This document shows positions 1 to 64,000 of a stretch of DNA of 64,000 nucleotides, one piece after another. Numbering within the stretch: the first letter of the stretch is position 1; each line of letters starts with the position of its first letter. Source of the DNA: Qipengyuania sp. SS22 (lineage in GTDB: Bacteria; Pseudomonadota; Alphaproteobacteria; Sphingomonadales; Sphingomonadaceae); NCBI RefSeq assembly GCF_025736935.1, contig NZ_CP107048.1:868001-932000 (forward strand). Reading direction: 5' to 3'. The position numbers were made by a program, and so were the translations under genes. The notes beneath the pieces are model-generated. The model was not told the DNA's origin. It did not search any database and saw nothing but the letters and a program-made list of their open reading frames with translations.

Positions 1-779
1 ACGGGGAACAGCGCGGTCGCCCCCGCCAGGAACACCGCGAACAGGTCGAGCGTGATCGCGCCAAGCACCATCTTGTTGCGCACGACGTAGCGCAGCCCCT
101 CGACCATCTGGTGAATGGGGCGCTTGTTGGCCGCGCGCGGGGGCTGCGGTACCTTGCCGATGAAAGACAGCGTGACCAACGATGCGGCGAACAGACCGCA
201 GGCTACGAAATAGGGCAGCGCAGGCAGGATCGCATAGGTATAGCCGCCGATCGCGGGCCCTACGATCATGCCCACCTGCCAGGCGATGCTGGATAGGGCG
301 ATGGCGTTCGGCAGGATCGCCTTGGGCACGAGATTGGGCGCGAGTGCTGATAGTGCCGGGCCGTTGAACGACCGGACTACACCCAGCACGATTGCGACCC
401 CGAACAGCGCGGACAGCGTCAGGCTTCCGCTCGAGGTGAGCCAGGCCAGTGCGCCCGCACAGCCAAGCTGTGCAATTACCGTCAGCCGCGCCAGGTTGCG
501 CCGGTCGAAATGGTCCGCGGCCCAGCCCGAGAAGGGCGTCAGCAGGAACAGCGGCACGAATTGCATCAGCCCGATCAGCGCCAACTGGCCCGATGCGGCG
601 GCGATCCCCAGCCCGCTGTCGCGCGCGATGTTATAGGTCTGCCAACCGATAATCAGCATCATCGCATATTGCGCCAGCGTCATCGACAGGCGGCTGAACC
701 AATAGGCGCGGAAATTCGCTATCCGGAGCGGCGAACTGTCGGGGGAGGGTGCGGCTATTTCACTCACCCCCGGACGCAT
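1..779 (-). CDS. MFS transporter, N-terminal part (runs off left edge)
   Basis: Translating the minus strand gives about 259 residues of a major facilitator protein before the window ends, so the C-terminal half is missing. A short polar N-terminus is followed by alternating hydrophobic helices. The loop after the second helix reads AADHFDRRNLARL, matching the MFS signature G-x-x-x-D-R-x-x-R-R. A later stretch, IAWQVGMIVGPAIGGY, is typical of the drug/enterobactin-exporter-like (EntS, MFS_3) branch. The first ATG (779) lies one base after a strong hairpin; an in-frame GTG at 767, preceded by a G-rich stretch, is an alternative start giving MSEIAAPS. It follows the PilZ gene on the same strand. 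The substrate cannot be told from sequence; efflux of a small hydrophobic or siderophore-like molecule is the family expectation. Confidence 0.85.
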   Translation of the reverse strand, partial: MRPGVSEIAAPSPDSSPLRIANFRAYWFSRLSMTLAQYAMMLIIGWQTYNIARDSGLGIAAASGQLALIGLMQFVPLFLLTPFSGWAADHFDRRNLARLTVIAQLGCAGALAWLTSSGSLTLSALFGVAIVLGVVRSFNGPALSALAPNLVPKAILPNAIALSSIAWQVGMIVGPAIGGYTYAILPALPYFVACGLFAASLVTLSFIGKVPQPPRAANKRPIHQMVEGLRYVVRNKMVLGAITLDLFAVFLAGATALFP

Positions 780-780
780 G

Positions 781-814
781 GCAGGCCCGCCTTCGGTTGT
801 GAAGACGGGCCTGC
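781..814. other. stem-loop between PilZ and MFS genes
   Basis: A 9-bp perfect stem (gcaggcccg at 781-789 with cgggcctgc at 806-814), extended inward by cttc/gaag, is followed on the plus strand by a T-rich stretch (ttgttgtt). Read on the minus strand, where both neighbouring genes lie, no T-tract follows and the hairpin ends one base before the MFS ATG. It therefore resembles a terminator only for plus-strand transcripts. On the minus strand it could separate PilZ from MFS expression or mask the upstream start codon. Confidence 0.4.
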
Positions 815-842
815 TTGTTGTTATAATAGAAGCTGTTGCGGC

Positions 843-1232
843 TTAGCGCAGCTTGCGCAGCCGCGGGTTGGGCTGCAGCGTATCGATCATGGCAAGAAAG
901 TCGTCGACGCGGATGATGCGTTCGAACTGGAAACCCGCGCGGTTGTCGCGGGTCCAGATGCAATAGGCTTCGATCCGGCCGATAACCGGCAGGCGCACGA
1001 TTACGCGTTCGCCGCGGCCGATGCCATCGCCATTGTCGACCATGAAGCCGTTGGCAGAGATATTCGCGATATGCAGCCGCACGTCGCCCTTGCCGAAATG
1101 CTCGGCAATAACGGGATGATCGACAGGGTGGCGGGTCATGCGCCGCTGATCGGTGACGCTCAGTTGTGCTCCGGCAGACATGCTGGCGATCCCTTTGCGG
1201 TTGGGGTTGGGGGGGGTGGGGGTATCGGACAT
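843..1232 (-). CDS. PilZ domain protein
   Basis: A 129-residue single-domain protein. It carries the two parts of a PilZ c-di-GMP binding site: an arginine-rich motif near residue 30 (QRRMTRHPVDHPV, fitting RxxxR) and NISANGFMV near residue 59, fitting the (D/N)xSxxG motif. A short beta-barrel-like remainder ends in a basic tail. No membrane segment or catalytic domain is attached, so it is probably a stand-alone cytoplasmic c-di-GMP receptor acting through protein contact; its partner is not evident. ATG at 1232 is preferred over the adjacent TTG at 1235; an internal ATG lies 17 codons further in. It is downstream of tyrS on the same strand with about 80 bases between. Confidence 0.8.
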   Translation of the reverse strand: MSDTPTPPNPNRKGIASMSAGAQLSVTDQRRMTRHPVDHPVIAEHFGKGDVRLHIANISANGFMVDNGDGIGRGERVIVRLPVIGRIEAYCIWTRDNRAGFQFERIIRVDDFLAMIDTLQPNPRLRKLR

Positions 1233-1316
1233 CAAAGCTTCTTATGGCGGCAAAAGCCTGCCAATTGGTAAACCGGCCCGGTGCTTTGACGGTAAAAAAG
1301 GGCGCTTCGTCGCTGG

Positions 1317-2546
1317 TTAACAGCGAATGACCGCGTGCTTCTTCTTGCCCAGGCTGAGCTTGGCTTCGGCGCCCGCCGCAACGCTCACCAGAAAGCCCGG
1401 ATCGGTGACCGTTTCGCCATCGAGCTTGACCGCACCTTCGGCCAGTTTGCGCTTGGCTTCGCCGTTGGAAGCGGTGAATCCGAGTGCCGTCAGCACGGCC
1501 CCGATGCGCATGCCATCGGCACCCACCTCAAGCGTCGGAAGGTCCGCTCCGGCACCCCCGCCGGCGAAGGTTTCCGCAGCCGTCTGCGCAGCCAGGTTGG
1601 CCGCCTCTTCACCCCGAACGAGTGTGGTTACCTGATTGGCAAGAACTGTCTTCGCCTGGTTGATGTCGGACCCGCCGAGCGCTTCGAGCCGGGCGATCTC
1701 ATCCAGCGGCAGATCGGTGAATAGCCGCAGGAACCGCCCGACATCGCGATCATCGACATTGCGCCAGTACTGCCAGAAATCGTAATTCGGCAGCTGCGCC
1801 TCGTTGAGCCATACCGCGCCCGCCGCGGTCTTGCCCATCTTGCCGCCATCGGCGGTCGTCAGCAGCGGCGTCGTCAGGCCGAACAGTTCGCTGCCGTCCA
1901 TCCGGCGGCCCAGCTCCATCCCATTGACGATATTGCCCCACTGGTCGCTGCCACCCATCTGCAGCCGCACGCCCATTTCCTGCGCCAGATGGCGGAAGTC
2001 GTAGCCCTGCAGGATCATGTAGTTGAATTCGAGGAAGGTCATCGGCTGCTCGCGTTCGAGCCGCAAGCGCACCGAGTCGAAGGTCAGCATCCGGTTGACG
2101 GTGAAATGCGTGCCGACCTTCTGCAGCATCTCGATATAGCCAAGCCCGCTCAGCCAGTCGTGATTGTTGACCATCACCGCATCGGTGGGCCCGTCGCCAA
2201 AAACGAGCAGGCGTTCGAACACCGTCCGGATCCCGGCGATATTCTCGTCGATCGCCGCATCGGTCAGCATCTTGCGGCTTTCGTCGCGCCCGGTGGGGTC
2301 GCCGATCCGCGTCGTCCCGCCGCCCATCAGGACGATCGGCTTGTGCCCCGCCTGCTGCAACCGCCGCAGCATCATGATCTGTACGAGGCTGCCGATGTGG
2401 AGCGAAGGCGCGGTGGCGTCGAAGCCGATATAGCCCGGCACGATCTGCTTCGCGGCAAGCGCATCGAGACCCTCGGCGTCGGTGACCTGGTGGATGTAGC
2501 CGCGCTCGTCGAGCACGCGCAGAAGATCGGAGGTGTAGTTGCTCAT
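1317..2546 (-). CDS. tyrS: tyrosyl-tRNA synthetase
   Basis: Class I aminoacyl-tRNA synthetase of 409 residues that charges tRNA-Tyr in the cytoplasm. The Rossmann-fold catalytic domain has the HIGH-type motif as HIGS at residues 50-53 and the KMSKS-type loop as KMGKT at 236-240, the form usual in bacterial TyrRS. The stretch MGGSDQWGN near 198-205 belongs to the tyrosine/ATP site. The last ~70 residues form an S4-type RNA-binding domain ([13 protein letters not shown]). Length fits the family. It diverges from the DOMON-like gene with only ~30 bases between starts. A T-rich stretch (CCCTTTTTT) follows the stop on the minus strand, but the stem before it is too weak to call a terminator. Confidence 0.97.
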
Positions 2547-2578
2547 GACGAAGCGCGCGCTAGCAGGTAAGGGGCGGC

Positions 2579-3121
2579 ATGGAAACGTATCGATTGCAGC
2601 CCCATCCGGGGCATCCGCCGCGCGCGGTTTCCGGGGTCGAAGCCCGCGTCATCGGGCGCGATAAGAACTGGCTGCGCCTGCGCTGGCGGGTCGAGGGCAG
2701 CGGCGCGTTGGTGGTGCCCAAATTCGCGGGCAAGGGGCGCGCGGACGGCCTGTGGCAGACCACCTGTTTCGAGCTGTTCCTGCGCCCCGATGGCGACACC
2801 GCCTATTGCGAATTCAACCTCTCGCCATCCGAACGCTGGAACGCCTACGACTTCGCCGCGCGCCGCGAAGGGATGGCGCAGCGCCCCATGACGCGCGAAC
2901 CGGTATGCACCATGCGCATGGGTAGCAGTTTCGCGATCTTCGATGCCGCCTTGCCAGCTGCGGGTTTGCCGGACACAGATTGCCCGATGGGTCTCACCTG
3001 TGTGATCGAGGAAGCCGGGGGGCGCAAAAGCTTCTGGGCGCTGGAACACGGCGGCGAACAGCCGGATTTCCACGATCCGGCTTGCTTCACCGCGCGGCTT
3101 GCGGCACCGAGCGGCGCATGA
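2579..3121 (+). CDS. DOMON-like domain protein
   Basis: A 180-residue beta-rich protein resembling the small 'DOMON-like domain-containing' proteins of sphingomonads and related alphaproteobacteria. The central block, with [12 protein letters not shown] and [17 protein letters not shown], is the recognisable core of that family, which resembles sugar- or haem-binding beta-sandwich folds. No signal peptide, cysteine ligand set or catalytic motif is evident. Its stop overlaps the start of the DUF1343/NamZ-type gene (ATGA at 3118-3121), so the two are translationally coupled and probably act in the same process. Biochemical function is unknown. Confidence 0.75.
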
Positions 3122-4320
3122 AATTCGGCATCGATCGTCTCATCACCGAAGAGGGGTTGCGCGCTCCGCTCGAAGGACAACGCGTGGCGCTGGTCGCGCA
3201 TCCGGCTTCGGTTACCGCCAGCCTCGACCATTCGCTCGACGCGCTGATCGGCCGCGGTATCAGCGTCTCGTCCGCCTTCGGGCCGCAGCACGGGCTGAAG
3301 GGCGACAAGCAGGACAATATGGTCGAGACCGCCGACGAGACCGATCCGCAATACGGCATCCCGATCTTCAGCCTCTATGGCGAAGTGCGGCGCCCGACGG
3401 GGCAGATGATGTCGACGGCCGACGTATTCCTGTTCGACCTCCAGGACCTTGGCTGCCGCATCTACACCTTCGTCACCACGCTGCTCTACCTGCTGGAAGA
3501 GGCGGCCAAGGCGGGCAAGAGCGTGTGGGTGCTCGACCGGCCCAATCCCGCGGGCGGGCCGGTGGAAGGCACATTGTTGCAACCCGGCCAGGAGAGCTTC
3601 GTCGGCGCGGGCCCGATGGTCATGCGCCACGGCCTCACCATGGGCGAAATGGCGCGCTGGTTCGTCGCGCATTACAAGCTCGACGTCGATCTCCAGGTGA
3701 TCGAGATGAGCGATTGGAAGCCGGGCAAGGCCCCCGGTTACGGCTGGTCCGACGAACGCGTGTGGATCAATCCCAGCCCCAATGCCGCCAGCCTCAACAT
3801 GGCGCGTGCCTATGCGGGCACGGTGATGCTCGAAGGGACCACGCTGAGCGAGGGCAGGGGGACCACCCGCCCGCTCGAAGTGCTGTTCGGCGCGCCCGAT
3901 GTCGACGCCAAGGCAGTGCTCGCCGAAATGCACGAACTCGCGCCCGTATGGATGCGCGGCTGCGCAATCCGCGAATGCTGGTTCGAACCGACCTTCCACA
4001 AACATGTCGGCACGCTGTGCAACGGCCTGATGATCCATGCCGAAGGCAAGTTCTACGATCATTACGCGTTCCAGCCATGGCGCCTGCAGGCGCTGGCGTT
4101 CAAGGCGATCCGCAAGCTCTACCCCGACTATCCGCTGTGGCGCGATTTCCCCTATGAATACGAGCTCGACCGGCTGGCGATCGACGTCATCAACGGCGGC
4201 CCGGCCTTGCGCGAGTGGGTCGACGACAGCGAAGCCGTGCCCGACGATCTCGACGAACTGGCCGGCGCAGACGAAACTGCCTGGCGCGAAACCATTGCGC
4301 CGCACCTGATCTACAGCTGA
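3118..4320 (+). CDS. DUF1343 / NamZ-family protein (putative exo-N-acetylmuramidase)
   Basis: A 400-residue protein of family DUF1343, whose characterised members (NamZ) are exo-beta-N-acetylmuramidases that remove terminal MurNAc during peptidoglycan recycling. Recognisable blocks are GPQHGLKGDKQDNM, SLYGEVRRPT, FDLQDLGCRIYTFVTT and VLDRPNPAGG in the N-terminal half, and the Tyr/Trp-rich C-terminal half (FYDHYAFQPW). The start ATG at 3118 overlaps the preceding stop; an open frame extends further upstream but lies inside the DOMON-like gene and is a shadow. No signal peptide is visible although characterised NamZ acts on exported or external muropeptides, so a cytoplasmic recycling role or a different substrate is possible. 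It ends TGATG over the next start. Confidence 0.85.
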   Translation: MKFGIDRLITEEGLRAPLEGQRVALVAHPASVTASLDHSLDALIGRGISVSSAFGPQHGLKGDKQDNMVETADETDPQYGIPIFSLYGEVRRPTGQMMSTADVFLFDLQDLGCRIYTFVTTLLYLLEEAAKAGKSVWVLDRPNPAGGPVEGTLLQPGQESFVGAGPMVMRHGLTMGEMARWFVAHYKLDVDLQVIEMSDWKPGKAPGYGWSDERVWINPSPNAASLNMARAYAGTVMLEGTTLSEGRGTTRPLEVLFGAPDVDAKAVLAEMHELAPVWMRGCAIRECWFEPTFHKHVGTLCNGLMIHAEGKFYDHYAFQPWRLQALAFKAIRKLYPDYPLWRDFPYEYELDRLAIDVINGGPALREWVDDSEAVPDDLDELAGADETAWRETIAPHLIYS

Positions 4321-5774
4321 TGGCCGACACGGTCGACGCGCTCGCTCGCAAGGCGGCCGCGCTGTATCGCTCGGCGCGCTATGACGATGCGCGCGAAGCC
4401 TACCGCGACCTGCTCGCACTTCATCCGAATCGAGCCGATGACTGGGTGAATTTCGGCCTGTTGCTCAAGCGGCAAGGTGCCTTTCGCGAAGCGCTCGCCG
4501 CCTATGACAACGCCTTGCAACACCAGGTAACCGGGCCCGAAGAGGTCCATCTCAATCGTGCGGTCGTTCTCGCCGATGACCTCGCTGATCCCGCCTCAGC
4601 GCATGCGGCGCTCGAAGCGGCGCTCGCGATCCGGCCCCACTATGTCCCGGCCTTGCTCAATCTCGGCAATCTTCACGAGGACGCGGGTGACCGCGATCGG
4701 GCGCGTACGGTTTACGCACGGGCGCTGGAGCTCGAACCCGGAAGCGCGCTTGCGCTGATGCGTCTTGCCGAAGTGACCGTGTTCGATGACCCCGGACACC
4801 CGCTTATCGAGCGGCTCCGTGGCGCAATCGCCCGCATCGATCTTGGTCCGCTGGAGCGGGCCGACCTGGGGTACGCGCTGGGGCGTGCGCTTGATCAGTG
4901 CGCGCGTTACGACGAGGCGTTCGCCGCCTATCGCACCGCCAATCAAGGCAGCCGGGCGCTCGCGGCGAATCCCTACGATCCACAAGGGGCGCAGGCCTTC
5001 ATCGACCGTTTGATAGCGGCCTTTCCCGACGCGGCGGAGAAGGAAGCGGGAGCGGACCTGGCGCCCGTTTTCATCTGCGGCATGTTCCGTTCGGGTTCGA
5101 CGCTAGTGGAGCGCGTTCTGGCCTCACACAGCCGAGTGATCGCGGGCGGCGAATTGCCGTTACTGCCGCATATCGTGCGCGAGCAGTTGCAGCCCTATCC
5201 CGAATCGCTGGTTGGCCGTGATGCTGCTTTCTACGCCAGCTTGCGGCAGCGCTATCTGAAGGGTCTGGACGAGATGGAATTGCCCATCGCTGGTCTGACC
5301 GACAAGCGACCCGACAATTTCCTCCATGTCGGCCTGATCAAACGCATTTTCCCCAATGCCAGGATCGTGCTCACCCGGCGCAATCCGCTCGACAATTGCC
5401 TGTCGATCTACTTCGCGCATCTCGATCCAACGCTCACCTATGCCGCCTCGCTCGAAAGCGCTGCGCATTGGTATGAGCAATATGAGAGGCTGGCCGACCA
5501 TTGGATGGGGCTCTACCCCGATGACATCCATATCGCGGATTACGATGCGATAGTCGCCGATCCCGAGGCCGAGATCGCCGGACTTCTCTCGTTCCTCGAT
5601 CTGGAGTGGGAGGATGCCTGCCTGACGCCCCACCGGGGCACCGACCAGGTCCGCACCGCAAGCGCGTGGCAGGTGCGCGAACCGCTCTACACGAGATCGT
5701 GCAACCGCTGGCGAAACTATGCAGCCCATCTCGAAAGTCTGGTTGCCACTTTCGGAGAGCCGGGCCGCGCTTGA
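4320..5774 (+). CDS. TPR-repeat sulfotransferase
   Basis: A 484-residue protein with two parts. Residues ~1-215 form tetratricopeptide-type helical pairs (ALYRSARYDDAREAYRDLL; later ALLNLGNLHEDAGDRDRAR). Residues ~245-484 are a sulfotransferase domain: the 5'-phosphosulfate loop appears as GMFRSGSTLVERVL near residue 254, and the 3'-phosphate region as TRRNPLDNCLSIYFAHL. Such enzymes transfer sulfate from PAPS; the TPR part suggests a protein or peptide substrate, as in tyrosylprotein-type sulfotransferases, but this is inference. The start ATG overlaps the preceding TGA by one base. The beta-hydroxylase-like gene follows 53 bases later, suggesting a shared modification pathway. Confidence 0.85.
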   Translation: MADTVDALARKAAALYRSARYDDAREAYRDLLALHPNRADDWVNFGLLLKRQGAFREALAAYDNALQHQVTGPEEVHLNRAVVLADDLADPASAHAALEAALAIRPHYVPALLNLGNLHEDAGDRDRARTVYARALELEPGSALALMRLAEVTVFDDPGHPLIERLRGAIARIDLGPLERADLGYALGRALDQCARYDEAFAAYRTANQGSRALAANPYDPQGAQAFIDRLIAAFPDAAEKEAGADLAPVFICGMFRSGSTLVERVLASHSRVIAGGELPLLPHIVREQLQPYPESLVGRDAAFYASLRQRYLKGLDEMELPIAGLTDKRPDNFLHVGLIKRIFPNARIVLTRRNPLDNCLSIYFAHLDPTLTYAASLESAAHWYEQYERLADHWMGLYPDDIHIADYDAIVADPEAEIAGLLSFLDLEWEDACLTPHRGTDQVRTASAWQVREPLYTRSCNRWRNYAAHLESLVATFGEPGRA

Positions 5775-5781
5775 CGTTCGT

Positions 5782-5822
5782 GTCCCACTGGGTGACAGTT
5801 GTTCACCTGATCAACGTGGGAC
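5782..5822 (+). other. nested inverted repeat upstream of the beta-hydroxylase gene
   Basis: The 53-base gap before the ATG at 5828 holds an outer 7-bp perfect inverted repeat (gtcccac at 5782-5788, gtgggac at 5816-5822) enclosing an inner one (ggtga/tcacc at about 5791-5807). The structure ends five bases before the start codon, where the ribosome binds, so it could be an RNA element affecting translation or a protein-binding site. No U-tract follows. Confidence 0.4.
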
Positions 5823-5827
5823 TGACT

Positions 5828-6844
5828 ATGCCGGTGATGCAGCCTCCGAGGATGTCCCCCGCACAAGCCGATATCCGGCTGGCTCGGGACCAGTATGATT
5901 TTCCCGCGCTCATCGCCAAGGGCGATCATCATTATACCCGCGGCGAACTGCGTGCCGCGGGATCGTTCTACGGAATGGCGGTTTCGGTTGCCCAGAGCGG
6001 GCGTCCGGCGGACGGGCGGGAAGCGGCGCGCGCGGCGCAGGCAATGCAGGAAATACAGCAGCAATTCGTCCGGCATCTCGTCGGTTCGCTGGCCGAGGCC
6101 GGACATAAGCAGCAGGACTGGCACCCGCGCTTCGCAAATTCGTTGGCGATGATGGTAGGCGCAGCCGAGCGCGCGCCTGACCAACGGTCCTATCCGTCGA
6201 TGCCGAACGTCTATTACTACCCCGGCCTGCCGCACGTCGAATTCGCCGATACGCATCAGTTCGAATGGCGCGAGGCGGTCGAAGAGCGCACCGAGGACAT
6301 TGCCGAGGAAGCGCGCGAACTGCTGGCCGGATCGGGCACGTTCAAGCCCTATGTCGAGGCCGAGGCCGACCGGCCGCAGGGGGATATGCATGGGATGCTC
6401 GGCAATGACGATTGGAGTTCGCTCGATCTGATCGAAAAGGGCGAGCCGGTTGCCGAGCATATCGCCCATGCCCCCGTGGCCTACCGGACGATCACCCAGG
6501 AAGTGCCTGTTTGCACGATCCCCAATCGCGCACCCACGCTGCTGCTCTCGCTGCTCAAGGCGGGCAAGAGAATCCCACCACATCACGGCATGCTCAACCC
6601 GCGCTATATCTGCCACCTGCCGTTGATCGTCCCCGGCAATGGCGCCTTGCGTCTGGGGTCGCAAAAGCGCGAATGGCGGAAGGGGGAACTCATCGCTTTC
6701 GACGATACGATCGAGCATGAGGCGTGGAATAACTCGGGCGAAGACCGGCTTGTACTGCTGTTCGATGTCTGGCGTCCCGAACTCGAGCCCATCGAACACG
6801 CGCAGATTGCTGCACTGTTTGCCGCCGTGGATAGCGCGGGCTAA
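5828..6844 (+). CDS. aspartyl/asparaginyl beta-hydroxylase-like dioxygenase
   Basis: A 338-residue protein. The first ~95 residues are helical and TPR-like (KGDHHYTRGELRAAGSFYG). The C-terminal ~150 residues match the AspH domain, an Fe(II)/2-oxoglutarate dioxygenase that hydroxylates aspartate or asparagine side chains: IPPHHGMLNPRYICHLPL near residue 250 supplies the first His and substrate Arg, LRLGSQKREWRKGE follows, and FDDTIEHEAWN near 294 supplies the second His. The Asp ligand is absent, as in AspH. No membrane segment is seen. The chosen ATG is the first sensible one after the sulfotransferase stop; the frame is open further upstream. The target protein is unknown; the sulfotransferase next door is the natural partner candidate. 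Confidence 0.85.
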   Translation: MPVMQPPRMSPAQADIRLARDQYDFPALIAKGDHHYTRGELRAAGSFYGMAVSVAQSGRPADGREAARAAQAMQEIQQQFVRHLVGSLAEAGHKQQDWHPRFANSLAMMVGAAERAPDQRSYPSMPNVYYYPGLPHVEFADTHQFEWREAVEERTEDIAEEARELLAGSGTFKPYVEAEADRPQGDMHGMLGNDDWSSLDLIEKGEPVAEHIAHAPVAYRTITQEVPVCTIPNRAPTLLLSLLKAGKRIPPHHGMLNPRYICHLPLIVPGNGALRLGSQKREWRKGELIAFDDTIEHEAWNNSGEDRLVLLFDVWRPELEPIEHAQIAALFAAVDSAG

Positions 6845-6960
6845 GCCGAAAAGTCCCCAACCGTCTGTTCGATTTTCGACCAATGGTCTTGACGAAGTAC
6901 GCCAAGAAAGGGAGCTTGGCCCAAAGTGACGGGCATACCCGCGCTTCGGGAGAGGTTTGA

Positions 6961-8247
6961 ATGGCGACTGCGGCAGTACGGCAAACGGGCGGATCGGTCA
7001 GGGTGACCCTATGGATCCTGCTGGTTGTCTATATTTTCAATTTCATCGACCGGCAGATCGTCAATATCCTTGCCGAGCCGATCCGTATCGAGCTGGGGTT
7101 GAGCGATACCCAGATCGGCTTGATGACGGGTCTGGCCTTCGCCTTGTTCTATACTGTCCTCGGCTTGCCGATCGCGCGCTTTTCGGACCGCTCCACGACC
7201 AATCGGCCGTGGCTGATCGGCGGCGCGCTGGCGATCTGGTCGGCGATGACCGCGCTCTGCGGCCTGGCGCAGAACTTCGTCCAGCTCCTGCTTGCGCGGA
7301 TCGGCGTGGGGGTGGGGGAAGCCGGCTGCACCCCGCCCGCGCATTCGCTGATCGCGGATATGGTGGAACCCGCCAAACGCTCCTCCGCGCTTGCCTTCTA
7401 CGCGCTCGGCATTCCCATAGGCACATTGCTGGGGATGCTGATCGGCGGGCTGCTGGCCGATTCGGTGGGCTGGCGGAATGCCTTCCTGATCGTGGGCCTG
7501 CCGGGGCTGGCGCTCGCAATGATTGTCATCATGTTTTTGAAAGACCCGCGCCGCACCGGCATGATGCAGGGCGGCGCGCAGCAATCGACCGAACAGATGC
7601 CGATGAAAACCGCGCTCAAGGCGATGTTCAGCTCGCGCGCATTCGTCCTGCTGGTGGCGGCAGGGTCGGCGGCAGCCTTCCTCGCCTATGGCAAGGTGAC
7701 CTGGATCACGATCTTCTTCCAGCGCACCCACGGGCTGACCCCGGGTGAAACCGGACTGTGGTTCGGCCTGGTCAATGGCGGAGCGGGGATCGCCGGAACG
7801 GTTTTGGGCGGCTATATCGCCGATCGCTGGGGTTCCAAGAACCGCCGCCACGTGCTCACGGCACCGGCGGTGGGGATGGTCATCACCATTCCCTTCGCGT
7901 TGTTTGCTTTCATGAGCGACAACTGGCTGGTGGCGTTGTTCCTGCTGATCGTGCCCACAGTCTGCAATTCGCTCTATTACGGCCCGACCTATTCGAGCGT
8001 GCAGGGACTGGTGCCGCTGCGCGCCCGCGCGATTGCAGCTGCCGTCCTGCTGTTCTTCCAGAACCTCATCGGGCTGGGCCTCGGGCCGCTGTTTTTCGGG
8101 ATGATGTCCGACCTGCTGCAACCCGCCTATGGCGAAGAGAGCGTCCGCTACGTGCTCTACGGCGCGACGTTCCTCGGGCTGCTGCCGGCGTTCTTCTTCT
8201 GGCGCTGTTCGCTACGCCTCAACGAGGAACTCGATCAGAAGGACTAG
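6961..8247 (+). CDS. MFS transporter, spinster-like
   Basis: A 428-residue, twelve-helix major facilitator protein. Its N-terminus (VYIFNFIDRQIVNIL) and the motif GLPIARFSDRSTTNRP after helix 2 are typical of the spinster-like branch common in sphingomonads, and VGEAGCTPPAHSLIAD lies in helices 4-5. It would be an inner-membrane proton-coupled transporter; the substrate is not evident. ATG at 6961 is preceded by a good ribosome-binding stretch (gggagagg). It is separated by 116 bases from the beta-hydroxylase gene and followed by a strong terminator, so it closes the plus-strand run. Confidence 0.9.
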   Translation: MATAAVRQTGGSVRVTLWILLVVYIFNFIDRQIVNILAEPIRIELGLSDTQIGLMTGLAFALFYTVLGLPIARFSDRSTTNRPWLIGGALAIWSAMTALCGLAQNFVQLLLARIGVGVGEAGCTPPAHSLIADMVEPAKRSSALAFYALGIPIGTLLGMLIGGLLADSVGWRNAFLIVGLPGLALAMIVIMFLKDPRRTGMMQGGAQQSTEQMPMKTALKAMFSSRAFVLLVAAGSAAAFLAYGKVTWITIFFQRTHGLTPGETGLWFGLVNGGAGIAGTVLGGYIADRWGSKNRRHVLTAPAVGMVITIPFALFAFMSDNWLVALFLLIVPTVCNSLYYGPTYSSVQGLVPLRARAIAAAVLLFFQNLIGLGLGPLFFGMMSDLLQPAYGEESVRYVLYGATFLGLLPAFFFWRCSLRLNEELDQKD

Positions 8248-8289
8248 ATGGGCCGGGCCGCCTGGCCCGGTACCGCCGAGAACAAACGA

Positions 8290-8319
8290 CCCCGGGCGTA
8301 AGCAACGCCCGGGGTTTTC
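8290..8319. terminator. rho-independent terminator
   Basis: A 10-bp GC-rich perfect stem (ccccgggcgt at 8290-8299 with acgcccgggg at 8305-8314), a 5-base loop, then ttttc. It lies just after the MFS gene and immediately before the stop of the convergent VWA gene. The T-tract serves the plus strand; the minus-strand side is only moderately T-rich. Confidence 0.85.
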
Positions 8320-9504
8320 TCAGGCCCCGGTCTTGCGGCTCAATTCGCGCATCGCGTCGTCGAGCCCGTCGAGCGTCAGCGGATACATGCGGTCGTTGAC
8401 CAGCTGCTTCATCACCTTGGTCGACTGCGAATAGGACCACTGCTTTTCGGGCACGGGGTTGAGCCAGACGGTCGCGGGATAGGTATTGGTCACCCGCTGC
8501 ATCCAGGTCGCCCCGGCTTCCTCGTTCATATGCTCGACGCTGCCGCCCGGATGGGTGATCTCGTAGGGGCTCATCGCGGCATCGCCAACGAACACGATCT
8601 TGTAATCGTGCCCGTATTTGTGGAGCACGTCCCAGGTCTTGGTGCGTTCCTGCCAGCGGCGGCGGTTGTCCTTCCACACGCCTTCATACAGGCAGTTGTG
8701 GAAGTAGAAGAATTCGAGGTTCTTGAACTCCGCGGTCGCCGCGCTGAACAGTTCCTCGGTGACCTTGATGAAGGGGTCCATCGAGCCACCGACATCGAGG
8801 AACAGCAGCAGCTTGACCGCATTGTGTCGCTCGGGCCGCATACGGATATCGAGCCAGCCCTGCTTGGCCGTACCATCGATCGTCGCATCGAGGTCGAGCT
8901 CGTCGGCAGCGCCTTCGCGCGCAAACCGGCGTAGACGGCGCAGCGCCATCTTGATGTTGCGCGTGCCCAGTTCCTTGGTGTTGTCCAGATTCTTGAACTC
9001 GCGCTTGTCCCACACCTTCACTGCGCGCTTGTGCTTGCTTTCGCCGCCAATCCGGACGCCTTCGGGATTGTAGCCCGAATTGCCGAACGGCGAGGTGCCC
9101 CCGGTGCCGATCCACTTGTTACCGCCCTGGTGACGCTTTTCCTGTTCCTCGAGCCGCTTCTTCAGCGTCTCCATGATCTCGTCCCAGTCCCCCAGGCTCT
9201 TGATCTTTTCCATCTCCTCTTCGGAGAGGAATTTCTCGGCCACCGACTTCAGCCAGTCCTCCGGAATCTCGACCGGGTTCTGGCCGTAATCGGTCAGTAT
9301 GCCCTTGAAGACTTTCTGGAATACCTGGTCGAACCGGTCGAGCAGGCCTTCGTCTTTCACGAAGGTCGCCCGGCTGAGGTAATAGAACGCCTCGGGAGAC
9401 TGTTCGATCACGTCACGGTCGAGCGCCTCGATCAGCGTGAGGTGTTCCTTGAAGCTTGCGGAAATGCCCGCAGAGCGAAGCTCGTCGACGAAATTGAAGA
9501 ACAT
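8320..9504 (-). CDS. VWA domain protein, CoxE-like
   Basis: A 394-residue protein of the CoxE-like von Willebrand factor A family. The N-terminal ~200 residues are helical and charged; the VWA domain begins near residue 230 with LLLFLDVGGSMD, a MIDAS metal-site motif (DxxxS), and continues through FYFHNCLYEGVWKD and FVGDAAMSPYEI. Proteins of this family work with MoxR-type AAA+ ATPases as metal-insertion or assembly chaperones. The matching MoxR gene (11110-11964) is on the same strand 1.6 kb away, but a chemotaxis receptor on the opposite strand lies between them. The client is unknown; no CO dehydrogenase or methanol dehydrogenase gene is in the window. Confidence 0.88.
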   Translation of the reverse strand: MFFNFVDELRSAGISASFKEHLTLIEALDRDVIEQSPEAFYYLSRATFVKDEGLLDRFDQVFQKVFKGILTDYGQNPVEIPEDWLKSVAEKFLSEEEMEKIKSLGDWDEIMETLKKRLEEQEKRHQGGNKWIGTGGTSPFGNSGYNPEGVRIGGESKHKRAVKVWDKREFKNLDNTKELGTRNIKMALRRLRRFAREGAADELDLDATIDGTAKQGWLDIRMRPERHNAVKLLLFLDVGGSMDPFIKVTEELFSAATAEFKNLEFFYFHNCLYEGVWKDNRRRWQERTKTWDVLHKYGHDYKIVFVGDAAMSPYEITHPGGSVEHMNEEAGATWMQRVTNTYPATVWLNPVPEKQWSYSQSTKVMKQLVNDRMYPLTLDGLDDAMRELSRKTGA

Positions 9505-9561
9505 GGGTGGGAGCCTAGCGCGTGCCTTTGCGCCGCACCAGTTACTTATCGCGCGTATTTT

Positions 9562-9577
9562 TTAACTGCCCACTAAC
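9562..9577. promoter_or_regulatory. possible CtrA-type binding site
   Basis: TTAA-N7-CTAAC occurs in the divergent gap between the VWA gene and the chemotaxis receptor, 53 bases before the receptor's ATG. The alphaproteobacterial CtrA consensus is TTAA-N7-TTAA(C), so one base differs. CtrA controls chemotaxis and motility genes in many alphaproteobacteria, which fits the downstream gene. Confidence 0.4.
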
Positions 9578-9629
9578 CAACCCGGCGTAAGCTACGCAGA
9601 ACACGACCAAAAAGGGGGTCACACAGGCA

Positions 9630-11030
9630 ATGGAACTCAGCGCGATCGATGCCAGGGGGGCGTCGGCTCTGGACCAGATACCGGCAGCTTGCGGCAAAGT
9701 AACCGTGGGCTGTTCGGACGTGGCGGGGATTGTCCAGGGCGTTATCGATTCCTTTGGTCATCTGCGCAGCGAATATGTCGAGCTGCAGGGCACGGTCACC
9801 GCGCTCGATGAAGACCAGCGCAAGGTCCTGGAGGCAAGCGACGAAGCCCGGCTGCTGTCCGAACGCGCGATCGAGCGGCTGAACGACGGGTCGATGCTGA
9901 TCAGCAATTCGCTGAACGAAATCGGCAACCTCCTGAGCCTCGTCGAAACGCTGTCGCAGCACGTCACCGGTTTCGCTGCGGCGATGGACCAGGTGCGCCG
10001 GTCGAGCCAGGAAATCGACCAGATTGCCGAGACCACCAATATTCTCGCGCTCAATGCCACGATCGAGGCGATGCGTGCGGGCGAACAGGGCCGCACCTTT
10101 GCGGTCGTCGCCAATGAGGTGAAGACGCTCGCCAGCGAAACACGCAAGGCGACCGAGGAAATCGGCCGCACCATCGACACGCTCGGCAATGAAGCCGAGC
10201 AGGTGATCGAGAAGATCGAAAGCGGCGCCGAGGCAAGCGTCCATGCCAAGGATTCGGTCGGCTCGATCGAGGACACAATGCGCAGCGTGACCGAGCTGTT
10301 GACCGAGGTCGACGGCCAGCAGGATCTGATTGCGCGCAATACCGCCAAGATTTCGGACCATGTCCACCGCGTGCAGGACGTGCTCGGCGATTTCGACGGG
10401 GCTGTAAGCGATAACGAGAACAAGCTCGCGACCGCGCATGATCGCATGGAAGGGCTCGAACTGATCGCCAGCGACATGTTCGACAAGCTGGTCAAGGCCG
10501 GCCTCTCCCCGCAGGACAGCGTCATGGTCGAGAAGGCGCAGGGTCACGCCGCACAGGTCGTCGCTGCGGCGGAAGCCGCGATTGCCGCGGGCGAGCTCAC
10601 GATGGAGCAATTGTTCGACCGCGACTACCGTGAGGTACCGGGCACCAACCCGCAGCTATACCGCACCGGGTTGAGCGATTGGGCCGATGCCAATTGGCGC
10701 CCGATCAACGACGATGTCAGCAGCGAAGGCCGCCCGGTGATCATGTGTTCGCAATCGGACACCAACGGGTTCCTCCCTACGCATGTCAGCGAACATTCGC
10801 GCCCGCCGACCGGCGATCTGGCGCACGATACGCAGCACTGCCGCAACGGCCGGATAATGCTCTACGCGATCGACAAGACCGCCAAGACGCAGACCGAGCC
10901 CTATATGATGGCGGTCTATCGCCAGGAAGGCGACGGGCGTAACTACCTCGTGGTGCGCAATGTCTATGTGCCGCTGGTCATCAACGGCCGCCGCTGGGGC
11001 GATTTCGAACTGGCCTACAGCCTGGATTGA
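9630..11030 (+). CDS. soluble methyl-accepting chemotaxis protein
   Basis: A 466-residue chemoreceptor without transmembrane helices. Residues ~50-260 form the coiled-coil signalling module; the conserved hairpin tip is DQIAETTNILALNATIEA followed by RAGEQGRTFAVVANEVKTLA, which contacts CheA/CheW. Residues ~325-466 form a separate C-terminal sensor domain (PQLYRTGLSDWADANWRPI, NGFLPTHVSEHSRPPTGD) ending in a YLVVRNVYVPLVINGRRWG strand pattern. Signalling first and sensing last is the reverse of classical receptors and marks a cytoplasmic sensor. The ligand is not evident. It is transcribed away from the VWA gene and towards the MoxR gene, with a terminator after it. No other chemotaxis gene is in the window. 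Confidence 0.88.
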   Translation: MELSAIDARGASALDQIPAACGKVTVGCSDVAGIVQGVIDSFGHLRSEYVELQGTVTALDEDQRKVLEASDEARLLSERAIERLNDGSMLISNSLNEIGNLLSLVETLSQHVTGFAAAMDQVRRSSQEIDQIAETTNILALNATIEAMRAGEQGRTFAVVANEVKTLASETRKATEEIGRTIDTLGNEAEQVIEKIESGAEASVHAKDSVGSIEDTMRSVTELLTEVDGQQDLIARNTAKISDHVHRVQDVLGDFDGAVSDNENKLATAHDRMEGLELIASDMFDKLVKAGLSPQDSVMVEKAQGHAAQVVAAAEAAIAAGELTMEQLFDRDYREVPGTNPQLYRTGLSDWADANWRPINDDVSSEGRPVIMCSQSDTNGFLPTHVSEHSRPPTGDLAHDTQHCRNGRIMLYAIDKTAKTQTEPYMMAVYRQEGDGRNYLVVRNVYVPLVINGRRWGDFELAYSLD

Positions 11031-11052
11031 TCCGCAGGCGGATAACGAAAAA

Positions 11053-11085
11053 GGGCGCGAACCGGATGTGGTTCGCGCCCCTTTT
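11053..11085. terminator. bidirectional rho-independent terminator
   Basis: An 11-bp perfect stem (gggcgcgaacc at 11053-11063 with ggttcgcgccc at 11070-11080) with a 6-base loop is followed by cttttc on the plus strand and preceded by gaaaaa, giving a T-tract for the minus strand too. It lies between the convergent chemoreceptor and MoxR genes and can serve both. Confidence 0.88.
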
Positions 11086-11109
11086 CGTTGTTCTTTTAAA
11101 GGAAGAGCG

Positions 11110-11964
11110 TCAGCTCTGCCTGCGTGCCATGAAGGCGAGGCGTTCGAACATCATCACGTCCTGCTCGTTCTTGAGCAATGCGCCGTGCAGCGGCGGGATC
11201 GCGGCATTGGGATTGGCATCCTGCAGCACGTCGATCGGCATGTCCTCGTTGAGCAGCAGCTTGAGCCAGTCGAGCAGTTCGCTGGTCGATGGCTTCTTCT
11301 TGAGGCCCGGCACGTCGCGGATTTCGTAGAAGATTTCCATCGCCTTGGTGACGAGGGTCTTCTGGATACCGGGGAAGTGCACCTCGATGATCTCGCGCAT
11401 CGTCTCGGTGTCGGGGAACTTGATGTAGTGGAAGAAGCAGCGGCGCAGGAACGCGTCGGGCAGTTCCTTCTCGTTGTTCGAGGTGATGACCACGATCGGG
11501 CGTTCCTTCGCCTCGATCCGCTCATGCGTTTCGTAGACGTCGAAGCTCATGCGATCGAGTTCCTGCAACAGATCGTTGGGAAACTCGATATCGGCCTTGT
11601 CGATCTCGTCGATCAGCAGCACGGGCAACTGTTCGGCGGTGAACGCCTCCCACAATTTGCCGCGCCGGATATAGTTCGAGATGTCGTGGACGCGCTCGTC
11701 GCCCAGCTGGCCGTCGCGCAGGCGGGCGACCGCGTCGTATTCGTAGAGACCCTGCTGCGCCTTGGTGGTCGACTTGACGTTCCACTCGATCAGCGGCGCG
11801 TCGAGCGCCTTGGAAATCTCGTGCGCCAGAACCGTCTTGCCCGTGCCCGGTTCGCCCTTGACCAGCAGCGGACGCCGCAGCGTCACCGCTGCGTTGACCG
11901 CGACCTTCAGGTCCTCGGTGGCGATATAGGCTTGCGTGCCTTCAAAACGGGTCGGTTCTGTCAT
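11110..11964 (-). CDS. MoxR-family AAA+ ATPase
   Basis: A 284-residue AAA+ protein of the MoxR/CoxD type. Walker A is GEPGTGKT at residues 37-44, Walker B LLIDEID at 116-122, followed by a sensor-1 region (VVITSNNEKELPDAFLRRC) with an arginine finger pattern. The C-terminal lid domain is short and helical. MoxR ATPases remodel or load cofactors into client proteins together with a VWA partner, here most likely the CoxE-like protein at 8320-9504. It diverges from the hydrolase-OsmC gene across a ~90-base gap. Confidence 0.9.
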   Translation of the reverse strand: MTEPTRFEGTQAYIATEDLKVAVNAAVTLRRPLLVKGEPGTGKTVLAHEISKALDAPLIEWNVKSTTKAQQGLYEYDAVARLRDGQLGDERVHDISNYIRRGKLWEAFTAEQLPVLLIDEIDKADIEFPNDLLQELDRMSFDVYETHERIEAKERPIVVITSNNEKELPDAFLRRCFFHYIKFPDTETMREIIEVHFPGIQKTLVTKAMEIFYEIRDVPGLKKKPSTSELLDWLKLLLNEDMPIDVLQDANPNAAIPPLHGALLKNEQDVMMFERLAFMARRQS

Positions 11965-11981
11965 CGGTTTTCCCTTGCAAC

Positions 11982-11997
11982 TTTACGTTAGCGTTAG
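11982..11997. promoter_or_regulatory. possible MerR-type operator
   Basis: TTTACGTTAGCGTTAG lies in the divergent gap between the MoxR and hydrolase-OsmC genes. It resembles the TTTACGTTAACGTAAA-like sites of LiuR-type MerR regulators of proteobacterial acyl-CoA metabolism, with three or four mismatches. No regulator gene of that type is in the window. Confidence 0.25.
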
Positions 11998-12054
11998 GGA
12001 CCGGGCACCGCTCGTGCAAGGGGGCGTTATGGCTTCAGACGCGAGGAAGAATTC

Positions 12055-13272
12055 ATGCCAACCGAAAAGATCACTATTGCCACCGATGCCGGCCACGAAC
12101 TGACGGGCTCGCTCGAACTGCCCACCGGGCTGGTACGCGGGGCTGCGCTGTTCGCGCATTGCTTCACCTGCACCAAGCAGAGCCGCGCGGCGGTCAGCGT
12201 GGCGCGGGCGCTTGCACACGAAGGTATCGCCTGTCTGCGCTTCGACTTCACCGGACTGGGCGGGAGTGATGGCGAATTCGGCCGCGCCGGCTTCGCCACC
12301 GATGTCGCCGATCTGGTCGCGGCGGCGGAAGAGCTGCTGGTACGTTTCGCGCAGCCGATTCTGCTGGTCGGGCACAGCCTTGGCGGTGCGGCGGTGCTGG
12401 CGGCGGCGGATGACCTGGGCTTCGACAAGGTCGCCGCGATCGCCACTATCGGCGCGCCCAGCGATGTACCGCATGTGCTCCAGCGGATCGATGGCGATCT
12501 CGAGGCGATCCGCAAGGAAGGCGAGGGCGAGGTCACGATCGGTGGCCGCGATTTCGCGCTCAGCCGCGATTTTCTCGAGCGGGTCGAGAATATCGACCTG
12601 CTCGAAGAGGTCGGGCGGCTCAAACGCCCGCTGCTGTTCCTCCATTCCCCCACCGATGCGATCGTCGGGATCGAGAACGCCAGTGCGCTGTTCGGCGCAG
12701 CCAAACATCCCAAGAGCTTCGTCAGCTTGGAAGGCGCGGACCACCTGCTGCTCGACGAGGCCGATGCGCGCTTTGCCGCCGGCATGATCGCTTCATGGGC
12801 GAGCCGCTACCTCCCGCTGCGCAACGACTGGCCGATGCCCGACAAGGGCGTGGTGGTGAAGACCGGCCATGGCAAGTTCGGCACCGAGGTTCATACCAAG
12901 ACCCATCGCTTCATCGCCGACGAGCCCAAGAGCTATGGCGGCGACGACAGTGGGCCGACGCCTTACGATCTGCTCAATGCCGCGCTGGGCACCTGCACCG
13001 CGATGACGATGAAGATGTATGCCGATGGCAAGGGCTGGCCGCTCGAAGGGGCGACGGTCGAGGTAACGCATGAACGCAAGCATCAGGACGAGTGCGACCA
13101 TGTCGAGGCGATGCAGGAGGGGCGGCCGATGCAGGCGCTGATCCGCCATATCGAACTGTATGGCGATAAGCTCACCGACGACCAGCGGAGCCGGATCATC
13201 GCCATCGCCGACAAGTGCCCGGTGCATCGGACACTCGAAAGCGATCTCCACGTGCATACCACGGGGAGTTAG
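12055..13272 (+). CDS. alpha/beta-hydrolase fused to OsmC-family domain
   Basis: A 405-residue two-domain protein. Residues ~1-255 are an alpha/beta hydrolase with nucleophile Ser108 in GHSLGG, a likely acid Asp201 (HSPTD) and a likely His230 (EGADH). Residues ~265-405 are an OsmC/Ohr-type domain with one cysteine at 314 (LGTCTAMTMK) and the other at 388 (DKCPVHRTL), the pair that reduces organic hydroperoxides in this family. The fusion is a known bacterial architecture, but its physiological substrate is not settled; oxidised esters or lipid hydroperoxides are a plausible guess. The stop shares TTAG (13269-13272) with the convergent secreted hydrolase. Confidence 0.9.
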   Translation: MPTEKITIATDAGHELTGSLELPTGLVRGAALFAHCFTCTKQSRAAVSVARALAHEGIACLRFDFTGLGGSDGEFGRAGFATDVADLVAAAEELLVRFAQPILLVGHSLGGAAVLAAADDLGFDKVAAIATIGAPSDVPHVLQRIDGDLEAIRKEGEGEVTIGGRDFALSRDFLERVENIDLLEEVGRLKRPLLFLHSPTDAIVGIENASALFGAAKHPKSFVSLEGADHLLLDEADARFAAGMIASWASRYLPLRNDWPMPDKGVVVKTGHGKFGTEVHTKTHRFIADEPKSYGGDDSGPTPYDLLNAALGTCTAMTMKMYADGKGWPLEGATVEVTHERKHQDECDHVEAMQEGRPMQALIRHIELYGDKLTDDQRSRIIAIADKCPVHRTLESDLHVHTTGS

Positions 13273-14399
13273 GCGGGGCAGTCGTCCTGCTGCGCGGCGT
13301 AGGATGCGTGGGTGATACGGTATCCCGTGCGACCATCGCGCGGCGGCACGGTTTCGCGCCACGGGGTGGCTTCGCCGTTCAGTACCGCTGCCAGATCAGC
13401 CCGGCCGACGCAGGTATCGAACACGTCCCCATGCCGCAGCCCGCCTTCGGCTACCGCGGCCGAGGTGTCCACCATACTCAATCCCGGTAGGTCCGGACCG
13501 AGGTGGCAATTGCCGTCGCGGCCCAGGCTGCGCTCCGCATAATCAACTGAATAGCTACAATCCGAGCTGCCGAGCCGGCTGTATCCGTGGAGCGAACGTG
13601 AGGTTCGCAGCGCGAGGTCCTCCTGTGAGGAATAGATCGTCACCGAGCGGCCGCCCTTCAGCAGCTCGGTGATCGAACCATTATCGCGCAGGACCTGGTG
13701 ACGGTCGATATCGGGCGACACGAGGATCAGCCGGTGGACATGCGCGGCCTTGTCGGGCTTGGCGAGGTTGAGCCGCCGGATCGCCCCGACCAGCGCGCGC
13801 CCGCCCATGCTGTGCGCCACCAGCGTGATATTGTCGCTTTTCTCGACCAAGGTCAGCAGTAATTGGTCGATATAGCCCTGCGACCAAGCGATGCTCGAGG
13901 CATCGTAGAGATAGCTGAGATAGCGTTTGCGAGAGGGCCACACCACCGACACGGTCGGGACCGAATAGGCATTGAGGTTGCGCAGGGTGACCGTGCGGTC
14001 GAGCGCATCGTCGAAATCGCTGCGGTAGCCGTGGATGTAGAGCAATAGGCGGCCCTCGTTCCCGGGCTGCTCTATCTGGTCGGTCAGTGCCGCCAGCCAT
14101 TGATCTTCGGCCAGCAGCTTGGCGCGGTGTGCGTCCCAAGGTTCTTCGCCTTGGCCGGTCGGTGCGACGAAGCCGTAGGACAGCTCGTCCGAACGGAAGA
14201 TGGCGAAATCGAGCGAATCCTTGCGGCAGTCCGCCATGTTGCTGGCCATGAAGAAGACATCGTTTGGCGCGACATCATCCGGCGCGCCGAACTGGCCCCG
14301 GCAATCGCTCGCCAGCAGCGACAGGCTGGGCGAGGGGAGGCTGCACGCGCCGAGCACGCCGGCTGCCGCGGTCAGCAATCCCAAGCTGAGCTTGTTCAT
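13269..14399 (-). CDS. lipoprotein alpha/beta hydrolase (DUF900-like)
   Basis: A 376-residue protein with an N-terminal lipoprotein signal (hydrophobic stretch ending LGAC, predicted lipidated Cys near residue 20), so it probably sits in the cell envelope. The body is an alpha/beta hydrolase: LLLYIHGYRSDFDDAL is the oxyanion/beta-strand region, and the nucleophile Ser is in VAHSMGGRAL near residue 196, with VSPDIDRHQ further on. This arrangement matches DUF900-type esterase/lipase-like proteins. The start ATG at 14399 was chosen because it begins the signal peptide; the frame is open for 13 more codons upstream. Substrate unknown. It faces the hydrolase-OsmC gene with a 4-base stop overlap. 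Confidence 0.82.
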   Translation of the reverse strand: MNKLSLGLLTAAAGVLGACSLPSPSLSLLASDCRGQFGAPDDVAPNDVFFMASNMADCRKDSLDFAIFRSDELSYGFVAPTGQGEEPWDAHRAKLLAEDQWLAALTDQIEQPGNEGRLLLYIHGYRSDFDDALDRTVTLRNLNAYSVPTVSVVWPSRKRYLSYLYDASSIAWSQGYIDQLLLTLVEKSDNITLVAHSMGGRALVGAIRRLNLAKPDKAAHVHRLILVSPDIDRHQVLRDNGSITELLKGGRSVTIYSSQEDLALRTSRSLHGYSRLGSSDCSYSVDYAERSLGRDGNCHLGPDLPGLSMVDTSAAVAEGGLRHGDVFDTCVGRADLAAVLNGEATPWRETVPPRDGRTGYRITHASYAAQQDDCPA

Positions 14400-14470
14400 C
14401 GGCTGTCTCCCGCGGCGCAAGGGGACACTACAACCCAACCGCTATCGATCAAAGGCCTGCGGCAAAGCCG

Positions 14471-16447
14471 TCAGGCGTCGATCATCTCGCGGTCCATATC
14501 GCCGGCGTTGTTCTGGATGAAGTTGAAACGGTGTTCGGGGTTGCGGCCCATCAGCTGGTCGACCAGTTCCTTGACCTTCGCGCGGTCCTCGAACTCGGGG
14601 GGGAGCGTGATCCGGATGAGGCTGCGCGTGGCCGGGTTCATCGTGGTCTCGCGCAGCTGCGCGGGGTTCATCTCGCCCAGGCCCTTGAAGCGTCCGACAT
14701 CGACCTTCTTACCCTTGAACACGGTGGCTTCCAGCTCGGCGCGATGCGCGTCGTCGCGGGCATAGCGGCTCTCCTTGCCCGCGGTCAGGCGGTAGAGCGG
14801 CGGCTGCGCGAGGTAGAGATGCCCGCCGCGCACCACCTCGGTCATCTCCTGGAAGAAGAACGTCATCAGCAGCGTCGCGATATGCGCGCCGTCGACATCG
14901 GCATCGGTCATGATGATGATGCGGTCGTAGCGCAGGTTTTCCGGGTCGCAATCCTTGCGCGTGCCGCAGCCCATCGCGAGCGTAAGGTCGGCGATCTCGC
15001 TATTCGCGCGAATCTTGTCGGCGGTTGCACTGGCGACATTGAGGATCTTGCCGCGGATCGGCAGGATCGCCTGGCTCTTGCGCGCGCGCGCCTGCTTGGC
15101 GCTGCCACCTGCCGAATCGCCTTCGACAATGAACAGTTCGGTCTCCGCCTCGCCTTCGCCCGAGCAATCGGTGAGCTTGCCCGGCAAGCGCAGCTTCTTG
15201 GCATTGGTCGCGGTCTTGCGCTTGATCTCGCGTTCCTGCTTCCTACGCAGGCGCTCGTCCATCCGCTCCATCACTTGGCCTAGCAGTGCCTTGCCGCGGT
15301 CCATATTGTCGGCGAGGAAATGGTCGAAATGGTCGCGCACCGCGTTCTCGACGAGCCGCGCGGCTTCGGGCGAGGTCAGCCGGTCCTTGGTCTGCGACTG
15401 GAACTGCGGATCGCGGATGAAGACGCTGAGCATGACCTCCGCGCCGACCATGACATCGTCGGCGGTCAGCTCCTTGGCCTTCTTCACCCCCGTCAGTTCG
15501 GCGAAGGCGCGCAGCCCCTTGGTCAGCGCGGCGCGCAGGCCCTGTTCGTGCGTGCCGCCATCGGGCGTGGGCACGGTGTTGCAATACCAGCTGGTCGAGC
15601 CGTCCGAATAGAGCGGCCAGGCAATCGCCCATTCGACGCGGCCCGCCTCATCGGGAAAGTCCTGGCTGCCGGCAAAGGGTTCGGCGGTGACGCATTCGCG
15701 CGACCCGATCTGCTCGGCCAGATGATCGGCGAGACCGCCGGGGAATTTGAACACCGCTTCGGCGGGGACGTCATCGCTCGCGAGGCTGTCCGCGCATTTC
15801 CAGCGGATTTCGACTCCCGCGAAGAGATAGGCTTTCGACCGCGCCAGCTTGAACAGGCGCTTGGGGCTGAACTGGCGGTCGCCGAAAATCTCGATGTCGG
15901 GGACGAAGCTGACCGTCGTGCCGCGGCGATTGGGCGTCGGCCCGAGTTGTTCGAGCGGCCCGAGCGTCTGCCCCTTGGCAAAACTCTGCGCGAACAGCTG
16001 CTTGTCGCGCGCCACTTCGACCCGCGTATCGCTCGACAGCGCGTTCACCACCGAAATGCCGACGCCGTGCAGGCCCCCGCTGGTGGCGTAGGCCTTGCCC
16101 GAGAACTTGCCGCCCGAATGCAGCGTGGACAGGATCACTTCGAGCGTCGACTTGCCCGGAAACTTGGGATGCTCGTCCACCGGCATGCCGCGCCCATTGT
16201 CGGCGATGGTGATGCGATTGCCTTCCTCGAGCCGCACCTCGATCCGCGTTGCATGGCCCGCGACCGCCTCGTCCATCGAGTTGTCGAGCACTTCGGCAAC
16301 AAGATGATGGAGCGCGCGGTCGTCGGTCCCGCCGATATACATGCCGGGGCGGCGCCGCACCGGCTCGAGGCCTTCGAGGACCTCGATCGAGGAAGCGTCA
16401 TAGTCGCCGCTGGAGGTCGGCGTGTTTTCGAACAGATCGTCGGACAT
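14471..16447 (-). CDS. parE: DNA topoisomerase IV subunit B
   Basis: A 658-residue type IIA topoisomerase ATPase subunit that decatenates chromosomes together with ParC (not in the window). The GHKL ATP site is visible: DNSMDEAVAGHATRIEV, DNGRGMPVDEHPKFPGKS and GLHGVGISVVNALS. A transducer domain follows, then the TOPRIM domain with IVEGDSAGGSAKQAR and the Mg-binding TDADVDGAHIATLL. The length (~650, without the long GyrB insertion) and QSQTKDRLTSPEA support ParE over GyrB. It ends in PEHRFNFIQNNA and a short acidic tail. It sits between two envelope lipoprotein genes on the same strand. Confidence 0.95.
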   Translation of the reverse strand: MSDDLFENTPTSSGDYDASSIEVLEGLEPVRRRPGMYIGGTDDRALHHLVAEVLDNSMDEAVAGHATRIEVRLEEGNRITIADNGRGMPVDEHPKFPGKSTLEVILSTLHSGGKFSGKAYATSGGLHGVGISVVNALSSDTRVEVARDKQLFAQSFAKGQTLGPLEQLGPTPNRRGTTVSFVPDIEIFGDRQFSPKRLFKLARSKAYLFAGVEIRWKCADSLASDDVPAEAVFKFPGGLADHLAEQIGSRECVTAEPFAGSQDFPDEAGRVEWAIAWPLYSDGSTSWYCNTVPTPDGGTHEQGLRAALTKGLRAFAELTGVKKAKELTADDVMVGAEVMLSVFIRDPQFQSQTKDRLTSPEAARLVENAVRDHFDHFLADNMDRGKALLGQVMERMDERLRRKQEREIKRKTATNAKKLRLPGKLTDCSGEGEAETELFIVEGDSAGGSAKQARARKSQAILPIRGKILNVASATADKIRANSEIADLTLAMGCGTRKDCDPENLRYDRIIIMTDADVDGAHIATLLMTFFFQEMTEVVRGGHLYLAQPPLYRLTAGKESRYARDDAHRAELEATVFKGKKVDVGRFKGLGEMNPAQLRETTMNPATRSLIRITLPPEFEDRAKVKELVDQLMGRNPEHRFNFIQNNAGDMDREMIDA

Positions 16448-16510
16448 GCACCCGCTATATCGTGCGGTTTCGCGCCGCTACAAGCGCGCCGGCAAGGTTA
16501 TCCGCCCCGC

Positions 16511-17668
16511 TCAGAAGCGGCTCGGGGCATTCTCCACCACGACAACCGCGCCATCGCGCACCTCGCGCACCTCGAATGCGCGTTCGACCAGCCCGCTGCG
16601 GTCGAAGCGGAAGGCCCCGTCGAGGCCGAGGAAGCCGTCTTCGCTGCGCAATGCGCCGGCGGGGAAATCGCGCCCCGGACGCCAGTCGCGCGCCACGCGC
16701 AGGGTCAGCAGTACCGCGTCGTAACCCAGCGTCGCAATGCGATAGGGCTGGCTGCCGAAGCGCGCTTCATAGCTGTCGGTAAAGCGCTTGTAGCGATCGT
16801 CCGACACAGCGGAGAACCACGCGCCCGACAGTGCCGATGCCCGCGTGACCGAACCTTCGCCGCTCCACAATTCGGTGCCCAGCAGCCGGGTGGTCATGCC
16901 GCCGCCCGGGTTGAGCACGCCAGCGGCCTGTGCCGCCAGTCGCGCGCCATCGGCAACGAGCACGGTGTCATAGCCGCCATGCGCTTTCAGCCGTTCCGCC
17001 GCGCTGACGATCGAGGTGTTGCCGCGGGCGAAGCGTTCGGTCCACACGACCGCACCGCCATAGGCCGCCACCGCGCGCCGCACCGCGTCTTCGGCGCGCG
17101 CGCCATATTCCCCGTCGGGGGCGATGATGGCGAAATTCTGCGCGCCCTGGGTGCGGGCATACTGGACCGTGCGCGTGATCGATTGTTCGGGGATATGACC
17201 CATGATGAACACATCGGGGCCGGCGGCGCCGGTGTCGTTCGAGAAGGAAATTACCGGCACATCCGCCGCACGCGCCGGGGCGGTGACCGAGGGGATGTTC
17301 GATCCGAGCAACGGGCCGAGGATCAGCTTGTTGCCTTCCGCGATCGCCTGCCGCGCCGCGGCTTCGGGGCCCTTGGCCGTGTCATAGGTGGTGATGCGCA
17401 GATTGCCGGCATTGGTGTCGAGCAGTGCCATGGTCGTGGCATTGGCGATCGACTGGCCGACCGGGCCGTTGCGGCCCGACATCGGGACCAGCAGCGCGAT
17501 CCGGTGCCGCGTCTCGTCGGTCGGCAGGCTCTGTGTTGGTTCGGCCGAAGGCGTCGGTGTCACCGGCCCAGCGCGTTCGGGGGCCTTGGGGATGACCGAG
17601 CAGGCCCCCAGCAGGGCTGCCAGCCCGAGGGTTACCATTGCCCGACGGTCGAAAGTCCAGCGCTTCAT
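16511..17668 (-). CDS. LpoA-like lipoprotein, penicillin-binding protein activator
   Basis: A 385-residue lipoprotein: MKRWTFDRRAMVTLGLAALLGAC supplies basic residues, a hydrophobic core and the lipobox Cys at residue 23 (given here only to mark the site: LLGAC). A Pro/Thr-rich spacer follows. The rest is a periplasmic-binding-protein type I fold (HRIALLVPMSGRNGPVGQSI, LILGPLLGSNIPSV, DVPVISFSNDTG), the architecture of LpoA/YraM-type activators of class A penicillin-binding proteins. It is divergently arranged with rsmI, the classical bacterial neighbourhood of lpoA (rsmI-lpoA-yraN), which supports the call. ATG at 17668 and the rsmI start are about 37 bases apart. Confidence 0.85.
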   Translation of the reverse strand: MKRWTFDRRAMVTLGLAALLGACSVIPKAPERAGPVTPTPSAEPTQSLPTDETRHRIALLVPMSGRNGPVGQSIANATTMALLDTNAGNLRITTYDTAKGPEAAARQAIAEGNKLILGPLLGSNIPSVTAPARAADVPVISFSNDTGAAGPDVFIMGHIPEQSITRTVQYARTQGAQNFAIIAPDGEYGARAEDAVRRAVAAYGGAVVWTERFARGNTSIVSAAERLKAHGGYDTVLVADGARLAAQAAGVLNPGGGMTTRLLGTELWSGEGSVTRASALSGAWFSAVSDDRYKRFTDSYEARFGSQPYRIATLGYDAVLLTLRVARDWRPGRDFPAGALRSEDGFLGLDGAFRFDRSGLVERAFEVREVRDGAVVVVENAPSRF

Positions 17669-17705
17669 CTTGCCGCGTCCCTCAATATTGGTTCATGGGG
17701 GAAGG

Positions 17706-18557
17706 GTGACTGATGCGACCCCTTCCGAAGAGTCCCTTACACCGGGGCTCTATATCGTCGCCACCCCGATCGGCAACCTTGGGGATATCACGCTGCGCGC
17801 GGCCGATGTGTTGCGCCGCTGCGACGGGATCGCCTGCGAGGATACGCGGGTCACCGGCAAGCTGCTCAAGCATCTCGGCATCTCCAAGCCGATGTGGCGC
17901 TACGACGATCACAGCGAGCATCGCGACCGTACCCGGTTGGTCGAGTCCATGCACGATCGGGCAGTGGCGCTGGTCAGCGATGCGGGCACCCCGATGGTCT
18001 CCGACCCCGGCTATCGGCTGGTCAACGATTGCCGGGCAGAGGGCATTCCCGTCACCGCGCTGCCCGGGGCCTGCGCGGCGGTGACCGGGCTGGCGCTGTC
18101 GGGCCTGCCCAATGACCGTTTCCTGTTTGCCGGCTTCCTGCCCAGCAAGGACAAGGCGCGCCGCGAAACGCTCGAGGAACTGGCCGGGGTCGATAGCACG
18201 CTGATATTCTACGAAACCGCACCGCGACTGGCCAAATCGCTGGCGGCGATCGAGGAGGCTCTCCCCGAACGCGAAGTGGCGGTGGCGCGCGAATTGACCA
18301 AGCTGCACGAAGAAATGCGCCGCGGCCTGCCCGCGGGCGTGCGGGCCTATTTCGATGCCAATCCCCCACGCGGCGAAATCGTTCTGCTGGTTGGCCCGCC
18401 GCCCGAAAGCGTTGCGAGCGAGGAAGAGGCGGAGATCATGCTGGTCGCCGCTCTGCGCACGATGAAGGCCTCGCAGGCTGCGGGGCAGGTCGCCAAGGCC
18501 ACCGGGATGGACCGCAAGGCGCTATATGCGCGGGCCATGGCGCTGCGCTCTGCATGA
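17706..18557 (+). CDS. rsmI: 16S rRNA (cytidine-1402 2'-O)-methyltransferase
   Basis: A 283-residue SAM-dependent tetrapyrrole-methylase-fold enzyme that modifies C1402 in the decoding centre of 16S rRNA. Diagnostic blocks are LYIVATPIGNLGDITLRA near residue 15, CEDTRVTGKLL, VSDAGTPMVSDPGY, and LPGACAAVTGLALSGLP. Length fits the family. The most likely start is GTG at 17706, just after a G-rich stretch; a TTG at 17688 is the alternative. The frame is open far upstream but there overlaps the divergent lpoA-like gene. The stop overlaps yraN through ATGA. Confidence 0.95.
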   Translation: MTDATPSEESLTPGLYIVATPIGNLGDITLRAADVLRRCDGIACEDTRVTGKLLKHLGISKPMWRYDDHSEHRDRTRLVESMHDRAVALVSDAGTPMVSDPGYRLVNDCRAEGIPVTALPGACAAVTGLALSGLPNDRFLFAGFLPSKDKARRETLEELAGVDSTLIFYETAPRLAKSLAAIEEALPEREVAVARELTKLHEEMRRGLPAGVRAYFDANPPRGEIVLLVGPPPESVASEEEAEIMLVAALRTMKASQAAGQVAKATGMDRKALYARAMALRSA

Positions 18558-18904
18558 CCCGCCAGCTGGCCGAGAAAAGCGGCCGCGAGGGCGAAACACG
18601 CGCAGCAGTGTGGTTGCGCGCCAAGGGCTGGCAAGTGCTCGACCGGCGGGTCAAGACACCCGCGGGCGAGATCGACCTGATCGCGAAGCGGGGCGGAGTG
18701 GTCGCCTTCGTCGAAGTGAAATGGCGCCGCAAACGCGCCGATCTCGACCATGCAATAGACGAATATCGGCTTTCGCGTGTCGCTGCGGCGGTCGAAGCGG
18801 TAGCGCATCGCTATGCCGAAAATGGCGAGGATATCCGCATCGACGTGATCCTGCTTGCACCGGGCAGCTTCCCTCGCCACATCCCCAATGCCTGGCAGCC
18901 GTAA
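18554..18904 (+). CDS. yraN: YraN / UPF0102 family nuclease-fold protein
   Basis: A 116-residue protein of the UPF0102 (YraN) family, a restriction-endonuclease-like fold. The conserved block is GRKGE-like: SGREGETRAAVWLRAKGWQVL, split here as SGREGETRAAV and WLRAKGWQVL, followed by PAGEIDLIAKRGGVVAFVEVK, whose core IDLI and EVK carry the presumed metal-binding acidic residues. Biological role is unsettled; it is nearly always next to rsmI, as here (4-base overlap), suggesting a link to rRNA or cell division. Start ATG is fixed by the overlap. Confidence 0.9.
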   Translation: MTRQLAEKSGREGETRAAVWLRAKGWQVLDRRVKTPAGEIDLIAKRGGVVAFVEVKWRRKRADLDHAIDEYRLSRVAAAVEAVAHRYAENGEDIRIDVILLAPGSFPRHIPNAWQP

Positions 18905-18947
18905 CCTTCGCTTCTTCCCGCTGCTCGCCTGACTACGAGGAATAGGA

Positions 18948-19916
18948 ATGACCCTACGCGTCGCCGTCCAGATGGACCCGCTCGAGAATATCAATATTGC
19001 GGGCGACAGCTCCTTCGCGCTGATGTTGTCGGCGCAGGCGCGCGGGTTCGAGGTGTGGCATTACGATGTCGCGACGCTCGCCTATGAAAGCGACGGCACC
19101 CCGCATGGCCGCATCACCGCGCATGCAGCGCCGGTCACGGTCCAGCGGGTCGAGGGCGACCATTTCCACGCCGGGGATCGCCGCCGGATCGATCTGGCGC
19201 GCGATATCGATGTGGTGCTGATGCGGCAGGATCCGCCCTTCCACCTTGGCTATATCAGTTCTGCCCTGCTGCTCGACCGGCTCAAGGGCACCACGCTGGT
19301 GGCCAATGATCCGCGCGAAGTGGTCAATGCGCCCGAAAAGATGTTTGTCCTCGATTACGCGCAATACATGCCGCCGACACTGGTCGCGCGGCATCTCGAC
19401 GATCTGCGCGAATTCCAGAAGCAGCACGGCTCGGTCGTCGTCAAACCGCTGCACGGAAATGGCGGCAAGGCGATTTTCCGGATCGACGAAAAAGGGACCA
19501 ACCTGTCCGCGCTGTCGGAAGTGTTCGACCAGACCTGGCCCGAACCGCATATGGTCCAGCCCTTCCTCCCCGAAGTGAGCGAGGGGGACAAGCGCATCGT
19601 CTTGGTCGATGGTGAATTTACCGGGGCGATCAATCGCTTCCCGGGCGAAGGTGAGTTCCGTTCGAACCTCGCGCAGGGCGGCCATGCCGAAGCCACCACG
19701 CTGACCGAGCGCGAAGAGGAAATCTGCGCCGCGATGGGTCCGGAGCTGAAACGCCGCGGGCTGGTGTTCGTCGGTATCGACGTGATCGGCGGCAAGTGGC
19801 TGACCGAAATCAACGTGACCTCGCCGACGGGCATCGTCGCGATCGACAAGTTCAACGGAACCGACACCGCCGGGCTGATCTGGGATGCGATCAAGCGCCG
19901 CCACGCGGAACTCTAG
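18948..19916 (+). CDS. gshB: glutathione synthetase
   Basis: A 322-residue ATP-grasp ligase that joins gamma-glutamylcysteine and glycine. N-terminal RVAVQMDPLENINIAGDS is the characteristic GshB opening. The ATP-grasp core shows VVVKPLHGNGGKAIFRI, the nucleotide-binding PHMVQPFLPEVSEGDKR, and the Mg-binding end WLTEINVTSPTG near residue 287. Length matches the family (~315). It follows yraN after 43 bases with an AGGAAT ribosome-binding stretch. gshA is not in the window. Confidence 0.96.
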   Translation: MTLRVAVQMDPLENINIAGDSSFALMLSAQARGFEVWHYDVATLAYESDGTPHGRITAHAAPVTVQRVEGDHFHAGDRRRIDLARDIDVVLMRQDPPFHLGYISSALLLDRLKGTTLVANDPREVVNAPEKMFVLDYAQYMPPTLVARHLDDLREFQKQHGSVVVKPLHGNGGKAIFRIDEKGTNLSALSEVFDQTWPEPHMVQPFLPEVSEGDKRIVLVDGEFTGAINRFPGEGEFRSNLAQGGHAEATTLTEREEEICAAMGPELKRRGLVFVGIDVIGGKWLTEINVTSPTGIVAIDKFNGTDTAGLIWDAIKRRHAEL

Positions 19917-19948
19917 GACCGGATCGCCGGGCCGCTGGTTAGGGTCCC

Positions 19949-20554
19949 ATGCACGAACTCATTATCCGCGCGATCGAGCAAGGCGGCCTGATCGGTATTT
20001 TCCTGCTGATGGCGCTGGAAAACATCTTTCCGCCGATCCCGTCCGAAGTGATCATGGGGCTGGGCGGAGTCGCGGTTTCGCGCGGCACAATCGACTTCTG
20101 GCCGCTGATGATCGTCGGCACGATCGGTTCGACGGCGGGTAATTGCGTCTGGTATTGGCTGGGTGATCACTGGGGCCGGACCCGGCTCGAACCATTCGTC
20201 GATCGCTGGGCGCGGTGGCTGACGATGGAATGGGAAGACGTCCAGCGCGCGCAGGGGTTCTTCCAGCGGCACGGCCCCTGGGTCGTGTTCGTATTCCGCT
20301 TCACCCCCGTCTTTCGCACCATGATCTCGCTCCCCGCAGGGCTGGCGCACATGGGGCTATGGCGGTTCCTCGGCTTCACCTTCGCCGGAGCGTTCATCTG
20401 GAACCTGTTGCTGGTCGAAAGCGGCCGACGCTTGGCGGTGTGGCTCGCCGAATCGCAGGAGGTCCTTGGCTGGATTACGCTTGGCTTGCTGGGGCTGACG
20501 CTGGCCGGCTATTTGTGGCGGGTCGTCACCTGGAAACCGCGCGCCGAACGTTAG
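19949..20554 (+). CDS. DedA-family membrane protein
   Basis: A 201-residue inner-membrane protein with re-entrant and membrane helices. The signature ENIFPPIPSEVIMGLGG near residue 24 and the second conserved block VFRFTPVFRTMISLPAGLAHM near 116 are those of DedA (SNARE-associated, VTT domain) proteins. Members act as undecaprenyl-phosphate or phospholipid flippases and in proton-motive-force homeostasis; which applies here is unknown. The stop overlaps that of the convergent xerC gene in TTAG (20551-20554). Confidence 0.92.
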   Translation: MHELIIRAIEQGGLIGIFLLMALENIFPPIPSEVIMGLGGVAVSRGTIDFWPLMIVGTIGSTAGNCVWYWLGDHWGRTRLEPFVDRWARWLTMEWEDVQRAQGFFQRHGPWVVFVFRFTPVFRTMISLPAGLAHMGLWRFLGFTFAGAFIWNLLLVESGRRLAVWLAESQEVLGWITLGLLGLTLAGYLWRVVTWKPRAER

Positions 20555-21447
20555 TCCCGCTCGCGCGGATGCGCGTTGCGATAGGTTTCGAGCAAGCTGG
20601 CCGCATCGACCTTGGTATAGATCTGCGTCGAGCCGAGGCTGGCATGGCCAAGCAATTCCTGCAGGCTGCGCAGATCGGCACCCGCGCCCAGCAAATGCGT
20701 GGCGAAGCTGTGCCGCAGCGCATGCGGTGTCGCGCTGTCGGGTAGGCCCATTGCCTTGCGTGCCCGCGCGGTGGTGCGCTGGACTACGCCCTGCGCAAGC
20801 GGTCCACCCTTGGCGCCGCGAAACAGCGGCTCGGGCGCGGGCAGGGGCCAGGGACAGCGCTTGGCATAATCCGCCACCGCTTCGCGGACGATGGGGAGGA
20901 GGGGAACGACCCGCTGCTTGCCGCCCTTGCCGGTCACGGTCAGCCGTTCGCCTAGCGGCAGCGCGGATGCGGTCAGCGACAGCGCCTCGGCAATCCGCAT
21001 ACCCGCGCCATAGAGCAGCAGCAGCACCGCGCGGTCGCGGGCGCCGATCCAGTCGTCGCTCGCAAGCGATTCCACCGTATCCGCCAGTCCCATGGCATCA
21101 TCGGGAGTGACCGGGCGCGGGAGACCTTTCTTGATCCGCGGCCCGCGCAGGCGCGGGGGATCGGATATGGCGTGCCCCGCCTGCGTCCGCGCAAAGGCGA
21201 TGAACCCCTTGAGCGCGGAGAGTTCGCGCGCGGTCGAGGCGTTCGACAGGCCGTCGGTGCGGCGTGACGCCAGATGGCTGCGCAGCGTGGCGGTCGTTAC
21301 CTCGGCAACATCGTCCCACGCCGCCATGTCCAGTCCGGTAAGCAGCCGCTCGGCCGCCTTGCCATAGGCGCGGACCGTATGGGGCGAACGCCGGAGCCCG
21401 AGCGCCAGATGATCATGCCACGCTTCGAGCAGTTCCGCCCGGCTCAT
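20551..21447 (-). CDS. xerC: tyrosine recombinase XerC
   Basis: A 298-residue site-specific recombinase that resolves chromosome dimers at dif with XerD. An N-terminal SAM-like core-binding domain (residues ~1-95) precedes the catalytic domain, which has the full active set: Arg151 (GAGMRIAEAL), Lys174 (GKGGKQR), His242 and Arg245 (HALRHSFATHLL), His268 (LLGHASLGS) and the nucleophile Tyr277 (QIYTKV). The start ATG at 21447 overlaps the hemW stop (ATGA), so the pair is coupled. It is classed as XerC rather than XerD by overall similarity, with moderate certainty. Nothing nearby marks it as part of an integrated element. Confidence 0.9.
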   Translation of the reverse strand: MSRAELLEAWHDHLALGLRRSPHTVRAYGKAAERLLTGLDMAAWDDVAEVTTATLRSHLASRRTDGLSNASTARELSALKGFIAFARTQAGHAISDPPRLRGPRIKKGLPRPVTPDDAMGLADTVESLASDDWIGARDRAVLLLLYGAGMRIAEALSLTASALPLGERLTVTGKGGKQRVVPLLPIVREAVADYAKRCPWPLPAPEPLFRGAKGGPLAQGVVQRTTARARKAMGLPDSATPHALRHSFATHLLGAGADLRSLQELLGHASLGSTQIYTKVDAASLLETYRNAHPRERD

Positions 21448-22610
21448 GAGGCGACGAGGTCGGCCTGGACCAGCTCGCCCAGCAGCGCGTCGAGCAGCGG
21501 CATCCCCTGCGGTGTGACGCCGATCCATGTCCCATCGGTACGGACCAGACCGAGGTCGCGGTAAAGCGCAAGCTTGGCAGGGTCGATTAAAGCGGCAGTC
21601 GGGACATTGAAGCGGCGGGCAAGGGCGGCCAGATCGACCCCCTCGGCCAGACGCAGACCCATCAGCAGCGCCTCGCTCACCTGTTCGCTCCGGCCGAGCG
21701 GGCGTGCTTCGGCGATCCCGTGACCCGCCTCGGCCACCGCGGCAATATAGTTCTCGGGCTTGCGGTGCCGGGTCGTGGCCACATCGCCGCGTCGTCCATG
21801 TGCGCCCGGGCCGATCCCGATATAGTCCTGGTAGCGCCAGTAGGTGAGATTGTGCCGACTTTCCTCGCCGGGGCGAGCATGGTTGCTGATCTCGTAGGCG
21901 GGTAGGCCAGCGGCCACGGTCATGTCGCGGGTCAGCGCGAAAAGGTCGGCGGCATTGTCATCGTCGAGCGGCTCGAACATCCCGCGGCGGACATCGGTGG
22001 CGAAACGCGTCGCGGGTTCGATGGTCAGCTGGTAAAGCGACATGTGATCGGTGCCGAGCGCCAGTGCCTCGCCCAGCTCGGTCTGCCAATCCGCCGCGCT
22101 CTGGCCGGGCCGGGCATAGATCAGGTCGAGCGACACGCGCTGAAAGTGGCTCTGTGCCAGCTCGAGCGCCTTCAGGGCCTCCTCGACCCCGTGCATCCGA
22201 CCGAGAAAACGCAACGCTTCATCGCGCAGACTTTGCACGCCGAGCGACACGCGGTTGACCCCGACCATCGCCAGATCGGCGAATTTCGCGGCTTCGACGC
22301 TGCTCGGATTGGCTTCCAGCGTGATCTCGATCGCCGGATCGAAACCCCACAGCCGCTCCGCCTCCAATAGCAGGTCCGCCACCAGCGAGGGCGGCATCAG
22401 AGACGGAGTTCCCCCGCCAAAAAAGACACTTGCAAGCGGTTCCTGAGGCCCGGCTTCAGCAAATTCGTGCCGCATATCCGCCAGCAGCGCCGATTTCCAT
22501 TCCGCCATATCGGCGGTTTTGCGGACGTGGCTGTTGAAATCGCAATAGGGGCATTTGGCGATGCAATAGGGCCAATGGATGTAGAGTGCGCGGGCCAAAA
22601 GTGCCTTCAA
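21444..22610 (-). CDS. hemW: radical SAM haem chaperone HemW
   Basis: About 388 residues. The radical SAM cluster motif is CIAKCPYC (Cys16, Cys20, Cys23), within LYIHWPYC, the hallmark of HemW/HemN-like proteins. The lack of the extra N-terminal Cys and substrate features of coproporphyrinogen oxidase HemN favours HemW, a haem-transfer protein for respiratory enzymes. Glycine-rich FFGGGTPSLMPPSLV and EITLEANPSSVE follow, with a HemN C-terminal domain. The start is uncertain: TTG at 22610 gives the fullest frame, a second TTG lies four codons in, and no ATG occurs before the motif. It is divergent from the CAP-domain gene and coupled to xerC. Confidence 0.93.
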   Translation of the reverse strand: MKALLARALYIHWPYCIAKCPYCDFNSHVRKTADMAEWKSALLADMRHEFAEAGPQEPLASVFFGGGTPSLMPPSLVADLLLEAERLWGFDPAIEITLEANPSSVEAAKFADLAMVGVNRVSLGVQSLRDEALRFLGRMHGVEEALKALELAQSHFQRVSLDLIYARPGQSAADWQTELGEALALGTDHMSLYQLTIEPATRFATDVRRGMFEPLDDDNAADLFALTRDMTVAAGLPAYEISNHARPGEESRHNLTYWRYQDYIGIGPGAHGRRGDVATTRHRKPENYIAAVAEAGHGIAEARPLGRSEQVSEALLMGLRLAEGVDLAALARRFNVPTAALIDPAKLALYRDLGLVRTDGTWIGVTPQGMPLLDALLGELVQADLVAS

Positions 22611-22645
22611 TCATTCTTAACTATATCGGCTGAAGAGCCGGACCC

Positions 22646-23242
22646 ATGAATGGGCCGAAGAACTGGATCGCGCCGTTGATAGGCGCGGTAGCTATACTCT
22701 CTGCCACGGGGACTGCCGTGGCCGCAAGCGGATCGTCGCCGTGGCGTTCCTCGGCCAAGACCGTACCCGCATCGCGTTCGATCCACGGTCGCGGCACTTC
22801 CGACGTTCATCTGGCCGCGCGCATCTTGCGCACGCATAATGACGAGCGCCTGCGTCTGCGTCTCAAGCCGCTCAAGTGGAACACCCATCTCGAACGCGAG
22901 GCGCAGGACTGGGCGCGTCACCTTTCGCGCACGGGCATGCTCCAGCACGCCAGCCAGAAGGGCCGCAACCAGACGGGCGAGAACCTCTGGATGGGCACCG
23001 CTGGACATTGGCCGGTCGAAACGATGGTCGGCATGTTCATCGAAGAGAAGAAGCATTACCGCCACGCACACTTCCCCGACATCTCGAAAACGGGGAACTG
23101 GGCCGACGTCGGGCATTACTCGCAGGTGGTCTGGCGCGACACGCAGGAAGTGGGCTGCGCGGTTGCCACCGCAGCAGGCAATGACGTGCTGGTCTGCCGC
23201 TATTGGCCCGCCGGGAATGTCTGGGGCCAGAAAGCCTACTGA
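22646..23242 (+). CDS. secreted CAP-domain protein
   Basis: A 198-residue protein with an N-terminal signal peptide (hydrophobic core then AxA-type site near residue 27) followed by a CAP/SCP (PR-1-like) domain. Family motifs are visible: ILRTHNDERLRLRLKPLKW, QHASQKGRNQTGENLWMG and GHYSQVVWRDTQEVGCAV, ending in VLVCRYWPAGNVWGQKAY. It would be periplasmic or secreted; bacterial CAP proteins are of unclear function (proteolytic, lipid-binding or adhesive roles have been proposed). It lies on the plus strand between rdgB and hemW, which both run on the minus strand. Confidence 0.88.
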   Translation: MNGPKNWIAPLIGAVAILSATGTAVAASGSSPWRSSAKTVPASRSIHGRGTSDVHLAARILRTHNDERLRLRLKPLKWNTHLEREAQDWARHLSRTGMLQHASQKGRNQTGENLWMGTAGHWPVETMVGMFIEEKKHYRHAHFPDISKTGNWADVGHYSQVVWRDTQEVGCAVATAAGNDVLVCRYWPAGNVWGQKAY

Positions 23243-23246
23243 ACTT

Positions 23247-23873
23247 CTAGCCGAACTGTTCGGCGACCAGCTTGGAAAACGCATCGGCCCGGTGGCTGAT
23301 CGCGTGTTTTTCCGCCGGATCGATTTCGGCGAAGGTCTGTTCGCTGCCTTGCGGGACGAACACCGGGTCATAACCGAAACCCAGTTTACCGCGTGGGGGC
23401 CAGGTGAGGGCACCCGCCGCGATGCCTTCATAGACCGCGTGTTCGCCATCGGGCCATGCCAGCGCCAGCACACAGTGGAACGCACAGGACCGGTCCACAT
23501 CCTTGCCCCGTTCCTGCAACAGCCCTTCGACCTTGCCCATCGCCATGTACCAGTCGCGGCCCGGATCGCCTTCGAACCACTGTCGTTCGGCCCAGTCGGC
23601 GGTGTACACGCCCGGCCGCCCGTCGAGTGCATCGACCGACAGACCGCTATCGTCAGCCAGCGCGACGATGCCCGACGCCTCCGCCGCAGCCCGCGCCTTG
23701 ATCAGCGCATTCTGGACAAAGGTGGTCCCCGTTTCGGCCGGTTCGGGGAGCCCCAGCGAACCGGCCGAGATGCATTTCATTCCATGCGGCTCGAGCAGGG
23801 CGGAAATCTCTTTGAGCTTGCCCGCATTATGCGTGGCAATCACGAGCGAGCCCGAACCGAGCCGACGGGTCAT
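23247..23873 (-). CDS. rdgB: XTP/dITP pyrophosphatase (RdgB/HAM1)
   Basis: A 208-residue nucleotide-sanitising enzyme that hydrolyses dITP/XTP to monophosphates, keeping non-canonical purines out of DNA. The N-terminal [15 protein letters not shown] is the triphosphate-binding motif; [25 protein letters not shown] is the catalytic block; [19 protein letters not shown] and [10 protein letters not shown] complete the HAM1 pattern. The start ATG overlaps the rph stop (ATGA, 23870-23873). This rph-rdgB pairing is widespread. Confidence 0.96.
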
Positions 23874-24586
23874 TTGCGGGTGGCCTCGTCCTGCGCCTTG
23901 AAGATCTGCGCGCAGCCCATCTGGGCGAGCCGCAGCAGGCGAAGGAACGCTTCCTCGTCATACGGTGCGCCTTCGGCAGTGGCCTGCGCCTCGGCGATCT
24001 TGCCGCCTTCGATCAGGACGAAATTGGCATCGGCATCGGCATTGCTGTCCTCGGGATAGTCGAGGTCGAGCACGGGCGTGCCCTTGTAGACCCCGCAGGA
24101 AACCGCCGCCACTTTCGCAGTGATCGGGTCCTGCGTGATGTCGCCCGACTTGAGCAGCGCGTCGACTGCGAGACGAAGCGCCACCCAAGCCCCCGAAATC
24201 GCGGCCGTGCGCGTGCCGCCATCGGCCTGGATCACATCGCAGTCGAGCGTGATCTGCCGCTCGCCCAGCTTCTTGTGATCGACCACCGCACGCAAGCTTC
24301 GCCCGATAAGTCGCTGGATTTCCTGCGTTCGCCCGCTCTGCTTGCCCTTGGCGGCCTCGCGCTGGCCACGGGTGTGCGTGGCGCGCGGGAGCATCGAATA
24401 TTCGCCGGTGACCCAGCCTTCGCCCTTGCCGCGCAGCCACGGCGGGATGCGTTCTTCGACGCTGGCGGTGCACAGCACGCGGGTTTCGCCGAAGCTGATC
24501 AGGCAGCTGCCTTCGGCGTGCTTGGTGTAACCTGTTTCGATAGTGATGGCGCGCATTTCATCGGACGCCCGGCCGGAAGGTCGCAT
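23870..24586 (-). CDS. rph: ribonuclease PH
   Basis: A 238-residue phosphorolytic 3'-5' exoribonuclease that trims tRNA 3' ends. It begins [16 protein letters not shown], the usual RNase PH opening, which fixes ATG at 24586 over an upstream ATG at 24598. Conserved blocks include [52 protein letters not shown] (phosphate-binding Arg), [19 protein letters not shown] and [14 protein letters not shown]. The minus-strand frame is open far beyond this start but that upstream part is antisense to hrcA and grpE. It is divergent from hrcA, a common alphaproteobacterial arrangement. Confidence 0.96.
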
Positions 24587-24670
24587 GGGGTTCTCCATTG
24601 CAGTCGAATCTCGCGAGTGCCTGTGGCGCAAGCCCCTTGAGGCCGCAAGGGGAGTGGTTAGATAGGGAGG

Positions 24671-25714
24671 ATGAATTCCCCGCCGCTCAACGATCTGTCC
24701 GACCGCGCCCGCGAGATCTTCCGCCTCGTGGTGGAAGGCTATCTCGACAGTGGCTCGCCGGTGGGATCGAAGGCGCTGGCGGGCGGCGGGCAGGTCAATC
24801 TTTCCCCCGCTTCGATCCGCAACGTGCTGGCCGATCTTGAGGCACGCGGGCTGCTGGCGGCGCCGCATACCAGCGCGGGTCGGATGCCGACCGATACCGG
24901 CTTGCGGCTGTTCGTCGATGCGATGATGCAGGTGGCCGAACCGACGCGCGAGGAACGCGACGCGATCGAGCAGAGGCTGGGCGAACCCGGACCGATCGAA
25001 CGCGCGCTCGAGGAAACCAGCGCGCTGCTGTCCGACCTTTCGGGAGCGGCGGGCATGGTCATGGTCCCGACGCGCGAACCCCGCCTCGCGCAAGTGTCGC
25101 TGACCGCACTCGATACGCACCGCGTGCTGGCAGTGCTGGTCGGGGAAGATGGCCAGATAGAAAACCGCATCATCACGCTCCCCGCAGAAGCGCTCGGTAC
25201 CTCGCTCGAACAAGCCAGCAATTACCTCACCGCACGCAGTTCCGGTCGCACCCTGGCCGAAGCGGCCGGCACGGTCGAAGCGGAGATCGCCAGCGGGAAG
25301 TCCGCGCTCGATGAGGCCAGCAGCGATCTGGTGCGGCGCGGGCTCGCGACATGGAGCGAGGATGCGGCCAAGCGCCCGGTCATGATCGTCCGCGGGCAGG
25401 CCAACCTGCTTGACGAAGCCGCACTGGGCGATATCGAACGCGTGCGGTCGCTGCTCGACGATCTCGAAAGCAAGCAGTCGGTCGCCAGCCTGCTCGAGCG
25501 TGCCCGCCGCGCCGAAGCCATGCGGATATTCATTGGCGCGGAGAACCGGCTGTTCTCGCTCTCGGGTTCGTCGGTCATCGCCTCGCCCTATCGCGATCGC
25601 GAGGGCAGGGTGGTCGGCGTACTGGGGGTGATCGGCCCGACTCGGTTGAATTACGCGCGGGTCGTCCCCATGGTTGATTTCACCGCCCGATCCTTGGGCA
25701 AACGCATAGGCTGA
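24671..25714 (+). CDS. hrcA: heat-inducible transcription repressor HrcA
   Basis: A 347-residue repressor. An N-terminal winged-helix domain (residues ~5-80: [18 protein letters not shown], with [12 protein letters not shown] before it) is followed by a GAF-like dimerisation domain and the typical C-terminal [16 protein letters not shown]. HrcA binds CIRCE elements and represses groESL-type operons when stabilised by GroEL. No CIRCE sequence was found near hrcA, grpE or dnaK here, so its target is probably outside the window. ATG at 24671 follows a strong GGGAGG ribosome-binding site. grpE starts 12 bases after its stop. Confidence 0.95.
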
Positions 25715-25726
25715 CAGGGTTATTAC

Positions 25727-26323
25727 GTGACCGACGAAAACAAGAACGAACCGCAGGCGCAAGCGGTCGACGAAGAAGTAGCGCGCGAGATGGAAGGCGT
25801 CCCCGAGCACCTGCGCGGCGATGGCGACGACGATAGCGACGAAAGCTCGCTCGACGACGCGCTTGGCAAGCTCAAGGGCGATCTCGAAACCGCAATGCAG
25901 GACGTGCTCTACGCGCGCGCAGAGACGCAGAACGTGCGTCGCCGCCTGGAAAAGGACGTGCAGGACGCGCGCAATTACGCCGCGACCAATTTCGCGCGCG
26001 ATATCCTCAGCGTCGCGGACAATCTGGCGCGCGCACTCGACCATGTGCCCGACGAATTGCGTGAGCACGAAAAGGCCAAGAACTTCATTTCGGGCATCGA
26101 AGCCACCCAGCGCGAGCTGGAGAAGGTGTTCGCCGGCAATGGCATCACGCGCATTGCCGCCAAGGGCATGCCGCTCGATCCCAACCAGCACCAGGCGATG
26201 ATGGAAGTCCCCAGCGACGAAGTCGAACCGGGCACCATCGTGCAGGAAATGCAGGCCGGCTACATGATCAAGGACCGCCTGTTGCGCCCGGCCATGGTCG
26301 GCGTGGCGAAAAAGCCGGACTGA
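25727..26323 (+). CDS. grpE: nucleotide exchange factor GrpE
   Basis: A 198-residue DnaK co-chaperone. The first ~50 residues are acidic and disordered ([15 protein letters not shown]); a long coiled coil follows ([24 protein letters not shown], shown only as its landmarks ETAMQDVL and RRRLEKD), then the beta domain with [19 protein letters not shown] and [18 protein letters not shown]. It starts at GTG (25727), fixed by the short distance to hrcA and the lack of a suitable ATG. It is cotranscribed with hrcA; dnaK lies 3.4 kb downstream in its own unit. Confidence 0.95.
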
Positions 26324-26346
26324 TCGTTCGGCCACGGGGAGACACG

Positions 26347-28098
26347 ATGAGGACTGCCATTCACGGAGCGGCGGTTCTCGTCGCAACCGCCCTTTCGGTT
26401 CCGCTGGCGGCGCAGGATAGCGCCGACGATCGCCTCGCGGCGGTCGCGGATAGCTATTACGATTATCAGCTCGAGCAATACGGGCTGACCGAAAGCGCCA
26501 ATGGCAGCACCGAGCGCGGTGCCAGCCTGTGGTCGGTCACGCCTGAAGCGCAGCGCGCCCGCGCGGCACGATATGCGGCGTACCTTGCAGAACTGGAGGC
26601 GATCGATCGGTCCGCGCTAGGGGCCAAGGGGCGGACCAACGCGCTAGTGCTGCGCACTTTGCTCGAGGCCGAAATCGGCGATGCGCGCTTTGCCGAATGG
26701 GAAATGCCCTTCGACAGCGACAGCAATTTCTGGTCCTACCTGACCCCGCGCGGCGGCTTCACCACGGCCGAAGAATATCACAACTACATTGGCCGGATGC
26801 GCGATATCCCGCGTTATTTCGCCGAGCAGACCGCCAATGCGCGGGCCGGTCTGGCGCGCGGGTTCTCGGTTCCGCGGGTGACGCTGGAAGGACGCGATGT
26901 GTCGATCGCATCCTATGTCGTCGACGATCCCGAGCAGAGCCCCTTCTGGACGCCTTTCGCCGACATGCCGCGCAGCATTCCCGCGGACGAGCAGGAGCGG
27001 CTGCGCGAAGCCGGGCGCAGGGCGATCGCGGAGCAGGTAACGCCCGCCTATGCCCAATGGCTCGCCTTCTTCCGCGAGGAATATCTGCCCAACACGCGCA
27101 CGACCCTTGGCGCGAGCGAGTTCCCCGATGGCGCTGCCTATTATGCGCAGCAGATCCGCCAATATACGACGCTGGACCTTACCGCCGAGCAGATCCACCG
27201 GATCGGCCTCGACGAAGTCGCGCGGATCACTGCCGAAATGGAGCAGGTGAAAGACGAGGCAGCCTTCGACGGCACGCTCGCCGAATTCGTCACCTTCCTG
27301 CGCACCGATCCGCAATTCGTGGCGCGCAGCGGCGATGAGCTGATGGGAGTCAGCTCCTATGTCGCCAAGCGCGTCGATGGAAAACTTGCCGATTATTTCG
27401 GCTTCCTGCCGCGCCACCGCTTCACCATCCGCCCGGTCGATCCGGCGATCGCGCCGTTCTACACTGCAGGGCGCGGCGGGCTCGATGCGTGCCAGATGAA
27501 CACTTACGATCTGCCGTCGCGGCCGCTCTACAACATCCCCGCGCTGACGCTGCACGAATGCGCGCCCGGACACAGTTTCCAGGGAGCGGTGGCGCTGGAG
27601 CAGGAGGAAGCTCCGCGGTTCCGCCGCCAGACCTACTTCTCCGGCTTCGGCGAGGGGTGGGGGCTCTATGTCGAATATCTCGGCGAAGAGATGGGCATCT
27701 ACCGCACGCCCTATGAAAAGTTCGGGCGGCTGTCCTACGAGATGTGGCGCGCGGCGCGGTTGGTGATCGACACCGGCATCCACCAATATGGCTGGAGCCG
27801 CGAACAGGCGGTCGCTTACCTGTCGAGCCATACCGCCCTGTCGGACCGCGAGGTCGGTACCGAGATCGATCGCTATATAAGCTGGCCGGGCCAGGCGCTG
27901 GCCTACAAGCTCGGCGAGATGACCATCCGCCGCGTCCGCGCAAAGGCCGAAAAGGAACTCGATGAAGACTTCGACATCCGCAAGTTCCACGATGTCGTTC
28001 TTGCGCTCGGTTCGGTGCCGCTGCCGGCGCTCGAGGCGCGGATCGACGCCTTTATTGCTGATGGCGGGCAGGGTCTTCCGGGAGTGACCTACGACTGA
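26347..28098 (+). CDS. DUF885 protein, putative secreted metallopeptidase
   Basis: A 583-residue protein with a cleavable signal peptide (hydrophobic stretch ending PLAAQD near residue 25), so probably periplasmic. It belongs to the DUF885 family. A zinc-peptidase-like motif HECAPGH (residues 403-409) sits in [19 protein letters not shown], followed by an [13 protein letters not shown] segment that could supply a third ligand, similar to thermolysin-like or M3-type peptidases. Family members are presumed peptidases with few characterised substrates. It follows grpE after 23 bases, with a GGGGAGAC ribosome-binding site, but its function is unrelated to the chaperones. Confidence 0.85.
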
Positions 28099-28157
28099 GG
28101 AACGGCGAGGCCGCTCGTCCGTATGTGATCCTACAGGGACGCAAACGGAGAGATACC

Positions 28158-28451
28158 ATGAACACCAAGCTGTTACTCGCACCCGCGCTACTCGCCTCGA
28201 GCCTCGGTCTGGGCGCCTGCGCGCAGAATTACGCGGTCGAGGGCGCAGCTGCCGGCGCCGCTGCCGGTGCCGGGCTGAGCGCATTGCTGGGCGAAGACCT
28301 CGAAACCTATGCGCTAGCCGGTGCCGCGATCGGCGGTGTGATCGGTTATGTCAGCGACAAGGACGACGATTGCGACGGCTATTACGGCGATGGCCGCTAT
28401 GTCGACGACGACTGCCGCGATGACGATCGCTATGCCCGCTACTGGCGCTGA
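28158..28451 (+). CDS. small glycine-zipper lipoprotein
   Basis: A 97-residue protein. The N-terminus is a lipoprotein signal ending LGAC (Cys near residue 20). Residues ~28-68 are an Ala/Gly-rich zipper (GAAAGAAAGAGLSALLGED, AGAAIGGVIGYVSD), the type found in small outer-membrane lipoproteins (OmpA/Slp-like glycine-zipper proteins). The tail is rich in Asp and Tyr (DDDCDGYYGD), with two cysteines. The specific role is unknown; envelope association is the supported statement. ATG at 28158 follows GGAGAGA. A terminator follows. Confidence 0.75.
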   Translation: MNTKLLLAPALLASSLGLGACAQNYAVEGAAAGAAAGAGLSALLGEDLETYALAGAAIGGVIGYVSDKDDDCDGYYGDGRYVDDDCRDDDRYARYWR

Positions 28452-28485
28452 CCGCCTGACTGGATGAACATCTGACCGAACGAAT

Positions 28486-28516
28486 AAGGGCCGTCCCGCA
28501 TGGGGCGGCCCTTTTC
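28486..28516 (+). terminator. rho-independent terminator
   Basis: A 12-bp stem (aagggccgtccc at 28486-28497 with ggggcggccctt at 28502-28513, one G-T wobble), a GCAT tetraloop and a short T-tract follow the lipoprotein gene. The stem's 5' AA also gives the minus strand a weak T-tract, so it may also end antisense transcripts from the opposite side. Confidence 0.88.
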
Positions 28517-28536
28517 GTATTGGGTGCCCGCAGGGC

Positions 28537-29039
28537 CTAGCGCCCGGCGCCCGGAAATCGCACGAGCAATTCGTAGGCCGACGCATCCGCAACGCCCGCG
28601 ACCCTCACGCCATTACGCAGCCAAAAGGCGTGCTTCACGATCTCGGCCTGCTGCTCGATACCATAGCGTTCGAGCTGCCAGCCCGGCTTGAGCGCATAAT
28701 CATAGCGCGCCCATGGCATCCGCCGGGTGAGCAGGTACCAGTCGCCCTTTGTTTGGACTTGCCAGACATGCACCAATTCGTGGATCAGCAACCCCTGGCG
28801 CAGCACATGCGTGGTGGAGAAATCTTCGCAATAGGCGTCGCCGCGAGGGTGGAAATGCAGATGTCCGCGCGGGGCCATGGTGATCCGGCGGGGCTGGAAG
28901 GGAAACCACTTCCGCCGCCGGATCGTCACCTTGGCATAATCGATCGCGTGCCCGAAAACCGAGCGAGCGAGGGCGATCTCGCCCGCCGTCAGCGGACGTT
29001 CCCCTCCCGCGGGGCAGGATGGCGCGACCGCTTCGTCAT
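28537..29039 (-). CDS. vgr-related metalloprotein with apparent N-terminal frameshift
   Basis: The main frame encodes residues homologous to the 'vgr-related' proteins of sphingomonads: RPLTAGEIALARSVFGHAI, KWFPFQPRRITMAPRG, then LLIHELVHVWQVQ, whose HEXXH motif suggests zinc binding. In this frame no ATG, GTG or TTG occurs upstream of GTG 28929, although homology clearly continues to about 29001. The preceding frame has ATG at 29039 (or 29069, four bases after the copper-chaperone stop) encoding MTKRSRHPAPREG and would join smoothly if the four-G run (CCCC, 29001-29004) had one more base. So the gene is probably frameshifted by a one-base loss, or the sequence has an error there. A 130-residue product from GTG 28929 is the alternative. 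Confidence 0.6.
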
Positions 29040-29072
29040 GGGCTGCGACCCCCAGCCTGTCGCGCGCATCAC

Positions 29073-29552
29073 TCAGCGTTCGTCACCCGCGCCGCGGATT
29101 TCCACCGGGAAGCTCTTCTGCTTGCCGCCAACCACGGTCAGCGTCATCTCGGTTGTGTCGCCCGCCGCGATTGCCGGATCGAGATCGAACACCATGACGT
29201 GGTAGCCGCCGGGCTCGAAGGTCTCTTCATCGCCCGCATTCACCAGCACCTGGCCGACGCTGTCCATCATCATCTCGCCATCCATCTGCATCGACGCGTG
29301 CAGTTCTGCACGGCCGGCGCCTTCGACATCGGCGCGGCGGATCGCATAATTGCGCTCGCCCGTATTGGCGACGGTGAAATAGATCGCGCCCGGATTGCCC
29401 GACACCGCCGGCAGCATCAGCCGCGCGTCGCTCAGTTCCAGTGCGATCTCGTCGACCGCGGGTGCCGCCGCTTCGTCGGCGCCGCCCGAACAGCTTGCCA
29501 GTGTAACCGTAGCCAATGCCAGTGCTGCTGGCGCGAAATGCGTGAATTTCAT
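29073..29552 (-). CDS. PCu(A)C copper chaperone lipoprotein
   Basis: A 159-residue periplasmic protein with a lipoprotein signal ending LASC (Cys ~21). The cupredoxin-like PCu(A)C fold is recognised by SGNPGAIYFTVANTG and the copper motif H...M...H.M: HASMQMDGEMMMDSV near residue 89, then GGYHVMVF near 118. Such proteins deliver Cu(I) to the CuA site of cytochrome oxidase with Sco proteins. No cox or sco gene is in the window. It precedes the vgr-related gene on the same strand with almost no gap, so the two are likely cotranscribed. Confidence 0.9.
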   Translation of the reverse strand: MKFTHFAPAALALATVTLASCSGGADEAAAPAVDEIALELSDARLMLPAVSGNPGAIYFTVANTGERNYAIRRADVEGAGRAELHASMQMDGEMMMDSVGQVLVNAGDEETFEPGGYHVMVFDLDPAIAAGDTTEMTLTVVGGKQKSFPVEIRGAGDER

Positions 29553-29600
29553 GGATTTGATCCCCTCTTGGTCCTGCGCAAAAACTAGCGCGCGCTCTCC

Positions 29601-29628
29601 CTTGTGCCAAGAAAAACCGCACCTATAT
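29601..29628 (+). promoter_or_regulatory. RpoH (sigma-32) promoter of dnaK
   Basis: CTTG (29601-29604), 17 bases, then CCTATAT (29622-29628) match the alphaproteobacterial heat-shock consensus CTTG-N17/18-CYTATNT at every defined position. It lies ~100 bases before the dnaK ATG, leaving an untranslated leader of about 95 bases. Confidence 0.85.
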
Positions 29629-29669
29629 CACGCGGGTAACACACCACCGGATAGAGCCGCCAACCGGTT

Positions 29670-29698
29670 CCGCCAGCTTTGGGGAACCCAAAGTGCGG
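29670..29698 (+). other. stem-loop in dnaK leader
   Basis: A perfect 7-bp stem with a GAA loop (ctttggg at 29677-29683, cccaaag at 29687-29693) is extended outward by ccgc/gcgg. It sits within the expected dnaK leader about 32 bases before the start codon. It is not followed by a T-tract. A role in mRNA stability or temperature response is possible but unproven. Confidence 0.5.
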
Positions 29699-29729
29699 TG
29701 TCCAACGACTTGAAACAGATGGGGAAACC

Positions 29730-31658
<1,929 letters not shown>

Positions 31659-31678
31659 TCGGACGATGAAAAACCAGT

Positions 31679-31708
31679 CGCCACCGGTGCCCCGGCGCAC
31701 CGGTGGCG
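31679..31708 (+). other. dnaK-dnaJ intergenic stem-loop
   Basis: A perfect 12-bp inverted repeat (cgccaccggtgc at 31679-31690, gcaccggtggcg at 31697-31708) with a 6-base loop lies between the dnaK stop and the dnaJ start. It lacks a T-tract, so it is more likely a partial attenuator, an mRNA-processing point or a 3'-end stabiliser that lowers dnaJ output relative to dnaK than a full terminator. Confidence 0.7.
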
Positions 31709-31726
31709 ATTAGTCATTGGGAAGCC

Positions 31727-32848
31727 ATGTCGACTACCGAAACCGAATTATACGAATTGCTCGGAGTGAGCCGCGATGCCGACGGGGCGACGATCAAGTC
31801 GGCCTATCGCAAGCTCGCGATGAAGCATCACCCCGATCGCAACCCTGGCTGCACCGAGAGCGAAGGCAAGTTCAAGGCGCTCAGTGCCGCCTATGAAGTG
31901 CTCAAGGACCCGCAGAAGCGCGCTGCCTACGACCGCTTCGGCCATGCCGCCTTCCAGCAGGGCGGACCCGGTGGCGGCCACCCCGGCGCCGATTTCGGCG
32001 ATATCGGGGACATTTTCGAAACCATCTTCGGCAGCGCCTTTGGCGGCGGCGGTGGGCGCGCACGTCCGCGCCGCGGTGCCGATCTGCGCTACGATATGCA
32101 GATCGACCTCGAGGAAGCCTTCCACGGCAAATCGACCGAAATCGAGATTGAAGTCTCGCAGAATTGCGAAACCTGTCACGGCACCGGGGCAACGCCCGGA
32201 ACGCAAGCGCGCACCTGCAATTTGTGCCACGGGAGCGGCCATGTCCGCGCCAAGCAGGGGTTCTTCGTCGTCGAACGCCCGTGCCCCAATTGCCACGGCA
32301 GCGGCCAGGTCATCAGCTCGCCCTGTCGCGATTGTCGTGGCGAGGGCCGCGTCGACAAGGTCCAGTCGCTCGAAGTGGAAATCCCACCCGGTGTCGATAC
32401 CGGGACCCGCATCCGTTTGTCGGGCAAAGGCGAGGCCGGACCACGCGGCGCGCCTCCGGGCGATCTCTATATTTTCCTCCATGTGAAGCCGCATGAAATC
32501 TTCCAGCGCGAGGGCACCACGCTCGCCACGCGCGTACCGATCAGCTTCACTGCGGCTGCACTTGGCGGGTCGATCGATATTCCCAACCTCGATGGCGAGG
32601 ATGTGACGATCGAAATTCCGGCCGGTATCCAGTCGGGCAAGCAATTACGCCATCGCGGTGCGGGCATGCCCGTGCTGCAAGGCCGCGGGCGCGGTGATTT
32701 GGTGGTCGAGATCGCAGTGGAAACACCGACCAAGCTCAGCAAAGAACAGCGCGCGCTGCTCGAACAGTTCCGCGAGCTGGAGACCGGCGACGAATGTCCC
32801 GAAAGCCGCGGCTTCTTCAACAAGCTCAAGGATGTGATCGGCGGGTGA
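31727..32848 (+). CDS. dnaJ: chaperone DnaJ
   Basis: A 373-residue type I Hsp40 that stimulates the DnaK ATPase. The J domain (residues ~5-70) has the HPD motif in [11 protein letters not shown] Gly/Phe-rich region ([13 protein letters not shown]) follows, then four zinc-finger repeats CxxCxGx[25 protein letters not shown] and CRDCRGEG. The C-terminal substrate-binding domain ([19 protein letters not shown]) is complete. ATG at 31727 follows GGGAAGCC; an earlier in-frame ATG at 31703 lies inside the stem-loop and is unlikely. Confidence 0.98.
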
Positions 32849-32885
32849 TTGCCAAGTAGGGCCGCGCTGGCGATAAGCGCGATCC

Positions 32886-33509
32886 ATGCTGCCTTCGCTG
32901 ACGATCATCGACGATTTCCTGTCCGACCCTTGGGCTGCGCGCCGCGCTGCGCTGGCGCTCGACTATGCACAGCCGGGAACGGGCGGAAATTATCCGGGCC
33001 GCGATTCAACCAGTGCACTCCCGATGGACGGCATCAACGCCTCGGTCTCGCGGCATCTCGGCCTCGCGCTCATGGGAGCGGACAGCACCGAGCACGGCCA
33101 CTGCCGGATGACGCTGAAAGCGGACAAGGGTCGCAGCGGGGTGCATATCGATCCCGCATTCTATTCGGGCATCCTCTACCTCTCGCGCCCCGAAGATTGC
33201 GCCAGGCCGGGGGCGGGCGGGACCGACTTCTTCCGCCACAAACGGACCGGTCTCGAACGCGTGCCCGCCAATGCCGCCGAACTCGCAGCGTCGGGATATG
33301 ACGATCTCGACACGCTGATCGGCGATGTCGTCAACAAGGATACTACACAACCGGGCAAATGGGAGCGCGTGATGCGCGTTCCAATGCGCTTCAACCGGCT
33401 CGTGCTTTTTTCACCCTGGCAGTTCCACAATTCCGCGCCTGGCTTCGGCGCCGATACCGAAAGCGCGCGGCTGGTGATGTTGCTCTTCTTCGGCCGGGCC
33501 CAGGACTAG
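32886..33509 (+). CDS. DUF6445 family protein, 2OG-dioxygenase-like
   Basis: A 207-residue protein recognised as DUF6445-like. The pattern GVHIDPAFYSGILYLSRPED in the middle and FSPWQFHNSAPGFG near the C-terminus gives a His-x-Asp ... His arrangement with a following Arg (TESARLVML), as in Fe(II)/2-oxoglutarate dioxygenases of the prolyl-hydroxylase type. This fold assignment is inference; the substrate is unknown. Relatives in sphingomonads and caulobacters are often found near tryptophan halogenase-like or TonB-receptor genes, not present here. It shares CTAG stop overlap with the convergent patatin-like gene. Confidence 0.7.
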   Translation: MLPSLTIIDDFLSDPWAARRAALALDYAQPGTGGNYPGRDSTSALPMDGINASVSRHLGLALMGADSTEHGHCRMTLKADKGRSGVHIDPAFYSGILYLSRPEDCARPGAGGTDFFRHKRTGLERVPANAAELAASGYDDLDTLIGDVVNKDTTQPGKWERVMRVPMRFNRLVLFSPWQFHNSAPGFGADTESARLVMLLFFGRAQD

Positions 33510-35818
33510 GGCATCCGCTCGACAAGCTCGGCGCGGATTTCGTCGATCAGGCGCTGCGTACACCGCTGCGCCATTTGCTCCTCGTCGAGGATCGCGTGGA
33601 AGGCCTCCCGCTTGAAGTGGCGGCAGGTCTCGGCGGAAAAGGGCTTCTCCAATGTCGAGCAGACCAGGTCGATCATGCGCTCCGCCCCATGCAGGCGCCC
33701 CCACAGATAATCGTTCTCGCGATAGGCGCGGCTGAAGAAGGCACCGAAATTGTAGAACTCGACCCCGCGCAGCGTGGCCGGCGTTCCGCCTTCGCGGATG
33801 CTGCGCGCATCGTCGGGGCTGATCCGATCGACCTTGACCGGGTCGAATTCGGTAAGTCCCTCGTTGCGCAGCAGCGGCAGTGTCGCGACATCGTAAAACG
33901 GAAAGCCGAGATAGCTCAGCAGCATCCGGCGGCGCAGGTTCTTGGGCATCTGCTCAAGCGCTGCGGCGAGCATTTCCTCGGCGCGATCGTCGAGGCCGGG
34001 CAGCAGGCGCTTCGCCTCGATCATGTCAAGCAGCGCTCCGGGCTCGCGCATCACGCCCTCGGCCACCGGCACGAAATCCGTGCCCAGAGCGGCAACGCCT
34101 TCGCGTTCGAAATAGAGCGCGAGAACCTGGTAAACCGTGTCACGCCCCTGTTCGAGCGCTTCGTCGGAAATGTCGGGATCGGCCTCCCAGTCGCGCGCAA
34201 GCCGCCGCGCGAGCAGTCGCAGCCGGCGGATGCGGAAGCCGATATCGTGTTCGCGGAAGAAGGCGATCGCTTCGGGCGATGCACCGCCCGAGGGCGCCGC
34301 CAGCGTGTTCAGCCCGCGCCGGATCAACTCCTCGCGCAGCACCGCTTCGATCGGGGCGGGATCGTCGAACCCCAGCTTGGGCGCAGCGGCCAACGCCAAC
34401 CGCGCGAGGCGGCTGACGATGCCGGTGAACTTCGCCTGCGCGTACGCATGGAAGGCATAGCCAGCACGTTCTGCCGCGGCCTGCTGTGCCTTTTGCCGCC
34501 ACGCCTTGAGCCGGGCCGGGGTAGGCCGGTCGAGAAACAGGGTACGCCCGAACAGGCGATCGACCGCGACATCAACTTCGGGGCGCAGCGCAGAGACCAT
34601 GCGACTGAGCCGTTCCGCCTCGCGGCTTTGTTCTTCGAGCTGTTCCAGATTGTCGCGGATCGGCTGTTCGCGCGGCAGCGTAGAAAGCGACCCGAAGATC
34701 GCGGAGAAGAAGCCGACCGGTTCGCGCTTGCTCGCATCGTCGCCATAGCGGTCGGGGCGCGGATCGACATAGAGGAAACGGCGGTCGACTTCGCGTTGCG
34801 CGGGGCGTTCCTGCAAGGCGGCGATGGCCCCGGCGAAAGGCTTGTTGACCAGCACCGACCCGTCGATAAGCGACACGTTATCAATTGTTTCCCGCGCAAC
34901 ATGGACCGGCATGATCCGTTCGAGAAACGCTTCCCGTTCCGGCCACCTGCGCTCGGTGAGGTCGGACAATTGGTCAATTTCCTCGATCCGCAGCGGCGGG
35001 AAGGCGCCCGGGAAGCTGGCTGTTGCGCGGGCGGCGAACACCAGCTCGAGCGGATTGGCGATATCGATTCCGCCGGCCATCGGCGTGCGCGTCCGGAAGG
35101 AGATCGGCATCCGGTGCTCGGTATCCTCGACCACCGGCGGGCTGTGCAGCCGCAGCAGTTCGAGATAGCCATGGAAATCGGTCGCGGTAACATAAAGGTC
35201 GAGCGGATGACCGGGCGGCAGCAGCGGCGCTTCCACCGGACTGGCCGCCATGGCCGAAAAGGCGCGTTCGAGCATGCGCGAGAAGCCGAGCCCCGAGAAC
35301 GGCGGTTCAAACCACCGGCCGCGAATCAGGTGCGAAACCTTGCGCTCGACCTCGGCCTGCGTTTCGGGGGCCACCGCATCGGCCAGATTGCTGCCGGGTC
35401 GGCTGAGCAGCCAGGTGGCAAAGGGCTGTGCCCACATCTTCGAAAACCGCCATTTGAGCCGCGCCGCCGGGTCGACCAGTTCGTCGACATCGGCCAGTTC
35501 GAGCCACAGGTCGGTCAGCGGTTCGAGCGACTGGCCCGAATGGACCGCCTGCGCGAGGAACACGGCGTTGATCCCGCCCGCGCTCGCCCCGCTCATGATA
35601 TCGGGCAGCACGCGCAAGCGCAGGTCATGTTCGTCGGCAATCCGTTCGAGCAGCGCGCGATAGACCGCTTCCACACCGCTGCGAGCGGGCCCGTTAGCGT
35701 GGAAATCACGACTGGCGCGGGCAAGCTGCCACAGCTCGCGCGTCACGCCATGCATATAGATGGCCAAGCTCACCCCGCCGTAGCAGACCAGCGCTATCCG
35801 CAATTCCTTTTGACGCAT
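33506..35818 (-). CDS. large patatin-like phospholipase protein
   Basis: A 770-residue protein with a patatin-type acyl-hydrolase domain at the N-terminus: the oxyanion region CYGGVSLAIYMHGVTREL, nucleophile Ser79 in MSGASAGGINAVFLAQ, and a likely catalytic Asp in LIDGSVLVNKPF. The ~450-residue C-terminal extension (DUF3376-type) is helical with no further recognised domain. ATG at 35818 is chosen because GAGGA lies five bases before it; ATG 35830 and TTG 35854 are in-frame alternatives. It probably acts on membrane lipids from the cytoplasmic side; no signal peptide is seen. Its stop overlaps that of the DUF6445 gene. Confidence 0.85.
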   Translation of the reverse strand: MRQKELRIALVCYGGVSLAIYMHGVTRELWQLARASRDFHANGPARSGVEAVYRALLERIADEHDLRLRVLPDIMSGASAGGINAVFLAQAVHSGQSLEPLTDLWLELADVDELVDPAARLKWRFSKMWAQPFATWLLSRPGSNLADAVAPETQAEVERKVSHLIRGRWFEPPFSGLGFSRMLERAFSAMAASPVEAPLLPPGHPLDLYVTATDFHGYLELLRLHSPPVVEDTEHRMPISFRTRTPMAGGIDIANPLELVFAARATASFPGAFPPLRIEEIDQLSDLTERRWPEREAFLERIMPVHVARETIDNVSLIDGSVLVNKPFAGAIAALQERPAQREVDRRFLYVDPRPDRYGDDASKREPVGFFSAIFGSLSTLPREQPIRDNLEQLEEQSREAERLSRMVSALRPEVDVAVDRLFGRTLFLDRPTPARLKAWRQKAQQAAAERAGYAFHAYAQAKFTGIVSRLARLALAAAPKLGFDDPAPIEAVLREELIRRGLNTLAAPSGGASPEAIAFFREHDIGFRIRRLRLLARRLARDWEADPDISDEALEQGRDTVYQVLALYFEREGVAALGTDFVPVAEGVMREPGALLDMIEAKRLLPGLDDRAEEMLAAALEQMPKNLRRRMLLSYLGFPFYDVATLPLLRNEGLTEFDPVKVDRISPDDARSIREGGTPATLRGVEFYNFGAFFSRAYRENDYLWGRLHGAERMIDLVCSTLEKPFSAETCRHFKREAFHAILDEEQMAQRCTQRLIDEIRAELVERMP

Positions 35819-35858
35819 CGCCGTCCTCATGACGGGATAAACCGACAAAGGCAATTGC

Positions 35859-35873
35859 GTTCGCGAAATGTTC
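35859..35873. promoter_or_regulatory. LexA-type SOS box before radA
   Basis: GTTC-N7-GTTC (GTTC at 35859-35862 and 35870-35873) is the exact alphaproteobacterial LexA consensus. It lies 17 bases before the radA ATG and about 40 bases before the divergent patatin-like start. The position and the repair function of radA both support SOS control. Confidence 0.6.
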
Positions 35874-35889
35874 CAGTTAGCAAGCGCGC

Positions 35890-37257
35890 ATGGCGAAACC
35901 CAAGAAACGCTATGTCTGCCAAGCCTGTGGCGGCGTGTCCCATCGTTGGCAGGGCCAGTGTCCCGATTGCGCAGAATGGAACACGCTGGCGGAGGATGCT
36001 CCGGCGACGGTGTTCTCGATGAAGCACGATCTGTCGAGCGGGGGGCGCGCAGTCGAATTCGTCGAACTCGACAAGCCCGGCGTGCTGCCTACGCGGCAGC
36101 CTACCGGCCTCGCCGAATTCGACCGGGCGCTGGGTGGCGGGCTGGTCCCGGGATCGGCGATCCTGCTGGGCGGCGATCCGGGCATCGGCAAATCCACGCT
36201 GCTGCTACAGGCAGCCGCAAAGATCGCGCGCGAAGGGCACGGTGTCGTTTATGTCAGCGGCGAGGAAGCCGCCGGGCAAATCCGCATGCGCGCCGCGCGG
36301 CTCGGCCTGTCGGACGCGCCGGTCAAGCTCGCCGCCGCGACCGGGGTGCGCGATATCCTGACCACGCTGGGTTCGATGGACGCGCCCAAACTGCTGGTGA
36401 TCGATTCGATCCAGACGATGCATTCGGACACGATCGAGGGCGCGCCCGGCACGGTCAGCCAGGTGCGCGGCTGCGCTTTCGAACTGATCCGCTATGCCAA
36501 GGAAAACGGGGTCGGGCTGGTGCTGGTCGGGCATGTGACCAAGGACGGCAGCATCGCCGGTCCGCGCGTGCTCGAACACATGGTCGATGTGGTGATGAGC
36601 TTCGAGGGCGAACGCAGCCACCAGTACCGCATCCTGCGCGCGCTCAAGAACCGCTTCGGCGCGGTCGACGAGATCGGCGTCTTCGCGATGGCGGGGGAAG
36701 GGTTGGAAGAAGTCGACAACCCTTCGATGCTGTTCCTTTCGGGCCGCGACGAGCCGATGGCCGGCAGCGCGGTGTTCCCCGCGATCGAGGGTACGCGCCC
36801 GGTGCTGGTGGAAATCCAGGCGCTGATCGTCCGGCTACAGTCGGGCGCGACACCGCGCCGCGCGGTCGTCGGATGGGACAGCGGCCGGCTTGCCATGCTG
36901 CTCGCCGTGCTCGAATCGCGCTGCGGGCTCAATTTCTCTTCGGCGGAGGTCTATCTCAATGTCGCGGGCGGTTATCGCCTGTCCGATCCCGCAGCCGACC
37001 TCGCGGTGGCCGCGGCGCTGGTCAGCGCGATGGCCGACAAGCCGCTGCCGCCGCGCAGCGTGTGGCTGGGTGAAGTTTCGCTCGCCGGGGAAATCCGCCC
37101 GGTCGCGCATGGCGGGCTGCGCCTGCGCGAAGCCGCCAAGCTCGGCTTCGACCGCGGCTTCGGACCCGCCGATGTGAAGGGCGGGTCGGAGGCGCTGACC
37201 TATGACGGCTTGGGACAATTGGCCAATCTCGTTGACCGGATAATCGGGAATTCATAA
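35890..37257 (+). CDS. radA: DNA repair protein RadA
   Basis: A 455-residue RecA-related ATPase that promotes branch migration and processing of recombination intermediates. The N-terminal C4 zinc finger uses Cys10, Cys13, Cys24 and Cys27 (YVCQACGG, GQCPDCAEW). Walker A is GGDPGIGKS at residues 94-102; the RadA-specific KNRFGAVDEIGVF motif follows; a Lon-protease-like C-terminal domain (LAVLESRCGLNF, VWLGEVSLAGEIRPV) completes the family architecture. It starts 17 bases after a LexA-type box. cvpA follows after 21 bases. Confidence 0.97.
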   Translation: MAKPKKRYVCQACGGVSHRWQGQCPDCAEWNTLAEDAPATVFSMKHDLSSGGRAVEFVELDKPGVLPTRQPTGLAEFDRALGGGLVPGSAILLGGDPGIGKSTLLLQAAAKIAREGHGVVYVSGEEAAGQIRMRAARLGLSDAPVKLAAATGVRDILTTLGSMDAPKLLVIDSIQTMHSDTIEGAPGTVSQVRGCAFELIRYAKENGVGLVLVGHVTKDGSIAGPRVLEHMVDVVMSFEGERSHQYRILRALKNRFGAVDEIGVFAMAGEGLEEVDNPSMLFLSGRDEPMAGSAVFPAIEGTRPVLVEIQALIVRLQSGATPRRAVVGWDSGRLAMLLAVLESRCGLNFSSAEVYLNVAGGYRLSDPAADLAVAAALVSAMADKPLPPRSVWLGEVSLAGEIRPVAHGGLRLREAAKLGFDRGFGPADVKGGSEALTYDGLGQLANLVDRIIGNS

Positions 37258-37278
37258 GTCCCGGTTCATGGAAAAGAA

Positions 37279-37800
37279 ATGACGGGTTTCGATTACATTG
37301 TCCTGCTGATCGTCGGCATCGCAGCCGTGGGCGGTTTCCTGCGCGGGTTCTTGCAGGAAGTGCTCTCGCTCGCCGCGTGGGTGCTGGCCGCTTTTGCGAT
37401 CCGCTTCCTACATACGCCGCTGACGGCGGCGCTGCAGGATCACATCGGCCCGCACATCACCACCTCGCTGCTGTCGTTTACGCTGCTGCTGTTGATCCCC
37501 TATGCCGCGATGAAGGTCATCGCCAACAATGTCGGGACCGCTTCGCGCGGCTCGGTGCTGGGCCCGGTCGACCGTGTCCTCGGCTTCGGTTTCGGCGCGC
37601 TCAAGGGCATGGTCATCGTAGTGATCGCCTTTTCGCTGCTGGTGCTCGGCTATGACACGGTGTGGGGCTTCAAGGGACGGCCCAACTGGATCACCACTGC
37701 GCGCAGCTACGAACTGGTCGATGCCAGCTCGCGCGCGCTGGTCGAAGTCCTGGCCGACCGCCGCGCCATCCTGCGTGAACAGGACACCGCGCCCGAGTGA
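37279..37800 (+). CDS. CvpA family membrane protein
   Basis: A 173-residue inner-membrane protein with four predicted hydrophobic segments. It begins FDYIVLLIVGIAAVGGFLRG followed by FLQEVLSLAAW, the CvpA/colicin V production pattern; GPVDRVLGFGFGALKGMVI is the second conserved block. In alphaproteobacteria cvpA commonly follows radA, as here. The molecular role is not established; the name comes from an effect on colicin V in E. coli. The next gene starts within its stop codon. Confidence 0.9.
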   Translation: MTGFDYIVLLIVGIAAVGGFLRGFLQEVLSLAAWVLAAFAIRFLHTPLTAALQDHIGPHITTSLLSFTLLLLIPYAAMKVIANNVGTASRGSVLGPVDRVLGFGFGALKGMVIVVIAFSLLVLGYDTVWGFKGRPNWITTARSYELVDASSRALVEVLADRRAILREQDTAPE

Positions 37801-38234
37801 TGGCTACCCCCCGCGCGCCCGCGCTCTATTCGCCCGAGCTGCTTGCACTGGCTGTGGAACTGGCCGATTATCCCTATGACAATGCGGCCATTGCCTGCGG
37901 CACCGCCCGCTCGCGCAGCTGTGGGAGCGTGATCGATCTGTCGTCCAGCCAGGATGACCGGCTCGAAACCATCGGGCTCAAGGTCACAGCCTGCGCGGTC
38001 GGCCAGGCCTCCACGGCGATTTTCGCGCGCGAGGCCCGCGGCATGGATACGGCGGCAGTTGCGCGGACCCTGCAATCGCTGACCGAATGGCTCGAGGGCG
38101 AGGCACCCAGCTCGATCCTGCCGCAGCTCGCGCTGCTCGAGCCCGCCCGTCCGCATCGGGGGCGTCACGACGCGATTCTCTTGCCGTGGAGAGCCGCGCT
38201 GGACGCGCTTTCCAAGGCCCCCGACCCCCGCTAG
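37800..38234 (+). CDS. NifU/SufU-like iron-sulfur scaffold protein
   Basis: A 144-residue protein of the NifU N-terminal/IscU-like fold. Cysteines likely to bind a cluster or zinc occur in AIACGTARSRSCGSVIDL and KVTACAVGQASTAIFAREA; the latter matches the GCA(L/V)(S/G)xAS block of SufU/IscU. In alphaproteobacteria this gene typically follows radA-cvpA. It presumably assists iron-sulfur assembly. ATG at 37800 overlaps the cvpA stop by one base; the GTG three bases earlier is in frame but less likely. Confidence 0.82.
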   Translation: MATPRAPALYSPELLALAVELADYPYDNAAIACGTARSRSCGSVIDLSSSQDDRLETIGLKVTACAVGQASTAIFAREARGMDTAAVARTLQSLTEWLEGEAPSSILPQLALLEPARPHRGRHDAILLPWRAALDALSKAPDPR

Positions 38235-38278
38235 ACCCGCGTTCACGCCGAAAACAATCGCGAGGGAGGGAGCGCGAC

Positions 38279-39925
38279 ATGCCCGAGGGTGCCGTCACAC
38301 CGCACAGGGAGCCGTCCGAAAAGGAAATCCGCCTGGTCATCGCCGCGAGCAGCGCGGGGACGATCTTCGAATGGTACGATTTCTTCATCTACGGCACGCT
38401 CGCCGCGCTGATCGGCGCAGCCTTCTTCCCGAGCGATAACGAGACGCTGGAAATCCTGCTGGTCTGGGCGGGTTTCGCAGTCGGTTTCGGCTTTCGCCCG
38501 CTTGGCGCGATCCTGTTCGGCTTCCTCGGCGACCGGTTGGGGCGCAAATACACCTTCCTCGTCACCGTGACGCTGATGGGGATTGCCACTGCGGGTGTCG
38601 GCCTGATCCCGAGCGCAGCAAGCATCGGTATCGCCGCGCCCCTGATCGTGCTCGGCCTGCGCATCCTGCAGGGCCTTGCACTGGGCGGCGAATATGGCGG
38701 CGCGGCGATCTATGTCGCCGAGCATGCTCCGCCCGAAAAGCGCGGTTTCTACACCAGCTTCATCCAGGCCAGTGTGGTCGGCGGGTTCGTGCTGTCGATC
38801 GCGGTGGTAATCGCCTGCCGCGCGCTGATCCCAGCAGACGATTTCGCGGCATGGGGCTGGCGCATTCCTTTCCTCCTGTCGATCGTGCTGCTGTTCATCT
38901 CGCTCTGGATGCGGCTCAAGCTGTCCGAAAGCCCGGTGTTCCAGGCGATGAAGGCCGCGGGGGAAACCTCGGCCAATCCGTTCAAGGAAAGCATGACCTA
39001 TCCGGGCAATCCCAAGCGCATTTTCGTCGCGCTGTTCGGCATCACCGGTGTGCTAACGACGATCTGGTACACCGCGTTCTTTTCGGGTCTGTCCTTCCTG
39101 CGCGGCCCCATGCGGGTGGACGAAGGCGTGGTCGAATGGATGCTGCTGATCGCGGGGACCCTCTCGATGGGGTTCTACGTCGTGGTCGGCAAATGGTCCG
39201 ACAAGGTCGGACGCAAGAAGCCGATCATCATTGGCGCAATCGCCGCGCTGGCGCTGCTGTTCCCGGTATTCTGGGGGATTGGCGCGCTGGCGAATCCGGG
39301 CCTGCAGGACAGCGCGCGGGCTGCCCCTGTCACGATCAGCGGCGCCGCGTGTGAATATGATCCCTTTGCCGAAGTCCAGGCCAGCGCCTGCGGCCGCGCG
39401 CTGCAGGATCTGACCGCGCTTGGCGTACCCTATGCCATTACCGAAGGCGCGGGCACCGAACTGGCGATCGGCAGCGCGACCTACGGCTACGAGGCATTGC
39501 CCGATGACACCCGCCGCGCGATCATCCAGAGCTGGCTCGAAACCAATGGCTATTCGTTCGAACGCCAGACCCCGCCGCTCGCCAGCATCCTTGGCATCAT
39601 CGGCCTGCTGCTGGTGCTCGGCCTGTTGTCGGCGCTGACTTATGGCTCGGTTGCGGCGCTTTTGTCGGAGATGTTCCCCGCGCGCATCCGCTACAGCTCG
39701 ATGTCGATCCCCTATCATATCGGCGCAGGCTATCTCGGCGGGTTCCTGCCACTGATCGCGGGCTATATCGTGGCGATGACCGGCAATGCTTATTCGGGGC
39801 TATGGTACACTATGGCCGTGGTCGGCTTCGGCCTGGTCGTTGCCTGGTGGGGCCTGCCCGACGGGCCGCCGCGCGATTTCGAGGATAGCGGGCAGGATCC
39901 GCCCGCATCGCCCGTCCTTCCGTGA
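38279..39925 (+). CDS. MFS metabolite:proton symporter with large loop insertion
   Basis: A 548-residue major facilitator of the metabolite:H+ symporter (ProP/KgtP-like) family. GTIFEWYDFFIYGTLAALIG at the N-terminus, GFLGDRLGRKYTFL after helix 2 and GGEYGGAAIYVAEHAPPEKRG in the 4-5 loop are hallmarks. Helices 7-12 are interrupted by a ~90-residue polar segment (residues ~343-432) holding two cysteines (AACEYDPF, ASACGRALQD) between hydrophobic stretches; it would face the periplasm if the usual topology holds. Typical family members lack it and are ~430-450 residues long. The substrate is not evident; small carboxylates or betaines are usual. alr follows after seven bases. Confidence 0.88.
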   Translation: MPEGAVTPHREPSEKEIRLVIAASSAGTIFEWYDFFIYGTLAALIGAAFFPSDNETLEILLVWAGFAVGFGFRPLGAILFGFLGDRLGRKYTFLVTVTLMGIATAGVGLIPSAASIGIAAPLIVLGLRILQGLALGGEYGGAAIYVAEHAPPEKRGFYTSFIQASVVGGFVLSIAVVIACRALIPADDFAAWGWRIPFLLSIVLLFISLWMRLKLSESPVFQAMKAAGETSANPFKESMTYPGNPKRIFVALFGITGVLTTIWYTAFFSGLSFLRGPMRVDEGVVEWMLLIAGTLSMGFYVVVGKWSDKVGRKKPIIIGAIAALALLFPVFWGIGALANPGLQDSARAAPVTISGAACEYDPFAEVQASACGRALQDLTALGVPYAITEGAGTELAIGSATYGYEALPDDTRRAIIQSWLETNGYSFERQTPPLASILGIIGLLLVLGLLSALTYGSVAALLSEMFPARIRYSSMSIPYHIGAGYLGGFLPLIAGYIVAMTGNAYSGLWYTMAVVGFGLVVAWWGLPDGPPRDFEDSGQDPPASPVLP

Positions 39926-39932
39926 GCAGCCG

Positions 39933-40967
39933 ATGACCACCCTCCCGCCGCCGACCCTGCGACTGCGTATCGATTGCGATGCCCTGGCGCATAACTGGCG
40001 CGCGCTCGACGCGCTTTCGGGCAGCGCGCGCGCCGGCGCGGCGGTCAAGGCCAATTGCTATGGGCTGGGCGTCGATGCCTGCGTGCCGGTGCTGCGCGAT
40101 GCCGGGTGCCGCGATTTCTTCGTCGCGCATTGGAGCGAGGTTCCCGCCGTGCTGCGCCATGTACCGGCCGAGCAGGTCGCGGTGCTGCATGGCCCGATCG
40201 ACGCCGAAGAAGCCGCCTATGCGCGGGCGGTCGGGGTAAGACCCGTTATCGACAGCCTGCACCAGGCGCGCCTGTGGATCGAGGGCGGGGGCGGTCCCTG
40301 CAATCTGATGATCGATACCGGCATCAACCGCCTCGGCATATCGCCCGCCGACCTGTCCGATCCCGCCATCCAGCAGCTCGAGATCGAAGTGCTGATGAGC
40401 CACCTCGCCTGCGCCGACGAGGACAGCGCGATGAATGCGCGCCAGCGGGAGGCTTTCCGCGACTGCCGTTCTGCCGTTCGCCACAAGGACGCCAGCCTCG
40501 CCAACAGCGCCGGTATCGCTCTGGGCAGTGACTATGCCTTCGATCTGACCCGCCCCGGCCTGTCGCTCTATGGCGGCATCCCGCGCAGCGAGCTTGCAGG
40601 CGATATCCGGCAGGTGGCCTATCCAGAAGCGCAGGTGATCCAGCTACGCCAAATCGATACGGGGGAAACGGTCGGCTATAACGCCACTTTTACCGCCCCC
40701 GCCGCCATGCGCGTCGGCGTGGTTTCGCTGGGATATGCCGATGGCATCCTGCGCAGTTGGGCAGGGGCGCATTTCACGCATGGCGAGCGCCAGCTACCGA
40801 TCCTTGGCAAGGTGTCGATGGACATGATCGTCCTCGACCTGTCCGATGCCCCCGACGTGAGGGAGGGCGAGTGGATCACGCTGCCCTACAATCTCCCCGA
40901 TGCTGCGCAGCAAACCACTCTTTCGCAATATGAATTGCTGACAATCCTGGGCCACCGCTTCGGCTAA
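39933..40967 (+). CDS. alr: alanine racemase
   Basis: A 344-residue PLP enzyme that makes D-alanine for peptidoglycan. The PLP lysine is Lys39 (AAVKANCYGLG) and the second catalytic base is Tyr249 (ETVGYNATF), followed by VVSLGYADGILRS. The C-terminal beta domain has GKVSMDMIVLDLSD. It is slightly shorter than many Alr proteins (~360). ATG at 39933 follows GAGCAGCCG, seven bases after the symporter stop. The frame is open upstream within the MFS gene but that part is a shadow. Confidence 0.94.
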   Translation: MTTLPPPTLRLRIDCDALAHNWRALDALSGSARAGAAVKANCYGLGVDACVPVLRDAGCRDFFVAHWSEVPAVLRHVPAEQVAVLHGPIDAEEAAYARAVGVRPVIDSLHQARLWIEGGGGPCNLMIDTGINRLGISPADLSDPAIQQLEIEVLMSHLACADEDSAMNARQREAFRDCRSAVRHKDASLANSAGIALGSDYAFDLTRPGLSLYGGIPRSELAGDIRQVAYPEAQVIQLRQIDTGETVGYNATFTAPAAMRVGVVSLGYADGILRSWAGAHFTHGERQLPILGKVSMDMIVLDLSDAPDVREGEWITLPYNLPDAAQQTTLSQYELLTILGHRFG

Positions 40968-40986
40968 TCTGCGCGCTGTGTTGCGT

Positions 40987-40999
40987 TGCACTTTGTGCA
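40987..40999. promoter_or_regulatory. inverted repeat before phaR, possible PhaR operator
   Basis: TGCAC-TTT-GTGCA is a perfect 5-3-5 inverted repeat, flanked by further TGC units (40979-41003) and by another TTGCAC at 41018. It lies ~45 bases before the phaR start. PhaR repressors in alphaproteobacteria bind TGC-rich inverted sequences and regulate their own gene, so autoregulation is plausible. Confidence 0.45.
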
Positions 41000-41042
41000 C
41001 GTGCTAAGGTTCTCGCATTGCACAATTGGGGAGCATGCGAGA

Positions 41043-41585
41043 ATGGCCAAGCGGACCGCCGAGGGCGAACCGATCATCATCAAGAAGTACGCCAACCGGC
41101 GGCTCTACAACACCGATACGAGCAGCTACATCACGCTGGACGATCTGGCGAAGATGGTTCGCGAAAATATCGACTTCAACGTCCTCGATGCGAAGTCCGG
41201 CGACGATATCACGCATACCATCCTGACGCAGATCATCGTCGAGGAAGAAAGCCACGGCACGCACATGCTGCCGGTCAGCTTCCTGCGCGATCTGATCAGC
41301 ATGTATGGCAATTCGATGCAGACGATGATGCCGAGCTATCTCGAAGCCAGCATGGCCAATTTGCACCGCAACCGCGAACAGATCCAGTCGGCCTTCGCCA
41401 GGGGCATCGAAGCCAATCCTCTCGCGAAAATGGCCGAGGCCAATTTCAAGATGATGCAGAATGCCGCCGAGGCGTTCATTCCTGCCGCGTCGAAGTCCCC
41501 CAAGTCCGAACAGTCCGACGATCTTGCCGAGATGCGCGCGCAGATGGCTGACATGCAGAAGAAGCTGGACGAAATGAGCAAATGA
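41043..41585 (+). CDS. phaR: polyhydroxyalkanoate synthesis repressor PhaR
   Basis: A 180-residue regulator. The N-terminal DNA-binding domain (IIIKKYANRRLYNTDTSSYI, PHB/PHA accumulation regulator DNA-binding domain) and the following repeat (FLRDLISMYGNSMQTMMPSYL) are diagnostic. The C-terminal part is helical and Met-rich, ending in a coiled-coil-like stretch (AQMADMQKKLDEMSK). PhaR senses PHA granules and represses phasin and its own gene. No PHA synthase or phasin gene is in the window. ATG at 41043 follows GGGGAGCATGCGAG. Confidence 0.95.
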   Translation: MAKRTAEGEPIIIKKYANRRLYNTDTSSYITLDDLAKMVRENIDFNVLDAKSGDDITHTILTQIIVEEESHGTHMLPVSFLRDLISMYGNSMQTMMPSYLEASMANLHRNREQIQSAFARGIEANPLAKMAEANFKMMQNAAEAFIPAASKSPKSEQSDDLAEMRAQMADMQKKLDEMSK

Positions 41586-41634
41586 CGGCATCGGCCCGCG
41601 CGCCGCTCCGACCAGCAATTACGGGATATTGACC

Positions 41635-43176
41635 ATGGCCCAGATCCGCCATGCCTTGAACACGCGCCGCGACGATGATTTCGCTGCCTGGTATCAGGAC
41701 GTTATCAGTTCCGCCGAAATGGCCGAGGAATCGGGCGTGCGCGGATGCATGGTGATCCGTCCCTGGGGCTTCGGCATATGGGAACGGATGCAACGCCTGC
41801 TCGACGACCGGATAAAGGCGACGGGTCACGAAAACGCCTATTTCCCGATCTTCATCCCGCTGTCGAATTTCGAGCGCGAGGCCGAGCATGTCGAAGGCTT
41901 CGCGAAGGAGATGGCAGTGGTCACGCATCACCGGCTGATCGCGGGCAAGGATGGCGGGCTGATCCCCGATCCCGAAGCCAAGCTGGAAGAGCCGCTGGTA
42001 GTCCGTCCGACGTCGGAAACGATCATCGGCGATGCCATGGCGCGCTGGATCCAGAGCTGGCGCGACCTGCCACTGAAGCTCAACCAGTGGGCCAATGTCG
42101 TGCGCTGGGAAATGCGCACGCGCATGTTCCTGCGGACCAGCGAATTCCTGTGGCAGGAAGGCCATACCGCGCATGCCGACGAGACCGAGGCGAAGGAGCA
42201 CACGCTGCGCATGCTCGAAGTCTATCGCGCCTTTGCCGACGAGGATCTCGCGCTGGCGGTGATTTCCGGCGAGAAGCCCGAGAACGAGCGTTTCCCCGGC
42301 GCGGTCGAAACCTGGTCGATCGAGGCGATGATGCAGGACGGCAAGGCGCTGCAGGCGGGCACCAGCCACTATCTCGGCACCAATTTCGCGCAGGCGAGCG
42401 GAATCAAGTTCCAGAACCGTGAAGGCAGCGAGAGCCTGGCGCATACTACCAGCTGGGGCGTGTCGACGCGCATGGTCGGGGGCGTGATCATGACGCATGG
42501 CGACGACGATGGCCTGCGCCTGCCGCCCAAGATCGCGCCGCAGCAAGTGGTGATCCTGCCGATGCTGCGCGACAAGCCCGAAGACGAGGCGCTGATCGCC
42601 TATTGCGAGGAACTGCGTGCCAGCCTCGCCAGCCAATCGGTGCTGGGCGAGAAGCTGCGCGTACTGCTCGATACACGTCCGGGCAAGGCGGCGCAGAAGC
42701 GCTGGGATTATGTCCGTAAGGGCGCGCCGGTGATCGTCGAGGTGGGCGGACGCGACATGGACAATGGCGTCGTCAGCATGCTGCGCCGCGACCGGTTGTG
42801 GGATGCCGAAACCGGCAAGCCCGCCTTCGACAACCCGACGCGCGAAGCGGCAGGGGAGGCCATCCCCGCTATCCTCGCCGACATGCAAGCGGCACTGCTT
42901 GCCCAGGCTGCGGAGCGCCGCGATGCGAACATCACCCGCGGGGTCAGCGATTTCGCCGAGGTGGAAAAGCACTTCTCCGCATCGCGTTATCCCGGCTGGG
43001 TCGAGGTCCAGTGGTCCAAGCCCACTGGCGCGGCGCTGGAAAAGGTCGTCGAGCGGCTGAAGGAGCACAAGCTCACCATCCGCAACGTGCCCATGGACGC
43101 TGCACCGGTCGGCGGCGCGTGCATCTTCACCGGCGAACCCGCGGTCGAGCGCGTGATGCTGGCCAAGGCTTACTGA
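41635..43176 (+). CDS. proS: prolyl-tRNA synthetase, archaeal/eukaryotic type
   Basis: A 513-residue class II synthetase charging tRNA-Pro. Motif 2 region VVRWEMRTRMFLRTSEFLWQ and motif 3 region TSWGVSTRMVGGVIMTHGDD are present, as is RPTSETIIGDAMARWIQSW. It lacks the bacterial INS editing domain between motifs 2 and 3, and ends in a C-terminal extension terminating with tyrosine (VMLAKAY), both hallmarks of the archaeal/eukaryotic-like ProRS class. ATG at 41635 is preferred over TTG 41629 because the GGGA ribosome-binding stretch is at the right distance. A palindromic repeat follows the gene. Confidence 0.95.
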   Translation: MAQIRHALNTRRDDDFAAWYQDVISSAEMAEESGVRGCMVIRPWGFGIWERMQRLLDDRIKATGHENAYFPIFIPLSNFEREAEHVEGFAKEMAVVTHHRLIAGKDGGLIPDPEAKLEEPLVVRPTSETIIGDAMARWIQSWRDLPLKLNQWANVVRWEMRTRMFLRTSEFLWQEGHTAHADETEAKEHTLRMLEVYRAFADEDLALAVISGEKPENERFPGAVETWSIEAMMQDGKALQAGTSHYLGTNFAQASGIKFQNREGSESLAHTTSWGVSTRMVGGVIMTHGDDDGLRLPPKIAPQQVVILPMLRDKPEDEALIAYCEELRASLASQSVLGEKLRVLLDTRPGKAAQKRWDYVRKGAPVIVEVGGRDMDNGVVSMLRRDRLWDAETGKPAFDNPTREAAGEAIPAILADMQAALLAQAAERRDANITRGVSDFAEVEKHFSASRYPGWVEVQWSKPTGAALEKVVERLKEHKLTIRNVPMDAAPVGGACIFTGEPAVERVMLAKAY

Positions 43177-43186
43177 CAGCCTTGGT

Positions 43187-43285
43187 CCGTCATCCCCGTG
43201 CAGGCGGGGATCCAGACAAGCGCTCAATCCGGACAACTCGCTTACGTGTGGTCCCTGCCGATGCAGGGCCACCGCGTGGTGAGTA
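43187..43285. repeat. intergenic palindromic repeat element
   Basis: The left arm ccgtcatccccgtgcaggcg holds a 7-bp inverted repeat (atccccg at 43192-43198, cggggat at 43205-43211). The right arm (gtggtccctgccgatgcagg, from ~43248) resembles the left arm in inverted orientation. This two-arm design matches dispersed REP/BIME-like elements of sphingomonads whose left arm would translate as VIPA.AG. It lies between proS and rnr. Confidence 0.65.
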
Positions 43286-43312
43286 CGTGACACCGGGCCT
43301 TGCCATCCCCAT

Positions 43313-45631
43313 ATGGCGCGCATGACAAAACAGAACACAAACCGGCGGCATCAAGGGATGCCGTCGAAAGAACAGATACTCGAATTCATCCAGACCTCCG
43401 ACACGCCTGCGGGCAAGCGCGAAATCGCCAAGGCCTTCGGCCTCAAGGGTCAGGAAAAGATCACGCTGAAAAAGCGTCTCAAGGACATGGCCGAGGAAGG
43501 CCTGATCGACGGCAAGCGCACTGCCTATCACCGCATGGGCGGGGTGCCCAAGGTGACCGTGCTCAAGGTCGTCGCGATCGAGGACGGCGAGGCGATTGCC
43601 GAACCCGAGAACTGGGCCCCCGACACCAAGGAAAAGCCCCCGCGGCTGGTGGTGCGCGAAACGACCAAGATGGCGGCGCTGAAGCGCGGCGACCGGATCC
43701 TTGCGCGCAATGAGGAAACCGATGACGGCTGGCGCGCGACGCCGATGAAGAAGCTGCCCGCGCGCACCGAAGGCATGATGGGCGTCGTCGAATTCGACGG
43801 CGCCGGCAAACCATGGCTCGCCCCCGTCGACAAGCGCGTGCGTGAAAGCGCGCCGATCGGCGATCTTGGTGAAGCCGAGAAAGGCGATCTGGTCCTCGCC
43901 GAACGGATGGGCAAATCCGCCCGCGCGAAGGTCAAGGTGGTCGAGGTAATCGGCGATCCGCTGGCGCCCAAGGCATTCAGCCTGATCGCCATCGCCAAGC
44001 ACGGCATTCCGCATGTTTTCTCCAATGAAACCATCGCCGAGGCGGAGCGCGCGGTCGACCTCCCGCTCTCGCCCGAACACCGCGAGGATTTGCGCGATGT
44101 GCCGATCGTCGCGATCGATCCCGCCGATGCGCGCGACCATGACGATGCGATCTGGGCCGAACCCGACGGCAAGGGCGGCTACCGCGCGATTATCGCCATT
44201 GCCGACGTCAGCTATTACGTGCGTCCGGGCGGCGAACTGGACCGCGAGGCGCGCAAGCGCGGCAATTCGGTCTACTTCCCCGACCGCGTCGTACCCATGC
44301 TGCCCGAAGTGCTCAGCGCCGACGTTTGCAGCCTCAAGCAGGATGTCGATCGCGCGGCGATGGCCTGCCACATCCGGATCGACAAGGACGGCAACGTCAG
44401 CGACTGGCGCTTCACCCGCGCCATCGTCCGGCTGGCGAAGAACATCGCCTATGAAGATGCGCAGGCCGCGATCGATGGCGGCGATGCTCCCGAATACCTG
44501 CAGAACCTGTGGGGCGCGTGGAAGCTGCTGTTCAAGGCGCGGCAGGCACGCGATCCGCTCGATCTCGAGCTGCCCGAACGGCAGGTCCGCCTCAACGACG
44601 AGGGCGTGATCGAGGAAATAGCGATCCGCGAACGGCTCGATGCGCACCGCGTGGTCGAGGACTTCATGATCGCCGCCAATGTCGCCGCTGCCAAAGCGCT
44701 CGAGGCCAAGGCCGCGCCGGTGGTTTACCGCGTGCACGAACAGCCGAGCCGCGAGAAGCTGCTCGCCTTCCGCGAATATCTCGCCACCCAGGGCAAGAAG
44801 TTCGCGCTGGGGCAGGTGATCACGCCGGGGCTGTTCAACCGCATGCTCAAGGATATTTCGGAGCCGGCGGAAAAGGCGCTGATCATGGAAGCGGTGCTGC
44901 GCAGCCAGACGCAGGCCTTCTACGGTCCGCAGAACTCGGGGCACTTCGGCCTTTCGCTCGGCAGCTATGCGCATTTCACCTCGCCGATCCGGCGGTATGC
45001 CGACCTGCTGGTGCACCGTGCGCTGGTCGATGCCTACAAGCTCGAACAGCCCAAGCCGAAACTCGACCTGCCCGATGGCAGCGGCCTGTCCGACCGCGAC
45101 AAGACCGCGCTGCACCAGATCACCGATGCCATCAGCCAGACCGAACGCCGCGCTATGGAAGCCGAGCGCGATACGATCGACCGCTATGTCGCGGCATGGC
45201 TCTCCGGGCGCGTGGGCGAAACCTTCGACACGCGCATCACCGGGGTGCAGGGCTTCGGTTTCTTCGCCACGATCGACAAGCTGGGCGGCGACGGACTGGT
45301 CCCGGTCAGCACGCTGGGGCGCGAATATTTCCGCTATGACGAGGGCGCGCGCAAGCTGATCGGCGAACGCACCGGCACCGAATATGCGGTGGGTGACCGG
45401 CTCAAGCTCAAGCTGGCCGAGGCCAATGCGCTGACCGGCGCGCTCAAGTTCGAAGTGCCCGAAAGCGATGGCGCGGGGATCGAGCCGCGCGGCAACCGGG
45501 GCCCCGAGAAAAAGCGGACGCACCAGAACAAGGGTCCGAAGAAGGGGCAGGGCGCTCCCCGCCAGTCGCATCCTGCGGGCAAGCGCGGGCGGCCGGGCAA
45601 CATCCGCCACCAAGGCCGCAAGAAGAAGTAA
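43313..45631 (+). CDS. rnr: ribonuclease R
   Basis: About 772 residues: a 3'-5' exoribonuclease that degrades structured RNA and helps trans-translation quality control. A basic N-terminus and winged-helix region (residues ~15-70: LKGQEKITLKKRLKDMAEEG) precede cold-shock domains; the RNB catalytic domain begins with IVAIDPADARDHDDAIWAE near residue 268, whose Asp residues bind the metal; GHFGLSLGSYAHFTSPIRRYADL ends it (shown in part: AHFTSPIRRYADL). An S1 domain follows (GVQGFGFFATIDKLGGDGL) and the tail is Lys/Gly-rich. Starts at 43313, 43322 and 43358 are all in frame; none has a strong ribosome-binding site. Confidence 0.95.
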   Translation: MARMTKQNTNRRHQGMPSKEQILEFIQTSDTPAGKREIAKAFGLKGQEKITLKKRLKDMAEEGLIDGKRTAYHRMGGVPKVTVLKVVAIEDGEAIAEPENWAPDTKEKPPRLVVRETTKMAALKRGDRILARNEETDDGWRATPMKKLPARTEGMMGVVEFDGAGKPWLAPVDKRVRESAPIGDLGEAEKGDLVLAERMGKSARAKVKVVEVIGDPLAPKAFSLIAIAKHGIPHVFSNETIAEAERAVDLPLSPEHREDLRDVPIVAIDPADARDHDDAIWAEPDGKGGYRAIIAIADVSYYVRPGGELDREARKRGNSVYFPDRVVPMLPEVLSADVCSLKQDVDRAAMACHIRIDKDGNVSDWRFTRAIVRLAKNIAYEDAQAAIDGGDAPEYLQNLWGAWKLLFKARQARDPLDLELPERQVRLNDEGVIEEIAIRERLDAHRVVEDFMIAANVAAAKALEAKAAPVVYRVHEQPSREKLLAFREYLATQGKKFALGQVITPGLFNRMLKDISEPAEKALIMEAVLRSQTQAFYGPQNSGHFGLSLGSYAHFTSPIRRYADLLVHRALVDAYKLEQPKPKLDLPDGSGLSDRDKTALHQITDAISQTERRAMEAERDTIDRYVAAWLSGRVGETFDTRITGVQGFGFFATIDKLGGDGLVPVSTLGREYFRYDEGARKLIGERTGTEYAVGDRLKLKLAEANALTGALKFEVPESDGAGIEPRGNRGPEKKRTHQNKGPKKGQGAPRQSHPAGKRGRPGNIRHQGRKKK

Positions 45632-45677
45632 CGGAACAGGCCGGGGGGCCGGACATTGGGTTGGTAAAGGAGCTTTT

Positions 45678-46199
45678 ATGACCCAACTTATTCCCGGCCA
45701 GCCCGTCCCCGATCTCGACCTGCCGCTCACCATCGATGCGCGTTTCGAACTGGCGACACAGAAACCCGACGTGTTCACCATGCTGGTGTTCTACCGCGGC
45801 AAGCATTGCCCGATCTGCAAGAAGTACCTCACCGAGCTGAGCGGCAAGCTCGATAAGTTCACCGACAAGGGCATCAATGTCTTCGCGATCTCGATGGACA
45901 GCCCCGAGCGCGCGGCGGTGAGCCATGAGGAATGGGACACGGGCGATGTCCCGCTGGCGCATTCGCTGAGCGAGGACAAGGCCCGCGAATGGGGCCTCTA
46001 CATCAGCGAAAAACGCGAAGGCAGCGAAGAGCCCGACGTATTTTCCGAACCCGGGCTGTTCTTGGTCAAGCCCGATGGCACGCTGCATTTCGCCGTGGTC
46101 CAGAACGCGCCGTTCACGCGCCCCGATCTCGACGATTTGCTCAGCGGTATAAGCTTCACGCTGGACAAGGATTATCCGACGCGCGGCACGCTGACCTGA
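45678..46199 (+). CDS. peroxiredoxin-like (AhpC/TSA) protein
   Basis: A 173-residue thioredoxin-fold protein. The reactive site is GKHCPICKKYL with Cys44 and Cys47 (CxxC), preceded by TMLVFYRGKH and followed by VFAISMDSPERA. The CxxC arrangement differs from typical 2-Cys peroxiredoxins (TxxC) and fits the redoxin-domain proteins annotated as peroxiredoxin-like. It probably reduces peroxides or disulfides in the cytoplasm; no signal peptide. ATG at 45678 follows a strong AAAGGAG ribosome-binding site. It converges with the universal stress gene. Confidence 0.85.
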   Translation: MTQLIPGQPVPDLDLPLTIDARFELATQKPDVFTMLVFYRGKHCPICKKYLTELSGKLDKFTDKGINVFAISMDSPERAAVSHEEWDTGDVPLAHSLSEDKAREWGLYISEKREGSEEPDVFSEPGLFLVKPDGTLHFAVVQNAPFTRPDLDDLLSGISFTLDKDYPTRGTLT

Positions 46200-46203
46200 T
46201 CGC

Positions 46204-46656
46204 TCAGGCGAGTCTGTCGATTTCTTCGCGGCTCAGCCCGCCGGGGACGAGGTAGAGCGGGCAGGGCAATTGTCCTGCATGCGCTGCGAAATGCGTCACC
46301 AGCGGGCCGGAGCCGCCTTCGGCATGCGTCGCCAATACCAGCGCGGCGATATTGCCGTGCTCGTCGATATATTTGCGGATAACATCGGCGGGTGAGCCCG
46401 GCCGCACCGCGATAGTGGGCATTTTGCCGCTTTCGGCAAAGATGTTGCCTGCGGCGGAATTGGCCATCACTTCGGCGCGCTCGCGTGCTTCCTGCTCGAT
46501 CGTCGCCTGCACGCCGCCGAAGGCGTTGAAGGTCTGCTGCGGCACCAGCGCAAGGATATGCACCGATCCGCCGGTTTTTTGCGCGCGGAGCGACGCGAAC
46601 CGCAAGGCCTGCTTGGCCTCCTCGGTCTCGTCCATCACGACAAGGTATGTGCGCAT
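46204..46656 (-). CDS. universal stress protein (UspA family)
   Basis: A 150-residue single Usp domain. The beginning (MRTYLVVMDETEEAKQALRF) is the usual first strand and helix. The ATP-binding glycine motif is partly conserved (LVLATHAEGGSGPLVTHFAA); the canonical G-2x-G-9x-G(S/T) is degenerate, so nucleotide binding is uncertain. The C-terminus reads LPCPLYLVPGGLS. It is divergent from the pdhC gene across a ~130-base gap. Confidence 0.88.
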   Translation of the reverse strand: MRTYLVVMDETEEAKQALRFASLRAQKTGGSVHILALVPQQTFNAFGGVQATIEQEARERAEVMANSAAGNIFAESGKMPTIAVRPGSPADVIRKYIDEHGNIAALVLATHAEGGSGPLVTHFAAHAGQLPCPLYLVPGGLSREEIDRLA

Positions 46657-46787
46657 AATTGCTCCCGGATCCCTGCGCGCGGGTTACCCGTAAATTCGTA
46701 TTCTGTGCAAGGACCTTGCAGCGCAAGGGCATCTTCGGCAGAGGTCGCGACACAACTCTCTCCCCAGCGAGGACGTAACGTCAGACC

Positions 46788-48110
46788 ATGCCCACGCCGA
46801 TCAAGATGCCCGCCCTGTCGCCCACCATGGAGGAAGGCACACTCGCCAAATGGCTGGTGAAGCCGGGAGACAAGGTCGAGGCCGGCGATATCATGGCCGA
46901 GATCGAAACCGACAAGGCGACGATGGAATTCGAAGCGGTCGATGAAGGCACGATTGCCTCGATTGCGGTCGAAGAAGGCGCCGAGGGCGTGAAGGTCGGC
47001 ACGGTCATCGCCATGCTTGCCGAAGAGGGCGAGGATCTGGACGAAGCCGCTGCTGCTGCGCCTGCGGAGACGAAGAGCGAAGCGGAAAGCGAAACCGAAC
47101 CCACTCCCGCTCAGCCTGAAGATAAAGACGTCGTCCCAGCGCAAGCTGGGACCGCCAACGGGCCCGCTCAACCGAAAGCGACCCCAGCTTCCGCTGGGGT
47201 GACGGGCAAGGATCGCATCATCGCCTCGCCGCTCGCGCGCCGGATCGCCGAACAGAAGGGCGTGGATCTTGCGGACGTGACCGGCTCCGGCCCGCGCGGC
47301 CGGATCATCAAGGCCGATGTCGAAGGGCTCGAAGCCGGGGCAGCTCCCGCCAAAGCCGAAGCGTCTGCGCCCGCGGCCAGCGCGCCGCCCAAGCCCGCGA
47401 CGCTCGGCGGCGATCTCGATGCGCCCTATGAAGCGACCAAGCTCAACAATGTCCGCAAGGTCATCGCGCGCCGCCTGACCGAGGCCAAGCAGACGATCCC
47501 GCATATCTACCTCACCGTCGATGTCCGGCTCGATGCGCTGCTTGACCTGCGCAAGCAACTCAATGCCAGCCTCGAGGCGGACGGCGTGAAGCTGTCGGTC
47601 AACGATCTGCTGATCAAGGCGCTCGCCCGCGCGCTCCAGCGCGTTCCCGCCTGCAATGTCAGCTTCCAGGGTGACGAGCTTTACCAGTACGCCCGCGAGG
47701 ATATCTCAGTCGCAGTCGCCGCGCCCTCGGGTCTGATCACCCCGATCATCCGCGACGCGGGCAAGAAAGGCCTCGCGCAGATCAGCACCGAGATGAAGGA
47801 GCTGGCAACCAAGGCGAAGGACAACAAGCTACAGCCGCAGGAATACCAGGGCGGCACCGCCAGCCTGTCCAATCTCGGCATGTTCGGCACCAAGCAGTTC
47901 GACGCGGTGATCAACCCGCCGCAGGCGATGATCCTCGCGGTCGGCGCAGGCGAACAGCGCCCGCATGTGATCGACGGCGCGTTGGGCGTCGCCACGGTGA
48001 TGAGCGCCACCGGCAGCTTCGACCACCGCGCCATCGACGGTGCCGACGGCGCGCGACTGATGGAAGCCTTCCAGCAGCTGTGTGAAAACCCGATGGGCCT
48101 GGTGGTGTAG
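46788..48110 (+). CDS. pdhC: pyruvate dehydrogenase E2 (dihydrolipoamide acetyltransferase)
   Basis: A 440-residue E2 component that accepts the acetyl group on its lipoyl arm and passes it to CoA. One lipoyl domain (residues ~1-80) has the lipoylated Lys43 in [11 protein letters not shown]. An acidic/Ala-Pro linker follows, which here contains a 75-base palindromic element (47129-47203). The peripheral subunit-binding domain ([20 protein letters not shown]) and the catalytic domain with His413 ([11 protein letters not shown]) complete it. The downstream lpd supplies E3; E1 genes (pdhA, pdhB) are not in the window. [24 protein letters not shown] opening fixes the ATG. Confidence 0.95.
47129..47203. 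repeat. in-frame inverted-repeat element inside pdhC
   Basis: Two ~25-base units in inverted orientation: gtcccagc-gcaa-gctgggac (47133-47152) and accccagc-ttcc-gctggggt (47181-47200), each an 8-bp perfect stem-loop and each flanked by matching cgtc/gacg ends. Together they span 75 bases, a multiple of three, so the E2 reading frame is kept. The translation contains VVPAQAG and PASAGVT, the peptides typical of this repeat family. It falls in the flexible linker. Confidence 0.75.
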
Positions 48111-48114
48111 TTGG

Positions 48115-48534
48115 ATGCATGAGGGACGCACCTTCTTGGCTGCTGTCGTGGCCGGGAGTGTAGCTGCGGGAGTCGCGCTTGCGGCTTTCAATGCAATTGA
48201 TGCGGATCACGGAGCGGCAAATGCCGTATGGGACTTCATCAAGGAGAGCTTCGCGGCTTCATTTTTCGCGTTTCCATTCGTAGCCTTCGCAGGTGTGCTG
48301 ATTGCTTTGCCAATAGCTCTATTGTTGAGACGGCTACGCATTACCTCGCTGTCGGCTTGGCTACTGGTTGGTTTCGTTTCGGGCGGAACTGTGGGCGCAG
48401 CCTTCTTGCCGGCATCCTTCTACCATGCACCATTTGGTTTTGTGACTTGTGCGGTGTCGGGTCTGGCCGCGGTCGCAGTCTGGTGGTTTCTTGCCGAGCA
48501 GCGTGTAACTAATGGTTCAGAAGAACATGACTGA
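48115..48534 (+). CDS. hypothetical integral membrane protein, lower GC
   Basis: A 139-residue protein with about four hydrophobic segments (FLAAVVAGSVAAGVALAAF, FFAFPFVAFAGVLIALPIAL, SAWLLVGFVSGGTVGAAFL, FGFVTCAVSGLAAVAVWWF) and a short polar C-terminus. No family is recognised. Base composition over much of the gene is near 52-53% GC by hand count, clearly below its neighbours, and it uses codons such as TTG and ATA more freely, a sign of foreign or recent origin. It starts five bases after the pdhC stop and its end overlaps the thioesterase start. Confidence 0.65.
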   Translation: MHEGRTFLAAVVAGSVAAGVALAAFNAIDADHGAANAVWDFIKESFAASFFAFPFVAFAGVLIALPIALLLRRLRITSLSAWLLVGFVSGGTVGAAFLPASFYHAPFGFVTCAVSGLAAVAVWWFLAEQRVTNGSEEHD

Positions 48535-48904
48535 TCGCTCCCCCCTCATCCGGGTCACGGCCATGCCGACCGACCTCAATCCCTATGGCGGGGTATTCGG
48601 CGGGTGGCTGATGAGTCAGATGGCGCTCGGCGCCGGTTCGCTCGCAAGCCGCGAGGGGCAGGGCAAGGCGGTGGTCGTCTCGGCAACCGATTTCGCCTTT
48701 CCCGGTGCGATGCGGGTGGGTGACGAGCTGTCGGTCTATTGCGATATCGCCGCGACCGGTAACACCTCGCTCACCATCACCGCCGAAGCCATCGCCCGCG
48801 AGCGCAATGGCGAAGCCGAAACCAAGGTCGCGCAAGGCACGTTCAAATTCGTCCTGCTCGACGAAAACGACCGTCCGCGCGCGGTGGCGGAGCGGTGGGC
48901 TTGA
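48527..48904 (+). CDS. acyl-CoA thioesterase, hotdog fold (YciA-like)
   Basis: A ~125-residue single hotdog domain. NPYGGVFGGWLMSQMALGAG near the N-terminus is the YciA/BACH-type catalytic segment (Asn/Asp and Gly-rich helix start), and VVVSATDFAFPGAMRVGDEL and LTITAEAIARERNGE match the family strands. It hydrolyses short-to-long acyl-CoA. ATG at 48527 is preferred; ATG 48512 is in frame upstream. It overlaps the end of the low-GC membrane gene and is followed immediately by the repeat-flanked DUF559 gene. Confidence 0.85.
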   Translation: MTDRSPLIRVTAMPTDLNPYGGVFGGWLMSQMALGAGSLASREGQGKAVVVSATDFAFPGAMRVGDELSVYCDIAATGNTSLTITAEAIARERNGEAETKVAQGTFKFVLLDENDRPRAVAERWA

Positions 48905-48909
48905 TAGGA

Positions 48910-49398
48910 ATGTCGCAGCCCCCTCTCCCCGACCCTCTCCCGCAAGGGGAGAGGGGGATGGTGAACTCCTCTCCCCCTGCGGGAGAGGAAGGGGCCCGCC
49001 GCGCAGCGGTGGGAAGGAGAGGGGGCAAGCGCGACCTCCTTCCTCTCGCCAAACGAATGCGCCGCGCGCCGACCGAAGCGGAAACCCGCCTGTGGTCGAT
49101 CCTCCGCGCTAGCAGAATGGATGGCGCCAAATTCAAGCGGCAGGAGCAGATCGGCGACTACATCGTCGACTTCGTGTGCTTTGCCGAGCGGCTGATCGTC
49201 GAAGCGGACGGGTCGCAGCATGTCGAGAACGCCGCGGATCAGGCGCGCGATTCCTGGCTCAAATCGCAAGGCTTTCGGATCCTGCGGTTCTGGAATGACG
49301 ATATCCTGCGCGACACCGATGCGGTGGGCGACTCCATCCATGCTGCGCTTCGGCCCCCTCTCCCCAACCCCTCTCCCGCGAGGGGAGAGGGGCTGTGA
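48910..49398 (+). CDS. DUF559 (Vsr-like) endonuclease-domain protein, repeat-derived ends
   Basis: The core (residues ~45-150) is a DUF559 domain: LLPLAKRMRRAPTEAETRLW, KFKRQEQIGDYIVDFVC, then LIVEADGSQH and GFRILRFWNDDIL. The Asp of VDFV and the Glu/Asp of VEADG fit a Vsr/type II restriction-nuclease active site. Both ends of the frame are translations of palindromic repeats (PPLPDPLPQGER at the start, RPPLPNPSPARGEG at the end). The start is uncertain: ATG 48910, ATG 48958 or GTG 48961; homology to the family begins only near 49040. Function of stand-alone DUF559 proteins is not established. It separates the thioesterase from lpd. Confidence 0.75.
   Translation: MSQPPLPDPLPQGERGMVNSSPPAGEEGARRAAVGRRGGKRDLLPLAKRMRRAPTEAETRLWSILRASRMDGAKFKRQEQIGDYIVDFVCFAERLIVEADGSQHVENAADQARDSWLKSQGFRILRFWNDDILRDTDAVGDSIHAALRPPLPNPSPARGEGL
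48917..48957. repeat. palindromic repeat, left copy flanking DUF559 gene
   Basis: A GC-rich unit made of cccctctcccc, a short spacer and ctctcccgcaaggggagag (perfect 7-bp arms). It is nearly identical, in the same orientation, to the unit at 49353-49395 on the other side of the DUF559 gene. A third, partial palindrome of the same flavour (ctctccccctgcgggagag, 48969-48987) lies just inside. Confidence 0.8.
49353..49395. repeat. palindromic repeat, right copy flanking DUF559 gene
   Basis: The unit reads cccctctccccaacc followed by ctctcccgcgaggggagag, differing from the left copy at only a few positions. It encodes the C-terminal PLPNPSPARGEG of the DUF559 frame and contributes its stop just downstream. 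The two copies are direct repeats about 435 bases apart. Confidence 0.8.
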
Positions 49399-49569
49399 GC
49401 GCTGTCCTACAGTGTGCCGTGCATGCGATACGCAGCCGCATGAACCGCATCCATTCCCCGTTCCGGACCGCCGTAAATCGCGCTCCCGCGCGCCACGGAT
49501 TTTCTTCGCTTGGACTGTGTAACACCCGGTCCATGTCTGCGACCAAACGAGAGAATACAGAGACGAATC

Positions 49570-50985
49570 ATGGCTGACACCAATTACGACGTCATCGTGC
49601 TCGGCAGCGGCCCGGGCGGCTATGTCGCTGCGATCCGCTGCGCGCAGCTGGGGCTCAAGACCGCCATCGTCGAGCGCGAACTGCTCGGCGGCATCTGCCT
49701 CAACTGGGGCTGCATCCCGACCAAGGCGCTGCTGCGCTCGGCGGAGATCCTGCATTATGCGCAGCACGCCAAGGATTACGGGCTCAAAATCGCGGGCGCG
49801 ATCGAGGCCGATCTCGAAGCGGTGGTGAAGCGCAGCCGCGGGGTGGCGAAACAGCTCAACCAGGGCGTCACGCATCTGATGAAGAAGAACAAGATCGCGG
49901 TGCACATGGGCGAGGGCACGCTGACCGGCCCCACCAGCCTGACCGTGAAAGGCGAGAAGGGCGAGGAGAAGCTCACCGCCAAGCATGTGATCGTCGCCAC
50001 CGGCGCACGCGCACGCGACCTGCCCTTCGCGCCTGCCGACGGCAAGCGCGTGTGGACCTATCGCCACGCGATGACGCCCAAGGAAATGCCGAAGAAGCTG
50101 CTGGTCATCGGCAGCGGCGCGATCGGGATCGAGTTCGCCAGCTTCTACAACGACATGGGCGTCGATGTGACCGTGGTCGAAATGCTCGACCGCGTGGTGC
50201 CGGTGGAGGACAAGGACGTCTCCGCCTTCCTCGAAAAGAGCCTCACCAAGCAGGGCATGACGATCATGACCGGCGCGGGTGTCGAGGACCTCAAGGTCAC
50301 CGCCAAGGGCGTGAAGGCCAAGATCAAGGACAGCAAGGGCAAGGTCAGCGAGACCGAATTCAGCCATTGCATCACTGCGATCGGCATCGTCCCCAACACC
50401 GAAAATGTGGGGCTGGAAAAGCTGGCCGATATGGACCGCGGCTTCATCCAGATCGACGATTACGGGCGCACCAAGTCCAAGGGCCTGTGGGCCATCGGCG
50501 ACTGCACGCCGGGCCCGTGGCTGGCGCATAAGGCAAGCCATGAAGGTGTCACCACCGCCGAGGCCATCGCCAAGGAGCTGGGCAATAAGGATGTCCACCC
50601 GCACCCGCTCGACCGCGCCAACATCCCGGGCTGCACCTATTGCCACCCGCAGATCGCCAGCGTCGGCCTGACCGAGGCCAAGGCGAAGGAGGCCGGCCAT
50701 GAAGTCAAGGCGGGGACCTTCCCCTTCATCGGCAATGGCAAGGCGATCGCGCTGGGCGAGGCCGACGGCTTCGTGAAGACCGTGTTCGATGCCAAGACCG
50801 GCGAGCTGCTCGGCGCCCATATGGTCGGCGCCGAGGTGACCGAGATGATCCAGGGCTTCGTCGTCGGCAAGACGCTTGAAACGACCGAGGCCGAGCTGAT
50901 GCAGACCATCTTCCCGCATCCGACGATCAGCGAATCGATGCATGAAAGCGTGCTTGCGAGCTATGGGCGCGCGCTCCATATCTGA
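49570..50985 (+). CDS. lpd: dihydrolipoamide dehydrogenase (E3)
   Basis: A 471-residue FAD/NAD disulfide oxidoreductase that reoxidises the lipoyl arm of E2. FAD-binding VIVLGSGPGGYVAA opens the protein; the redox disulfide is Cys43-Cys48 (GGICLNWGC); a second dinucleotide site is VIGSGAIGIEFASFY; GLWAIGDCTPGPWLAHKA binds FAD; the C-terminal interface has the catalytic His near 450 (HPTISESMHE). It lies ~1.5 kb after pdhC; ~170 bases precede it, presumably with its own promoter. ATG at 49570 begins the conserved N-terminus. Confidence 0.96.
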   Translation: MADTNYDVIVLGSGPGGYVAAIRCAQLGLKTAIVERELLGGICLNWGCIPTKALLRSAEILHYAQHAKDYGLKIAGAIEADLEAVVKRSRGVAKQLNQGVTHLMKKNKIAVHMGEGTLTGPTSLTVKGEKGEEKLTAKHVIVATGARARDLPFAPADGKRVWTYRHAMTPKEMPKKLLVIGSGAIGIEFASFYNDMGVDVTVVEMLDRVVPVEDKDVSAFLEKSLTKQGMTIMTGAGVEDLKVTAKGVKAKIKDSKGKVSETEFSHCITAIGIVPNTENVGLEKLADMDRGFIQIDDYGRTKSKGLWAIGDCTPGPWLAHKASHEGVTTAEAIAKELGNKDVHPHPLDRANIPGCTYCHPQIASVGLTEAKAKEAGHEVKAGTFPFIGNGKAIALGEADGFVKTVFDAKTGELLGAHMVGAEVTEMIQGFVVGKTLETTEAELMQTIFPHPTISESMHESVLASYGRALHI

Positions 50986-51022
50986 AGCCTGACACGCGCC
51001 GACGCGCGAGGGGGATGACAGC

Positions 51023-52882
51023 GTGACCGGTTTCCTGATCCTCGCCTTCCTGATCCTGATCGCGGGGGTGCTCGCGGTGCCGCTCGCCACGCGGATCGGG
51101 CTGGGATCGGTGCTTGGCTACCTGCTCGCCGGCATGGCGATCTCGCCGCTGCTCGCCGCACTGTCGGTCGATGTCGAGGCGCTGCAGGTCTTCGCCGAAT
51201 TCGGCGTGGTGATGATGCTGTTCATCATCGGACTGGAGATGGAGCCGCGGCGGCTGTGGGCCATGCGTGGCAAGCTCACCTGGCTGGGCGGCGGGCAAGT
51301 ACTGCTGACCACGCTGGTGCTCACGGGGATCGCGCTGCTGGCAGACCAGCGCTGGCAGACCGCGCTGGCGATCGGCATGGTGCTGGCACTCAGTTCGACC
51401 GCGATCATCGTCCAGACGCTGACCGAGAAGGGGCTGCTCAAGACCGAGGGCGGCGAGGCGAGCTTCTCGGTGCTGCTGGTGCAGGACGTCGCGGTCATTC
51501 CCATCCTCGCGCTGGTACCGCTGCTCGCGCTGCCCGACCTCGCCGGTGCTGCAGGCGCACATGCGGGGGAGGGCGCGCATGGCGGGATCGACTTCACCGC
51601 GCATATGTCGGGCTGGCTGGCTGCAGCTACCCGGATCGGCGCGGTGGCCGGGGTCATCGCGATCGGCATCTTCGCGATCCGCCCGCTGTTCCGCTACATC
51701 GCTAAGGCGCAGCTGCGCGAACTGTTCACCGCCGCCGCGCTGGTCGTGGTGATCGGGATCGCGTTACTGATGTCGCTGGTGGGGCTCTCGCCCGCGCTCG
51801 GCGCCTTCATCGCGGGCGTCGTGCTTGCCACCAGCGAATACCGGCACGAGCTGGAAAGCGACATCAACCCGTTCAAGGGGCTGCTGCTCGGGCTGTTCTT
51901 CATCACCGTTGGCGCGGGGATCGACTTCACGCTGGCCAGCACAATCTGGGATTCGGTGGTATTCTGGGCCGCGGTGACAGTGGCAGCCAAGATGGCGGTG
52001 CTGCTGGTGGTCGGCTGGCTATACGGCCTGCGTCATCAGGCCCTCTGGCTGTTCTGTCTCAGCCTGCCGCAGGCCGGCGAATTCGCCTTCGTCCTGATCG
52101 CTTTCGCGGTTGCGAATGCCGTGTTCGAACCCGCCTTTGCCGACCAGCTCCTGCTGATCGTCGCGCTCACCATGCTGGTGACGCCGCTGCTGTTCATCCT
52201 CTACGACAAGCTCATCGCCCACGCCTACTGTGCCGGGCAGGCGGCGCGAGATGCCGATGCCATCGACGAGGAAAACCCGATCATCATCGCCGGACGCGGC
52301 CGCGTCGGCGGGATCATCGACCGGATGCTCGATGCGGCCGGACACCGCGCGACCGTGATCGACTACAACAGCGAACACCTCGAAGTGCTCAAGAAGTTCG
52401 GTGTCTCGACCTATTACGGCGATGCCACGCGGCCCGATTTGCTCGCCAGCGCGGGGATCGACCGCGCGCGCATCCTCGTCGTCGCGCTCGACGAACGCGA
52501 GCAGATCGACAAGCTGGTGCGCTATGCCTGCGCCAATTTCCCGCAATTGCACGTCGTCGCGCGCGCCAAGGACCGCGACCATGTCTACCATCTGTGGGCG
52601 ATGGGCTGCCGCGATATCGTGCGCGAAACCTATGACGGCAGCCTGCGGATGGGCCGTTCGGTTTACGAGGCGCTGGGCCACGACCGCCAGTCCGCCACCG
52701 CCATGGTCGAAGCGTGGGAGGAAATGGATCGCACCTCGATGCGCGAGATCGCCGATATCTTCCGGCTCGACACGCCTTCCTACGAGAACCAGGAACTGCT
52801 CGCCAAGATCCGCGAGCTCAAGGCCGAGTGGGATCCCAAGCTGCGCGACGCGATGGACGAAATCGCCGCACGCGGACGCTAG
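51023..52882 (+). CDS. CPA2 monovalent cation:proton antiporter with RCK domain
   Basis: A 619-residue inner-membrane protein of the KefB/KefC-like CPA2 family. About twelve helices span residues 1-400 (GSVLGYLLAGMAISPLLA, VVMMLFIIGLEME, LALSSTAIIVQTL), including conserved SSTAIIVQTL and GAFIAGVVLATSEY. Residues ~410-540 are a TrkA-N/RCK domain (PIIIAGRGRVGGIIDRML, FGVSTYYGDATRPDLL) that binds NAD(H)-type ligands. It probably exports K+ or Na+ and may be gated by glutathione or nucleotides. It starts with GTG (51023). A small polar gene follows. Confidence 0.92.
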   Translation: MTGFLILAFLILIAGVLAVPLATRIGLGSVLGYLLAGMAISPLLAALSVDVEALQVFAEFGVVMMLFIIGLEMEPRRLWAMRGKLTWLGGGQVLLTTLVLTGIALLADQRWQTALAIGMVLALSSTAIIVQTLTEKGLLKTEGGEASFSVLLVQDVAVIPILALVPLLALPDLAGAAGAHAGEGAHGGIDFTAHMSGWLAAATRIGAVAGVIAIGIFAIRPLFRYIAKAQLRELFTAAALVVVIGIALLMSLVGLSPALGAFIAGVVLATSEYRHELESDINPFKGLLLGLFFITVGAGIDFTLASTIWDSVVFWAAVTVAAKMAVLLVVGWLYGLRHQALWLFCLSLPQAGEFAFVLIAFAVANAVFEPAFADQLLLIVALTMLVTPLLFILYDKLIAHAYCAGQAARDADAIDEENPIIIAGRGRVGGIIDRMLDAAGHRATVIDYNSEHLEVLKKFGVSTYYGDATRPDLLASAGIDRARILVVALDEREQIDKLVRYACANFPQLHVVARAKDRDHVYHLWAMGCRDIVRETYDGSLRMGRSVYEALGHDRQSATAMVEAWEEMDRTSMREIADIFRLDTPSYENQELLAKIRELKAEWDPKLRDAMDEIAARGR

Positions 52883-52929
52883 GCGCAACTTGTCGGCATG
52901 CCGGGCGTTGAAGGGGAAAGGAGATCACC

Positions 52930-53112
52930 ATGAGCACCCCCGAACGCGATACCCCGCAAGCCCAGGACGACGCGGCGCAGGATGCCGACGACAGCAAGAC
53001 GATCAAGGATCACAAGGCGTTGCAGAACCAGTCTTCTGTCGATCCGGAGGACTATCCGAAGGGCGATCGAAAGGCGCAGTCGCTGGTCCGCAAACCGGGC
53101 GACAAGGACTGA
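52930..53112 (+). CDS. small hydrophilic protein, unknown
   Basis: A 60-residue, highly charged protein (PERDTPQAQDDAAQDADDSK; later DPEDYPKGDRKAQSLVRK) with no hydrophobic segment and low-complexity composition suggesting disorder. No family is recognised. It is taken as real because ATG at 52930 has an excellent ribosome-binding site (AAAGGAGA) seven bases before it and third-position GC matches the neighbours. It lies between the antiporter and the tRNA-Ser gene. Confidence 0.55.
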   Translation: MSTPERDTPQAQDDAAQDADDSKTIKDHKALQNQSSVDPEDYPKGDRKAQSLVRKPGDKD

Positions 53113-53122
53113 TCGGGGATCG

Positions 53123-53212
53123 TGGCGGAGAGGGTGGGATTCGAACCCACGAAGGGCTTGCACCCTTGCCGGTTTTCAAGACCGGTGCATTCAACCGCTC
53201 TGCCACCTCTCC
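53123..53212 (-). tRNA. tRNA-Ser(TGA)
   Basis: Read on the minus strand: acceptor stem GGAGAGG pairs with CCTCTCC (53206-53212 and 53127-53133), the anticodon stem-loop holds TGA at 53176-53178 (reading UCA codons), a long class II variable arm (CAAGGGTGCAAGCCCTTCG region) and the T arm GTGGGTTCGAATCCCAC follow. The discriminator is G and CCA is encoded (53123-53125). Length with CCA is 90. Confidence 0.97.
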
Positions 53213-53338
53213 GCGAGCGCGGCGCTAGCTAGTCAAATCGTCGCGCCTTGTCACGCATTTCCGGGAACAGGGACGGGTGGTTTCCCGTAAACGACGAATG
53301 ACACTTGCCGTTCAGCTTCGCTCTGCGACAATCAGCGT

Positions 53339-54361
53339 ATGATTTTCCGACGCTTGCTCGCTGCCCTCGGGGCCATCGCCCTTTCGCTCCCTGCCATCCC
53401 CGCCCAGGCACAGGAGGGGCTGAGCTTCGACGCCTACCTCCAGCTGCTGATGGCGCGCGCCCGGGCGGAAGGAGTAGGTGAAGCCACGCTCCAACGGATG
53501 ACCTCGGGGCTTGCACCCAATTACCGGGTGATCGAACTCGACCGTGGCCAGCCTGGCGCACCCACGAGTACGGGCTATCCGCCGCTCGCGCCTTACATCG
53601 CCTCGCATGTCGATGCGGCGCGTATTCGCGGGGGCCGCGACGCCCGCGCAAGCTGGTCAGGATCGCTGCGCGCGATCGAGCGTGAATATGGCGTGCCCAG
53701 CGAGGTGCTGGTTGCGATCTGGGGGCATGAAACCGCCTATGGCGCGGTGAAGGGCGGGTTTGATCTGTCGCAGGCCCTGGCGACGCTCGCCTGGGAAGGG
53801 CGCCGCCGCGAGCTTTTCTCGAGCGAGTGGGTGGCGCTGATGAAGGTGGCCGACAAGGGATATTCGCGCGGCGAGCTCAAGGGTAGCTGGGCGGGCGCCT
53901 TCGGCAATCCGCAATTCCTGCCGTCGGTCTATCTGCGGCTCGCCGCCGATGGCAATGGCGATGGCCGCGCCGACATCATGAACAATGGGGCCGATGCGCT
54001 GGCCTCGATCGCGAACTACTTCCGCGATGCCGGGTGGCGCAGCGGCCAGCCCTGGGGCGTGCGCGCTTACCTGCCCTCTGGCTTCGATGTCGCCGCGCAT
54101 CGCACGCGCATCGTTGCGCCGGTGTGTTCACGCGTCCACGAGAGGCACAGCGTCTACAAGACCGTGGCCGAATGGCGCGCATTGGGCGTCCAGCCTCAGC
54201 GCGCGCTCGACGAGAATACGCTCGTCACGCTGTTCCAGCCCGACGGTCCGGGAACACCGGCCTGGCTCTTAACCTCGAATTATCGGGTGATCCTCGAGTA
54301 TAATTGCTCGAACTATTACGCGATGAGTGTAGGGCTGCTGGCCGATGAAATTGCCAATTAG
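53339..54361 (+). CDS. lytic murein transglycosylase, MltB/SLT_2 type
   Basis: A 340-residue periplasmic enzyme with a cleavable signal peptide (AIALSLPAIPAQAQ; site near residue 24). The SLT_2 domain carries the catalytic Glu131 in IWGHETAYGAVKGG, followed by GSWAGAFGNPQFLPSVYLRL and ADIMNNGADALASIANYF. It cleaves peptidoglycan glycan strands with 1,6-anhydroMurNAc formation. No C-terminal peptidoglycan-binding domain. The stop lies 17 bases inside the following rlpA gene, so the two are coupled; a DD-carboxypeptidase follows. Confidence 0.93.
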   Translation: MIFRRLLAALGAIALSLPAIPAQAQEGLSFDAYLQLLMARARAEGVGEATLQRMTSGLAPNYRVIELDRGQPGAPTSTGYPPLAPYIASHVDAARIRGGRDARASWSGSLRAIEREYGVPSEVLVAIWGHETAYGAVKGGFDLSQALATLAWEGRRRELFSSEWVALMKVADKGYSRGELKGSWAGAFGNPQFLPSVYLRLAADGNGDGRADIMNNGADALASIANYFRDAGWRSGQPWGVRAYLPSGFDVAAHRTRIVAPVCSRVHERHSVYKTVAEWRALGVQPQRALDENTLVTLFQPDGPGTPAWLLTSNYRVILEYNCSNYYAMSVGLLADEIAN

Positions 54362-55340
54362 GATATCTCTCGCCTCGGTCGCGGGTCTCGCGCTGCTCAG
54401 CCTCGGTGCCTGCGCAAGCACGGCGCAGACCGCTCCCGGTTCGACCGCGCGCTCGATCGCGAACGGACCAGCGGCGGATTATCCGGTGGTGGTGGGCGAT
54501 CCGTTTACCGTGGACGGGGTCACCTACACCCCCGTCGACACGATGAATTACGACCAGGTCGGCTATGCCACCGTCGATGAACCCGGCGCTGCGGGTGTCA
54601 CGGGCGCGCACCGCACTTTGCCGCTGCCCAGCTATGTCGAAGTCACTGCGCTCGATACGGGGCGCACCGTGCTCGTCCGGATCGAACGGCGCGGACCGAT
54701 GACCAATGACCGCCTCGTTTCACTTTCCGAAGCGGCTTTGGCGCAGCTGCGCATTGGCGAAGGTGCGCCGGTGCGGATGCGCCGGGTCAATCCGCCCGAA
54801 GAACAACGCGCGCAGCTGCGCGCCGGGGGCGAAGCGCCGCCACGCATGGATACGCCTGCGGGCCTGCTCGAAGTGCTCAAGCGCCGCCTGCCCGAGCGCG
54901 GCTCGGCGCCGCTGGGCGATGTCCGGCAAGCGCAGGTCAGTGGCATCGCGCCGGTTCCCGGTGCTATCGCCACGCTCGACCCCGACGAGGAAGCTGCGGT
55001 GGCCCCGACCCAGGACGATCCCGACAGCCCGCCGGCTCCCGCCGAAGATACCGCGGTCACCCGCCCCGAACTACCGATGGCGGTCGAGGGCGGCCCAGCG
55101 CGTGCACCGCTGATGGTCCCGGTGACCGCGGATGGGACCTACACGGTGCAACTCGGGGCCTTTTCGGTCCGCGCCAATGCCGATCGGCTGGCGCGCGAGG
55201 TGCAGGGCTATGTCGAAACCAGCGGCAATCTCGCGCTTGTCCGGGTCGGCCCCTTCGCCACCCGTGGACAGGCGGAGCAGGCGCTCGCCAAGCTGCGCGA
55301 GCGCGGTTATAGCGACGCCGAGATACGTTCACTCGATTGA
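54345..55340 (+). CDS. rlpA: RlpA-like lipoprotein with SPOR domain
   Basis: A 331-residue lipoprotein: signal ending SLGAC (Cys ~23). A double-psi beta-barrel RlpA domain covers residues ~55-150 (VEVTALDTGRTVLVRIERRG, RLVSLSEAALAQL); a Pro/Glu-rich linker follows, and the C-terminal ~75 residues are a SPOR domain (GTYTVQLGAFSVRANADRLA, ALVRVGPFATRGQAEQAL), which targets denuded septal peptidoglycan. RlpA enzymes degrade denuded glycans at division sites. The domain is somewhat divergent from standard RlpA, so enzymatic activity is not certain. It overlaps the transglycosylase gene. Confidence 0.9.
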   Translation: MKLPIRISLASVAGLALLSLGACASTAQTAPGSTARSIANGPAADYPVVVGDPFTVDGVTYTPVDTMNYDQVGYATVDEPGAAGVTGAHRTLPLPSYVEVTALDTGRTVLVRIERRGPMTNDRLVSLSEAALAQLRIGEGAPVRMRRVNPPEEQRAQLRAGGEAPPRMDTPAGLLEVLKRRLPERGSAPLGDVRQAQVSGIAPVPGAIATLDPDEEAAVAPTQDDPDSPPAPAEDTAVTRPELPMAVEGGPARAPLMVPVTADGTYTVQLGAFSVRANADRLAREVQGYVETSGNLALVRVGPFATRGQAEQALAKLRERGYSDAEIRSLD

Positions 55341-55373
55341 TACGCCGCGGCTCTCGCCCGGCCGGGAGCACAC

Positions 55374-56534
55374 TTGCGTAACTGCCTGAATTCGCTGGCT
55401 GTATTGGCAACAGTCCTCGTCGCTTCACCGCTCGGCGCACGAAGCGCGCCCGACCCGCGGATTCCCCCCGCAGAGAATGCGCCGATCGCCTACCTGCTCG
55501 ACGCGTCGAGCGGGCAGATTCTCTACGCGCGCGATATCGACCGCCGCTTCATGCCCGCTTCGATCACCAAGGTCATGACGACCTTCCTCGCCTTCGAGTG
55601 GATGGAGGAGGGGCGGCTGTTCCCGCAGCAGGTCTATGGCGTCCGGCCCGACACCTTCCGCCAGTGGCACCGCAAGGGATCGACCATGTTCCTGCCTGCC
55701 GATGCGCGGGTAACGGTCGACGATTTACTTCACGGTGTGACCACCGTCTCGGCCAATGATGGTGCCGTGGTTCTGGCCGAAGGCGCTGCCGGGTCGGTCG
55801 AAGACTGGGTCGCCGCAATGAACGCCAAGGCGCGCGATATCGGCATGGCGGACAGCCATTTCGGTACTCCCAATGGCTGGATGGACGACGGCAAGACCTT
55901 CGTCACCGCGCGCGATCTCGGGGCGCTGGCGCAGGTCATGGTGACCCGCCATCCGACGAAATACCGCCATTTCGTCGGTGCGAAGGGCCTCAAGTACAAC
56001 GGGATCGAGCAACGCAATCACGACCCCATCATCGGGGTGGTGCCGGGAGCGGACGGGATCAAGACCGGCTATACCAACCAGGCAGGGTTCGGCTTCCTCG
56101 GCTCCGCGCAGCGCGACGGCCGACGGCTGGTGATGGTCGTGGCGGGTAGCCCGGGCGGGCGGGAACGCAATGCCGCCTCGCGCCAGTTCATCGAATGGGG
56201 TTTCCAGCATTTCGACAGCCGTGTGCTGTTCACCACTGGTGCGCGCATCACCAGCGCCCGCGTGCAGCAGGGCGGGGCCGACGAAGTGGGGCTTTCCGCG
56301 GCAGGTCCGGTGCGGATCTCGGTCCCCATGGGTACCGAGCCCGAGGTTTCGCTGGCGCTGCGCTATGAAGGCCCGTTGCAGGCGCCGATCGCCAAGGGTG
56401 AGGAAGTCGCCGAGCTGATCGTCTCGATCGAGGGCATGCCCGACCACCGTGTCCCGCTTGTAGCCAGCGAGGAGGTGCTTGAGGCAACCATGCTTCAGCG
56501 CGTCTTCAATGCCATGCGGAGCTGGGTCGCGTGA
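55374..56534 (+). CDS. D-alanyl-D-alanine carboxypeptidase (PBP5/6 family)
   Basis: A 386-residue periplasmic penicillin-binding enzyme that trims the terminal D-Ala of peptidoglycan pentapeptides. After a signal peptide (~residues 1-24), the active-site motifs are Ser63-Lys66 (SITK), SAN at 126 and KTG at 230 (GIKTGYTNQAG). A PBP5-type C-terminal domain follows, ending FNAMRSWVA, which may be amphipathic. It starts with TTG (55374), nine bases after GGGAG; no ATG begins the signal peptide. dacF or dacC is the usual name in this synteny. Its stop overlaps tmk (GTGA). Confidence 0.93.
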   Translation: MRNCLNSLAVLATVLVASPLGARSAPDPRIPPAENAPIAYLLDASSGQILYARDIDRRFMPASITKVMTTFLAFEWMEEGRLFPQQVYGVRPDTFRQWHRKGSTMFLPADARVTVDDLLHGVTTVSANDGAVVLAEGAAGSVEDWVAAMNAKARDIGMADSHFGTPNGWMDDGKTFVTARDLGALAQVMVTRHPTKYRHFVGAKGLKYNGIEQRNHDPIIGVVPGADGIKTGYTNQAGFGFLGSAQRDGRRLVMVVAGSPGGRERNAASRQFIEWGFQHFDSRVLFTTGARITSARVQQGGADEVGLSAAGPVRISVPMGTEPEVSLALRYEGPLQAPIAKGEEVAELIVSIEGMPDHRVPLVASEEVLEATMLQRVFNAMRSWVA

Positions 56535-57169
56535 CCCGCGGGGCATTCATCGCCTTCGAGGGCGGGGAGGGCATGGGCAAGTCCACCCAGGCGCGCCTGC
56601 TTGCCGACCACCTGCGCGAACAGGGCCACGAGGTCGAACTGACGCGCGAACCGGGGGGTACGCCGGGAGCCGAAGCGATCCGCGCCTTGCTTCTGACGCC
56701 GCCGGGCGAGGGGTGGACGCTGGAGGCAGAAGCACTGCTGTTCGCCGCTGCGCGCGCCGATCATGTCGCGCGCCGGATCAAACCTGCGCTCGATGCGGGC
56801 GCCTGGGTGGTGTGTGACCGTTTCCTCGATTCAAGCCGCGCCTACCAGGGGATGGCCGGGGGGCTTGGGAACGCCAGTGTCACCGCGCTGCATGAAATCG
56901 GCAGCGCGGGCCTGGTCCCCGATCTGACGATCGTCATCGACGTCCCACCGGCAGATGTCGCAGCACGTCTCGCGCAGCGCGACGGCGCCACCAGCGACGC
57001 GATCGGCGGGCGCGCGGCCGATTATCACGCCTCGGTCAACGCCGCCTTCCTCGAGTTCGCACGCAGCGAGCCTGAACGCTTCGCGATCGTCGATGGCAAT
57101 GGAACGGTCGAACAGGTCCACCAGCGCGTTCTCGGTGCCGCTATGCAGCACTTCGGGACCCCCTCCTAA
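56531..57169 (+). CDS. tmk: thymidylate kinase
   Basis: A 212-residue P-loop kinase that phosphorylates dTMP to dTDP. The Walker A loop is GGEGMGKS at residues 11-18; the DRX-type motif is VVCDRFLDSSRAYQG; LTREPGGTPGAEAIR is the nucleotide-binding block. It starts with GTG overlapping the carboxypeptidase stop; its stop overlaps the holB start by one base (TAATG). Confidence 0.96.
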   Translation: MTRGAFIAFEGGEGMGKSTQARLLADHLREQGHEVELTREPGGTPGAEAIRALLLTPPGEGWTLEAEALLFAAARADHVARRIKPALDAGAWVVCDRFLDSSRAYQGMAGGLGNASVTALHEIGSAGLVPDLTIVIDVPPADVAARLAQRDGATSDAIGGRAADYHASVNAAFLEFARSEPERFAIVDGNGTVEQVHQRVLGAAMQHFGTPS

Positions 57170-58119
57170 TGCTACTCGGTCACGAAACCGCCTGGCACGA
57201 ATGGCGCGAAGCGCTTGGCGGCGAGCGGATGCATCATGCCTGGTTGCTCGCCGGTCGTCGGGGGCTAGGGAAAGCCAGCTTTGCGCTCGACGCAGCCCGA
57301 GCTCTGGTAGGCGCAGGCGAGAGTGGCCCAGCGCATCATCCCGATATCCACACGCTGACCTACGGACCCAAGGACGATAAGGAAGAGCGCAAGCGCGCCG
57401 ACGGCAAGCCGTTCGAGCAGGCGCGCAGTATCCGGATCGCGCAAATTCGCGCCATGCAGACCCGTCTCAGCACGCGACCAACCTTGGGCGACCGCCGCGC
57501 GATCATCATCGATCCCGCCGACGACCTCGAGCGGAACGCGGCCAATGCGCTACTCAAGAGCCTGGAGGAACCACCGGTGGGTACATTCTTCCTGCTGGTC
57601 GCCCACAGTCCCGCGCGGCTGCTGCCGACGATCCGCTCGCGCTGCCGTGTGCTCCGCTTCCCGACGATCCCCGACAGCGACATGGATCGCCTGCTTGCCG
57701 ATCTGGCGACCGATGCGGACGATTTGACCCGCGCGGCGGCCATCGCCGCGGCAGCCGGGTCTCCCGGCGCAGCGCTCCAGTTCGTCGACATGGAACTCGG
57801 CAAGGTCGCACAGGCGATGCGCAACATTCTCGACCGCGGCGATCCCGATTTCCAGCTACGCGGCACACTGGCGGGACTGATCGGCGCGCGGCCCGACCGC
57901 GACCGGATTCGCGCCGTTCTTGAACTGGCGCGCTCGGTCGTCGCGCAACGGCTCGACCCCGGCCTCGCCGATCCGCGCCCGGTGATCGATACGCATAGCG
58001 AGCTGGTCCGGCTCACCGGCGAACAGCCGACCTATAATTTCGACGCCGGATTGCTCGCGATGGAAATCGGCACCTTGCTCGCCAACGCCGCTACGGCTAG
58101 CGAGCGGGCCGATGGCTGA
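57169..58119 (+). CDS. holB: DNA polymerase III delta' subunit
   Basis: A 316-residue clamp-loader subunit. HHAWLLAGRRGLGKASFALD is the degenerate nucleotide loop (GRRGLGKAS instead of GxxGxGKT), as expected for the non-catalytic delta' stator. RRAIIIDPADDLERNAANALLKSLEEPPVGT carries the DnaX-like sensor/SRC region in part (NALLKSLEEPP, TIRSRCRVLRF). The family's zinc cysteines are not evident. It overlaps tmk by one base and metG by eight, so the run is one transcript. Confidence 0.93.
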   Translation: MLLGHETAWHEWREALGGERMHHAWLLAGRRGLGKASFALDAARALVGAGESGPAHHPDIHTLTYGPKDDKEERKRADGKPFEQARSIRIAQIRAMQTRLSTRPTLGDRRAIIIDPADDLERNAANALLKSLEEPPVGTFFLLVAHSPARLLPTIRSRCRVLRFPTIPDSDMDRLLADLATDADDLTRAAAIAAAAGSPGAALQFVDMELGKVAQAMRNILDRGDPDFQLRGTLAGLIGARPDRDRIRAVLELARSVVAQRLDPGLADPRPVIDTHSELVRLTGEQPTYNFDAGLLAMEIGTLLANAATASERADG

Positions 58120-59671
58120 ACCCTATTATCTGACGACCGCGATCCACTATCCCAATGGCAAGCCGCATATCGGCCATGCCTATGAGACGATCGCGGCCGA
58201 TGTAATCGCCCGCTTCCAGCGCCTGCAGGGGCGCGAGGTACGCTTCCAGACCGGCACCGACGAGCACGGGCTCAAGATGGCGCAGAAAGCGCGCGACCTG
58301 GGGGTTACCCCCCGCGAATTGGCCGATGAAATGTCGGGATATTTCAGGGAGCTGTTCGACGTATTGAACATCTCCTATGATCGCTTTATCCGCACCACCG
58401 ATGCCGATCACCACCGCGCGAGCCAGGCGATCTGGCAGGCGATGGAAGCCAAGGGCGATCTCTATCTCGATCGCTATGAGGGGTGGTACTCGATCCGCGA
58501 CGAAGCCTATTACGACGAGAAGGAACTGGTCGAAGGCGAGGGCGGGCAAAAGCTGTCGCCGCAGGGCACGCCGGTTGAATGGACCGAGGAAGAAACCTGG
58601 TTCTTCCGCCTGTCGAATTATGCCGAGCCCTTGCTCGAACTGCTCGCCAAGCCCGGCTTCATCGAGCCCGCGAGCCGGCGCAATGAAATGATCGCCTTCG
58701 TCGAGCGCGGACTGCAGGATCTGTCCGTCAGCCGGACCAGCTTCGACTGGGGCGTGAAAGTCCCCGGCGACGATGCGCATGTGATGTATGTCTGGGTCGA
58801 TGCGCTGACCAATTACATCACCGGGGTCGGCTATCCCGATGGCGGCGAGATGTGGGAGAAATTCTGGCCCGCCGACTTGCACCTGATCGGCAAGGACATC
58901 GTCCGGTTCCACACGATCTACTGGCCCGCCTTCCTGATGAGCGCCGATCTACCCTTGCCGAAGAAGGTGTTCGGGCACGGCTTCCTGCTCAACCGCGGCG
59001 TCAAGGAATCGAAATCGGCGGGCAATGTTACCGACCCGATGGAACTCGCCGAGACATTCGGCGTCGACGCGCTGCGGTACTTCCTGATGGCCGAGGTTAC
59101 CTTCGGGCAGGATGGGAGCTATTCGGCAGAAGCGCTTGTAAACAAGGTGAATGCCGAACTCGCCAACAGCTTTGGGAACCTCGCGCAGCGCACGCTGTCG
59201 ATGATCGTCAAGAATATGGACGGCAAGCTTGAAAGCTTCACCCCGGCAGCTGACGACAGGGCTCTGCTGGCCAAGGTCGGCGAAGCTTGCGCCGAAATCC
59301 TGCCGCGCGAATTCGAGCAGCTGGCGTTCTCGGTTGGGATCGAAGCCTGGCTCAAGGCGGTCTATGCCTGCAATGCCTATGTCGACGAACAGGCTCCCTG
59401 GGCGCTCAAGAAGACCGACCCTGAGCGGATGACGGCCGTGCTGCAGACGCTCTTCATCGCCATCCGCGATCTGGCGATCGCCATCCAGCCCGTGATCCCC
59501 GAGAAGGCCGGCGCTGTGCTCGACCAATTGGGCATTGCGGGTGACCGCCGGAACTACGCCGATCTTGCGAATGCGGAATGGTTCGAGAGTCTTGCCGCTA
59601 CGGGCCATACGATCGACAAACCGACCCCCGTCTTCCCGCGGTTGGAGCTGGTGCAAGAGGAGGCGGCCTGA
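58112..59671 (+). CDS. metG: methionyl-tRNA synthetase
   Basis: A 519-residue class I synthetase. HIGH motif: PHIGHAYETIAADV near residue 15. RFQTGTDEHGLKMAQKA is the family second block. The zinc knuckle cysteines are absent, as in the shorter bacterial MetRS form. The KMSKS loop reads GVKESKSAGNVTDP, with Glu in place of Met. The anticodon-binding helical domain (FEQLAFSVGIEAWLKAVYAC, PWALKK) is present; there is no C-terminal dimerisation domain. It overlaps holB by eight bases and tatD by one. Confidence 0.96.
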   Translation: MAEPYYLTTAIHYPNGKPHIGHAYETIAADVIARFQRLQGREVRFQTGTDEHGLKMAQKARDLGVTPRELADEMSGYFRELFDVLNISYDRFIRTTDADHHRASQAIWQAMEAKGDLYLDRYEGWYSIRDEAYYDEKELVEGEGGQKLSPQGTPVEWTEEETWFFRLSNYAEPLLELLAKPGFIEPASRRNEMIAFVERGLQDLSVSRTSFDWGVKVPGDDAHVMYVWVDALTNYITGVGYPDGGEMWEKFWPADLHLIGKDIVRFHTIYWPAFLMSADLPLPKKVFGHGFLLNRGVKESKSAGNVTDPMELAETFGVDALRYFLMAEVTFGQDGSYSAEALVNKVNAELANSFGNLAQRTLSMIVKNMDGKLESFTPAADDRALLAKVGEACAEILPREFEQLAFSVGIEAWLKAVYACNAYVDEQAPWALKKTDPERMTAVLQTLFIAIRDLAIAIQPVIPEKAGAVLDQLGIAGDRRNYADLANAEWFESLAATGHTIDKPTPVFPRLELVQEEAA

Positions 59672-60447
59672 TGCTTGTCGATAGCCATTGCCATCTCGAA
59701 TACGAAGGCCTGGTCGAAGATCAATCCGAAGCGCTCGACCGGGCGCGGGGGGCAGGGGTGGAAGCCTTTCTCAACATTTCCACCAAGCGGGCCGAATGGG
59801 ACCAGGTCGTCGGGACTGCGCAGGCGAAACCGGACGTCTTCGCCAGCGTGGGCATCCATCCGCATAATGCCGACGATCATCTCGACCTGACGCGCGCCGA
59901 ATTGCTCGAGGCCACGCGCGATCCCAATGTTATCGGGATCGGGGAAACCGGGCTCGACTATTATTACGACCATTCCGACCGCGAAGCGCAGCAGCGGCTG
60001 TTCCGGCTGCATATTGACGTCGCGCGCGAAGTGCAGCTCCCCGTCATCATCCATACGCGCGATGCCGAGGCCGATACGCTGGCGATCCTCGAAGACGAGC
60101 TGGGGAAGGGCGCCTTCCCCGCGCTGATCCACTGCTTCACCGCCTCGGCCGAATTCGGTGAGCGTGTGCTCGACCTCGGATTGTCGGTTTCGATCTCGGG
60201 CATCGTGACCTTCAAGAATGCCAAGGACTTGCAGACCTTCGCCAAGGATATCCCGCAAGATCGGCTGCTGGTCGAAACCGACAGCCCGTTCCTCGCGCCC
60301 GTTCCGCACCGCGGCAGGCCGTGTGAGCCGGGCTTCGTCCGCGACACCGCGCAATTCCTTGCCGATCTGCGCGGGGAAAGCCTTGAGAGCCTGGCGGGCT
60401 ATACGACACGTAACTTCTACGCGCTCTTCAGCAAGGCGGCCGCGTGA
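59671..60447 (+). CDS. tatD: TatD-family metal-dependent DNase
   Basis: A 258-residue TIM-barrel hydrolase. Metal ligands appear in VDSHCHLE (residues 3-10), VGIHPHNADDH, GIGETGLDYYY, VIIHTRDAEADT, LIHCFTAS and VETDSPFLAP. TatD proteins are 3'-5' exonucleases and possibly D-aminoacyl-tRNA-like deacylase relatives; a role in repair or RNA turnover is likely. Starts one base inside the metG stop; ends overlapping the metallo-beta-lactamase gene (GTGA). Confidence 0.95.
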   Translation: MLVDSHCHLEYEGLVEDQSEALDRARGAGVEAFLNISTKRAEWDQVVGTAQAKPDVFASVGIHPHNADDHLDLTRAELLEATRDPNVIGIGETGLDYYYDHSDREAQQRLFRLHIDVAREVQLPVIIHTRDAEADTLAILEDELGKGAFPALIHCFTASAEFGERVLDLGLSVSISGIVTFKNAKDLQTFAKDIPQDRLLVETDSPFLAPVPHRGRPCEPGFVRDTAQFLADLRGESLESLAGYTTRNFYALFSKAAA

Positions 60448-61211
60448 AGGTACTGATGCTTGGCTCGGGCACCTCCACCGGGGTGCCGCGGATTGGCAAT
60501 GACTGGGGCGAGTGCGATCCCGCCGAACCGCGCAACCGGCGCTCGCGCGTTTCGGTGATCGTCGAAAACGACGCCGGCCAGAAGATCCTTGTCGACACCT
60601 CGACCGATCTGCGTGCGCAATTGCTCGGCAACAATATCGAGAAGGTCGATGCGGTCTTCTGGACGCATGACCATGCCGATCATTGCCACGGGATCGATGA
60701 TCTGCGCGTCATGCGCTACGATCGCAGCAATCCCTTGCCGGGCTTCGCGAGCAGCGTGACCTGTGAACGCCTGCGGCGGCGGTTCGACTATGTCTTCGAA
60801 GGCCAGTTCGGTTATCCAACCATGGTATCGCTCAAAGATATCAAGGACGTTCAACTGGTTGCGGGCTTTTCTTTCGATCATGTCGAAATGCCGCACGGCC
60901 CGGTGACGAGTACGGGGTTCCGGTTCGATGCCGATGGAAAATCAATCGTTTATGCGACCGATTTCAGCGAGATAACGCCTGCCATGGTCCGATGCTTCTC
61001 GGGCGCCGATATCCTCGTGGTCGATTGTCTGCGCAGGCGTCCGCATCCAACGCATGCGCATCTCGACATGGCCATCGATTTGGCGCGCAAGGCTAAGGTC
61101 AAGCGGACCGTGTTGACGCATATGGACAAGAGCATGGATTACCGCAGCCTATGCGCGGACGTGCCGGACCATGTGACGGTCGGCTTCGACGGATTGGAGA
61201 TGACCGCGTGA
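60444..61211 (+). CDS. MBL-fold metallohydrolase (PhnP-like)
   Basis: A 255-residue metallo-beta-lactamase-fold protein. GSGTSTGVPRIGNDWGECDP opens it, as in PhnP-like phosphodiesterases; the metal motif is His75, His77, Asp79 and His80 (THDHADHCHG), with further ligands in MPHGPVTSTGF, YATDFSE and LTHMDKSMDY. It is likely a cyclic phosphodiesterase or tRNA-processing-related enzyme. tatD-MBL pairing is conserved in alphaproteobacteria. Starts with GTG overlapping the tatD stop. Confidence 0.92.
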   Translation: MKVLMLGSGTSTGVPRIGNDWGECDPAEPRNRRSRVSVIVENDAGQKILVDTSTDLRAQLLGNNIEKVDAVFWTHDHADHCHGIDDLRVMRYDRSNPLPGFASSVTCERLRRRFDYVFEGQFGYPTMVSLKDIKDVQLVAGFSFDHVEMPHGPVTSTGFRFDADGKSIVYATDFSEITPAMVRCFSGADILVVDCLRRRPHPTHAHLDMAIDLARKAKVKRTVLTHMDKSMDYRSLCADVPDHVTVGFDGLEMTA

Positions 61212-61375
61212 ACGAACACCAGATTGTCTCGCTGATTTCGCTTACGGGCTTCCTGATCCTGGTTGCCGCCGGCTTTCGTGCGCGCGAGCTTGGCTGGAGG
61301 AAGGGCTTTTTCATGGCTGGTGCGTGGGCAGGCATATTCGCGGTGGTGATCCTGTTCATCGATCTCGCGCGCTAA
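61208..61375 (+). CDS. small two-helix membrane protein
   Basis: A 55-residue protein beginning with GTG overlapping the preceding stop (GTGA, 61208-61211), in the same coupling style as its neighbours. It has two hydrophobic helices (IVSLISLTGFLILVAAGF and FFMAGAWAGIFAVVILFI) linked by a basic loop (RARELGWRKG), a hairpin with the loop expected in the cytoplasm. No family is recognised. The conserved overlap is the main reason to accept it. Confidence 0.7.
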   Translation: MNEHQIVSLISLTGFLILVAAGFRARELGWRKGFFMAGAWAGIFAVVILFIDLAR

Positions 61376-61393
61376 AACCGCTCTTAATTTAAC

Positions 61394-61407
61394 ATAATAT
61401 ATATTAT
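61394..61407. promoter_or_regulatory. AT-rich 14-bp palindrome upstream of mazG
   Basis: ATAATAT-ATATTAT is a perfect 14-base palindrome composed only of A and T, in a genome of about 65% GC, and sits within a wider AT-rich stretch (ttaatttaacataa from 61384) in the 107-base gap before mazG. It may be a regulator-binding site or part of a promoter -10 region. Confidence 0.4.
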
Positions 61408-61482
61408 CACACCGGTATTCGCGTCGTGGATGCCGTCTGAGTAGCCCTTCCGAATGCTCCCCCTCGGCGGTAAGTCGTGATC

Positions 61483-62247
61483 ATGTCCAAGCAAACCGAC
61501 CGGCTCCTGGCAATCATGGCGCGCCTGCGCGATCCGCAAACCGGCTGCGAATGGGATACGGCGCAGAATTTCGCGACGATCGCGCCGTATACGATCGAGG
61601 AAGCGTACGAGGTCGCCGATGCGATCGAGCGTGACGATCTGAACGATCTGCGCGGCGAACTTGGCGATCTGTTGTTCCAGGTCGTCTTCCACGCGCGCAT
61701 GGCCGAAGAAGCTGGCGCCTTTACCTATGACGATGTCGTGCGCGACATTGGCGACAAGATGGAAGCACGCCATCCGCATATCTTCGGCGATGAAGGCGGC
61801 GTCGTGGAAGAGAGCCGCTGGGAAGATATCAAGGCAGCCGAGCGCGACGCATCGGGTGCCACCAGCGCGATGGACGGCGTCGCCAAGGCGCTGCCCGCCC
61901 TGCTCCGTTCGCACAAGCTACAGAAACGCGCGGCGCGCGTCGGGTTCGAATGGCCCGATAGCGCGGGTCCGCTCGCAAAACTGAAAGAAGAACTGGCGGA
62001 ACTCGACGAAGCCCAAACCGACGAGGAGCGCCTGCTCGAAGCCGGCGACGTCCTGTTCGTCGCGGTCAATATCGTGCGGCGCTACGGCGTCGATCCGGAA
62101 CAGGCCCTGCGCGCCTCCAATGCCAAATTCGAACGCCGTTTCAAGGTAATGGAACAGCTATCCGAGAACGAAGGCGAAGACTTCGCCGCGCTCGACCTCG
62201 ACCGACAGGAAGAATACTGGCAGCGCGCCAAGCGCGAAACCGGTTAG
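61483..62247 (+). CDS. mazG: nucleoside triphosphate pyrophosphohydrolase
   Basis: A 254-residue two-domain MazG. The N-terminal catalytic region has CEWDTAQNFATIAPYTIEEA and EVADAIERDDLNDLRGELGD-type blocks (EExxE metal helices, GELGDLLFQVVFHARMAEE in part). The second domain (KLKEELAELDEAQTDEERL, EAGDVLFVAVNIVRRYGVD) repeats the motif. It removes (d)NTPs and lowers ppGpp-related stress signals. ATG at 61483 is chosen; GTG 61477 is in frame. Its stop shares TTAG with the convergent hflX gene. Confidence 0.95.
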   Translation: MSKQTDRLLAIMARLRDPQTGCEWDTAQNFATIAPYTIEEAYEVADAIERDDLNDLRGELGDLLFQVVFHARMAEEAGAFTYDDVVRDIGDKMEARHPHIFGDEGGVVEESRWEDIKAAERDASGATSAMDGVAKALPALLRSHKLQKRAARVGFEWPDSAGPLAKLKEELAELDEAQTDEERLLEAGDVLFVAVNIVRRYGVDPEQALRASNAKFERRFKVMEQLSENEGEDFAALDLDRQEEYWQRAKRETG

Positions 62248-63578
62248 GCCAGCGCCTCGTACTGCCCCAGTTCCTTGGGGTTGAGCCGTACGGTGATCTG
62301 CCGCGAACCGCCGTCCTCGGTTTCGATGTCCTCGATCACTTCACCATGCGCGTGCAGCCATGCGATCCTGCGTCCATCGCCCGCCGGAACCTCGAAAGTC
62401 CGCAGCGCGGCGTTACGCGTCAGCATTTCGCCGAGGCGTTCAAGCAGCAGATCCACTCCCTCGCCCGTCAGCGCCGATGTCGCCACGATATCCTCGCCTG
62501 CATCGACCTGTTCGGCCAATTCATCGGCCAGGGCGGGCTCAAGCTGGTCCCATTTGTTCCACACTTCGAGGATCGGGATCGACGAGGCCTCCCCTTCCCC
62601 CTCGATCACATCGAGATCGCGCAGAATCTGCAACACCTGCGCCTTTTGCGCAGCGGTCGAGGGGTTCGAAATATCGCGTATGTGGCAGATGACGTCGGCC
62701 GAGGTGACTTCCTCCAGCGTCGCACGAAAAGCGGCCACTAGCTGTGTCGGGAGATCGGAGATGAAGCCCACCGTATCCGACAGGATCGCCTTCTCCACCC
62801 CCGGCAGGGTAATCGCGCGCATGGTCGGGTCGAGCGTGGCGAATAGCAGGTCTTCCGCCATCACCGCAGCCCCGGTCAGCCGGTTGAACAGCGTAGACTT
62901 GCCCGCATTGGTATAGCCGACCAGTGCCACCACCGGCCATGGCGCACGTTCGCGGCGTTCACGATGCAAGCCGCGCGTCTTGCGGACCTGTTCGAGCTCC
63001 TTGCGCAGCCGCCCCATCCGCTGGCGGATCATCCGGCGGTCGGCCTCGATCTGGGTCTCACCCGGACCGCCGAGGAAGCCGAACCCCCCGCGCTGCCGTT
63101 CAAGGTGGGTCCAGCTGCGCACGAGGCGGCTTTGCTGGTAATCGAGATGCGCGAGCTCGACCTGCAATCGGCCTTCGGCAGTCGCGGCGCGTTCGCCGAA
63201 GATTTCGAGAATCAGTCCGGTCCGGTCGATAACCTTGCGCGCGAGCTTTTCTTCCAGATTGCGCTGCTGGATCGGGCTCAAAGCGCCATCCACGACGACA
63301 AGCTCGGCCTCGTTCTGCTCGCAGGCGATACGGATATTGTCGACCTGGCCCGCGCCGAACAGTAGGTTCGGCCGCACTTCGCGCACCGGGAGCACGAAGC
63401 TGTCGGCAATGGCAATGCCGATCGCCAGCGCAAGCCCCTCGGCTTCGGCAAGCCGCGACTGCGCATCGAGGTCATAGGCCATCCCGCGGATGTCGGGGCA
63501 CACCACCAGTGCCCGCGCCCCGCGCGAAACCTCGCCCATCAGGTCATCGTCGAAGCTCAGCTGTCGTCTTCTTCCCAC
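62244..63578 (-). CDS. hflX: ribosome-rescue GTPase HflX
   Basis: About 444 residues: a GTPase that splits stalled ribosomes under stress. The N-terminal HflX domain (ALVVCPDIR..., [20 protein letters not shown] in part, [13 protein letters not shown]) and the coiled-coil linker ([20 protein letters not shown]) precede the G domain with G1 GYTNAGKS (221-228), G3 [10 protein letters not shown] and G4 NKWD. It follows hfq on the same strand, the classical hfq-hflX order. The start is GTG 63578, which lies within the hfq end; ATG 63539 is the alternative, losing 13 residues. Confidence 0.95.
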
Positions 63579-64000
63579 TCCTCGGTCAGATCGACCGGGG
63601 TGGCTGGCTGGATTGTCGATACGGCGTGCTTATAGGCCAGCTGGACGTAGCCGTCGCGCTCGAGCAGCATGCAGAAAAGGTCGTATGCGGCGATCCGTCC
63701 CTGCAACATGACGCCATTGACCAGAAACATCGTCACTTGCGCTTCGGCCTGGCGCACCCGGCTGAGGAAGACATCCTGCAGCAGGCGCTGCTTGGCGGAC
63801 GATCCCTGGCTGGCGAATTGCGTGGTATCGACCGGCTGCGCGGGCATTATCGTGCTGATCGCATGCTTGTAGACAAGCTGTGACTGGCCATCGCGGCGCA
63901 GCAGGATCGAGAAATTGTCGAACCACGTGACAATGCCCTGAAGCTTGACGCCCTTGACCAGGAACATGGTCACCGGAGCCTTGTTCTTGCGGAGCAGATT
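63557..64000 (-). CDS. hfq: RNA chaperone Hfq with tandem Sm domains (runs off right edge)
   Basis: The frame continues past the window's right end, so the N-terminus is missing (about 147 residues seen). Two Sm domains occur in tandem. The first shows [20 protein letters not shown] and [13 protein letters not shown]; the second, after a ~30-residue linker ([13 protein letters not shown]), shows [20 protein letters not shown] and [13 protein letters not shown]. Both keep the Hfq Sm2 motif YKHAIS/YKHAVS; the second has YDLF where the first has FDNF. The C-terminus is acidic (TEEWEEDDS). A one-polypeptide pair would form an Hfq-like ring from three chains. It is followed by hflX, overlapping or adjacent to its start. 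Confidence 0.93.

Follow-up and report, generated by a model that had tools for sequence, protein, structure and literature searches.

How does a nuclease gene come to lie among palindromic repeats that encode its own termini, and do gene and repeats belong together? The question is raised by the window considered here, the whole stretch of 64,000 nucleotides from Qipengyuania sp. SS22 that was analysed, in which a gene with a DUF559 domain lies between a thioesterase gene and lpd. The original prediction was that this gene and two flanking repeats form a mobile module resembling the pairing of REP sequences with RAYT proteins. The DUF559 family is placed among the Vsr-like PD-(D/E)XK nucleases in the available text of PMC12907096.

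The DUF559 Locus and Its Hairpin Units

The locus comprises the following features.

48512..48904, + strand: thioesterase gene, upstream of the insertion (Pfam domain search)
48910..49398, + strand: DUF559 nuclease reading frame with an ATG start, its ends encoded by hairpin units
48917..48957, no strand assigned: probable spare right-type hairpin unit outside the element, in the same orientation as the right end
48964..49024, no strand assigned: probable left end of the element, with a hairpin at 48967-48989, a second hairpin at about 48995-49013 and then a G-rich tail
49045..49350, + strand: DUF559 domain, E/D/E/H residues intact
49353..49395, no strand assigned: probable right end of the element, a hairpin unit by alignment and folding
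49570..50985, + strand: lpd, downstream of the insertion (Pfam Pyr_redox domains; gene name from context)

The identity of the gene was borne out by the profile PF04480 (DUF559), which matched residues 51-152 of the frame 48895-49395, taken from a possible alternative GTG start at 48895, with 132.2 bits against a curated cut-off of 20.6. The protein also matches PDB 3hrl, which we take to be a Neisseria homolog, with an E value of 1.9e-27. Searches for known families yielded little: 16 loci matched no Rfam family, PADLOC gave no match, and PHROGs gave one weak match, of unknown function.

Alignment agrees with the prediction in placing two nearly identical units of the same orientation at 48917-48957 and 49353-49395, and these repeats do supply the first and last residues of the frame. 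As a description of what flanks the gene the pair was correct and incomplete, since a third unit, at 48964-49024, sits between the outer unit and the DUF559 domain and is likely to be the left end. Its hairpin core agrees with the reverse-complemented right-end hairpin in 19 of 21 bases, and the same left unit precedes the DUF559 genes of loci L014-L017, L019-L023 and L025. The left, right and spare units each fold alone into hairpins, with 14, 11 and 1 of 200 shuffled sequences, respectively, folding equally well. Allowing up to three mismatches, CCCTCTCCCNNNNGGGGAGAGGG has 6 matches in the window (3 sites, each on both strands) where 0.02 are expected; the whole 2.68 Mb genome carries six sites, three of them in the window, two together inside valS and one with 3 mismatches, against a single site for the reversed control.

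To compare loci, the 250 nt preceding the domain were aligned locally with the reverse-complemented 250 nt following it, and the best match was taken as the pairing score. For the window this inverted score is only 32, against 62 for the direct match to the outer unit, and the assignment of ends therefore rests on relatives. In three further genomes (L014, L017 and L021), where the gene occupies the same site, the right end repeats this left end in inverted orientation and the inverted scores are 108, 103 and 99. On that basis 48964-49024 is likely to be the left end, 49353-49395 the right end and 48917-48957 a spare right-type end.

Pairing of Units with DUF559 Genes

Some PF04480 hit occurs in all 60 genomes examined from the genus, and the 54 hits of at least 79 bits, here called strong, are found in 29 of the 60, with 0-4 copies per genome. 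Matching palindromic units on both sides, taken as a pairing score of at least 30, a threshold chosen after the genus distribution had been seen, are present at 48 of these 54 loci. The same score was reached by 1 of 18 weak resident paralogs (L076, with a different repeat type) and by 2 of 1080 random intervals; the resident set omits a second hit at L030 (score 16), by a coordinate rule, and a broken copy, L082 (score 19). The expected co-occurrence of both units with DUF559 copies was thus found at most loci. It broke down in part at six (L015, L016, L019, L020, L022 and L025), all in the gap between pdhC and the thioesterase gene, where the left unit is kept and the right unit is absent.

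Similar pairing extends beyond the genus. All eight DUF559 loci fetched from another genus of the family (G071) score at least 30, as do 18 of 29 loci at class level (control, 2/580), 16 of 27 at phylum level (control, 9/540) and 33 of 80 named loci (control, 1/400), the other 47 named loci falling below 30; the class, phylum and named sets consist of the best matches returned, without random sampling. A palindrome matches itself both ways and direct matches were therefore scored as well. Among loci scoring at least 30, the inverted match beats the direct one at 38/48 in the genus, 5/8 in G071, 11/18 at class level, 5/16 at phylum level and 20/33 of the named loci, and the direct match prevails at 10/48, 3/8, 7/18, 11/16 and 13/33, respectively; the direct-match genus loci include the window and all six carB copies. 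Given this symmetry, the loci with the better direct match do not demonstrate strict terminal inverted repeats. Matching units on both sides thus hold widely, and inverted ends for most genus loci.

Named loci with strong pairing scores include those of the S. meliloti pSymB replicon (208), a Deinococcus plasmid (97), Azospirillum lipoferum (47) and Sphingomonas parapaucimobilis, where the order is sufB-DUF559-sufC (44). The loci of Neisseria gonorrhoeae (20) and E. coli (18) have no pair and show, by eye, end-like remnants on one side; the N. gonorrhoeae locus (L374) has a left-end-like unit upstream of, and near, its DUF559 gene. The solved structure 3hrl may derive from such a decayed element. 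At L239, L258, L313 and L375 the inverted DUF559 flanks are very long (scores 76-227) and contain several nested palindromes, as if elements had been inserted into one another. For a DUF559 locus of the Lysobacterales (L209) the best inverted match is a tandem repeat of the GGGAATA type and no hairpin unit.

The link is also seen at the level of whole genomes. Among 240 class genomes searched for the hairpin pattern CCCTCTCCCN{2,8}GGGAGAGGG, 36 were hairpin-rich, with at least 5 copies, and strong DUF559 genes occur in 31 of these against 57 of the 240 overall, five hairpin-rich genomes having none. When each family is represented by one genome, strong DUF559 genes are present in 22 of 23 with at least 3 hairpin copies, against 35/138; all these counts concern one end family and are raw as to GC content and genome size. 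Both comparisons, of loci with random intervals and of hairpin-rich genomes with the full set of 240, show that the repeats are distributed non-randomly relative to DUF559, as the module idea had supposed.

The DUF559 genes lie, by eye, mostly between genes and in the same direction as their neighbours, and many genomes of the genus have them at identical junctions. Insertion sites were named from the translated flanks (trpB-trpA, recN-ligA, carB, pntA-pntB, sufB-sufC, tolQ-tolR, cysS and valS), some of the suf genes being annotated. Searches of phage records (3/50,697) and of a plasmid collection (44/72,556, some of them chromosome-sized) yielded few matches.

The simplest alternative is coincidence, whereby REP-like repeats and DUF559 genes would accumulate independently in the same junctions. 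It can draw on the observation, made by eye, that both often adjoin stop codons, and on a tolQ-tolR junction in one genome (G416) that carries a CGTC-like pair where others hold a hairpin element. It is nevertheless very unlikely, given that the random and resident controls are near zero, that the units within a locus match one another and differ between loci, and that the units co-vary with the protein, as described below.

Occupied, Gene-Less and Empty Sites

Homologous sites lacking the insert confirm that the DUF559 gene is an insertion between the thioesterase gene and lpd. Among 30 lpd loci found in the 60 genomes and scanned for hairpins within 1100 nt, the site is full in G000 and G008, holds one unit alone, of the spare right type, in G023 and G024, and has no unit within that distance in G007, G018 and most others. 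Empty and one-unit sites are therefore both present in close relatives, as had been anticipated. L157, L164 and L167 have units before the thioesterase gene, and these three together with L165 have DUF559 in that gap; L147 is interrupted by a contig end. A tree of lpd nests G023, G007 and G024 within the full-element lineage, with weak support for the order among these three (0.355), a placement that fits loss of the gene between direct unit copies followed by loss of the last unit.

Gene-less copies are evident at other sites. At valS, represented by 30 loci from the 60 genomes, seven have in-frame inserts that lack the gene, measure about 120-130 nt and fall, by eye, into three end families, one carries a full in-frame DUF559 element (G041), one a single hairpin (G047) and 21 are empty. 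In the window's own genome, valS (L010, 3353-3475) carries two hairpin units on an in-frame insertion of some 120 bp.

G071 carries 47 units of one end family, against none for the reversed control and 0-4 in six other genomes. Nine convergent pairs of units start 59-68 nt apart and constitute gene-less elements of about 123-134 bp, a length that counts 16 nt on each side; two further convergent pairs enclose DUF559, a divergent orientation is seen in one close pair and a tandem one in three neighbours. At tolQ-tolR, compared in 12 genomes, gene-less elements are found in G071, G522 and G504, the last from another end family, and 8 of the 12 have no insert. In G416 (L350) a CGTC-like pair occupies the stop-start junction that hairpin elements use elsewhere, such that two repeat classes use one tolQ-tolR site.

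No convincing target-site duplication was detected by permutation, though single junctions looked suggestive by eye: 340 of 5000 permutations reach the observed value for 118 loci, and 210 of 5000 in a 90-locus set. At trpB-trpA the exact element boundaries could not be placed, the spacers being too divergent.

Co-Variation of Ends and Enzyme

The ends diverge together with the protein. For 24 representatives of one family, one chosen per site clade, similarity of the proteins correlates with similarity of the left ends (rho 0.55), a value attained in none of 5000 permutations. A protein tree, built on few columns, resolves a separate clade for each of trpB-trpA, recN-ligA and carB, unites the copies at thioesterase-lpd with those at pdhC-thioesterase in a single clade, and divides the pntA-pntB copies between two. 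The copies at a given genus site thus mostly belong to a single protein clade, which makes most copies look vertically inherited and not freshly moved. A comparison of 20 loci, moreover, revealed no recent duplicate; the two most similar gene pairs within a genome share 81% and 79% identity.

This clade structure is what a homing-type selfish nuclease might leave behind. On that explanation DUF559 would cut the uninterrupted junction, homologous recombination would copy the gene in and the hairpins would serve as borders or insulators. The nuclease gene does stand alone, and the filling of the same junctions in many genomes would be in keeping with homing. Homing enzymes of the EDxHD type are related to Vsr. 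They share restriction-enzyme-like chemistry, according to the available text of PMC3943268. Since the sites are conserved and site-specific clades persist, homing is kept under consideration as an alternative that we regard as unlikely; against it, gene-less end copies occur at many sites, the ends co-vary with the nuclease across sites, and a single site can be filled by different end families, as at valS and tolQ-tolR.

The E/D/E/H residues, which we take to be catalytic, are conserved in 54/54 element-type genes of the genus and in 29/29, 20/20 and 27/27 loci of the other sets. None of the 18 residents keeps the first E or the H; 12 retain the D and 6 the second E. These unit-less paralogs have thus lost residues that are probably catalytic, as would be expected if nuclease activity mattered only inside the element. 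The argument that relatives without repeats would speak against a module has therefore to be qualified: such DUF559 genes exist, and those residents are without the active-site residues. They include a suf type (L002, L042 and L068-L076) as well as L003, which adjoins cysS, and L077-L081. The suf-type residents cluster on a long branch with the suf-site copies L030 and L050, and residents have the appearance of element genes that were domesticated and no longer act as nucleases.

Selection on the element-type genes is purifying, with dN/dS of 0.04-0.23 in 16 of 18 chosen within-site pairs and of 0.41 and 0.55 in the two others, which have low dS. It would be compatible with a further alternative, a housekeeping Vsr-like repair nuclease under host selection whose hairpins stabilise or terminate transcripts in operons. 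We consider this quite improbable, given the variable number of strong copies and their presence in 29 of 60 genomes, the existence of gene-less versions, and resident paralogs that lack both the units and the catalytic residues. The co-directional placement of most genes would nonetheless suit a host function, as would a precedent in the available text of PMC12907096, the sole functional lead found, namely that Caulobacter VsrA, a DUF559 protein, is required for a DNA-damage response when a cytosine methylase is lost.

Comparison with Known Systems

The elements resemble REP/REPIN systems with RAYT, and TIRtrons, in having palindromic units, gene-less inverted dimers, solo units, a gene between matching units and repeats within coding genes. 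Gene-less inverted pairs of the REPtron type are represented by the nine convergent pairs of G071 and by the valS inserts. In contrast to the HUH Y1 transposase of the RAYT systems, the enzyme in the window is a DUF559 nuclease. The supposed likeness to REP/RAYT with another enzyme family consequently stood as regards the gene-less pairs and the enzyme, which is DUF559 and not PF01797, and did not extend to the REP foot tag, GTAG/CTAC being absent from the three window units and from 24 left ends. PF01797 (Y1/HUH), the one transposase profile checked, has no match in G000; overall it is missing from 68 of 76 genomes and present in 8, including G071, where the match is split into adjacent pieces of 92 and 22 bits. 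RAYT/IS200 was accordingly rejected as the source of the repeats in the window's genome, and may still be a candidate source in G071.

RIME1 of rhizobia is, we presume, a possibly related repeat. In the available text of PMC3733652, GTAG REPs pair with RAYTs, CGTC REPs are without a dedicated transposase, and both sometimes lie inside genes. The window-type elements share with these CGTC REPs, and with Rickettsia palindromic elements, a frequent occurrence in Alphaproteobacteria and the capacity to lie in frame within genes, including those of tRNA synthetases. They differ from CGTC REPs in consisting of C/T-rich hairpins with a G-rich tail and in carrying a nuclease gene; CGTC/GACG was found in none of the three window units and inside 6 of 24 left ends. 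A separate palindromic pair in the window, at 47129-47204, lies in frame in the E2 gene (pdhC), reads VVPAQAGT...PASAGVTG, and is called CGTC-like from its resemblance to the repeats of PMC3733652.

Inverted end units at most genus loci and gene-less derivatives are also reminiscent of MITEs and small insertion sequences, from which the elements differ in that their sole gene encodes a DUF559 nuclease and that no clear target-site duplication is seen. Unlike Vsr, the EDxHD homing endonucleases and Caulobacter VsrA, the window-type gene is tied to hairpin units of its own. We found no literature linking DUF559 or Vsr-like nucleases with palindromic repeats or transposons, in a search that covered mainly papers outside subscription journals.

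A Proposed Selfish Hairpin Element

Units and gene co-occur, the units diverge with the nuclease, gene-less copies share the ends and the sites are polymorphic. We think it probable that 48964-49395, about 430 bp with hairpin ends and one gene, constitutes a minimal selfish element, REP/REPIN-like in organisation and behaviour, and that its Vsr-like nuclease works on the element's own hairpin ends; we infer that this action would consist in cutting or moving the units. The DUF559 nuclease would recognise the ends of its element in extruded or single-stranded form and would cut at or near the end hairpin. Host repair or recombination would then establish a copy at another site, commonly a junction between genes or an in-frame position that tolerates it. 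The enzyme would mobilise gene-less copies in trans, and host recombination between direct unit copies would delete the gene, leaving one unit.

More tentatively, DUF559 elements could constitute a bacteria-wide transposable class whose hairpin ends are moved, in cis and in trans, by a single Vsr-like nuclease, and many GC-rich palindromic repeats of the CCCTCTCCC type, in Proteobacteria and other phyla, could be their gene-less offspring, a generalisation that we put forward with some doubt.

The package of enzyme and hairpins looks like an undescribed kind of jumping element. DUF559 still bears the Pfam name "unknown function", and some bacterial genomes are rich in GC-rich palindromic repeats for which no mobilising enzyme is known. 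The unit-less paralogs, which have lost active-site residues, provide a natural experiment on the connection between the two. If it is true, the link would give these repeats an enzyme and DUF559 a substrate.
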